Shown: positions 1-35,576 of the stretch, one piece after another
Layout of the letters: each line of letters opens with the position of its first letter
Numbering within the stretch: position 1 is the stretch's first letter
DNA from: Micavibrio sp.
GTDB taxonomy: Bacteria > Pseudomonadota > Alphaproteobacteria > Micavibrionales > Micavibrionaceae
Direction: 5' to 3'
DNA length: 35,576 nt
Assembly (NCBI GenBank): GCA_002695035.1
Contig: NZNU01000056.1
Location: forward strand, 18,109-53,684
Translations under genes and position numbers: made by a program
Notes under the pieces: generated by a model
Databases searched by the model: none
Seen by the model: only the letters and a program-made list of their open reading frames with translations
Told to the model about the DNA's origin: nothing

Positions 1-498
1 GATATAATTGCTGAGGACAGATCTGTCAGGCAAATGATGTATAACCTTTTCTCGAATGCCGTGAAGTTTACACCTAACGGGGGAAGCGTCACTCTTAAAT
101 CGGCGTTTGATGAAAATGACAATCTCCTGATATCTATTGTCGATACAGGGGTAGGCCTATCAGAAGAAGAATTGAAAAGGGCCACCCAGCCATTTGATAT
201 CATGGAAGGAGACCATTCACGCGATAAATATGGTATGGGGCTCGGCCTAACACTTGTGAAAATGCTGATAGAATTACATGATGGAGAGCTTCGCCTTGAA
301 TCAGAAAAAGATAAAGGTACAACCGCGACACTGCTATTCCCGAAAGAACGCGTAAGGATGAGTAATAAGAGTAAATCCGGCTCTGATCGCCCACAGTCTG
401 CGCAAGACGAACAAGGGGAGCAGGAAAACGAAGAAATCAGGCAGGATAAGAGTTATCAGGAAGCCGATATTTTTGCGCCGCCTAAAAGTCTTCAGTAA
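1..498 (+). CDS. Sensor histidine kinase, C-terminal fragment (5' end outside window)
   Basis: The reading frame is open from base 1, so the gene starts upstream; 165 codons are visible. They hold the ATP-binding (HATPase_c) domain of a two-component sensor kinase, which phosphorylates its own histidine and passes the phosphate to a response regulator. The N box is seen as NLFSNAVKFTPNGG, the G1 box as DTGVGL and the G2 box as GMGLGLTLVKML. After the domain comes a hydrophilic, charged tail of about 45 residues rich in S, Q, E and D, with no recognisable fold. The phospho-acceptor histidine and any sensor or membrane domain are outside the window, so the signal and partner regulator cannot be named. 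The last 17 bases overlap the 3' end of recX on the other strand. Confidence 0.9.
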   Translation, partial: DIIAEDRSVRQMMYNLFSNAVKFTPNGGSVTLKSAFDENDNLLISIVDTGVGLSEEELKRATQPFDIMEGDHSRDKYGMGLGLTLVKMLIELHDGELRLESEKDKGTTATLLFPKERVRMSNKSKSGSDRPQSAQDEQGEQENEEIRQDKSYQEADIFAPPKSLQ

Positions 499-1141
499 AA
501 GAAAAAAGTATATCCTGAGCCTCTTCCAAGCTCATATCCAGGGCTTTTTGACATACTGGGTAGGAAAAACCGTTTCTGGCCAGCAGCGCCAGTGTTTTTC
601 GGTTCAAATCTTGTTCTTCTTCACTACCCGAAACAGGCTTTTTGTTACCCGTGAGAAAGGGGCCGCGCCGCCGCCGCTTCAAAAGCTTCACTGCGGACTT
701 TAGCTCTTCAGTGTCACTTGCAAGTTGGAGCATCTTGTCTTCAGTAGGTACATGCAATATACCTTTTTCCCTTAACTTGGCTTTTATCTTTAAAGCCGAA
801 GCACCTCTGGCTTTCAATGATCTTATGATGGATGATGTATAAGCCTCATCATTCAAATACCCGAGACGCTGGAAATCTTCTACAACTTCATCCAAATATG
901 TATTGGCCTCCTCGTTTAAAGGACTCCCGTGATAATCAATCGATTTTTTGATTTTACGCGCCATCACTTTCCGAAAATGAAATGTGCTGGCAGGAAATCT
1001 CTGTAGATAATATAGTCCCGCATTCGTCAAATAGCGCTTGGATATTTTTTTTGGTGGCCTCTTCTGCCGTTTCTTTTCTTTCGCAGAGCTGCCAGCTTCT
1101 TTTTGAATTTCTTGTATTTGGGATTGTCTGTCATCAGTCAT
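482..1141 (-). CDS. recX: Regulatory protein RecX
   Basis: RecX binds RecA filaments and usually limits RecA recombinase activity. The 219-residue protein has a lysine/arginine-rich N-terminus (about residues 15-40), then RecX-type three-helix repeats: TNAGLYYLQRFPAST starts the first, and YLNDEAYTSSIIRSLKARG matches the highly conserved central RecX helix pair (family pattern ylDDerfA..w...R...G). The C-terminal third is less conserved and includes a basic run (KLLKRRRRG). Length is in the upper part of the family range because of the basic N-terminal extension. recA is not in this window. No clear ribosome-binding site precedes the ATG, so the exact start is less certain than the identity. 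Confidence 0.85.
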   Translation of the reverse strand: MTDDRQSQIQEIQKEAGSSAKEKKRQKRPPKKISKRYLTNAGLYYLQRFPASTFHFRKVMARKIKKSIDYHGSPLNEEANTYLDEVVEDFQRLGYLNDEAYTSSIIRSLKARGASALKIKAKLREKGILHVPTEDKMLQLASDTEELKSAVKLLKRRRRGPFLTGNKKPVSGSEEEQDLNRKTLALLARNGFSYPVCQKALDMSLEEAQDILFSFTEDF

Positions 1142-1221
1142 AAGAGTATAAAACCGTATCAGGGTCAGAATAGATATTCAAAGTTTACCCCAGAAAAAAC
1201 AGAAACTAAAGAAATGTAACC

Positions 1222-2016
1222 ATGTCATCATATGAATTAAGAGAATTTGGCGCAATCAACGTGACGGGTCTTTTGACCTTCCTTCGCAAGGAAGTCCAGA
1301 GATTTCTGGCTGTATATATGCAAACCCTCATTGCACCTGTTATAACGATGGCACTGTATTACCTTGTCTTTGCGTTGGCCATGGGTGGTATGGGCCGGGA
1401 AGTGGAAGGGATACCTTTCATGAGTTTTATCGCGCCCGGTCTTATTATCATGACGATGGCCCAGAATGCTTTTGCCAATACTTCATCCTCAATGGTTATT
1501 GCCAAAGTGCAGGGAAATATTGTTGATATTCTTATGCCGCCTTTATCTGCAACGGAAATATTTCTTGGATATGCCGGCGGGTCGGTTATACGGGGTCTTC
1601 TTATAGGAAGTTTGAGCTTTATCGCTCTGCTTATATTCACCGACACCAGAGTCGACAATGTTTTTATGCTTCTTATATTTGGTTTTCTCGGCACATTGAT
1701 GCTGGGCACTATGGGACTTATTGGCGGGATCTGGTCTGACAAATTTGATCACATTGCCGCAGTTACCAATTTCGTGATTACACCGCTGGCGTTCTTGTCT
1801 GGTACATTCTACGCGCTGGACAGTCTACCCGGAATCTGGAGAACAATTGCTTTATACAATCCATTCTTTCATATGATTAACGGTTTCCGGTTCGGGGCAA
1901 CAGGTATTACAGAAACTAACATAAACATATCTGTTCTGTTTCTGATTTTTGTTAATATGGTTTTATCAGGTATAGCTTTGCGCATGTTGAAATCTGGATA
2001 TAAATTGAAGTCATAA
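1222..2016 (+). CDS. ABC-2 type transporter permease
   Basis: A 264-residue polytopic inner-membrane protein of the ABC2_membrane family, which exports polysaccharides, lipids or drugs. The family signature is visible: an amphipathic N-terminus (FLRKEVQRFLAVYMQTLIAP), a GLIIMTMAQNAFANTSSSMVIAKVQGNIVDILMPP-like cytoplasmic loop (split here: SSSMVIAKVQGNIVDILMPP), and about six hydrophobic segments. The PLAFLSGTFYALDSLP stretch followed by YNPFFHMINGFRFG is the conserved last periplasmic helix-loop of NodJ/YadH-like permeases. No ATP-binding subunit lies next to it: upstream is recX on the other strand and downstream is hslO, so its ATPase must be encoded elsewhere. The substrate cannot be told from sequence. 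hslO starts only 3 bases after the stop, which suggests cotranscription. Confidence 0.87.
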   Translation: MSSYELREFGAINVTGLLTFLRKEVQRFLAVYMQTLIAPVITMALYYLVFALAMGGMGREVEGIPFMSFIAPGLIIMTMAQNAFANTSSSMVIAKVQGNIVDILMPPLSATEIFLGYAGGSVIRGLLIGSLSFIALLIFTDTRVDNVFMLLIFGFLGTLMLGTMGLIGGIWSDKFDHIAAVTNFVITPLAFLSGTFYALDSLPGIWRTIALYNPFFHMINGFRFGATGITETNINISVLFLIFVNMVLSGIALRMLKSGYKLKS

Positions 2017-2019
2017 ATT

Positions 2020-2961
2020 ATGAGCGATAAGAAAACATCAAAGGATACGGGCGATGAGATTGTGGAATTTCCACTGCCTGAGGACAATATTATCCAGACT
2101 TTCCAGTTGGAAGTCTCCTCTATACGTGGTCGTGTATTGAGGCTGGGCAGCGTACTGAACGATATCCTCGACCCACATGATTATCCTGATCCAATAGCCA
2201 GGCTGACGGGGCAAACCGCGTGTCTTACCCTGATATTGTCATCAATCTTGAAATATGATGGCATATTCACCTTGCAAATACAGGGCGATGGGCCGATTGC
2301 CATGCTTGTCTCAGATGTAGACCAGGACGGAAAGGTGCGCGCCTGCGCCCATTTTAATCAGGAAAAATATGAAGCGATCGAAAACCCAGGCGAAGCCAGT
2401 CTGAAGGATTTCTTTGGGAAAGGGTATTTGGCATTTACTGTGGATCAGGGGCCCGATACGGAAACCTATCAAGGCATAGTCGGGCTTGAAGGGGAAACAC
2501 TCGAAGAGTGTGTCGCACATTATTTCAGCCAATCAGAACAGCTTGAGACTGTCATTAAACTTTCTTTGGAAAGAAAAAATAAGGAATGGCGTGCAGGAGC
2601 TATCATGGTTCAGCGTATGCCGATTGATCCTGTTACAGCACAAAATGAAATGGTCAAACATGTAGATGAGGATTGGAATCGTACCAACATACTTCTGCAA
2701 ACTGTGACGGATAAGGAGTTGTTAGACCAAAGGTTGCATGAAAACACATTGTTAATGCGGCTTTTCCATGAGGAAGGTGTGCGCGTTTACTCACCGGTAG
2801 AAGTGGAAAAAGGTTGTCGCTGCTCAACCGATAAGCTGCTTTCCGTCTTGGCATCTTTACCAAAGGATGATCTTGATCACATTACTGTGGAGGGTAAGGT
2901 CGAAATAACTTGTGAGTTTTGCAGCCAGACGTTTAAACTGGATCCACCAGAACAAGAATAG
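2020..2961 (+). CDS. hslO: Redox-regulated chaperone Hsp33
   Basis: Hsp33 is a cytoplasmic holdase activated by oxidative stress: four cysteines bind zinc when reduced and form disulfides on oxidation, unfolding the linker and exposing client-binding surface. The 313-residue protein shows the N-terminal HSP33 core (ARLTGQTACLTLILSSILKYDG, then GDGPIAMLVSDVDQDGKVRACAHF) and a complete redox switch: C266-x-C268 in GCRCS and C298-x2-C301 in CEFC, with 29 residues between the motifs, as in the family. It starts 3 bases after the permease stop and is followed 7 bases later by the lipoprotein start, so the three genes probably form one transcription unit. Confidence 0.96.
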   Translation: MSDKKTSKDTGDEIVEFPLPEDNIIQTFQLEVSSIRGRVLRLGSVLNDILDPHDYPDPIARLTGQTACLTLILSSILKYDGIFTLQIQGDGPIAMLVSDVDQDGKVRACAHFNQEKYEAIENPGEASLKDFFGKGYLAFTVDQGPDTETYQGIVGLEGETLEECVAHYFSQSEQLETVIKLSLERKNKEWRAGAIMVQRMPIDPVTAQNEMVKHVDEDWNRTNILLQTVTDKELLDQRLHENTLLMRLFHEEGVRVYSPVEVEKGCRCSTDKLLSVLASLPKDDLDHITVEGKVEITCEFCSQTFKLDPPEQE

Positions 2962-2968
2962 GATTTTG

Positions 2969-3589
2969 ATGATTCTTATTTTGAAGAGATATTGTTTCTT
3001 CCTTATTACGCTGTTTTTGGCAGCATGCAGCAGCGCACTTTACAGTGAAAGCACGGCACTCCCCTATTTGACCTACGCCAACTATCCAACCATATATTTG
3101 CCTGTCGGTGATGTGAATTTAACTGATGTGCCCGCGACGATTAATGAAAAAAATGAAACGGTCATCGTCTTTCCCGTCTCACCTGTTACCGAATTCAATA
3201 AATATTTCAGGCAGAGATTCGCCGCCGATCGGCCTGATGATGCATCTAATATGACGATAAGTTATCAAAAACTTGATACAGAAATCGTTGAAATCAAAAA
3301 TGAGTCTGCGCCCTTCATGGAAAAAATGTTTCAACCCTTTGCAGGTGTAACCCGGTTTAGTATCGAAGGCGTTGTTGAGTTTAATATTGAGAAATGTTCC
3401 GATACCCTTGAAAGACTGAATCAGGTCTATAAATTCAAAAAAGAGACACAGCTTAGTAATTACCTAAGCCCCTATGAACGTGATTTGGAATTAATCAAGC
3501 TTATTGAAAACACTATTAAGAGCTTTGATCCCGAGCTTACCCAAAGTGCCCGCAAATTGGCAGCTCAGTGTAAAAGAGGAATGTACTAA
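2969..3589 (+). CDS. Putative lipoprotein of unknown function
   Basis: I do not recognise a family. The protein (206 residues from the ATG at 2969) begins with a lipoprotein signal, ILKRYCFFLITLFLAACSS, whose LAAC lipobox places the lipidated cysteine near residue 19. The frame continues upstream to an ATG at 2912 inside hslO, but that start would put a basic, non-signal stretch before the signal peptide, so 2969 is preferred. The mature part is hydrophilic; residues roughly 30-130 look beta-rich and the C-terminal third helical (YLSPYERDLELIKLIENTIK). Two more cysteines (in EKCSD and AAQCK) could form a disulfide in the periplasm. Its stop overlaps the trkH stop by 4 bases, tail to tail. Confidence 0.7.
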   Translation: MILILKRYCFFLITLFLAACSSALYSESTALPYLTYANYPTIYLPVGDVNLTDVPATINEKNETVIVFPVSPVTEFNKYFRQRFAADRPDDASNMTISYQKLDTEIVEIKNESAPFMEKMFQPFAGVTRFSIEGVVEFNIEKCSDTLERLNQVYKFKKETQLSNYLSPYERDLELIKLIENTIKSFDPELTQSARKLAAQCKRGMY

Positions 3590-5031
3590 CGATTTCTCCA
3601 GAAAAGCGGCGTTATCACAACGTAAAGCGTAAACAGCTCTAGCCTACCCAGCATCATGCCCAGGCTCAGGATCCATTTGGATATATCAGGAAGATCTTTA
3701 AATGTTCCTGACGGGCCGATTGTGTTCCCCAGTCCCGGCCCTACGTTAGAGATAGATGTGGCCGCTCCTGACAAGGCTGTTACAGGATCAAGCCCGGTAA
3801 TAAAAAGTAATACGGCAATTAGGGCAAAGGTTAGAAAATAAAGAAAAACAAAGCCGGTCACAGATAGCAATACACTGTCTGAGACAGGGCTGTTGTTAAA
3901 TTTAATCGTAAATACCCCGTGCGGGTGTATTAGCCTTTTTAACTGAACTTTGAGTGTTTCAAAAAGGATTTGGTACCGGAAAACCTTTACAGAGCATGTG
4001 GTAGAGCCCGCACAGCCGCCGATAAACATAAGACAAAACATCAATATGGTGGGAAAACTCCCCCATTCCTGAAAATCACTCAATCCGTAACCGGTGCCTG
4101 TAATAATTACGGTCACATGGAATACGGCCTGCCTTAGGGAGTGTAATAAATCCAACCCCATATAAGAAACTTTGTAAAGGGTAAGAAGGCCTACGGCGAC
4201 AAAGACGATTGACAGGAATACCCGAACCTGTGAGTCCGCGAGAAGAGAAACCCTGTCACCTTTCAAGAGTTTCAAATACAGTACGAAGGGCAGGGCACTG
4301 ATAAGTATGAACACAGTGGCTACGATATCTGCATAAGTCCCCTCAAAAGCACCGAAGGAGGCATCTCGTGTAGAAAATCCGCCTGTGGCAATGGTTGTCA
4401 TCGCATGGGCAATCGCATCAAACATAGACAGGCCGCTTACGCGATAGGCAAATGTGCAAACGAAAGTCAGGAATAAATATATAATTGTGATAAAGAGGGC
4501 AAGCTCGGCAGCGCGAGGGACAGCTTTTTCATTTTCAGATGACTCAGTCTTGAAAAGCTGCATTCCCCCAAGTTTTAGAAAGGGGAACATTGAAAGTGCT
4601 GTCACAATGATCCCGATCCCACCAAGCCATTGAAGTATTGAACGCCACATCAAGAGTCCCGGCGGAGCACTGTCCAGTCCAACAATAACAGTTGATCCTG
4701 TTGTGGTAATTCCCGAGATCGCTTCAAATAAAGCGTCAGTGAAAGACAATTCAAGTTCAGAAAACCATAAAGGGAAACTGGCAAATAATGACAAGGTCAG
4801 CCAGCATAAGCTTGTGAGCATAAAACCCTGTCGTATCGATATGGTCACCTTTTCAGCAGAGGACATGGTAAAAACCAGCATACCACCAGCAAAACATGTC
4901 AGAAATCCGCAGCTTGCAAAAACAATCCATCCCTGATTCTTGAAATGCAGGTCGACCAGCATAGGGAAAACCATACTGGCTCCTAGAATGGCCAGCAAAA
5001 TGCCTACTACAAATAAAACGGGTCTGTGCAT
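3586..5031 (-). CDS. trkH: TrkH-family potassium uptake protein
   Basis: The membrane, ion-conducting subunit of a Trk/Ktr-type K+ uptake system. At 481 residues it matches TrkH length (E. coli about 483). It is strongly hydrophobic throughout, with the four quasi-repeated M1-P-M2 units and their pore-loop glycines visible as SGITTTGSTV, TIATGGFSTRD, ITGTGYGLSDF and SNVGPGLGNT. A cytoplasmic conserved segment TTCSVKVFRYQIL follows the third loop. The NAD-binding partner TrkA is not in this window. A 111-base gap with a terminator separates it from the upstream minus-strand OmpA gene, so it has its own promoter or depends on readthrough. I see no obvious Shine-Dalgarno site before the ATG. Confidence 0.94.
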   Translation of the reverse strand: MHRPVLFVVGILLAILGASMVFPMLVDLHFKNQGWIVFASCGFLTCFAGGMLVFTMSSAEKVTISIRQGFMLTSLCWLTLSLFASFPLWFSELELSFTDALFEAISGITTTGSTVIVGLDSAPPGLLMWRSILQWLGGIGIIVTALSMFPFLKLGGMQLFKTESSENEKAVPRAAELALFITIIYLFLTFVCTFAYRVSGLSMFDAIAHAMTTIATGGFSTRDASFGAFEGTYADIVATVFILISALPFVLYLKLLKGDRVSLLADSQVRVFLSIVFVAVGLLTLYKVSYMGLDLLHSLRQAVFHVTVIITGTGYGLSDFQEWGSFPTILMFCLMFIGGCAGSTTCSVKVFRYQILFETLKVQLKRLIHPHGVFTIKFNNSPVSDSVLLSVTGFVFLYFLTFALIAVLLFITGLDPVTALSGAATSISNVGPGLGNTIGPSGTFKDLPDISKWILSLGMMLGRLELFTLYVVITPLFWRNR

Positions 5032-5087
5032 ATGGTGGTAAAGGGATCTGGTTTGCTTTTAGAATTTATTTTCTTTTAGTTTAGGGT

Positions 5088-5117
5088 AAAAAAAAGCCGG
5101 GTACAAACCGGCTTTTT
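5088..5117 (-). terminator. Intrinsic terminator after the OmpA-type lipoprotein gene
   Basis: The arms AAAAAGCCGG (5091-5100) and CCGGCTTTTT (5108-5117) are perfectly complementary, with a 7-base loop. On the minus strand the hairpin begins 26 bases past the OmpA gene's stop and ends in a run of T, so it should end that transcript before trkH. The flanking A and T runs make it look bidirectional. It is the only clear intrinsic terminator I found in the window. Confidence 0.85.
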
Positions 5118-5142
5118 CACTATTCTTTATAAAAGTCTCTTC

Positions 5143-6057
5143 CTATTCGAATGAAACTTCAACGCGACGGTTGGCCGGCTCGCGCACACCATCAGGTGTT
5201 TGAACCATAAGCTGAGTTTCACCGCGGCTCTCGACTGTAATGTTTTCAGCAGGTACACCGCGCTGGATAAGTGCGTCACGAACTGAGTTCGCACGGCGCA
5301 TAGCCAATGCCTCGTTATAGCTGTTCGAGCCAGAAGCATCTGTGTGACCAATAACTTTAACGCGAGCTACGTTATTAGCTCTGATTTCTTCAGTTACTGA
5401 GTTCAAGACGTTGCTTCCGCTGTCAGCAATATTGGACTGGTCAAAATCAAAGAAAACAAGATATTTTGCATCTTCAATCTGCATAGGGCCTGCATCATCA
5501 ACATCAACGGCTGCAACCGGAGGCATGATATCATCAGGTGCCGGGGCAACTTCAGGAGCCGCGCCAACTTGTGCTTCCAAAGCGTTTAGAGCCTGCATGA
5601 ATTCAGACTTACAAGTTACGTTTTCCGGTGTGTACCAGTTTTCCTCTTCCTGCTCGATCCAGCAGTCATATTTAACTTGGGCTGTTGCGGCAAGCTGTGG
5701 AGCGATTTCACGTCCGCCACGGTTTAGGGCAGAGATCAATCTTGCACGTGCGGGCTGAAGCTCATTCACATCTTCTGTTCTTACATTCCAGTCGCTAATA
5801 GGCTCAGGCAAAACGGCGTGGCCTTTTGCAGAAACAAGTCCTTTACGGGCAAAATGCAGACCATCAGCATAATCTTTCTGACGTTCCTGATTCATATTTG
5901 AAAATTCACGGTACCCATCGGTCAGGTGTTGTGTGAAAGGGCTACCGACAGCTTGAGCTTCGGAAAGGGCTTCCATCTCGGTGTCGCTTTGAAATACGCC
6001 ACAAGCTGTCAACATGACCGCGACCAGGGCTAGGGTTAGGTAATTCTTATGTCTCAT
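5143..6057 (-). CDS. OmpA-family peptidoglycan-binding outer-membrane lipoprotein
   Basis: Predicted outer-membrane lipoprotein that anchors the envelope to peptidoglycan. From the ATG at 6057 (304 residues) it starts with a signal peptide ending in a lipobox, LALVAVMLTACG. An in-frame ATG lies 21 bases upstream, but AAGGAG sits 7 bases before 6057, so that start is preferred. The C-terminal OmpA/MotB domain (about residues 190-304) has the expected FFDFDQSNI strand, VKVIGHTDASGSNSYNEALAMRR-type core (GHTDASGSNSYNEALAMRRA) and the closing NRRVEVSF. The N-terminal half (about residues 20-160) is a separate region I cannot assign, with cysteines in KYDCW and VTCKSE that could pair; a Pro/Ala linker joins the halves. 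It stands alone, bounded by its own promoter region and a terminator. Confidence 0.88.
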   Translation of the reverse strand: MRHKNYLTLALVAVMLTACGVFQSDTEMEALSEAQAVGSPFTQHLTDGYREFSNMNQERQKDYADGLHFARKGLVSAKGHAVLPEPISDWNVRTEDVNELQPARARLISALNRGGREIAPQLAATAQVKYDCWIEQEEENWYTPENVTCKSEFMQALNALEAQVGAAPEVAPAPDDIMPPVAAVDVDDAGPMQIEDAKYLVFFDFDQSNIADSGSNVLNSVTEEIRANNVARVKVIGHTDASGSNSYNEALAMRRANSVRDALIQRGVPAENITVESRGETQLMVQTPDGVREPANRRVEVSFE

Positions 6058-6141
6058 TGAAGAGCTCCTTGTCATCATAATCCATTATGTTCTTAAAATC
6101 TTTACAGAGCGATAAATGTAAAAAGATTTATACAGTGCATA

Positions 6142-6170
6142 GTTTTAAAATGATCTGAGGATAAAGTCAA
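6142..6170 (-). promoter_or_regulatory. Candidate sigma-70 promoter for the OmpA-type lipoprotein gene
   Basis: On the minus strand TTGACT (6165-6170) and TAAAAC (6142-6147) are separated by 17 bases. This is a fair match to -35 and -10 consensus, placed about 85 bases upstream of the start codon at 6057. The rest of 6058-6337 is AT-rich, with no gene. Confidence 0.4.
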
Positions 6171-6230
6171 AGCCTATGTGATTGGCAGATATATATGTTT
6201 TGGACGAGTGTGATTTATTTGTTACAAAAC

Positions 6231-6259
6231 TTGACAAAAGTTTTTAATATCTTTAACAG
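6231..6259 (+). promoter_or_regulatory. Possible promoter for the DJ-1/PfpI-like gene
   Basis: A perfect -35 hexamer TTGACA at 6231-6236 is followed, 17 bases on, by only a weak -10 (TAACAG, 6254-6259). It lies about 80 bases before the start codon in a divergent spacer, so position and -35 are good but the -10 is poor. Confidence 0.3.
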
Positions 6260-6337
6260 AACATATCGAATATTAGTTACTTCACATATTCGGCCAAATT
6301 AATCAATCAGCTTAAATTCTTTAAGGAGATGAACTAT

Positions 6338-6820
6338 ATGAGTACACCTGCAATCGCCCCAATCGCTTTTCTCTTGGCAAATGGTTTCGAAGAAAGCACT
6401 TATGCCCAAGCCCAAAAAACAATGATAAAAAATGGTCTGGAGACAAAAGTGGTTGCTGCTGAAACGGCGGTTGTGAATGGTTGGGACGGTCAGGGCTGGG
6501 GATGTTTCTTCCCTATCGACAATGCTTTGAATAAGGCACTGGCTTATGATTTCTCAGGTCTTGTTATCCCAGGCAATAAACGCTCAATAGAAAAAATGCT
6601 GAAAACAGCTCATTCCCGCCGCTTCATTGAGGGATTCCTTACTGCGGGTAAACCCGTATTATGCGTTGGTGATACATCTGCATACACAGAGCTTCTTGCA
6701 GGCTATGAAGCATATGCCGACAGCATTATTTATGCACATGAGGACAACCTCACAGAAATGCTTTCAACTTTCACGTCAGCACTGAAAGAAGATGAGCTTG
6801 ATATTGCAGATGCTGCATAA
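6338..6820 (+). CDS. DJ-1/PfpI-family-like protein
   Basis: A 160-residue cytoplasmic protein with the shape of the DJ-1/PfpI branch of the glutamine-amidotransferase-like superfamily. Visible features are the first strand and acidic turn, IAFLLANGFEES (E18/E19, where DJ-1 has a conserved Glu), a DFSGLVIPGN strand, and a nucleophile-elbow-like KPVLCVGDTSA with C109. The His that follows the Cys in PfpI proteases is absent (CVGD instead of C-H-G). This argues against protease activity; deglycase, redox sensor or other roles remain open. Two in-frame ATGs exist at 6329 and 6338. AAGGAG (6323-6328) directly touches the first but lies 9 bases before the second, so 6338 is the start. prfB starts 19 bases after its stop. 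Confidence 0.7.
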   Translation: MSTPAIAPIAFLLANGFEESTYAQAQKTMIKNGLETKVVAAETAVVNGWDGQGWGCFFPIDNALNKALAYDFSGLVIPGNKRSIEKMLKTAHSRRFIEGFLTAGKPVLCVGDTSAYTELLAGYEAYADSIIYAHEDNLTEMLSTFTSALKEDELDIADAA

Positions 6821-6839
6821 TCCTGCTATTTGATTTTTC

Positions 6840-7953
6840 ATGAGTCAGGAAATACAAAATATTAAAGATTCCATAGAAGGTGGTCTTCACCTTCTAAGGA
6901 GGCATCTTTGACTGGGATCGTGCACTCCTAAGACTTGATGAGTTAACGTCCTTATCTGAATCCCCCACATTATGGGACGACCCCGATAAAGCGCAGAAAC
7001 TCATGCGCGAATTAAACCATCTTAAGGATCAGGTTGATACTGTTCGCCAGATAGAACAGGAATCAAGTGATTCCGTTGAGCTATTCGAGATGGCCAAGGA
7101 TGAGCAGGATAATGCTCTCATGAAGGAAATTGAGGGCTCCTTACAAAAACTTCAGGAAAAGACTCGGCGTTTACAGCTGTTGAGTCTTCTCTCAGGTGAG
7201 GCCGATATGTCAGATGCGTATCTTGAAGTCAATTCTGGTGCTGGCGGTACGGAAGCATGTGATTGGGCAGAAATGCTTCTGCGCATGTATGTTCGCTGGG
7301 CCGAAGCCCATAATTACAAGGTCGAATATATGGACCGAAGTGAGGGTGAAGAGGCCGGTATAAAATCCGCAACTATCAAAATCAGCGGAGAGATGGCTTA
7401 CGGATGGACAAAAACAGAAAGTGGCGTTCACAGGCTGGTGAGAATTTCGCCCTATGATTCCAATAGCCGCCGCCATACAAGTTTTGCGTCGGTTGCTGTT
7501 ACACCAGTTGTGTCAGAAGATATTGATGTGGATGTGCAGGAAAAAGACCTGCGTATTGATACCTATCGTTCCAGCGGAGCGGGCGGACAGCACGTAAATA
7601 CAACCGATAGTGCGGTGCGCATAACACATATACCGACAGGCATAGTGGTGGCTTGTCAGGCAGAACGCTCCCAGCATAAAAACCGTGCCTCAGCGATGAA
7701 TATGTTGAAAGCACGGCTTTATGAATTAGAGCTACAGCGTAAAGAATCTGAAAATGCCGAGGCCTATGACGAAAAAAGTGAGATAGGCTGGGGGCACCAG
7801 ATACGCTCATATGTTCTACACCCTTACCAAATGGTGAAGGACCTAAGAACAGGTGTTGAAAACACTCAGGCGCAAAATGTTCTCGACGGTGATCTGGACA
7901 AATATCTGGAGGCTGCTCTGGCGGCAAAAGCCGGCACCGCAAGAGATGATTGA
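6840..7953 (+). CDS. prfB: Peptide chain release factor 2 (programmed +1 frameshift)
   Basis: RF2 ends translation at UGA and UAA. The gene is split across two frames: 23 codons from ATG 6840 to CTT 6906-6908, then an in-frame TGA at 6909-6911; after skipping base 6909 the frame runs from GAC 6910 to 7953, giving about 370 residues (E. coli RF2 is 365). The second frame supplies the helical domain, the stop-recognition loop ISPYDSNSRRHTSF (SPY where E. coli has SPF) and the peptidyl-hydrolysis GGQ motif in SSGAGGQHVN. The conserved CQAERSQHKN and GWGHQIRSYVL follow. A start at 7003 would lose about 54 residues that match RF2, so the frameshifted model is the right one. Confidence 0.95.
6897..6912 (+). 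promoter_or_regulatory. prfB: Programmed +1 ribosomal frameshift site of prfB
   Basis: The site reads AGG AGG CAT CTT TGA C. An internal Shine-Dalgarno-like AGGAGG sits 3 bases before the CTT slippery codon, followed by the poorly terminated UGA-C context. This is the same arrangement as the E. coli prfB site (AGGGGG-UAU-CUU-UGA-C). In the known mechanism low RF2 lets the ribosome pause at UGA and slip +1, making more RF2, so the gene controls its own output. Confidence 0.95.
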
Positions 7954-8108
7954 TTTTCTCATAGCTTTTATGGCAAAAGATATCTGTTAAAGTTAACGTG
8001 TATGGGTAGTGACATATATAGAGAGAGTCGTTAGACTATGCTGGCTTTGCTATTCGGGTAAAGATTCGGTCAGGATAAAATCACACCATTAATGATAAAG
8101 TGCTAAAC

Positions 8109-8846
8109 ATGGTTATGAACTTCAATAAAGCTTTCTTACCGCTAATCACCATTGCTGCGTTTTCGGTTGCTTTGCCCGCGCAGGCAGGGTTTGAGTTCAA
8201 TGCAACTCCTATGTCGCAGAGCCAAGGCGGTTTTGATAACTCTGGTGATGTTATGTCTCCGGTTTCAAGCTCTGTAGCGCCTGTGCCAGAAGTCAGGGAA
8301 GAATCAGTTATGAGTGGCGGTGCGATGCTACCTCCGGCGTCACCCCCAAGAGCAGCCACTGTGACTACGCGGGAGCCGGACTTTGTATCATCCAATTTTC
8401 GTAAAAGTGCCGGCCCTGCAGCCAGAGATATGGGTTACATAACGCCTGAGCCAACTTATAATAACGCATCTTATACAACGGCGTCATTACCGCCAGCCCG
8501 TCAGCAAAACTCTTATACAGGTGATGTATATCAGGACAGTGGAGCGGCACAACCGCAAAATTATGCTTCCGACGCCGGGTATCAATCTGGTGAGCGTTGG
8601 GAAGTCACAGGTAACGAAAGCCTTCAAAATGTTTTAGAAGGCTGGTCGAGGCGTGAAGGTATGGGGCTTATCTGGAACACAGGGAATGTATATCTCTTCG
8701 ATGCTCCATTCTTCCTGAAGGGAAGCTATACAGAAGCTGTTGAACGGGCGCTAAACCAGTTTTCCGATCAACCAGGGCGCCCCGTAGGTGCGATTTATAA
8801 TGATCCCGAAACAGGACGTCCTGTTCTGGTTGTATCACAGGAATAA
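8109..8846 (+). CDS. Exported protein with C-terminal TcpQ-like domain
   Basis: From ATG 8109 (245 residues) the protein has a signal peptide ending near LPAQA-GF. A disordered, Ser/Pro/Ala/Gln/Tyr-rich region fills about residues 30-160. A compact C-terminal domain (about 163-245) reads WEVTGNESLQNVLEGWSRRE, then LIWN, GSYTEAVERALNQF and PVLVVSQE. That order of motifs resembles the TcpQ domain (toxin-coregulated pilus protein Q, also in PilL- and DotD-like proteins), which works beside secretins or in type IV pilus/secretion assemblies. No secretin or pilus gene is in this window, so the partner is unknown. GTG 8100 and ATG 8115 are alternative starts; none has a good ribosome-binding site. 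The next gene starts 18 bases later and is also exported, so the two are probably cotranscribed. Confidence 0.7.
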   Translation: MVMNFNKAFLPLITIAAFSVALPAQAGFEFNATPMSQSQGGFDNSGDVMSPVSSSVAPVPEVREESVMSGGAMLPPASPPRAATVTTREPDFVSSNFRKSAGPAARDMGYITPEPTYNNASYTTASLPPARQQNSYTGDVYQDSGAAQPQNYASDAGYQSGERWEVTGNESLQNVLEGWSRREGMGLIWNTGNVYLFDAPFFLKGSYTEAVERALNQFSDQPGRPVGAIYNDPETGRPVLVVSQE

Positions 8847-8864
8847 GGCAGGGGGAGTTTGAAT

Positions 8865-11759
8865 ATGCGCTCAGGATTTTCAAAGTTAAAAACATTAGGA
8901 TTATTGACGGGAACAGTCGGCGTTTTGTCCGTAGTTCCTTTTGCTGTTTTTGGAGCCACCTATTCTGCAACGGGTAATTGGTCTGTTTCCAAAAGTTCTG
9001 ACGGTAATTACTGCACAGCCGTCCAGGGTTTCACACAAGAGGCTGTTATCACAGTTGGACAAAGGGCTGATGGTGCTCTTTCTGTTGCTTTGGACTTCCA
9101 AAAAGATATGCTGGATACTTCTAAAAGTCATACAGCTAAATTAACTGCTAACGGTGTAAGCCGTACATTTACTACGCGCACAGCTTCTCCTTCTACATTG
9201 GTTGTTGCCGTGGGGATTGATGATTCTTTTTATGTGGCTTTGAAAAACGCCGTCGTTCTGGGTGTTTCTATTGATGGCAAGCAACATGATTTCTCCTTGA
9301 GGCAGGCATCTTCCGGACTACAGGCACTAAGCCAATGTAGTGCAGGTTTGCCCAATTCAAGTATAGATGTTAGCAGCACAACTCCTACAATATCGGAATC
9401 CTCTGCCCCTTCACAGCCCGTGCCTAATGTGCAAGCCAGCGCAGTCCAATCGACTTCGGCAGCGCCCTCAGGAGCATCTGCCGCTTTGCTTGCAGAAAAT
9501 GCGAGCCTTAAAGATGCGCTGGGCCAACTCAGACAACAATACGAGAATCTTTCCTCTCAGGGCACAACAAGCGCAAGAGCCTCCGAATTGGAAGAGAAGC
9601 TGGCTATTGCTAACAGGGAATTGCAGCAATTAAGATCACAGTCTTCTACTCAGCAAGCGGCTGCCCCGGATAGTCAAGCTGTATCAAACATGCAAAAAGC
9701 ACTAGAAGAGGCGCAAGGTAAAATAACCGCGCTTGAATCTGAGCTGGCTCAAAGCCGTAATCAGGTATCAGCCGCTGAACAAAGTGCTGCGCAGGACACC
9801 CAAATGCAGGCAGAGCTTACCGCTTTACAAAATCAGGTCAGCCAGCTTTCAAGTGAAAAAACCCGACTGGAGCAGGAGAAAAAGCGTCTTGAGAGCGAAA
9901 AATCAAATCTTTCCAGCCAGCTTTCCCAGACATCGGCGGAAGTGGCCTCTTCAGAGCAATCTTCAGCCGCTTTAAAGGACGCTCAAAGTCAGGTAAGCAC
10001 CCTTCAAGCTGAAAAAATCCAGCTTGAAAATGACTTGAAAGCCACGCAAACAACGCTTGCAATGATGAGAGGCCAAAAAAGGGAAACTGATGAGGTGCAA
10101 TCAAATATTGAAGGATTGGAAGCCAGAATAGCGACATTACAGGCGGAAAACCAGAAGCTGCAATCTGAGGTAGCGACCAGTAAGGCTGTTGAAGACAGCA
10201 GTAAAAATCTGACAGAACAGATTGCAAAACTTCAAACTGAGCGCGCCGTTATGCAAGGCACGATAAACGGCCTTAATGACCAGATTGCTCAGTTGAACAC
10301 TAAGATCGAAAAAGATACAGCTTTGCTTACGGCGAATGCTTCTGAGGGAAACAGCAGGGTCAAGGCACTTGAGACGCAAATTGCCATGATGAAGGGGGAA
10401 AACTCCAACCTGCAAAAAGAGCTTACCGAAGCGACGAGTAAGATTTCCAGCCTGGAGGCAGCACCCACGGAAAACCCTGAAGATAAATTGCAATTGAGTA
10501 TGTTACAAAAACAAGTGACAGATTTGCAAAGTGAAAACACACAGTTGAAAGCACAGCTTGAGACGGCTAAAGCTGAAAATGCTGCAACGTCACAGCAAAA
10601 TTCTGACAGCACTAATCCTCAATTGGCGATGTTGCAGACACAGGTCACAGACCTGCAAAGTGAAAACACACAATTAAAAGCACAGCTTGCTGCCACGCCG
10701 GAACAAGCTACAGTTCAACAGGCTGAGTTGTCCTGCCCTGAACCTGCGACAGTGGCCGCAGCGGACACAGGCAAAGAAGACGAGCTTAGAGCACAGCTTC
10801 GCACAGTACAGTCGGATTACGAGCGCTTACTTGCCGAGAACTCAAGGCTTGGAACAGAGCTTGATAAGATGCGCGCTAATATAGAAAGCGACAAGCTGGA
10901 AGTTGCCGGCGGTGACTGGACACTTGAGCAAGCCACGCGCCGTTATCAGGAATCCCAGCGAGAAATCAGACGCCTAGGGTCTTTGCTGGAGCGCCAGAAC
11001 AGCAAGTGTCAGGCTGAAAAGCAGGAAATTGAATATATGCTTTTCGATCCACGTCTGACGGAAAGCGCACAAATTGCGATGCTTAATTCCTTGGAAGACC
11101 AGCTTAACCAAAGTAATTCACGCGTAAGGGAACTTGAAGGCAGACTTGGAGTTTCGCCTTCTGCCTTTGCACAAAATACGGTTAGCGGCTCTGCTAATGT
11201 CATATCCGGCGGTACGAATGTACCTTCAGTGGATGTGACGCCTGTGTCAACCACTCAAAACGCTGTTAAGCCGACACTCGCTTCTGTAAAAGTCGACAGA
11301 GCAGATATGATTAGTGTGCAACAATTATCTCCTGACTATTACAAGAGCTTGCTGCAAAATGCAGGGGTCAATATCCAGAGCATTGAAGATAAATCTTCAG
11401 GGAACAAAAGCAGCTATACATGGGTTGTAAATAATTCATTATATGGCACAGCACAAGAAGTCCCAATGGAGGGTAGCTTTGCCGGAATGGTAGAAGGGTA
11501 TATTGCTACTGCAAAATCCAGATGTGATGGTGATTTTGCAGCAGTTCCCGTTTCAACCGGTGTTGCCAATCCAGGGAATACCCGTGAGGCCTATGAAATT
11601 GCATGCATAAATGGGCAAGGCGGCTTATCCGCATCTTTATTGTTTTTCCAGAAAAATGATAAATTTATTAGCATAGCCCATGAGGGGGCAACTGACAGCA
11701 TGTCTCAGGCAATGGATGTACGTGACAAGCTGGATAAAACACTCCAGAAAAGCTCTTAA
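8865..11759 (+). CDS. Large exported coiled-coil protein, unknown function
   Basis: No family recognised. Translation from ATG 8865 (964 residues) is supported by GGGGGAG ending 7 bases upstream; a TTG 6 bases earlier is less likely. A signal peptide (about 1-30, ending VFGA) is followed by a small probably beta-rich domain (about 30-155, one Cys near each end: NYCTA and SQCSA). A Ser/Ala/Pro linker comes next, then a very long heptad-rich coiled coil (about 200-620) full of L, Q, E, K and S. A second helical part (about 640-760) contains RRYQESQREIRRLGSLLERQ and LEDQLNQSNSRVRELEGRL. The C-terminal domain (about 810-964) has paired cysteines (KSRCDG and EIACING). The even spread of cysteines fits a periplasmic or surface location. 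Its close link to the TcpQ-domain gene suggests a shared envelope job, possibly spanning the periplasm. Confidence 0.75.
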   Translation: MRSGFSKLKTLGLLTGTVGVLSVVPFAVFGATYSATGNWSVSKSSDGNYCTAVQGFTQEAVITVGQRADGALSVALDFQKDMLDTSKSHTAKLTANGVSRTFTTRTASPSTLVVAVGIDDSFYVALKNAVVLGVSIDGKQHDFSLRQASSGLQALSQCSAGLPNSSIDVSSTTPTISESSAPSQPVPNVQASAVQSTSAAPSGASAALLAENASLKDALGQLRQQYENLSSQGTTSARASELEEKLAIANRELQQLRSQSSTQQAAAPDSQAVSNMQKALEEAQGKITALESELAQSRNQVSAAEQSAAQDTQMQAELTALQNQVSQLSSEKTRLEQEKKRLESEKSNLSSQLSQTSAEVASSEQSSAALKDAQSQVSTLQAEKIQLENDLKATQTTLAMMRGQKRETDEVQSNIEGLEARIATLQAENQKLQSEVATSKAVEDSSKNLTEQIAKLQTERAVMQGTINGLNDQIAQLNTKIEKDTALLTANASEGNSRVKALETQIAMMKGENSNLQKELTEATSKISSLEAAPTENPEDKLQLSMLQKQVTDLQSENTQLKAQLETAKAENAATSQQNSDSTNPQLAMLQTQVTDLQSENTQLKAQLAATPEQATVQQAELSCPEPATVAAADTGKEDELRAQLRTVQSDYERLLAENSRLGTELDKMRANIESDKLEVAGGDWTLEQATRRYQESQREIRRLGSLLERQNSKCQAEKQEIEYMLFDPRLTESAQIAMLNSLEDQLNQSNSRVRELEGRLGVSPSAFAQNTVSGSANVISGGTNVPSVDVTPVSTTQNAVKPTLASVKVDRADMISVQQLSPDYYKSLLQNAGVNIQSIEDKSSGNKSSYTWVVNNSLYGTAQEVPMEGSFAGMVEGYIATAKSRCDGDFAAVPVSTGVANPGNTREAYEIACINGQGGLSASLLFFQKNDKFISIAHEGATDSMSQAMDVRDKLDKTLQKSS
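10494..10688 (+). repeat. Direct repeat inside the coiled-coil gene (two 66-base units, 129-base period)
   Basis: Units 10494-10559 and 10623-10688 encode 22 residues each that are 20/22 identical, sharing QVTDLQSENTQLKAQL. At DNA level I count 12 differences in 66 bases, mostly at third codon positions. The 43-codon period is compatible with a repeated coiled-coil module. Confidence 0.8.
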
Positions 11760-11882
11760 GAAAAACTTTTCGACTTTTCGCGACTGCAAGGTAATCTGTT
11801 GGTAATTTTTATCTGTAATTATAAGAGACTATGTTACTCTTAGAGCATAAAAACCCGCACCCTTTTACAAGCACGTAAATTT

Positions 11883-13649
11883 ATGAGCAAGCCAGATCCT
11901 TTGCTACACCATCTTTCTGAGACTCTAAAGTTAACTGGACAGGTTGCCTTCGTTTGGAACCTTACGGAGGATAAACTTCTCTTTTTTGGCGATAACAAGG
12001 GAGTATTTGATTGCGAGGCAGGTGAATTGCCTTCCAATAGTCTGGAATATAATAAGAAATTAAACCCGGAAGACCTTCCTTACCGTTTAGAGACGCTGCA
12101 TACCATTTTCGAAGGTTTATCAAACGAGCAAAAGCAAGCGGATTATAAACTTAAATACTCAGCCCGGCACATGGATGGAAGCTTTATACCCCTGGAAGAA
12201 AAGGGTACTGCAATATATGAGCCGGAAGAGGGACAAAAAATTGCCCGTGGCATTATAAAAATCGATGCGGCGGCACTGAAAGAAAACCTCATTTTGCAAG
12301 GCATGGACGGAGCTTTAATCAAACCGGATATCATGGGCGATGCAACTGCCGGACGGCGGTATTTGCAAAGTATGATTGAGGGGCTTTCCAAGGAACATAC
12401 AAGATGCCTTGACAGGGGCTTTGTACTGGCCGTTGGGATAGACCGCCTCTCTGTAATGAATGAAGTTTATGGGCATGAAGTTGTCGATACAATTATTGAA
12501 AAAACAGGTAAGCGTTTGCAAGAACTTGCTTTGGAGGGGGGCACGGTAATGAGGCTCGGCGGGGATATTCACGGGGTCATTTTCAAAAATCGACTGCAAA
12601 AGAATATGGATGAGCTTGCACGCTATATACTACAGAATTTTCTAAGGCGCCCCTTAGTAATCAGCAATCAAAGTATTCAGGTTTTTGTCTCTATCGGTGG
12701 CAAAAAAATTGATGAGATTACCCTTACTCCCGCCTCTCTATTGGTAAAGGTGGAGAAAGCACTTCAGGAAGCAAAAGGCCAGGGCAGAGGATGTTATATC
12801 AATTATGATGAAAGCAAGGTAGAAGGCGCCGAGGATTATAAAAACCTGCTGGAACTTGGAAATGATTTTCTACAAGGCTTGCGCAATAACCGTGTTTGTG
12901 TCGCATACCAGCCCATATTGGGAACGAATAAAGATGAGGTTTCTTTTTACGAATGCCTTATTCGTCTGATTAGCGAGGACGGCAAGCTTATACCCGCAGG
13001 GCATTTTATAGATGCGATCGAACATATGGGTCTGACCCGTTTGGTTGACAGGTTTTGTATGAAGAACGCCGTTCAGGAGCTGGAAAAATACCCTGATATC
13101 AGACTGTCTATAAATGTATCAAATCAGACACTGATGGATCCTGAGTGGCTGAAAGAGCTCTCTTCACTGCTGCATGGACAAAAGGAAGTCGCAGCACGTT
13201 TGATTGTTGAAATCACGGAAAGCTCCGCCATGCAAAATATTGATTATACTCTAAATATAGTCAGAGAATTACAAAGCCTTGGTTGTGCAGTGGCTCTGGA
13301 TGACTTTGGCAGTGGTCAAACGTCTTTTTCACAGCTCAAGGATTTAAACTTAAACATGGTCAAAATTGATAAATCCTTCCTTATGGAGCTGGATAATCAT
13401 AAGAATAAATTATTTATAGAGACATTGCATACGCTTGCAGGTGGAATGGACATGGAAACTGTTGCCGAAGGCGCACAAGATGCTGAGGTTATGAAATATC
13501 TCAAAGATAGCGGTATACAACATATTCAGGGCTTTGCTTATGGACGGCCTTCTGTAGAGAGGCTGTGGTTGTCAGAAGATGATCCTGACAGACATCCTGT
13601 AAAGCTTAATACTTTGAAATACGAAGACCTTGTGAAAAAAGAGACCTGA
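11883..13649 (+). CDS. Degenerate GGDEF / intact EAL cyclic-di-GMP phosphodiesterase
   Basis: Three parts are visible in 588 residues. An N-terminal PAS-like sensor (about 10-130) has LTGQVAFVWNLTEDKLLFFG and ARHMDGSFIPLEE. A diguanylate-cyclase-like domain (about 150-310) reads GGDIH at 226-230 in place of GGDEF, so cyclase activity is unlikely. An EAL domain (about 325-565) keeps the metal and catalytic residues: E357 (ECL), N411 (INVSN), E443 (EITES), D473-D474 (DDFGSG), K494 (KIDKSF), E529 (AEG) and Q549 (IQG). It should therefore hydrolyse cyclic-di-GMP to pGpG and lower biofilm-type signalling. It has no membrane segment, so is probably cytosolic. Its stop abuts the phaR stop exactly, tail to tail. 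Confidence 0.9.
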   Translation: MSKPDPLLHHLSETLKLTGQVAFVWNLTEDKLLFFGDNKGVFDCEAGELPSNSLEYNKKLNPEDLPYRLETLHTIFEGLSNEQKQADYKLKYSARHMDGSFIPLEEKGTAIYEPEEGQKIARGIIKIDAAALKENLILQGMDGALIKPDIMGDATAGRRYLQSMIEGLSKEHTRCLDRGFVLAVGIDRLSVMNEVYGHEVVDTIIEKTGKRLQELALEGGTVMRLGGDIHGVIFKNRLQKNMDELARYILQNFLRRPLVISNQSIQVFVSIGGKKIDEITLTPASLLVKVEKALQEAKGQGRGCYINYDESKVEGAEDYKNLLELGNDFLQGLRNNRVCVAYQPILGTNKDEVSFYECLIRLISEDGKLIPAGHFIDAIEHMGLTRLVDRFCMKNAVQELEKYPDIRLSINVSNQTLMDPEWLKELSSLLHGQKEVAARLIVEITESSAMQNIDYTLNIVRELQSLGCAVALDDFGSGQTSFSQLKDLNLNMVKIDKSFLMELDNHKNKLFIETLHTLAGGMDMETVAEGAQDAEVMKYLKDSGIQHIQGFAYGRPSVERLWLSEDDPDRHPVKLNTLKYEDLVKKET

Positions 13650-14138
13650 TTAATCGTCTTTTTTCGACTTAGCTGTCATCCCTGTGAAAGCATTCAGAGT
13701 ATTTTGAAACATCGCCATATTTTGACGCGTCATTTCCTCCATCATTTGAAGCGGCATCATGCCACCACTTAAAGATTTTGTCATTTGTTCCCTAAGGTCT
13801 TCCTGATGCTGCACAAAGTTTTCAAGCGACTGCTCAAGATAATTTGGCAGAAGCGGTTGCATCGCATCACCGTAAAACCCAATGATTTGCTTTAAGAAGT
13901 TGAGCGGAAGAACATTTTCGCCTTTAGACTCTTTTTCAACAATAATTTGTGTTAGAACGGGTTTGGTTAAATCTTCGCCGCTTTTGGCATCAATGACTAC
14001 AAAATCATGGCCTTCTTTTACCATGTCATAAAGATCTTCCAATGTAACATAGGAGCTGCGGCCAGTATCATATAGACGTCGGTTCGCGTATTTTTTGACA
14101 ATCGTTGGTTTGTCCTGTTTCTTTTTTGCTGCAGACAT
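13650..14138 (-). CDS. phaR: Polyhydroxyalkanoate synthesis repressor PhaR
   Basis: PhaR represses PHA genes and is released when it binds nascent PHB granules, linking phasin and synthase expression to polymer formation. The 162-residue protein shows the conserved DNA-binding region IVKKYANRRLYDTGRSSYVT (PHB_acc_N) at about residues 14-33, then GEDLTKPVLTQIIVEKE, then the accumulation-regulator repeat with LKQIIGFYGDAMQPLLPNYL. Length is a little under the alphaproteobacterial norm. AGGAAGG lies about 8 bases before the ATG. It is divergent from phaC, with a 123-base spacer carrying a promoter and a palindrome that is its likely operator. Confidence 0.95.
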   Translation of the reverse strand: MSAAKKKQDKPTIVKKYANRRLYDTGRSSYVTLEDLYDMVKEGHDFVVIDAKSGEDLTKPVLTQIIVEKESKGENVLPLNFLKQIIGFYGDAMQPLLPNYLEQSLENFVQHQEDLREQMTKSLSGGMMPLQMMEEMTRQNMAMFQNTLNAFTGMTAKSKKDD

Positions 14139-14174
14139 AAATGTGACCTTCCTGTAAAAGTATCTTAAAAGAAA

Positions 14175-14223
14175 TTATAATTCTCGTGTAGAGACACTAT
14201 AATGTGCTTTTTGTGCAGCTGCA
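14175..14223 (+). promoter_or_regulatory. phaC promoter with candidate PhaR operator
   Basis: A perfect -10 TATAAT (14198-14203) has a weak -35 TTATAA (14175-14180) 17 bases upstream. Just after it, at about +4 to +13 of the expected transcript, lies the perfect palindrome TGCAGCTGCA (14214-14223). PhaR of Paracoccus is known to bind TGC-rich inverted sites (CTGC...GCAG), so this is a reasonable operator, blocking phaC and perhaps also regulating phaR. The binding is inferred, not shown. Confidence 0.55.
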
Positions 14224-14261
14224 AAGGAAATCTTTAGAGTCTGTTTTTAGGAACAATAACA

Positions 14262-15344
14262 ATGCCATCGCAGAGAAATAAACATATTCTGGATACCTAT
14301 CTGGGCCTCACACTTTCGACATTAAGTTCTGACAACCGTCAGCTAGACCAAGAGTCTATCGAAAAAATGCTGCGTGGTATCAAGAAATATCTTGATTATG
14401 CAGAGCTATCTTTCACACGGAAGTATAAGACTTGCTTTGAATGTCGAAACGCAAAATTGCTACAGGCAGAGGCCAAGACAAAGGTCACTGGAAAAGTGCA
14501 GCAAATACTCATTATTCCTTCCCTGATAAACGGAATGGAAATACTTGACCTGCTACAAGACCACTCATTTGTAAGCTGGCTTACCGGGCAGGGGTTTGAT
14601 GTATATATTCTTGACTGGCATCCTGCCTTGAAAGCAAAATCCATTTGCAGCCTTTTCGATGCTTTGGATGCTGTCAGGGAATGCGCACAATATCTGTCCA
14701 GAGACCAGAAGCCTGTCCACGGGTTTGGATATTGTATGGGGGGAACTTTATTGGCAGGGCTTGCTGCACGCTATAAAAACCTGTTCAAGAGCCTGACCTT
14801 TTTAGCGTCGCCATGGAATTTTCATGCAAAAAATGATCCGTTGTCCGCATCCCTAAAAGCCTCAATCCCTTTGAAGCCTTGGTCGGAAACAACGTCAGTT
14901 CACTGGATACAGCCCTTTTTTGCAGCGTTAGATCCCCTGGGGGCATATAATAAATTTACCGCTTTCAGCGATATGGATGAGGGATGTTTTGAGGCTGATC
15001 GCTTTGTTGCCGTAGAAGATTGGCTTAATAGTGGTCAAAACCTGCCCATGAGCTTAACTGAGGAAATTCTGGATAGCTGGTATCTAAAAAATAAGCCGTT
15101 TACAGGAGAATGGATCGTCTCGGGGAAGAAAATATCTGCAACAGAAATTGAATGCCCCTCCTTTTTTGTAACACCAGTTAAGGATAAGATTGTACCACTG
15201 GAGACTGCTTCTGCTTTGGAGCGGCAGATTAAAAACACAGAACAGATCACCCCTGATTGTGGGCATATAGCCACCTTGGTCAGCCAGAAATCCTATATAG
15301 ATATCTGGCCTGTATATTGTGACTGGTTGACAAATCAGCAGTAG
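14262..15344 (+). CDS. phaC: Short poly(3-hydroxyalkanoate) synthase-like alpha/beta hydrolase
   Basis: PHA synthase joins 3-hydroxyacyl-CoA units into polymer using a cysteine nucleophile. The 360-residue protein has the synthase form of the lipase box, FGYCMGG, with C158, plus D308 (TPVKDKIVP) and H335 (CGHIATL) as the rest of the triad. It also has the LDWHPAL segment typical of synthases (family: DWg.P). It lacks the roughly 200-residue N-terminal extension of class I PhaC. Its length and triad spacing are closest to class III PhaC (Allochromatium type, C149/D302/H331), which normally needs PhaE; no phaE is in this window. A depolymerase would carry serine in place of C158, so synthase is favoured. 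It is followed 74 bases later by phaA. Confidence 0.85.
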   Translation: MPSQRNKHILDTYLGLTLSTLSSDNRQLDQESIEKMLRGIKKYLDYAELSFTRKYKTCFECRNAKLLQAEAKTKVTGKVQQILIIPSLINGMEILDLLQDHSFVSWLTGQGFDVYILDWHPALKAKSICSLFDALDAVRECAQYLSRDQKPVHGFGYCMGGTLLAGLAARYKNLFKSLTFLASPWNFHAKNDPLSASLKASIPLKPWSETTSVHWIQPFFAALDPLGAYNKFTAFSDMDEGCFEADRFVAVEDWLNSGQNLPMSLTEEILDSWYLKNKPFTGEWIVSGKKISATEIECPSFFVTPVKDKIVPLETASALERQIKNTEQITPDCGHIATLVSQKSYIDIWPVYCDWLTNQQ

Positions 15345-15418
15345 AAACCACCTTGTATTTTACGGGCTTTTAAGGCACATATAGTAATAAGCCCAACACA
15401 TAAAAGGTAAGGTATAAA

Positions 15419-16621
15419 ATGTCTGAAGAAATCGTCATTGTTTCGGCCAAAAGAACGGCTATCGGAAATTTCAATGGAGCACTTGCCGGTGTTTCTGCAC
15501 CAAAACTGGGTGCTGTGGCTATTAAAGCTGTTTTAGAAGATAGCGGCGTTTCACCCGATGCTATTAATGATGTTTTGATGGGTAATGTTTTGACCGCGGG
15601 ACTTGGGCAAAACCCTGCACGGCAGGCGGCAATGGAGGCAGGATTGCCTCATTCAAAAACTGCCATGACAATCAATCAGGTTTGCGGGTCTGGACTGCGT
15701 TCTATCGCGCTTGGGTATCAGGCTTTGCTGGCAGGGGATGCGGATATTATTGTGGCGGGCGGACAGGAAAATATGAGCCTTTCACCACATGCGGCCCACC
15801 TCCGTGACGGTATCAAAATGGGCGATGCCAAAATGGTAGATACGATGATTAAAGACGGACTTTGGGATGTTTATAATGACTACCATATGGGCGTCACAGC
15901 AGAAAATATAGTCGAAAAATATGGTTTTACAAAGGAAGATCAGGACAAGTTTGCAGCCAACTCACAGCAAAAGGCGGAAGCCGCAATTAAGGGTGGTAAA
16001 TTCAAGGATGAAATTACACCTGTGACTGTACCTAATCGAAAAGGAGATATCGTTTTTGAAGAAGATGAGTTTCCACGTGCTGGCACAACGTCCGAGGGAC
16101 TTGGGAAGCTACGGGGTGCTTTTAAGAAAGACGGTACAGTTACAGCCGGTAACGCCTCGGGGGTCAATGACGGGGCGGCGGCAGTGTTGATGATGCGAGC
16201 AAGCAAGGCAAAAGAGCTTGGCTTAAAACCTTTTGCCAGTATCAAAGGCTGGGCAACCGCAGGGGTCGACCCTGCAATCATGGGAACAGGCCCAATCCCT
16301 GCTACCAAAGCTGCCTTAAAAAAGGCAGGCTGGGATATTGCCGATCTTGATCTGGTAGAGGCAAATGAAGCCTTCGCCGCACAATCCTGCAGCGTATTGA
16401 AAGAGCTTAAACTTGATGCTGATAAAGTAAATGTTAATGGTGGTGCGATTGCACTGGGCCATCCTATCGGTGCATCTGGTACGCGGGTTGTGGTTACACT
16501 GCTTCATGAAATGGCACGTCGTAACGCGAAAAAAGGTTTGGCTACTTTATGTATTGGTGGCGGAATGGGTATTGCGATGTGTTTTCAAAGGGACGATGAA
16601 CAGGAATGGAGGACATTGTGA
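15419..16621 (+). CDS. phaA: Acetyl-CoA C-acetyltransferase (biosynthetic thiolase)
   Basis: Condenses two acetyl-CoA to acetoacetyl-CoA, the first step of PHB synthesis. The 400-residue protein keeps the thiolase catalytic residues at the numbering of the Zoogloea enzyme: C89 (NQVCGSG), H348 ([10 protein letters not shown]) and C378 (LCIGGGMG). NEAFAAQ of the active-site NEAF motif is at about 315. A short polar tail (DDEQEWRTL) extends past the usual end. Position between phaC and phaB, and a GTGA overlap of its stop with the phaB start, mark it as the PHB thiolase rather than a degradative enzyme. Confidence 0.96.
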
Positions 16622-17343
16622 CGAAAGAAACTGCGATTGTAACAGGGGGAACGCGGGGTATAGGTCTGGCAATCACCAAGGCTCTTCGTGAGGCTGGTCA
16701 TCCGGTTGCTGCCATATATCATGGGAATGAAGAGGCAGCCCGGAAATGCTCCCGCGAGACAGGGGCAAGCGTTTATAAAACCGATGTTTGTGATTTTGAT
16801 GCCTGTCAGAAAATGGTGATGATGGCAGAAGATGATTTGGGGCCTGTCGGCATTGTTGTAAATAATGCCGGTATTACAAAAGACGGTGTTTTGCACAAAA
16901 TGTCTCTTGAAGACTGGGAAAATGTCTTGCGCACCAATTTATATTCCTGTTTTAACCTTAGCCGTGCCGTTATGCAGGGAATGCGGGACAGGTCCTTCGG
17001 GCGCATTATCAATATCACATCTATAAATGGTCAAAAGGGACAGTTCGGCCAAACCAATTATTGTGCGGCCAAGGCTGGTATGATTGGCTTTACAAAAGCT
17101 CTGGCACTTGAAGGCGCCGCAAAGAACATTACGGTGAATGCTGTCGCACCGGGCTATATAGAAACGGATATGACGTCCGCCATGAAGCCGGAGGTTCTGC
17201 AATCCATTGTAAAGCAAATTCCGACGGGGAGAATGGGGCTTGCCGAGGAAATTGCCTCGCTGGTAGCATATCTTTCTTCAAAAGAGGCAGGCTTCATTAA
17301 CGGGGCAACAATTCCGGTTAATGGTGGGCAATATATGTGTTAA
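16618..17343 (+). CDS. phaB: Acetoacetyl-CoA reductase
   Basis: NADPH-dependent short-chain dehydrogenase that reduces acetoacetyl-CoA to (R)-3-hydroxybutyryl-CoA for PHB. The 241-residue protein has the cofactor motif TGGTRGIG (residues 9-16), NNAG (82-85), the catalytic S135, Y148 and K152 (YCAAK), and PGYIETDM after the last Rossmann strand, all typical of PhaB/FabG. Genomic position decides for PhaB. The frame is open from an ATG at 16606, but GGAGG (16608-16612) lies 5 bases before GTG 16618, which also forms a GTGA overlap with the phaA stop, so GTG is chosen; this implies translational coupling. Confidence 0.94.
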
Positions 17344-17395
17344 CAGAAATCAGGCTCACCCTTTCTTTTTAGTCTTTTCGACCTATAACTTATTG

Positions 17396-17413
17396 ATGTT
17401 AAGTACTTAACAT
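17396..17413. promoter_or_regulatory. Perfect 18-bp palindrome upstream of asmA (candidate operator)
   Basis: ATGTTAAGTACTTAACAT is identical to its own reverse complement over all 18 bases. It lies 27 bases before the asmA start codon, in the 97-base phaB-asmA spacer, just upstream of an AT-rich stretch. A dimeric repressor or activator site is the simplest reading. No regulator for it is apparent in this window. Confidence 0.55.
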
Positions 17414-17440
17414 TAAAATTTTTAAGTTAGAGGCCATAAA

Positions 17441-20400
17441 ATGAGCAAAGCCGTATCTGTAATCATAGTCGTTCTAGTCCTTTTTATCGGGGGAGCGTTG
17501 TTAATCCCGAATATGGTTGACTGGAACAAATATAAATCAACGATTACCGAGCAGGTTCAGGCCAAAACGGGATATACTGTGGCCATCGAAGGAGACTTAT
17601 CCCTCTCAGTCTTCCCTTTACCCCATTTAAACGTACATGATGTGACGGTCCTAAATGGCGACAATACACTTACCAAGATTTCGGAAGTCGATGTCAGTGT
17701 CGAACTTCTGCCGCTTTTATCAAAAGATGTGCAGATCCGTTCAGTTTCCCTCCTTGATCCGGTTATCACGTTGAGCACCAATGCCGAGGGTGTCGGAAGC
17801 TGGGTATTGGCTGAAAAGGAACAAGCTATCGCAGAAGGTAAGGATACGTCCGAAGAAGCAGAAGACGTTGCAGCAGATGCGGAAAGGGATTCTGCGCCTT
17901 CTGTCTCAATTGGCTCATTTGAAATCAGTAACGGGACATTCATTTATAAAGATGGCGTCAAAGGTACTTCCACCTCAGTAGAGAATATAAATCTTGAGGG
18001 TGATATGGAATCTCTAAAAGGTCCTTTTGATGTGGGTGGCTCGCTGAACTATGCCGATATGCCTGTTTCCTTTGACATGGAGGTAGGCGATATCACAACT
18101 GAAGGCGGCGTGCCCGTAAATTTAGATGCTAGCCTGCAAGAAAAGGATATAAATATTTCTTTTACAGGGGAAGTCGGGCTGGCTGATAAAGTTGCCAAGG
18201 GTGAATTCTCGATCGAGGGCAGTGATTTGAATGAATGGGTGGCTTCTGCACCGGAGGGTGATTTTTCAGCCTCCGGTAAAACTGTTATCAGCCAGAGTGA
18301 AATTGCACTGGATGACTTTGAGGCGCGCCTTGCCTCACTGGCCTTTAGGGGGGATGTCGAGGCCGTGAATGTGAATGATGCGAATAACCGTTCCTTCAAA
18401 TTCCAATTGACTGAAACTAGTGACAGCAATGGTGATGATATGCTGACGCGTATTTTGAGTGGCTCTGATATACAGGCCAATTTTACGATGAAACCAACGG
18501 AAATTACGGTCACATCCTATTCAGCAAATTTAAATGACTCTGAATTGGCAGGAAGTGCCGTATATCGTTATGCCGCTGGTGAAAGTCCGGCTACTTTAAG
18601 ATTATTGTTGAAGGCCGGCAGTATAAATCTGGATAAATGGATGAACCTTGCGGATGGGAATGAAAGAAATTCAGATGAAAAAACTTCATCGGAAAATGCA
18701 GGCGATAAAAATAGCCGCACTACACAGCCTTCTTCTTACGGGTTTTCAATACCTATTGCTATGGATCTGGAGGCAACAATCGCGCAACTTATTGCCCAAG
18801 GTAAAACCTATCGAAATGTAGACGCAAAAATAGCCGCACGTGGCGATAGTCTGGTCATCAATGGATTCTCTGCAAATGCTGTTCATAATACAAATGTGTC
18901 AGCTCGTGGAAGTATTGCAAACACGAAAACTTTGAGCGGACTTGATTTGAGCGTGGACATAAAAACCGCGGATGCTGAGGCGCTGGCCAGAAGCTATGAT
19001 ATCAATATGCCGGAAAGTGATATTACTATCGGTTCACTGGATGCTGATGCCACTGTAAAAGGCTCACTGGAAAATATGAATTTTTCTGTAAGGGCCCAAG
19101 GACAGGGGCTTACACTAACGGCAAAAGGCATTGCAAAAACACCTCTTGAAGGCCTGGTTCTTGAGAATCTGTCCTTGCGTGTCCAGCACCCGAATATGGT
19201 GCAGGCTGTTAAGATTTTCAGCCCCGAATTTTCAATGGGGCGCTATTGGCAAAAACCTGTTGACCTCAGCACGAGCCTGTCAATGAGTGATAAGTCAGTA
19301 CGGCTTGCCTCAATCAGTGGTAAGGCAGGACCTGTTCCGATTAAATCAGGGGCCTTTACCATTGATACTGGTGGTCAGAAACCCTCAGTTAACGGTGAAA
19401 TTGCGCTTGGTGATATGGTCTTACCAGGAACATCAGAAAATACTGCCAATCAGGCCTCAACGTCTGGATCAGGTGCGTCATCGCGCAGTAATTCCTCTTC
19501 TGCCAATAGCGGTAAATGGTCGTCTCAGGCTATAAGCTCTGGCTGGATGAATGCTTTTAACGCGGATGTCAAAGTGTCTGCCGACAGCCTTGCTCAAAAC
19601 CGCTGGGTACTTGCATCGCCGCAACTTGATTTCTCGTTGCAAAATGGAACACTGAATATTCCGAAGCTCAAGGCAAATATGTTTGGAGGTGAATTCAATC
19701 TTTCTGCCAATGCAAAAGCGGGTGCGGAAAGCAGGGGGTTTTCAAGTGTTAATGTAAAAGCCAACGCGTCATCGCTGAACGCCAGAAAACTGTATGAGGC
19801 CATGACAAATAAATCGTCAGATTTAATTGACGGTCAGATACAGTCTTTTACAACCGAACTTTCATCATCAGGTCAGTCAATGAACACTTTGGTTAACAAT
19901 CTGAATGGTCAGGCAAATCTCTCAGGGCAAAATGTAGTTATTAACGGTATTGATGCGGCCGGTTTCGCACGCGCGATGGGCGGAAGTTTCAAGCCAGTGG
20001 AAAGAATTGGCGTCTTGCTGGATGCAACCCTTTACAAAGGCCAAACCAACTTCACCTCTATTAAAGGTAACATGCCGATTAGCAACGGGATCGTAACCTT
20101 CTCACCACTTACACTTGATGGGCCTGAGGCTGTATTTGATATAACCGGTAAGGTCGACCTGCCTGCATGGATAATCAATGCCAATACGGCAATTTCTATC
20201 AAAAATTCGGATATACCCCCGTTCGATCTTAAGATTTCAGGGTCTTTGAGCAATCCTCAAAAAACAGCAGGGTCTGTTATGGAGAATTATTTGCAAACCA
20301 AACTTAAAAACAAGTTGGGTGAGTTCATAGAGAAAGAGGGCATTGCCGACAAAATCAATGACAAGCTGGGCATTCCTTTATTGGGAGGCAGTCGTAACCA

Positions 20401-20536
20401 GCAGCCAGCTAATGATAATACATCAACAGATGGGGCGTCTGGCGAGGATGAGAGCGGGTCTGCACCTGCATCTGAACAGCCTAAACCGGAAGATGTTCTA
20501 AAAGATGCTATTGGTGGTTTTCTAAGAAACAGATAA
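17441..20536 (+). CDS. AsmA-family inner-membrane protein
   Basis: AsmA-like proteins are anchored in the inner membrane, extend into the periplasm and are now linked to phospholipid transport to the outer membrane and envelope homeostasis. The 1031-residue protein has an N-terminal anchor (about residues 5-25, VIIVVLVLFIGGALLIPNMV). The AsmA N-domain signature follows: VDWNKYKSTITEQVQAKTGY and then LSLSVFPLPHLNVHDVTV. The long repetitive beta-rich body, with two low-complexity Ser/Asn/Gly linkers (about 406-430 and 668-692), ends in the AsmA_2-type domain (about 790-950, FARAMGGSFKPVERIGVLLD and PISNGIVTFSPLTLDGP). GAGG lies 6 bases before the ATG. The last 15 bases overlap the RHH gene on the other strand. 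Confidence 0.92.
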   Translation: MSKAVSVIIVVLVLFIGGALLIPNMVDWNKYKSTITEQVQAKTGYTVAIEGDLSLSVFPLPHLNVHDVTVLNGDNTLTKISEVDVSVELLPLLSKDVQIRSVSLLDPVITLSTNAEGVGSWVLAEKEQAIAEGKDTSEEAEDVAADAERDSAPSVSIGSFEISNGTFIYKDGVKGTSTSVENINLEGDMESLKGPFDVGGSLNYADMPVSFDMEVGDITTEGGVPVNLDASLQEKDINISFTGEVGLADKVAKGEFSIEGSDLNEWVASAPEGDFSASGKTVISQSEIALDDFEARLASLAFRGDVEAVNVNDANNRSFKFQLTETSDSNGDDMLTRILSGSDIQANFTMKPTEITVTSYSANLNDSELAGSAVYRYAAGESPATLRLLLKAGSINLDKWMNLADGNERNSDEKTSSENAGDKNSRTTQPSSYGFSIPIAMDLEATIAQLIAQGKTYRNVDAKIAARGDSLVINGFSANAVHNTNVSARGSIANTKTLSGLDLSVDIKTADAEALARSYDINMPESDITIGSLDADATVKGSLENMNFSVRAQGQGLTLTAKGIAKTPLEGLVLENLSLRVQHPNMVQAVKIFSPEFSMGRYWQKPVDLSTSLSMSDKSVRLASISGKAGPVPIKSGAFTIDTGGQKPSVNGEIALGDMVLPGTSENTANQASTSGSGASSRSNSSSANSGKWSSQAISSGWMNAFNADVKVSADSLAQNRWVLASPQLDFSLQNGTLNIPKLKANMFGGEFNLSANAKAGAESRGFSSVNVKANASSLNARKLYEAMTNKSSDLIDGQIQSFTTELSSSGQSMNTLVNNLNGQANLSGQNVVINGIDAAGFARAMGGSFKPVERIGVLLDATLYKGQTNFTSIKGNMPISNGIVTFSPLTLDGPEAVFDITGKVDLPAWIINANTAISIKNSDIPPFDLKISGSLSNPQKTAGSVMENYLQTKLKNKLGEFIEKEGIADKINDKLGIPLLGGSRNQQPANDNTSTDGASGEDESGSAPASEQPKPEDVLKDAIGGFLRNR

Positions 20537-20746
20537 GGCTATACCTAAAACATAGAGGCGCAGGGCAGAGGATAGAGAGTTTGCCCCGCGCTTTTCATCA
20601 ATCTCGGCGATAATCTTATTCACGGATTTTGACTGCGCTTCTGCAATTTTCTGTAACTCCTCCCAGAAAGGTTTCTCTAGAGTGATACTGGTGCGGTGAC
20701 CGTGAAGGGTCACTGAGCGTTTTACCGGGGGAGTTTTCAAATCCAT
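20522..20746 (-). CDS. Ribbon-helix-helix domain protein (RHH_4 type)
   Basis: A 74-residue protein matching the small alphaproteobacterial RHH_4 family: VKRSVTLHGHRTSITLEKPFWEEL forms the strand and first helix (shown in part: GHRTSITLEKPFWEELQKIA), and SVNKIIAEIDEK the second. RHH proteins usually bind DNA as dimers through the strand pair, but the targets of this family are not known to me. It begins 9 bases after the fumC stop and is probably cotranscribed with it; the fumC-RHH neighbourhood is common in this class. Its 3' end overlaps the end of asmA by 15 bases. Confidence 0.85.
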   Translation of the reverse strand: MDLKTPPVKRSVTLHGHRTSITLEKPFWEELQKIAEAQSKSVNKIIAEIDEKRGANSLSSALRLYVLGIALSVS

Positions 20747-20755
20747 AGATAAATA

Positions 20756-22177
20756 TTAGTCGCGGGGCTTAACCATGTCTTCCGGCTTTATCCAGTCTTT
20801 GAACTGCTCTTCTGTGAGCAGGCCTAGTTCAACACCGGCCTCTTTCAAAGTTGTACCGTCGGCATGCGCTTTCTTGGCGATTTTGGCCGCATTATCGTAC
20901 CCAATGTGAGGGTTGAGGGCTGTGACCAGCATCAGGCTTTCATGTAACAGTTTTTCGATACGTGCCTCATTTGCTTCAATTCCCTCAACACAGTTTTCGG
21001 TAAAGCTGTTGCACGCATCAGCAATCAGTCGGATAGATTGCAACACGTTATAGATAATAACGGGTTTAAATACATTCAGCTCGAAATGGCCATTGCTGCC
21101 CGCGACGCTTACTGCTGTATTATTGCCCATCACCTGTGCGCAAACCATTGTTAATGCCTCGCATTGTGTCGGGTTAACCTTTCCGGGCATGATTGATGAG
21201 CCTGGTTCATTGGCGGGTAAGTTGATTTCGCCAATCCCGCATCTTGGGCCTGAGCCCAGAAGGCGAATGTCATTGGCTATTTTCATTAACGATACCGCCA
21301 AGACATTCAATGCGCCTGACAGCTCTACCATGGCATCATGCGCTGCAAGAGCTTCGAATTTATTAGGAGCGGTTTTGAAATCAAGTCCTGTGATTTTGGC
21401 AACATGGGCCGCAAATTTTTCTGCAAATCCAGCCTTGCTGTTGATGCCCGTACCAACAGCCGTACCACCTTGTGCAAGTTCCATAACGCGTGGCAGAGTA
21501 CCTTTTATACGTTCGATGCCATATTCCATTTGTTTGGCGTAACCCGAGAACTCCTGACCTAGCGTCAAAGGCGTTGCATCCTGCAAATGTGTGCGTCCGA
21601 TTTTTACGATTTTTTCAAAAGATTTGGCCTTTTTATCCAATGCATTGTGCAGTGTTTTAAGGGCAGGCAAAAGTGATTGGTGGACTTCTTGTCCTGCGGC
21701 AATATACATGGCGGTCGGAAAAGTATCGTTGGAAGATTGCCCCATATTGACGTGATCATTGGGGTGAACAGGGGACTTGCCGCCGCGCGTGCCTTCCAAT
21801 GCCTCATTAGCAATCCCGGCAATGACCTCGTTCGTGTTCATGTTTGATTGTGTGCCTGAACCAGTTTGCCACACGACAAGGGGAAATTCATCCAAACGCG
21901 CTTCGTCTATAATTTCATCGGCGGCGCTGACGATAGCATCTCCGATTTTTTTATCTAAGACGCCCATCTCCATATTTGTCAAAGCCGCAGCTTTTTTTAC
22001 AAGTCCCAGAGCCTTAATCAAAGGAACGGGCATGGTTTCTGTGCCAATCTTGAAATTCTCACGAGAGCGCTGTGTCTGAGCTCCCCAATAATGGTTTGCG
22101 GGAACTTCTATCTTACCAATAGAGTCGCTTTCTACTCTTGTATCACTTGAATTTTGAGAGAGGGCAGCTTCGGACAT
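20756..22177 (-). CDS. fumC: Class II fumarate hydratase
   Basis: Iron-free, oxidation-resistant fumarase that interconverts fumarate and L-malate in the TCA cycle. The 473-residue protein has the superfamily signature [11 protein letters not shown] at about residues 326-336, the substrate-binding [13 protein letters not shown] (about 105-117), and [17 protein letters not shown] with the active-site His-Leu-Gln. Length is normal with a short N-terminal extension of about 15 residues. AGAAAGG precedes the ATG. Divergent from the SIS-domain gene across an 89-base spacer. Confidence 0.97.
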
Positions 22178-22227
22178 TTGGTTAAACCTTTCTTATTTAT
22201 AGAACAGTATGATATGAGCAATTAAAC

Positions 22228-22236
22228 TGTTATAGT
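22228..22236 (+). promoter_or_regulatory. Possible extended -10 promoter for the double SIS gene
   Basis: TG-T-TATAGT at 22228-22236 fits an extended -10 element, 30 bases before the ATG at 22267, with no matching -35 at 17 bases. The implied leader is short (about 24 bases) and carries no clear Shine-Dalgarno sequence. Confidence 0.35.
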
Positions 22237-22266
22237 GCCTAAGAGCAAGTACTAATACCAAAAACT

Positions 22267-23886
22267 ATGTCTGTAAATCTGGATAAATTAAAGACCGAAG
22301 CCATATCAGAGTCAGCCAAAGGCATGGACACTTTGCCTACGCTGGATCTGCTTAAGCTTATGATGGTCTCTCAAAAAGATGCTGTAAAAGCAGTGAAAAA
22401 GAACCTCCCTGACATTGAAAAAGCGGTTAAAGCTGCCGCAGCCAAGCTGGAAGCGGAGGATGGCGTTTTGAGGTATGTTGGCTCAGGAACTTCAGGGCGA
22501 CTTGGGCTGCAAGACGGGATAGAGCTGGCGCCTACTTTTGGTTGGCCTTTGGAGAGGGTTGGTGTGGCTATGTCTGGTGGAAAACAAGCCATAATCAAGG
22601 CGATGGAAGGCGCAGAAGATGACAGGGACGCTGCGGTCAAGGATTTGGAAGAGGCCGGTTTTAGCAAACATGATGTAGTCATCGCACTTTCGGCAAGCGG
22701 TCGTACACCTTATGTGGTATCGGCTGCTGAACATGCAGGCTCTCATGGGGCTTTGACTATCGGAATTTCAAATAATGACGGCTCACCACTGCAATCTGCA
22801 TCCCAGTTCGCTTTCTATCTTGATACCAGTCCTGAACCTATAGGCGGGTCGACACGGATGAGTGCCGGAACGTCTCAAAAGATTATACTGAACCTTATAA
22901 CATCGGCAATTATGTTTGAGTTGGGATATGTGTCCAGGGGACAGGTGGAGGGTTTGATAAAATCAACCGATGGCTTGAGAGAATCGAAGACATATAGCTG
23001 GAAACCTTCCACACGCAATTTTTTGGATATGATGCTTGAAAGCCAAGAGCATGCCGTAAATTGTCTGGATGAGGCTCTTCCCTCTATAGCAAAGGCAGCA
23101 GATGCCGTTGCGGTATCACTGAATGTCCCTGACGCCAAGCTTGTTTGTGCAGGGGCGGGAACAACGGCGCGTACCGGAACGCAGGATTTCGTTGAATTAC
23201 AGCCCACTTTCGGATGGCCGCTTGAAAAAGTCAGCTACCTCATAGCGGGAGGAGAGGAATCGCTTACCACGCCTTTAAAATGGGTTGGGCTGGATGCTGA
23301 TGAGGGTGTCGCGCATGTTAGGGATGAAAACCTGTCAACTAAGGATGTCTTTGTTCTGGCCTCGATCAGCGGTTACACAACTTATACTTTGGCGATAGAA
23401 GATTACGCGCGGGATACATTAAAAGCCTGTACTGTTGCTATCGCAAATTCAGAAGATTCCCCTCTTTTAAAAAATGCCCAATACCCGATATTGCTTTCTT
23501 CCAGTGATAAACCGACGGATACCTTGACGAGGCTTGGCTCGGGCACGGCACAGAAGGTTGCCTTCAATTTATTTTCTTCGGCTGTCATGGTCAGGCGGGG
23601 GCATGTCTATGACGGCTATATGGTTGATGTGCAGCTTAACAATGAGAAACTTGTTGAGCGAGCCTTGAGAATGGTTGAAGCGATTACAGGGTGTAACCGC
23701 AAAGAAGCCGAGAGGGTTTTAAATCTTTCAGGTGAGGGGAAGCACCGTAATGTTAAAAAAGCTGTCCTAATCCATTACGGTATTAATACGGCTGATGTTG
23801 AAGAATATTTGAACACACATGGCGGCAATTTGAGACGTGCTTTAAGGGCCTTGAAGCAAGAAAAAAAACCTATTTTAGAATTGTGA
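22267..23886 (+). CDS. MurQ-like protein with two tandem SIS modules
   Basis: MurQ etherase removes lactate from N-acetylmuramate-6-phosphate in cell-wall recycling; normal MurQ is about 300 residues with one SIS domain. This 539-residue protein holds two related copies. Copy 1 (about 15-235) has VGSGTSGRLG, E86 in IELAPTFGWPLERV and E117 in MEGAEDD (the MurQ catalytic Glu83 and Glu114 positions), LSASGRTPYV and GGSTRMSAGTSQK. Copy 2 (about 250-539) has CAGAGTTARTGTQD, E310 in VELQPTFGWPLEKV and RLGSGTAQK. It has lost ASGRTPY (SISGYTT) and the second Glu, but keeps the VDVQLNNEKL strand and the C-terminal helical domain ending THGGNLRRAL. The shared PTFGWPLE(R/K)V points to duplication. One catalytic and one structural or ligand-sensing half is plausible. 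No other wall-recycling gene is nearby. The 3' end overlaps purK by 17 bases. Confidence 0.8.
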   Translation: MSVNLDKLKTEAISESAKGMDTLPTLDLLKLMMVSQKDAVKAVKKNLPDIEKAVKAAAAKLEAEDGVLRYVGSGTSGRLGLQDGIELAPTFGWPLERVGVAMSGGKQAIIKAMEGAEDDRDAAVKDLEEAGFSKHDVVIALSASGRTPYVVSAAEHAGSHGALTIGISNNDGSPLQSASQFAFYLDTSPEPIGGSTRMSAGTSQKIILNLITSAIMFELGYVSRGQVEGLIKSTDGLRESKTYSWKPSTRNFLDMMLESQEHAVNCLDEALPSIAKAADAVAVSLNVPDAKLVCAGAGTTARTGTQDFVELQPTFGWPLEKVSYLIAGGEESLTTPLKWVGLDADEGVAHVRDENLSTKDVFVLASISGYTTYTLAIEDYARDTLKACTVAIANSEDSPLLKNAQYPILLSSSDKPTDTLTRLGSGTAQKVAFNLFSSAVMVRRGHVYDGYMVDVQLNNEKLVERALRMVEAITGCNRKEAERVLNLSGEGKHRNVKKAVLIHYGINTADVEEYLNTHGGNLRRALRALKQEKKPILEL

Positions 23887-24931
23887 CATGCCCCATTTTA
23901 CGGCCCGGTCTGATTTCTTTTTTACCATAGAGATGAAGATGGGTTTTTTCCTGTCGCAAATATTTATCACATTCTTTTACGTCATCTCCAATCAGGTTGA
24001 TCATCTCTGCTTTTGAATGTTGATAAGGCGGGATCACATCCAGAGCGCAAACGGCACGCACATGCTGATCAAATTGTGAAAAGTCACAGGCGTCTATAGT
24101 CCAGTGACCGGAATTATGAGGACGTGGTGCAATTTCATTGGCTAAAACCTCTCCTTCAGCAGTCACAAAATACTCCACTGACAAAACGCCTATCAGATCT
24201 ATTTCATTTGCGACTTTATAAGCGGCTTCTATTGCTTTTCCGAGTATTTCAGGCGGCATTTCTGCGGGGGCAATTGTTTTATGAAGGATGTGATTTTTAT
24301 GTTCATTCACTACAGGGGGGTAATTAACGAGCCTGCCCGTTTTGTCACGCGCTACAATCACCGATATCTCTGCCATAAAATCAACGATCTCTTCGGCAAT
24401 TAGATCAGTAGTTTTTAAGCTTCCAAATTCTTTTTTAAAGTCTTGATCTATTTTAACTTTTACTTGCCCTTTACCATCGTAACCGAAACGGTTCGTTTTT
24501 ATAATAAATGCGCTTTGGTTTGTTTCTTTGAATAGTTTTTCAACATCTTCAACACGTGAGACAGGATGCCAGTTTGTAGTTTTTATACCAAGATCATTGA
24601 GAAAGGTTTTTTCACGTATGCGATGTTGTGAAATTTCCAGCAATCTCTCATCGGGTAGCACTGGCTTAAATTTCTGAAGGTGCTTTATGCTCTCCAGCGG
24701 CATGTTTTCAAATTCATATGTAATGATATCAACATGTTGCGCAAATTGCTCCAATGCTTCAAGGTCATCCAGTGCGCCATTGATTGTTTTATAGGCTACT
24801 TGTGATGCAGGCGCATCCTGCTCATCAGTATAAATAATAACCTTGATGCCGAGTTCTGCCGCTGACATGGCACTCATTTTTTCAAGCTGTCCACCGCCCA
24901 GTATCCCCAATATCAGATCGTGATTGAACAT
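23870..24931 (-). CDS. purK: N5-carboxyaminoimidazole ribonucleotide synthase
   Basis: ATP-grasp enzyme that uses bicarbonate and ATP to turn AIR into N5-CAIR in purine synthesis; PurE then makes CAIR. The 353-residue protein shows GILGGGQLEKM at the N-terminus (family norm GGGQLGRM, so E-K replaces G-R), ITYEFENMP, the ATP-grasp stretch IIKTNRFGYDGKGQ, and EVLANEIAPRPHNSGHWTID, the hallmark of PurK. It starts 10 bases after the purE stop, an operon arrangement. The stop overlaps the end of the double SIS gene. Confidence 0.95.
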   Translation of the reverse strand: MFNHDLILGILGGGQLEKMSAMSAAELGIKVIIYTDEQDAPASQVAYKTINGALDDLEALEQFAQHVDIITYEFENMPLESIKHLQKFKPVLPDERLLEISQHRIREKTFLNDLGIKTTNWHPVSRVEDVEKLFKETNQSAFIIKTNRFGYDGKGQVKVKIDQDFKKEFGSLKTTDLIAEEIVDFMAEISVIVARDKTGRLVNYPPVVNEHKNHILHKTIAPAEMPPEILGKAIEAAYKVANEIDLIGVLSVEYFVTAEGEVLANEIAPRPHNSGHWTIDACDFSQFDQHVRAVCALDVIPPYQHSKAEMINLIGDDVKECDKYLRQEKTHLHLYGKKEIRPGRKMGHVTILK

Positions 24932-24941
24932 CTGTTGCCTT

Positions 24942-25436
24942 CTATTTTTCGGGGGTCTCGGTGACGCTGTCTGTTTGTTCTTGCCGCCACGCTAGAAGGC
25001 CGTCTTCTATTTTTTTATCCTCAAGGGAAAGAATAGAAGCCGCGAGAAGAGCCGCATTCTTTGCACCTGATTTACCGATCGCAAGGGTGCCCACAGGAAC
25101 GCCGCCTGGCATTTGTGCAATAGATAGAAGTGAGTCCATACCCTTTAAGGCCTTGGATTTAACGGGCACACCCAGCACGGGCAGAGTTGTCAGAGAGGCC
25201 ACCATCCCCGGCAGATGTGCCGCACCGCCGGCTCCTGCTATAATAACTTTCAAACCGCGTGTTCGGGCTGTTTTGGCGTATTCGTATAACCTCTCCGGTG
25301 TGCGGTGGGCCGAAACAATCTTGGCCTCATAGGGTATTTCTAATGCATCCAAAATGTCAGATGCGTGGCTCATGGTATCCCAGTCGGATTGGGATCCCAT
25401 AATTACGCCGATCAAAGGGGAGGGTGCTGCCGTCAT
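24942..25436 (-). CDS. purE: N5-carboxyaminoimidazole ribonucleotide mutase
   Basis: Class I PurE converts N5-CAIR to CAIR. The 164-residue protein has the phosphate-binding [13 protein letters not shown], the catalytic histidine in [24 protein letters not shown] and the substrate loop [14 protein letters not shown]. It is upstream of purK with a 10-base gap and 24 bases downstream of the inositol-monophosphatase-like gene, so probably part of one minus-strand transcription unit. Confidence 0.97.
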
Positions 25437-25460
25437 TTGTCTGTGTGCCTGCGTTTCAAG

Positions 25461-26339
25461 TTATTTTCCGAAAGAAAAGTGTGGTTCTATAGGTTTAAGG
25501 ATTTCCTCCTTAACCTGTTCGTATAATGACTCATTCCTTGCAATAATGCACCCTTTATCGAAACAGCCAAGAGAAGATGTGTAGGGATCGCCCTCCAGAT
25601 TGCGGATAACCAGACCCTGTCCGTTCAGGATGCTGCATCCGGGGAGCTGGTCCCAGACATTGGCGTTAAAAAATACAGCAAAATCCAGTGTTCCGTTCAG
25701 AAACAATGGGTAATACATTGCCGAGACCATGAAAGACACATCGTAATCAAGATCGGTCGGGATATTTTTTAAGGCTGCGCGTTGTTCTTTGGAAAGGTAA
25801 TATGCACCGAGTAAGCCACTTGGCGGTGTGGCAGCACCTTTGGTGGGGACGATGTCCCTGTCAATAAAGGCTCCAATATTTTCAAAGCCTGAATAGAGTT
25901 GTTTCGCCATTATATCGTAAATCCACCCTGCCTTCATCTTTCCTTTATGTGTCAGTGCAAGCATTGTTGCGAATCCCTCTTTTCCCTGAACGAAACGGGA
26001 CGTGCCATCAATAGGGTCAAGAACCCAAACGGGTGTATCCTGTTCTGAAAAAGCGTTAAGACAGCCTTTGTCCATAGCATATGTTTCTTCGCCTATGAAA
26101 AGGCTGTCGGGAAGGAGGTCTGTCAAAAAAGACTTTAATGCTTCTTCGCTTTCCTGATCAGCAACAGTTACAAAGTCACGAGGATTTGATTTTGTGCCAA
26201 TATCCTTATCAGACAGGTTCCTAAAACGGGGGCGTATGATTTCTGCGGCAACAGATTCTATTTTCTGCTCTGTTTCACGGACAGATATGCTGGAATAGCC
26301 TTCCAGATCTATAATTTCAGGATAAGATTTTGGTTCCAT
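25461..26339 (-). CDS. Inositol monophosphatase family phosphatase
   Basis: A 292-residue Mg2+-dependent sugar-phosphate or nucleotide phosphatase. The metal-site motifs of the family are all present: GEETY at about residue 88, DPIDGTSRFVQG at about 107-118, and the C-terminal WDQLPGCSILNGQG (family WD..Ag....eaGG, with G-Q-G for the usual A/G-G-G). The substrate could be inositol-1-phosphate, histidinol-phosphate or 3'-phosphoadenosine-5'-phosphate; the sequence alone does not decide. It lies between the DUF465 gene and purE with short gaps (26 and 24 bases), which suggests cotranscription. No good ribosome-binding site precedes the ATG; the first 25 residues precede the expected domain. Confidence 0.85.
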   Translation of the reverse strand: MEPKSYPEIIDLEGYSSISVRETEQKIESVAAEIIRPRFRNLSDKDIGTKSNPRDFVTVADQESEEALKSFLTDLLPDSLFIGEETYAMDKGCLNAFSEQDTPVWVLDPIDGTSRFVQGKEGFATMLALTHKGKMKAGWIYDIMAKQLYSGFENIGAFIDRDIVPTKGAATPPSGLLGAYYLSKEQRAALKNIPTDLDYDVSFMVSAMYYPLFLNGTLDFAVFFNANVWDQLPGCSILNGQGLVIRNLEGDPYTSSLGCFDKGCIIARNESLYEQVKEEILKPIEPHFSFGK

Positions 26340-26365
26340 GAAGATGATTTAGGCCACATCAGCGA

Positions 26366-26566
26366 TTAGGCAATGATGTCAGGAAGAAGTTCACTTTCAA
26401 TTTTTTGAATCATGTCTTTTAGTTGCAGCTTTCTCTTCTTAAGGCGCTGCAGTTTCAAAGCATCCACAACCGACATCTCAACAAGGCGGTCAATGGCACT
26501 GTCCATGTCCCTGTGCTCTTCTCTAAGTTCGGCAAGTTTTTCCCGGAGGGCTTCTTCGTCTTCCAT
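26366..26566 (-). CDS. DUF465 (YdcH-type) small protein
   Basis: A 66-residue, highly charged, wholly helical protein matching DUF465: REEHRDMDSAIDRLVE followed by DALKLQRLKKRKLQLKDMI. The family forms a short antiparallel hairpin and its function is not established. Genes of this family are common beside purE in alphaproteobacteria, as here, where it heads the minus-strand run toward purK. It is divergent from the phosphofructokinase gene across 85 AT-rich bases. Confidence 0.85.
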   Translation of the reverse strand: MEDEEALREKLAELREEHRDMDSAIDRLVEMSVVDALKLQRLKKRKLQLKDMIQKIESELLPDIIA

Positions 26567-26651
26567 AAATTATTTTCTTATTTTCATCTTTCACTTTGAA
26601 TGGAAATAGTTTACCAAAAAACAAACAGTTTTTTAAGAGTTTTTAAGTGAT

Positions 26652-27731
26652 ATGACGAAAAGAGTTGGAATTTTAACGAGTGGTGGGGATTGCGCGGGGC
26701 TGAATGCCGTTATTCGCGCGGCCGTTCACCATGCTCATCTGCGTGGTTGGGAAATATTTGGTATCCTTGACGGGACACAAGGACTGTTGCAGAGGCCGAT
26801 ACAATACAAGAAGCTTCACCCAAATGATTTTGACGGGAATGTCATGCGTATGGGCGGAACGATACTCGGCACAACGAATAAAGGTAATCCGTTCGCATTT
26901 CCTATGAAGGACGGAACAACAAAGGACCGGTCCGATGAAATCATAGACGGTTTTAAGGAGCTTGGCCTTGATGCGGTAATCGGCATAGGCGGCGATGGCA
27001 GTTTTGCTATTTTGCGCCAGTTGGCACAAAAAGGCGGCATAAATATGGTTGGTGTGCCTAAAACAATTGATAATGACATTGGTGAAACCGAAACATCTGT
27101 TGGTTTCGATACGGCCGTAGCTGTAGCCACAGAGGCATTGGATAGATTGCAACCAACCGCGGCGTCGCATGACCGCGTTATGGTGCTTGAGGTTATGGGC
27201 CGTGATGCGGGCCATATCGCTTTAAGCGCAGGAATTGCAGGTGGTGTGGATGTTATTCTGATACCTGAAATCACATATTCCCTGGAGAATATTGCCACGA
27301 AAATCAGGGAAGTTATGAATTCCGGGCGTAATTTTGCCCTCGTTATTGTGTCAGAAGCCGTGAAAACCGAAGATGGCAGCAAATTTATGGTTGAATATAC
27401 CGGCGGCGAAAAAAGATATGGCGGTATAGGAAACTATATCGGCGCAAAGATTGCTGAAATGACAGGTTCGGAAACCCGTGTAACAAATCTTGGGCATGTA
27501 CAGCGCGGAAGTCAGCCTTCCTATAATGACAGGCTTTTGGCATCTGCCTTCGGTGTCAAAGCCATTGATTTGATAGCTCAGGGTAAATTTGACCGTATGG
27601 TTGCATGGAAAAACCGTGAAGTTGTTGACGTACCAATCAAGGATGCTATCGCTGCATATCAGGAAGTAGACGTGGACGGAACTTTGGTTCATACTGCAAA
27701 GGCACTCGGTATTTCTTTCGGAGATGAATAA
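26652..27731 (+). CDS. pfkA: 6-phosphofructokinase (group with Gly/Lys donor-site pair)
   Basis: Phosphorylates fructose-6-phosphate in glycolysis. The 359-residue protein has LTSGGDCAGLNAVIRA at the N-terminus, GIGGDGSF at 111-118, PKTIDNDI at 136-143 with the catalytic Asp, and EVMGRDAGHIAL. In E. coli numbering the donor-site residues are G104 (here G116) and K124 (here K137). ATP enzymes of the E. coli type have Gly/Gly and classic PPi enzymes have Asp/Lys, so this mixed pair leaves the phosphate donor open, though Gly104 favours ATP. GGTILGTTNKGNPF is typical of this longer group. The next gene starts 2 bases after its stop. Confidence 0.92.
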   Translation: MTKRVGILTSGGDCAGLNAVIRAAVHHAHLRGWEIFGILDGTQGLLQRPIQYKKLHPNDFDGNVMRMGGTILGTTNKGNPFAFPMKDGTTKDRSDEIIDGFKELGLDAVIGIGGDGSFAILRQLAQKGGINMVGVPKTIDNDIGETETSVGFDTAVAVATEALDRLQPTAASHDRVMVLEVMGRDAGHIALSAGIAGGVDVILIPEITYSLENIATKIREVMNSGRNFALVIVSEAVKTEDGSKFMVEYTGGEKRYGGIGNYIGAKIAEMTGSETRVTNLGHVQRGSQPSYNDRLLASAFGVKAIDLIAQGKFDRMVAWKNREVVDVPIKDAIAAYQEVDVDGTLVHTAKALGISFGDE

Positions 27732-27733
27732 AT

Positions 27734-28297
27734 ATGACCAACGCCTCAATGCTGTATGTACAGCAATCCCTGGCACCTGATGAGGAAATCATACATATAG
27801 GCCATTTTCACTGGATGTATGATGTTAAGGCTGTCATGAATATAGTTTGGGGCTGTATCTTTTCGCTGATGATTATTTTCGGCGCACTTCTTATCCAGAA
27901 CAAAGTCGGCATTAGTTTGAGCAGTTACCGCGTCGGAGCGGGTGGCGGCTGGTTTGATATGTTCCGTGCTTTACACCCTGGGATAAAGCTTGTGGCTTTT
28001 TTATGCTTCCTTTTTGGTCTTTTTCGCTTTGCACAGATGATGGTATTTAAGGCCACAACTGAAATTGCAATCACAACGTCTCGCTTGATTTACAAACGTG
28101 GCCTGATCGCAAGAAATGTCGGGGAAATGAGCATTGACCGCATAGAGGGCGTTAATGTTTTGCAGGGCATTTTAGGTCGTATCTTTGATTATGGTCGGGT
28201 TCTTGTCAGAGGAATGGGGGTAGGGGAGGTTATCTTGCCTCCTTTGGCAAGACCTGTGGTCTTCCGAAAGGCGATTGAAAAAGCCAGGATGTCATGA
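27734..28297 (+). CDS. Bacterial PH-domain (bPH2) membrane protein, first of a pair
   Basis: A 187-residue membrane protein with two hydrophobic segments (about 33-54 and 83-105), then a C-terminal bacterial pleckstrin-homology-like domain: TTEIAITTSRLIYKRGLIAR, then MSIDRIEGVNVLQGILGRIF and GRVLVRGMG. The pattern (ITTSRLI, I.RIE.V.V.Q...GRIF.YG.V.V.G.G) is that of the bPH2/DUF304 family, whose role is unknown. It follows pfk by 2 bases and overlaps the next gene by 4 bases (ATGA), so it is part of a tight operon. Confidence 0.85.
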   Translation: MTNASMLYVQQSLAPDEEIIHIGHFHWMYDVKAVMNIVWGCIFSLMIIFGALLIQNKVGISLSSYRVGAGGGWFDMFRALHPGIKLVAFLCFLFGLFRFAQMMVFKATTEIAITTSRLIYKRGLIARNVGEMSIDRIEGVNVLQGILGRIFDYGRVLVRGMGVGEVILPPLARPVVFRKAIEKARMS

Positions 28298-28812
28298 CCA
28301 GAGATAGAAGAAGAGTAAAAAATAATCCGATTAAAAACCCCCGTCGCTTATCGCGCGACCCCAGGCTTGCAGATATAGGTCTGCGAGAGGGGGAAACAAT
28401 TTTGATTAACGGCATCATTTCTCCCGGTATTTACTGGAAAAGTCTTTTTGTTTTGTTGCTAGCGCTACTTGTCGGGTTGTTGGCATGGCAGTTGGGGGCT
28501 TTGTTGCTTATTGTTTCCCTCATAATGTTTGGTGTTGCCTTTCTCACACAAAAATTCCTGTTGCTTGTACTTACTGATCACAGGGTCATTGTTCGTTATG
28601 GTATAATAAATCTTGAAACCACTCAGATACGTTTTTCATCACTCGAAAGTGTGGAGGTGCAGCGTACTTTGGTAGGACAACTCCTCGGTTATGCGAGTGT
28701 CGTATTAACGGGGACGGGTACGAGGGTGCTCGTAGTGCCTTTCATTGCCAATGCCAATCAGTTTAGAAATGCTCTGGATGAAATTTTGTTCAGGCAAGAT
28801 GAAGTTAAATAA
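28294..28812 (+). CDS. Bacterial PH-domain (bPH2) membrane protein, second of a pair
   Basis: A 172-residue protein with a basic N-terminus (about 1-25), two adjacent hydrophobic stretches (about 48-62 and 64-86) and a C-terminal PH-like domain: LTDHRVIVRYGIINLETTQI, FSSLESVEVQRTLVGQLLGY, VVLTGTGTRVLVVPFI. It is related to the preceding protein but not a recent copy. The 4-base overlap suggests coupled translation and perhaps a heteromeric membrane complex. The L,D-transpeptidase gene begins 21 bases after its stop. Confidence 0.85.
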   Translation: MTRDRRRVKNNPIKNPRRLSRDPRLADIGLREGETILINGIISPGIYWKSLFVLLLALLVGLLAWQLGALLLIVSLIMFGVAFLTQKFLLLVLTDHRVIVRYGIINLETTQIRFSSLESVEVQRTLVGQLLGYASVVLTGTGTRVLVVPFIANANQFRNALDEILFRQDEVK

Positions 28813-28833
28813 ACCACAAAAGTAAAATTTCGT

Positions 28834-30438
28834 ATGTCATTAAATTTTTTTAACCGGGTCGTAACGGCTTCCCTAGCTTTACTTATTTTTTCTCAACCTG
28901 TTTTGGCGCAAAGCTTCTCGCAAGACTTACAAAAAGCGTTATCACAAGCCTCGGTGAAGGGCCTGGCCTTTGAAGATAAACGGGCTTTTGAGGATTTTTA
29001 CAAAGAAAGGGGTTATGCGCCCTTATGGCGCGATGAGGATGATCGTGAAGAGGCGATAGATATATTGGCAGAATCATGGAGGCATGGCTTTCATCCCGCC
29101 CAATATAATGTGAACGTGTTGAGCTCAATATCCAAGAGTGACCATGTTGAAGATCTGGCGCCTCGGGAAGCCATGTTCAGCGCGGCAGTTGTGAAATATG
29201 CTCGGGATTTAACAGGGATGCGTGTGCCGGCATCTTCAATTAATCAGATTGATTCTTTCTGGCGTCAGCCTTTATCGGCTTATACGGTCTTGTCCCATAT
29301 TGCCAAAAAGCGTGATGCGGAGTCAGCACTTCGTGATTTTGCACCAAGAAATTCTCTTTATAGCGCTTTGCAGGACGAATTAATTGTCCAGATAAAGCGT
29401 GCCTCCAACCCAGATGAAATAGAAAGACTTCTCCCATTAAGTTTCGGCGGGACATTGAAGCCTGGGGATTATCATCGGCGTGTAAATGATTTACGACTGG
29501 TGCTTGATATGCGCAGCGAGCCCCAAAATGAACAATATGACGACAGGTTGTTGCAAGCTGTTATGGCCTTTCAGCAGGATAACGGGCTTGAAACGGACGG
29601 CATATTGGGGCCACAGACACTAGAGGCGCTTAACAGGACAGCCCTGGACAAGATCAAGCAGGTGATTGCCAATCTGGAACGTCTTCGCTGGCAAGAGCCG
29701 AACAGACCGGGCAAATATCTTATTGTGAATATACCGGCCCAAACACTCTGGGCGATAGAAGACGGTCAAACACAGCTTGAAATGCCTGTAATCGTTGGGC
29801 GTCCGGGTCGTGAAACGATGAGCTTTGTAACTCGCGTTACAGGGGTGAGGTTTAATCCCACCTGGACTGTGCCGAGAACAATCAAGTTTGAAGATTACGT
29901 CCCAAAACTTAAAAAAGACCCACTTTATATGGAAGGCAAAAATGTCAGGTTTATTCGTGACGGCCAGACTTTGAACCCGTCTTCTATAAACTGGAATGAG
30001 CTAAATGCCTCTGAGATTAGCCGGATTAGTATGGTGCAGGCCCCTGGCAGTAACAATCCGTTAGGGTATATACGATTGTTAATGCCTAATCGCTATAATA
30101 TATATCTCCATGATACAAATGCTGCGGGGCTTTTTGCGCAATCACTGAGGACTGAAAGTTCCGGGTGTGTGCGCATGTCCGAACCTCGCGCCGTGGCCAG
30201 TTTTATCCTTAAAGACAACGCAGGTTGGAGTGATCAGAATATAGATAACTACCTTTCCGGTGGAGAGATGAGCGATATTCCGGCTGAAAATCCAATACCT
30301 GCATATTTGCTCTATCAATCAATCTGGCAAGATGCCGGACGTGGCTTGGTGTACAGTAACGATATTTACGGATGGGATGAACGGCTTTTCAATGAACTTG
30401 AAAGCAGAAACGAAGTGTTTGTTCCCCGTATTGATTGA
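28834..30438 (+). CDS. L,D-transpeptidase, YcbB/LdtD type
   Basis: Periplasmic enzyme that makes 3-3 (mDAP-mDAP) peptidoglycan cross-links. The 534-residue precursor has a signal peptide (about 1-25, ending VLAQS), an N-terminal scaffold region, a peptidoglycan-binding domain at about 240-270 (AVMAFQQDNGLETDGILGPQ), and the YkuD catalytic domain at about 288-460. H426 (YLHDTNA) and the nucleophile C445 in SSGCVRM are in place; S-S-G-C rather than S-H-G-C is usual for the YcbB branch. Preceded by two membrane PH-domain genes and followed, after a 266-base spacer, by a DUF882/MepK-like endopeptidase gene. The same neighbour pair (ycbB-ycbK) occurs in E. coli. Confidence 0.92.
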   Translation: MSLNFFNRVVTASLALLIFSQPVLAQSFSQDLQKALSQASVKGLAFEDKRAFEDFYKERGYAPLWRDEDDREEAIDILAESWRHGFHPAQYNVNVLSSISKSDHVEDLAPREAMFSAAVVKYARDLTGMRVPASSINQIDSFWRQPLSAYTVLSHIAKKRDAESALRDFAPRNSLYSALQDELIVQIKRASNPDEIERLLPLSFGGTLKPGDYHRRVNDLRLVLDMRSEPQNEQYDDRLLQAVMAFQQDNGLETDGILGPQTLEALNRTALDKIKQVIANLERLRWQEPNRPGKYLIVNIPAQTLWAIEDGQTQLEMPVIVGRPGRETMSFVTRVTGVRFNPTWTVPRTIKFEDYVPKLKKDPLYMEGKNVRFIRDGQTLNPSSINWNELNASEISRISMVQAPGSNNPLGYIRLLMPNRYNIYLHDTNAAGLFAQSLRTESSGCVRMSEPRAVASFILKDNAGWSDQNIDNYLSGGEMSDIPAENPIPAYLLYQSIWQDAGRGLVYSNDIYGWDERLFNELESRNEVFVPRID

Positions 30439-30704
30439 TAAAATTGACGTTAAAATTAAGATAGGTTTAAAAAAAGCCATTTTATACTCATAATATCGTG
30501 ACCCCTTGAAGTCACCGATTTATTGCCATATACTAAAAACATGTGAATGTTCTTCACATTTCTCATTCTTGGACTTTATCAACTTACGGACTCCTGTTAA
30601 TCCTAACAAATCTGTTTTGAATTAGTTCCAATCAATATGTTTTTGGTAATGATCTTTACCTCAAAAATAAAATCAATGTGTAAAAAAGGAACGGGTAGTA
30701 ATTT
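30439..30704. other. 266-base AT-rich spacer before the DUF882 gene
   Basis: No gene seen. It contains a perfect 7-bp inverted repeat with a 5-base loop, ATGTGAA (30541-30547) and TTCACAT (30553-30559), and a shorter one, GTGAC-N8-GTCAC (30499-30516). Neither is followed by a T run long enough for a terminator. They could be binding sites or leader hairpins for the downstream gene. Confidence 0.4.
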
Positions 30705-31280
30705 ATGACTCTGGAAAAATCTTTGCTTGAAGGCACTCTCGACCGCCGCTCACTTCTAAAGGGAAGTCTCACTCTCTCAGCAACAGCAATGATCTCGGCA
30801 ATAGGCGTCAAGCCAGTATGGGCCGCACCAACAGACGGTAGATACACAGTAAATATAGTTAATAAGCATACTCATGAGCGTTTCGAAGGGCTTTACCGCG
30901 TAGGGAATGAATACCTTCCTGAGGCTTTCGAAAACATAAACACGACCCTTCGTGACCACCGGACAGATGAAATTTTCCCGATTGACCCGCGCGTTATTGA
31001 TATTGCTGTGGCTCTTCACAAAATGACAGGCACGCGACGTCCTTTTGAAATTATTTCGGGCTACAGATCTCCCAAAACCAACGCAATGTTGCGTTCAAAC
31101 AGTAGCGCCGTTGCCAAAAAATCTTTGCATATGTCAGGGCAGGCACTGGATATACAAGTTGCCGATGTTCCAATCTCGAGATTGCGTGATGTCGCGATCA
31201 AACTGAAGGCCGGAGGCGTTGGTTACTATCCGAAAAGTAACTTTGTACACGTTGATTCGGGCCGATTTAGAACTTGGTAA
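30705..31280 (+). CDS. Tat-exported DUF882 protein, MepK/YcbK-like murein endopeptidase
   Basis: A 191-residue precursor of the DUF882/peptidase M15 group. E. coli YcbK (MepK) of this group cuts 3-3 and some 4-3 peptidoglycan cross-links. A twin-arginine signal, DRRSLLKGS with R14-R15, is followed by a hydrophobic stretch ending in VWAAP near residue 41, so it is exported folded. Zinc ligands fit M15: H142 and D149 in LHMSGQALDIQV, and H182 in FVHVDSGRFRTW. SGYRSPKTNAML is the conserved preceding loop. Being near an L,D-transpeptidase gene fits a make-and-cut pair for 3-3 links. AAAGGA lies rather far (13 bases) before the ATG, but the Tat motif supports this start. Confidence 0.92.
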   Translation: MTLEKSLLEGTLDRRSLLKGSLTLSATAMISAIGVKPVWAAPTDGRYTVNIVNKHTHERFEGLYRVGNEYLPEAFENINTTLRDHRTDEIFPIDPRVIDIAVALHKMTGTRRPFEIISGYRSPKTNAMLRSNSSAVAKKSLHMSGQALDIQVADVPISRLRDVAIKLKAGGVGYYPKSNFVHVDSGRFRTW

Positions 31281-31355
31281 AATCTTAAGCTTTCAATATC
31301 CACAATAATCTGCTAATATTCCTATAATAATAAAAAATTTACAGGGAATAACTGC

Positions 31356-31874
31356 GTGATACTGATTGGATTAGGAGCAAACCTTCCAAGTGAGCATGGA
31401 ACACCGGCTCAAACTCTGGAAGTTGCAAAGAATCACCTTATAGAGAATAAAGTTCAAGTTCTGGCATCCTCCAGAACCTGGTTGAGTTCTCCCGTCCCGT
31501 ACAGCGAAGATCAGCCGTGGTATGCAAATGCCGTTATCGCGGTAAAAACCGATTTATACCCCGCGCCACTACTTGCCTTACTCCAAGATATAGAGGCCGA
31601 TTTTGGGCGTGTGAGAACGGTTAAAGACGCGCCGCGCATTCTTGATCTTGATCTTCTTGCATATAATGATGAGGTCATGGCCAGTGAATATCTTACATTG
31701 CCCCACCCACGTTTGCATGAGCGGGCTTTCGTGTTAAAACCTCTCATGGAAATAACACAGGAATGGGTGCATCCATACCTGAATAAAACCTTGATGGGAA
31801 TGATACGTGACCTCGACCCCAAACAAAAAACCACACCCTTGGCAAAAGGCGAGGAATACCGGGTCGCCGGATAA
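31356..31874 (+). CDS. folK: 2-amino-4-hydroxy-6-hydroxymethyldihydropteridine pyrophosphokinase
   Basis: Transfers pyrophosphate from ATP to 6-hydroxymethyl-dihydropterin, the step before dihydropteroate synthase in folate synthesis. The 172-residue protein starts with GTG (MILIGLGANLP) and shows SSPVPYSEDQPWYANAVIAV, IEADFGRVRTVKDAPRILDLDLLAY (ending in the HPPK signature, DAPRILDLDLLAY) and LPHPRLHERAFVLKPL. The Asp pair in DLDLL binds magnesium. folP follows, its reading frame starting 68 bases before the folK stop. Confidence 0.95.
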   Translation: MILIGLGANLPSEHGTPAQTLEVAKNHLIENKVQVLASSRTWLSSPVPYSEDQPWYANAVIAVKTDLYPAPLLALLQDIEADFGRVRTVKDAPRILDLDLLAYNDEVMASEYLTLPHPRLHERAFVLKPLMEITQEWVHPYLNKTLMGMIRDLDPKQKTTPLAKGEEYRVAG

Positions 31875-32685
31875 ATTCTGCGCTGAAACTCCCTGCCTTA
31901 TGGGAATAGTCAATGTCACACCGGATAGCTTTTCCGATGGGGGCAGTTTTCTTGATCCTTTAAAAGCTATAAATCACGGTAAGCGCCTTATTGATGAAGG
32001 CGCTATGATTTTGGATATTGGTGGAGAATCGACGCGCCCCGGCGCAGCCCCGGTTAGTCAGGAAGAGGAATTAAACAGGGTTTTACCCGTAATCGAAGGG
32101 TTAAGCGATATCTGCGCACAGAAGGGAGCGTTGCTCTCTATAGATACGCGTCATACGGGTGTGATGCGCGAAGCGATAAAAGCCGGAGCTAATTTCGTGA
32201 ATGATGTAAATGCTCTTAGAGATGAAGGGGCAATAGATGTGGTTGCGGGTCATGATATTCCCGTCTGCCTGATGCACATGCAGGGAACACCAGAGACTAT
32301 GCAGGAAAGCCCAACTTACGATAATATTATTGATGAGGTTTTTGCATATCTGAGTAACCGTATCACAGAGTGCGTAAAGAGGGGTCTCAGGAAAGAAAAT
32401 ATAGTTGCTGATATAGGGATTGGCTTTGGTAAAACATTGGATCACAATATTGAGCTGCTAAAGAATATCGCTGTTTTCCATCAGCTGGATGTTACTCTTT
32501 TAGTAGGAACCTCCCGCAAAAGCTTCATTTCGAAAATAGATACTTACGCAATGCAGCCTGAAGACAGGCTGGGCGGATCATTGGTAACGGTTTTGGACGC
32601 GGCTCATAAGGGTGTGCAAATTGTCAGGGTTCATGATGTTGCCCAAACGCGTCAGGCCCTGTTAATGGCAAAGGCTCTTAGGTAG
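31807..32685 (+). CDS. folP: Dihydropteroate synthase
   Basis: Joins the FolK product to p-aminobenzoate to form dihydropteroate, the target of sulfonamides. The TIM-barrel motifs are complete: GIVNVTPDSFSDGG, DIGGESTRPGA, LSIDTRHTGV, FVNDVNALRD, and C-terminal LVGTSRKSF with the Lys-Ser-Phe phosphate/pABA site. The start is uncertain. GTG 31807 gives 292 residues and a 68-base overlap with folK; the only later ATG, at 31897, begins inside the first barrel strand. GTG is preferred because it keeps residues before that strand, with GGGA about 9 bases upstream of it. Confidence 0.95.
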   Translation: MTSTPNKKPHPWQKARNTGSPDKFCAETPCLMGIVNVTPDSFSDGGSFLDPLKAINHGKRLIDEGAMILDIGGESTRPGAAPVSQEEELNRVLPVIEGLSDICAQKGALLSIDTRHTGVMREAIKAGANFVNDVNALRDEGAIDVVAGHDIPVCLMHMQGTPETMQESPTYDNIIDEVFAYLSNRITECVKRGLRKENIVADIGIGFGKTLDHNIELLKNIAVFHQLDVTLLVGTSRKSFISKIDTYAMQPEDRLGGSLVTVLDAAHKGVQIVRVHDVAQTRQALLMAKALR

Positions 32686-32718
32686 TAATAACTTTATCTT
32701 TGTGATAAACCCTAAAAT

Positions 32719-33588
32719 ATGAATATCGGAATCATTGGCATAGGGTGTATAGGCTCATCTTTGGCACGAGATTTGAAGAAATCTCAAGGTCACGAAATCT
32801 ATGTGCATGATAACAATGCCGATTTTCTTGAGCAGGCAAAAGAGCTGTCGCTGGCCGATCACTACGGTGATATTAAAAGGCTCGCCAGTAATTGCGATAT
32901 TGTATTTATATGCGTTCCTGTTCGTGCAATCCTCAAAGTGATCGAGGAAATCCTGCCACATATGAAAGAGGGCAGCATTGTTACAGATGTAGGCTCTGTA
33001 AAGTCTTCTTTATATGTGAATCCCAAAGCTATGCCAAAAGATGTCGTCTATATTCCGGGACACCCTATAACGTCGGGTACAAATACTTCCGGCCCCATGG
33101 CTGGCAGGGAAGGCGTCTTTAAAGGGCGGAAATGGATCATAACACCCGATAAATCTGCCTCGGAGACACAGGTAAACAAGTTAAAAGATCTGCTGGATAG
33201 TCTGGGTGCAAATGTATTGTCATTAAGCGCCAATGTCCATGACGAAATGCTTGGCTTTGTCTCACATTTACCACATGTCATGGCTTTTTCTGCGATGCAG
33301 GCAGCAAACGAACTTGACCAGATGCTCGATGAAGATGTTTTCACATTTGCTGGTGGAAGTTTTATGGATCTGACACGTATTGCTGGTGGCGACCCCGATA
33401 TGTGGCGCGATATATTCTTGACCAATAAAGATAGTATTCTGGCTGCATGTAGCTTGTTTTCATCAAAGATGGACGAGTTAAAAACACTGATTGAAAATGA
33501 AAGCGTTGAAGAAATACATCAATTTGTGAATACTGCTCATAAGATTAAAGTGGAAAAATTCCCACATCAGGAAAATGAAACGAAGTAA
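32719..33588 (+). CDS. tyrA: Prephenate (or arogenate) dehydrogenase
   Basis: Oxidative decarboxylation of prephenate or arogenate toward tyrosine. The 289-residue protein has an N-terminal Rossmann fold (IGIIGIGCIGSSLARDL), VFICVPVRAI, TDVGSVKSS with the cofactor-side Ser, and IPGHPITSGTNTSGPMAG, which bears the conserved catalytic-region histidine. A C-terminal helical dimerisation domain contains FVSHLPHVMAF. There is no fused chorismate mutase or ACT domain, so no obvious tyrosine-feedback module. The choice between prephenate and arogenate cannot be made from the motifs. pheA follows 9 bases later. Confidence 0.92.
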   Translation: MNIGIIGIGCIGSSLARDLKKSQGHEIYVHDNNADFLEQAKELSLADHYGDIKRLASNCDIVFICVPVRAILKVIEEILPHMKEGSIVTDVGSVKSSLYVNPKAMPKDVVYIPGHPITSGTNTSGPMAGREGVFKGRKWIITPDKSASETQVNKLKDLLDSLGANVLSLSANVHDEMLGFVSHLPHVMAFSAMQAANELDQMLDEDVFTFAGGSFMDLTRIAGGDPDMWRDIFLTNKDSILAACSLFSSKMDELKTLIENESVEEIHQFVNTAHKIKVEKFPHQENETK

Positions 33589-33597
33589 GGCTTAATT

Positions 33598-34566
33598 ATG
33601 ACCGATAGCAAAACCAAAATCAGTTATCTGGGGATACCCGGATCATACTCGCATCAGGCCGCACATGAGTGCTTCCCGGATGGAAGTTTTTCAGGGTTTA
33701 CCAAATTTGATGAAGTCATAAAGGCCGCTGATAGTGGTGATGCAGATTATGCAATTATTCCGGTTGAGAATTCGTCAGCGGGACGCGTGACGGAAGTTTA
33801 CAATCTTTTGCCCAGCGTAAAGTTAAATATACTGGGTGAGCATCTCTTGCCCATCCATCACTGCCTGCTTGTGTCTTACAAGGCCTATCGTGGCTGGTTG
33901 CCGCATGAAATGGAGCCAAGCCAAGCCATCGCATGGAAAGAGTCTCCTTTAAGTAAAGAGGAAAAAGAAGAAGCGTTAAGTAAGATCAAGCAAGTACACA
34001 GTCATTCCCAGGCTCTTCTTCAATGCACAAAATATCTTGAAGAAAAATTACCAAAGGCCGGCACTGTAGTGGATTTCGATACGGCAACTGCTGCGCGCGC
34101 CCTTGCGCAAAAAGAGGATAAAAAGCATGCGGCAATCGCCTCAAGACATGCCGCTGATATATATAATTTACTGGTCGTGGATGATGAAATTGTCGATGAC
34201 CCCTATAACATGACGCGGTTCTTGATACTTGGTCGAGGAGAGCAGATGGAATATGATGAGGACACACCAATGTTGACGTCCATACTTTTCCAGACCAATC
34301 ACACTCCTGGCTCTTTGCTGGGTGCATTGAAGGCCTTTGCAGACAATAATGTGAATTTGACAAAGCTGGAAACATATATGCTCAGCCGCGACCTGACTGA
34401 CCCGACATTCTATGTTGATGTCGGTACTGCGCTTCATCATCCTGACATGCAGGCAGCTTTAAAGGAATTCAAAAAATACACAACAAGCTGCAATATTCTG
34501 GGGTCTTATCCTGCAAGCCCGCACCGTGGTGAGAAAAACAGCTTCCTACCGGTTAAAGCCAAATAG
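33598..34566 (+). CDS. pheA: Prephenate dehydratase
   Basis: Converts prephenate to phenylpyruvate in phenylalanine synthesis. The 322-residue protein has YLGIPGSYSHQAA, the substrate site PVENSSAGRV, VHSHSQALLQC, FDTATAARALA and the catalytic TRF motif in NMTRFLILG. A C-terminal ACT domain (about 225-305) carries HTPGSLLGALKAFADNNVNL and TKLETYM, where enteric PheA has GALV and ESRP; E-(S/T)-Y is usual in this class. Relative to typical 280-residue enzymes it has an insertion of about 30 residues at about 95-130 (EMEPSQAIAWKESPLSKEEK). No chorismate mutase domain is present. recO starts at the last base of its stop codon. Confidence 0.95.
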   Translation: MTDSKTKISYLGIPGSYSHQAAHECFPDGSFSGFTKFDEVIKAADSGDADYAIIPVENSSAGRVTEVYNLLPSVKLNILGEHLLPIHHCLLVSYKAYRGWLPHEMEPSQAIAWKESPLSKEEKEEALSKIKQVHSHSQALLQCTKYLEEKLPKAGTVVDFDTATAARALAQKEDKKHAAIASRHAADIYNLLVVDDEIVDDPYNMTRFLILGRGEQMEYDEDTPMLTSILFQTNHTPGSLLGALKAFADNNVNLTKLETYMLSRDLTDPTFYVDVGTALHHPDMQAALKEFKKYTTSCNILGSYPASPHRGEKNSFLPVKAK

Positions 34567-35321
34567 TGGAAGCATGGCGCGATAACGGAATCGTTTTGTT
34601 TTCACGCCCGCATGGTGAGTCGGGTGCAGTAATTTCCTTAATGACAGAACATCATGGGCGTCATGCGGGATATCTTCACGGTGCCAGCTCTTCAAAGAAC
34701 AAGATATTTCAAGAACCGGGGACGGAAGCATCTGTTGACTGGCAGGCAAGAACCTCAGACCAGCTTGGTCATTTCAAGTTGGAGTATAAAAAGAACTGGG
34801 CGGGTCTGCTTATGGATGAAAGACTTCGCCTTGCTGCCATGCTCTCAGCGTGCCATTTGACAGAAAGAGCCTTGCCGGAGAGGGAAAACCATCCTGAAAT
34901 ATATTACGGGCTAAAAGCGCTGTTCGAGACGCTTCAAAGCGATATTTGGGGCGCTGCTTATGTTTTGTGGGAGTTGGCTTTTTTAAAGGAGCTGGGTTTT
35001 GCTATTGATTTGTCCAGATGTGCAGGGGGAGGGGATGCCGAAACATTGGCTTATGTTTCTCCGAAAACCGGGCGTGCAGTGTCCAAAGCAGCGGGAGAAA
35101 TTTATAGAAAGAAACTGCTGAATCTGCCTGAATTTCTCAAACCAAACGGAGATAAAGATCTGGCTGGAACAGAGGCAGATGTTTTAACGGGGCTGCAGCT
35201 TTTGTCTTATTTTTGGGAAAACTGGGTTTTTGCACAACATTCACAAGGGATTCCTGACGCCCGCTTGCGTTTTGAGGCGCAATTTGCCAAAAAGAATGAT
35301 ATGAATTTTGAAAGCTCTTAA
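34566..35321 (+). CDS. recO: DNA repair protein RecO
   Basis: RecO loads RecA onto SSB-coated single-stranded DNA with RecR in the RecFOR pathway. The 251-residue protein starts with GTG, sharing one base with the pheA stop (taGTG). The OB-fold N-domain is seen in [20 protein letters not shown] and [14 protein letters not shown], and the helical core in [11 protein letters not shown] and [20 protein letters not shown]. The usual zinc-type cysteine set of some RecO proteins is not complete here (one Cys in SRCAGGG and one in SACHL). parC follows 14 bases later, a common alphaproteobacterial order. Confidence 0.93.
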
Positions 35322-35335
35322 GCTCTGCGGAAATT

Positions 35336-35576
35336 ATGGCCAAGTCGACTAAAATATCGGAAGAAATTATTATGGATGTGCCTTTGTCTGAGGCGCTCTC
35401 CGACCGGTATTTGTCTTATGCATTGTCAACGATTATGAGCAGGTCTTTACCGGATGTGCGCGATGGTATGAAGCCTGTGCACAGACGTCTTCTCTACGCC
35501 ATGTACCAGCTAAAGCTTAACCCGAGCCAAAGTCCAAAGAAATGCGCGCGCGTTGTTGGTGATGTTATTGGTAAAT
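35336..35576 (+). CDS. parC: DNA topoisomerase IV subunit A, N-terminal fragment (3' end outside window)
   Basis: ParC cuts and reseals DNA to decatenate daughter chromosomes. Eighty codons are present from ATG 35336. [20 protein letters not shown] and [20 protein letters not shown] match ParC, while GyrA would read closer to SYLDYAMSVIVSRAL. The frame stops at the window edge within [13 protein letters not shown], just before the fluoroquinolone-resistance-determining HPHGD region and well before the catalytic tyrosine. Its place after recO supports ParC over GyrA. Confidence 0.9.

Follow-up and report, generated by a model that had tools for sequence, protein, structure and literature searches.

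MurQ, the MurNAc-6-phosphate etherase of cell-wall-sugar recycling, is a homodimer with two pockets. PMC3613411, citing Veiga-da-Cunha 2009 as the key work on this origin, states that GKRP (GCKR) derives from a MurQ-type etherase by loss of activity. GKRP carries two SIS modules and one C-terminal lid per chain (PDB 4bb9, 3w0l, 4lc9) and is a monomer according to the available portion of PMC4109836. The F1P/F6P site described there is built from Gly107, Thr109, Ser110, Glu153, Leu178-Ser183, Gly256, Ser258 and Arg259 of SIS-1, Glu348 and His351 of SIS-2, and Asn512, Lys514, Leu515 and Arg518 of the lid. NagS, the GlcNAc-6-phosphate dehydratase of Streptomyces, is a MurQ-related SIS lyase with its pockets between subunits. 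Crystal structures, as reported in the accessible part of PMC12680351, show two interface cavities in the NagS dimer, each formed by both monomers, with Ser54, Ser119, Ser121 and Glu94 coming from one monomer and Arg64 and Asn228 from the other.

Here we describe a gene in a stretch of 35,576 nucleotides from Micavibrio sp. (the window) whose product has the architecture of GKRP and the residues and probable descent of MurQ, and which we class as a MurQ variant. Judging from the sequence and from analogy with GKRP and NagS, the protein is best explained as a MurNAc-6-phosphate etherase in which the two subunits of the homodimer would be fused in one chain with one composite pocket. We give this reading a probability of about 0.72.

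The open reading frame (Table 1) begins with ATG, has no internal stop and encodes 539 residues (protein P0001) with two MurQ modules, which does not match the single SIS module in approximately 300 residues that is usual for MurQ etherases. Short frames also lie opposite to the gene on the other strand. With the boundary between the halves chosen by us at residue 243, the MurQ profile NF003915 (cut-off 168 bits) matches residues 1-243 alone with 255.8 bits (E 4e-76) and residues 244-539 alone with 220.2 bits (E 3e-65), bearing out the original prediction of two MurQ modules in one chain. Under the stricter equivalog TIGR00274 (cut-off 302), the whole protein scores 359.6 bits, passing only because both halves add to the score; singly these reach 190.2 and 175.1 bits, below the cut-off. 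The Pfam family GKRP_SIS_N matches as well, but this is not specific for GKRP, since the ordinary one-module MurQ L005 is also matched, with 57.7 bits. GKRP_SIS_2 (PF22198) gave no match at E values up to 1, which is a weak test, since three bacterial GKRP-like frames (one partial) are missed by it too. An assembly artefact is ruled out: the halves are only 34% identical to each other (76/222), and a separate assembly, that of Micavibrio sp. UBA2137 (L003/L028), has a 39%-identical two-module homologue in the same arrangement between the same neighbours. The two-module layout is an architectural variant in which the MurQ sequence features are not lost.

Table 1. Features of the two-module gene and its flanks (window coordinates).
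Feature	Coordinates	Strand	Basis or remark
fumC, left flank of conserved slot	20756..22177	-	gene-order comparison
Two-module MurQ gene	22267..23886	+	539 aa; ORF and NF003915 profile matches
Half 1, residues 1-243: SIS module 1 preceded by the N-terminal segment; lid mostly gone	22267..22995	+	NF003915 255.8 bits
S76, aligns with GKRP S110; putative composite pocket	22492..22494	+	alignment
E86, first MurQ Glu of half 1; by homology would face vestigial pocket	22522..22524	+	inferred from alignment
E117, second MurQ Glu, aligns with GKRP E153; putative composite pocket	22615..22617	+	alignment
S142-A143-S144, phosphate-binding loop; S142 on GKRP S179	22690..22698	+	alignment
G194-S195-T196-R197, aligns with GKRP G256-R259	22846..22857	+	alignment
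Residues 220-243, remnant/linker at expected start of first lid	22924..22995	+	alignment
Half 2 SIS module (approximately residues 244-446)	22996..23604	+	G341 for second Glu; T419 L420 for GS of GSTR
E310, first Glu of half 2; proposed completion of half-1 pocket	23194..23196	+	alignment
G341, at MurQ second Glu position (60/60); mirror pocket broken	23287..23289	+	alignment
C-terminal lid (approximately residues 447-532), sole full lid of chain	23605..23862	+	GKRP-like_C 27.9 bits; helices 460-532 in model
Lid N459, K461, L462, R465, on GKRP N512, K514, L515, R518	23641..23661	+	alignment
purK, right flank of conserved slot, overlaps 3' end of two-module gene by 17 bases	23870..24931	-	gene-order comparison

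The reference for residue conservation was a set of 60 one-module MurQs from the same phylum. As had been read from the sequence originally, half 1 contains E86, E117 and ASGRTPY, while half 2 contains E310 and SISGYTT and has G341 where all 60 reference proteins carry the second Glu. Apart from S73 and S103, half 1 keeps every SIS residue that is shared by 90% or more of the references, but not the lid residues. Only 50 residues follow the GSTR motif in half 1, compared to 121 after the equivalent position in half 2 and a median of 112 in one-module MurQs (n = 60), so that most of the half-1 lid is gone and the C-terminal helical domain is indeed confined to half 2. In the alignment of residues 220-243, the Asn, Lys and Arg of the MurQ lid are replaced by T234, G236 and S240. 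In half 2 the lid and the first Glu remain. Its losses include the second Glu (G341) and the Asp next to it (L342), as well as Pro in ASGxTP (T372) and GS in GSTR (T419, L420). Compared to MurQ structures (PDB 4lzj, 4m0d, 4s12, 1nri), the chain thus has two MurQ modules together with Glu, phosphate loop, GSTR and lid, but one of the two lids is mostly lost and one of the two pockets is broken.

Both halves share PTFGWPLE (window 22531-22560 and 23203-23232), as the original prediction pointed out. The motif occurs in none of the 60 one-module MurQs (PTFGWP in 8/60) and in neither half of the UBA2137 homologue; it is local to the P0001 halves and is therefore not evidence for duplication, and a recent duplication on this ground was dropped. 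Local gene conversion may have produced the likeness, or chance.

To place the GKRP site on the protein, we used an 11-residue offset inferred for the 4mqu construct, and the mapping is supported by the fact that one offset fits all six residues. In phmmer alignments S110, E153, S179, R259 and K514 of GKRP fall on S76, E117, S142, R197 and K461, and GKRP E348 falls on the first MurQ Glu; E310 was equated with E348 through its homologue E86, which aligns with SIS-2. Because the GKRP site maps onto half 1, E310 and the half-2 lid, the pocket is assigned to these parts, and the retained residues appear from the alignments to form a single composite pocket across both halves, as in GKRP, where SIS-1, the SIS-2 Glu and the Asn, Lys, Leu and Arg of the lid make up the site. 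The original prediction had taken E86 and E117 as the catalytic pair. By homology the partner of E117 is probably E310, with E86 lying in the broken pocket; E310 is not a leftover, since the proposed pocket of half 1 uses it. E86 and E117 thus probably do not share a pocket, a situation that had been thought to tell against an etherase but does not refute one when E117 pairs with E310.

Twelve of the 19 residues of the GKRP site recur unchanged in the composite pocket, and ordinary MurQs share most of these; the other seven differ (S73, A143, S144, G145, R146, T196 and P313 in P0001). At 14 pocket positions conserved in at least 54/60 MurQs, the composite pocket keeps 13/14 in both P0001 and UBA2137, while the mirror pocket keeps 7/14 and 6/14, respectively; the Fisher p values of 0.03 and 0.01 are descriptive only, since the 14 positions are not independent, gaps were scored as lost and the half boundaries were set by us. 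The lid Asn position is Cys in UBA2137, and P0001 has S73 where 59/60 MurQs have Ala. E86 is kept in both N-terminal halves, and D83 in one, though the composite-pocket proposal needs neither.

These comparisons bear directly on the original suggestion of an etherase with a built-in regulatory half. In one form of that reading, the mirror pocket, formed by half 2 and E86, would bind a sugar phosphate and tune the active pocket. T299, S366, S368, G369, T421, R422 and E86 are retained in that pocket, and in GKRP the same fold couples ligand to conformation (available portion of PMC4109836). However, in both homologues the mirror pocket lacks its second Glu, GS from GSTR and the greater part of its lid, and half 2 is already required by the proposed first pocket, making a regulatory role unlikely. 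The etherase part of the suggestion holds by inference from the catalytic and ligand residues and from the position of the gene, which is that of a one-module murQ; the regulatory half is not supported, because half 2 supplies the E310 and lid that the proposed active pocket needs. Given that the NagS cavities use both monomers and that the pocket residues are conserved, half 2 is best seen as the partner subunit of an etherase, joined to half 1 by fusion, rather than as an added regulatory half. NagS itself, as far as the accessible part of PMC12680351 goes, differs in being a homodimer of short chains and in having Arg at the first Glu position, as inferred from spacing: Arg64 lies 10 residues after Ser54, and E86 of P0001 10 after S76.

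The predicted structure agrees with a GKRP-like layout, as first proposed. A first model built from a two-row alignment was mediocre (pLDDT 71.8), and GKRP ranks first there too. The second model (pLDDT 92.1, pTM 0.92) was based on an alignment of 60 rows from 31 proteins, namely P0001, UBA2137 and 29 of the 60 MurQs, each of the latter in two overlapping cuts; its second SIS module rests on two sequences, since the rows from MurQs were aligned to half 1 and to the lid. This model matches human GKRP (4bb9) end to end over model residues 1-530, with 492 residues aligned (Z 39.0, rmsd 3.0, 19% identity). MurQ 4m0d superimposes on half 1 with an rmsd of 1.1 over 224 residues, and MurQ 4lzj on half 2 plus lid with an rmsd of 2.0 over 285 residues.

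Such a match, together with a phosphofructokinase (PFK) gene approximately 2.8 kb downstream that keeps its place in the gene order of UBA2137 and of a related genus (G010), might suggest a protein without catalysis that, like GKRP, senses sugar phosphates or inhibits a kinase. A sugar-phosphate sensor was the second reading of the original prediction, and it fits the residues poorly. Half 1 contains both catalytic Glu, the first of which (E86) is Ser in SIS-1 of human GKRP and a gap in 8/8 bacterial GKRP-like proteins, and in sequence the protein is far closer to MurQ, as the NF003915 scores of its halves indicate. In addition, PFK is also in place in two genomes (G003, G025) in which the slot has no murQ match, and the source genome has a separate GKRP-like gene. 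We therefore regard a sensor as very unlikely.

Bacterial GKRP-like two-SIS proteins, judged by match and frame length, are present in about a dozen genomes of the order, and eight were aligned (L011, L012, L013, L015, L016, L017, L052, L055). In all eight, half 1 has the E117 equivalent and GSTR, and half 2 has the Glu and the lid Asn, Lys, Leu and Arg, as in P0001. By contrast, the first Glu of half 1 falls in a gap in these proteins, TEGGE stands in place of SASGR, and their matches to the N-terminal half of P0001 reach only 31-39 bits. Within the same genus, GKRP-like two-SIS proteins are encoded on contig C39 of the source genome (L130, L002; cut by the contig end) and on contig C19 of a third genome, G002 (L129:6336-8018; approximately 560 aa), the latter near a nicotianamine-synthase-like gene and a MarC-family gene. 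In another genome of the order (G074), the GKRP-like gene (L131:6892-8424) overlaps the end of a PIG-L-type deacetylase gene and lies close to a nicotinate phosphoribosyltransferase gene.

Within the order, Micavibrionales, 2/142 genomes have a match spanning both modules, and 10 others have a strong one-module match (E < 1e-40). Matches at or below 1e-30 were found in 52/385 genomes of a class sample and 71/398 of a phylum sample (the samples overlap, both counts include the source genome, and at most 3 candidates were scored per genome); among the matches listed, no place except the source gene spans both modules. Scanning 84,980 species genomes with two short peptide patterns, which may miss distant forms and may leave out the source genome, returned 14 relatives: the UBA2137 two-module gene, 12 one-module genes and one (L038) cut at a contig start. 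Among viral contigs the patterns matched four times, with no relative. G002, which is the genus's third genome and 66% complete, lacks both the gene and purK, and is therefore uninformative on the gene's presence. We found no description of a two-module MurQ in the literature searched; subscription papers fell outside that search and may hold a prior mention.

Two other kinds of candidate were considered and rejected. The first was a split, two-subunit form in class family f116: L068 and L076 have no same-strand second half within the 3.7 kb examined. Both are one-module MurQs with a shortened lid, and the gene downstream is, by eye, AmpG-type transporter-like. The second comprised 11 MurQs in long frames (415-767 aa; L050, L071, L086-L094), each of which turned out to have a single module. 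Pfam scans of three of these found no family in the additional stretches of L071 and L087, and one in that of L091. L091:1493-3352 encodes a BadF/BadG-type ATPase domain fused ahead of MurQ, perhaps a kinase-etherase fusion.

The gene occupies a conserved slot. The order phaC-phaA-phaB-AsmA-fumC-X-purK-purE-PFK is common to the window and G010, and UBA2137 has AsmA-fumC-X-purK-purE-PFK as in the window. At X, the window and UBA2137 carry the two-module gene, and G010 carries a one-module MurQ. The 3.2 kb upstream of the UBA2137 AsmA gene have no pha gene match and contain instead a homologue of window frame 13650-14138, and an inositol-phosphatase-type gene between purE and PFK of the window was matched in neither UBA2137 nor G010. 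In G003 and G025, the matches to fumC and purK are separated by 0.3 and 0.7 kb in which nothing matches murQ, and G025 has a MurQ elsewhere in the genome, outside this slot. For G004, the stretch yielded a match to purK alone, and the genome has no MurQ match. Downstream of PFK (window 27734-31280) are genes for two bacterial PH-domain proteins, an L,D-transpeptidase with a peptidoglycan-binding domain and an M15-type peptidase, a cell-wall neighbourhood whose order is partly kept in relatives.

Since a one-module MurQ sits in the same slot of G010, the fusion is most simply explained as an internal duplication of the resident murQ. In a tree of 64 modules, the N-terminal halves of P0001 and UBA2137 pair (99/87), as do the C-terminal halves (100/99), so that the fusion is older than the split between the two lineages. 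All four halves lie together on one side of a branch (96/83), opposite the 60 MurQs, and have end branches of 0.94-2.85 compared to a median of 0.4. In a second tree with eight GKRP-like proteins and 26 MurQs, the four halves fall amid MurQs from the same order and class (89/91, a branch without a star), and the branches that lead to the GKRP-like halves measure 3.7 and 5.4 changes per column. The trees thus place the halves with MurQ, and not within unrelated SIS families as the original prediction had allowed for. AU tests rejected neither a grouping of the tandem halves with GKRP-like halves (p 0.32, 0.37) nor a single clade of the four halves (p 0.45). By sequence the descent looks to be that of MurQ, with the trees compatible with a two-module ancestor shared with GKRP-like proteins, and an origin separate from GKRP is favoured by sequence and genomic position without being proven by the trees.

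In the fused-dimer reading, an ancestral murQ between fumC and purK would have undergone tandem duplication and fusion, and the first copy would have lost most of its lid. The kept pocket would take phosphate loop, GSTR and E117 from half 1, and E310 and the closing lid residues N459, K461, L462 and R465 from half 2, while the other pocket of the former dimer would have decayed. Each chain would then convert MurNAc-6-phosphate to GlcNAc-6-phosphate and D-lactate in one pocket, an activity and a substrate that we infer from the residues described above.

AnmK is present in 12/14 genomes checked, including G004 and UBA2137, the latter having no other MurQ match; it was not found in the source genome (95.65% complete) nor in G002. 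Since G004 has AnmK and no MurQ match, AnmK is not a reliable marker for the use of MurQ. Both two-module genomes encode a NagZ-type glucosaminidase that scores below the curated cut-off (196.1 and 188.6 compared to 207 bits). NagA is the usual user of GlcNAc-6-phosphate, and was found in 0/8 genomes of the order with TIGR00221 (G000, G001, G002, G004, G010, G023, G025, G067) and in 0/5 with PF22643, although GlcNAc-6-phosphate is what MurQ makes. This result does not bear on the fusion, because NagA was also not found where MurQ has one module.

The missing NagA and the AnmK not found in the source genome, like the fast evolution of the tandem halves, could also point to a MurQ-fold lyase acting on another phospho-amino-sugar, as NagS does. 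Set against this, the MurQ-invariant Glu residues are kept in the composite pocket, whereas NagS would have Arg at the first Glu position (placed by spacing, from the accessible part of PMC12680351), AnmK is present in UBA2137, and NagA is missing also beside one-module MurQ. We consider a different substrate distinctly unlikely and keep to the fused MurNAc-6-phosphate etherase.

More speculatively, the protein could be a living, still catalytic counterpart of the step from MurQ to GKRP, in which a tandem fusion would have retained one composite etherase pocket, with the freed mirror pocket and the lid geometry now regulating cell-wall recycling by sugar phosphate, an improbable scenario on present evidence. 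Because the one-module, two-module and GKRP-like forms all occur in one order, the route from MurQ to GKRP becomes testable, and the question arises whether fusion and loss of one pocket came before loss of catalysis. For MurQ itself, the composite pocket, if true, makes a prediction: each pocket of the homodimer would draw its lid and one of its Glu residues from the other subunit.
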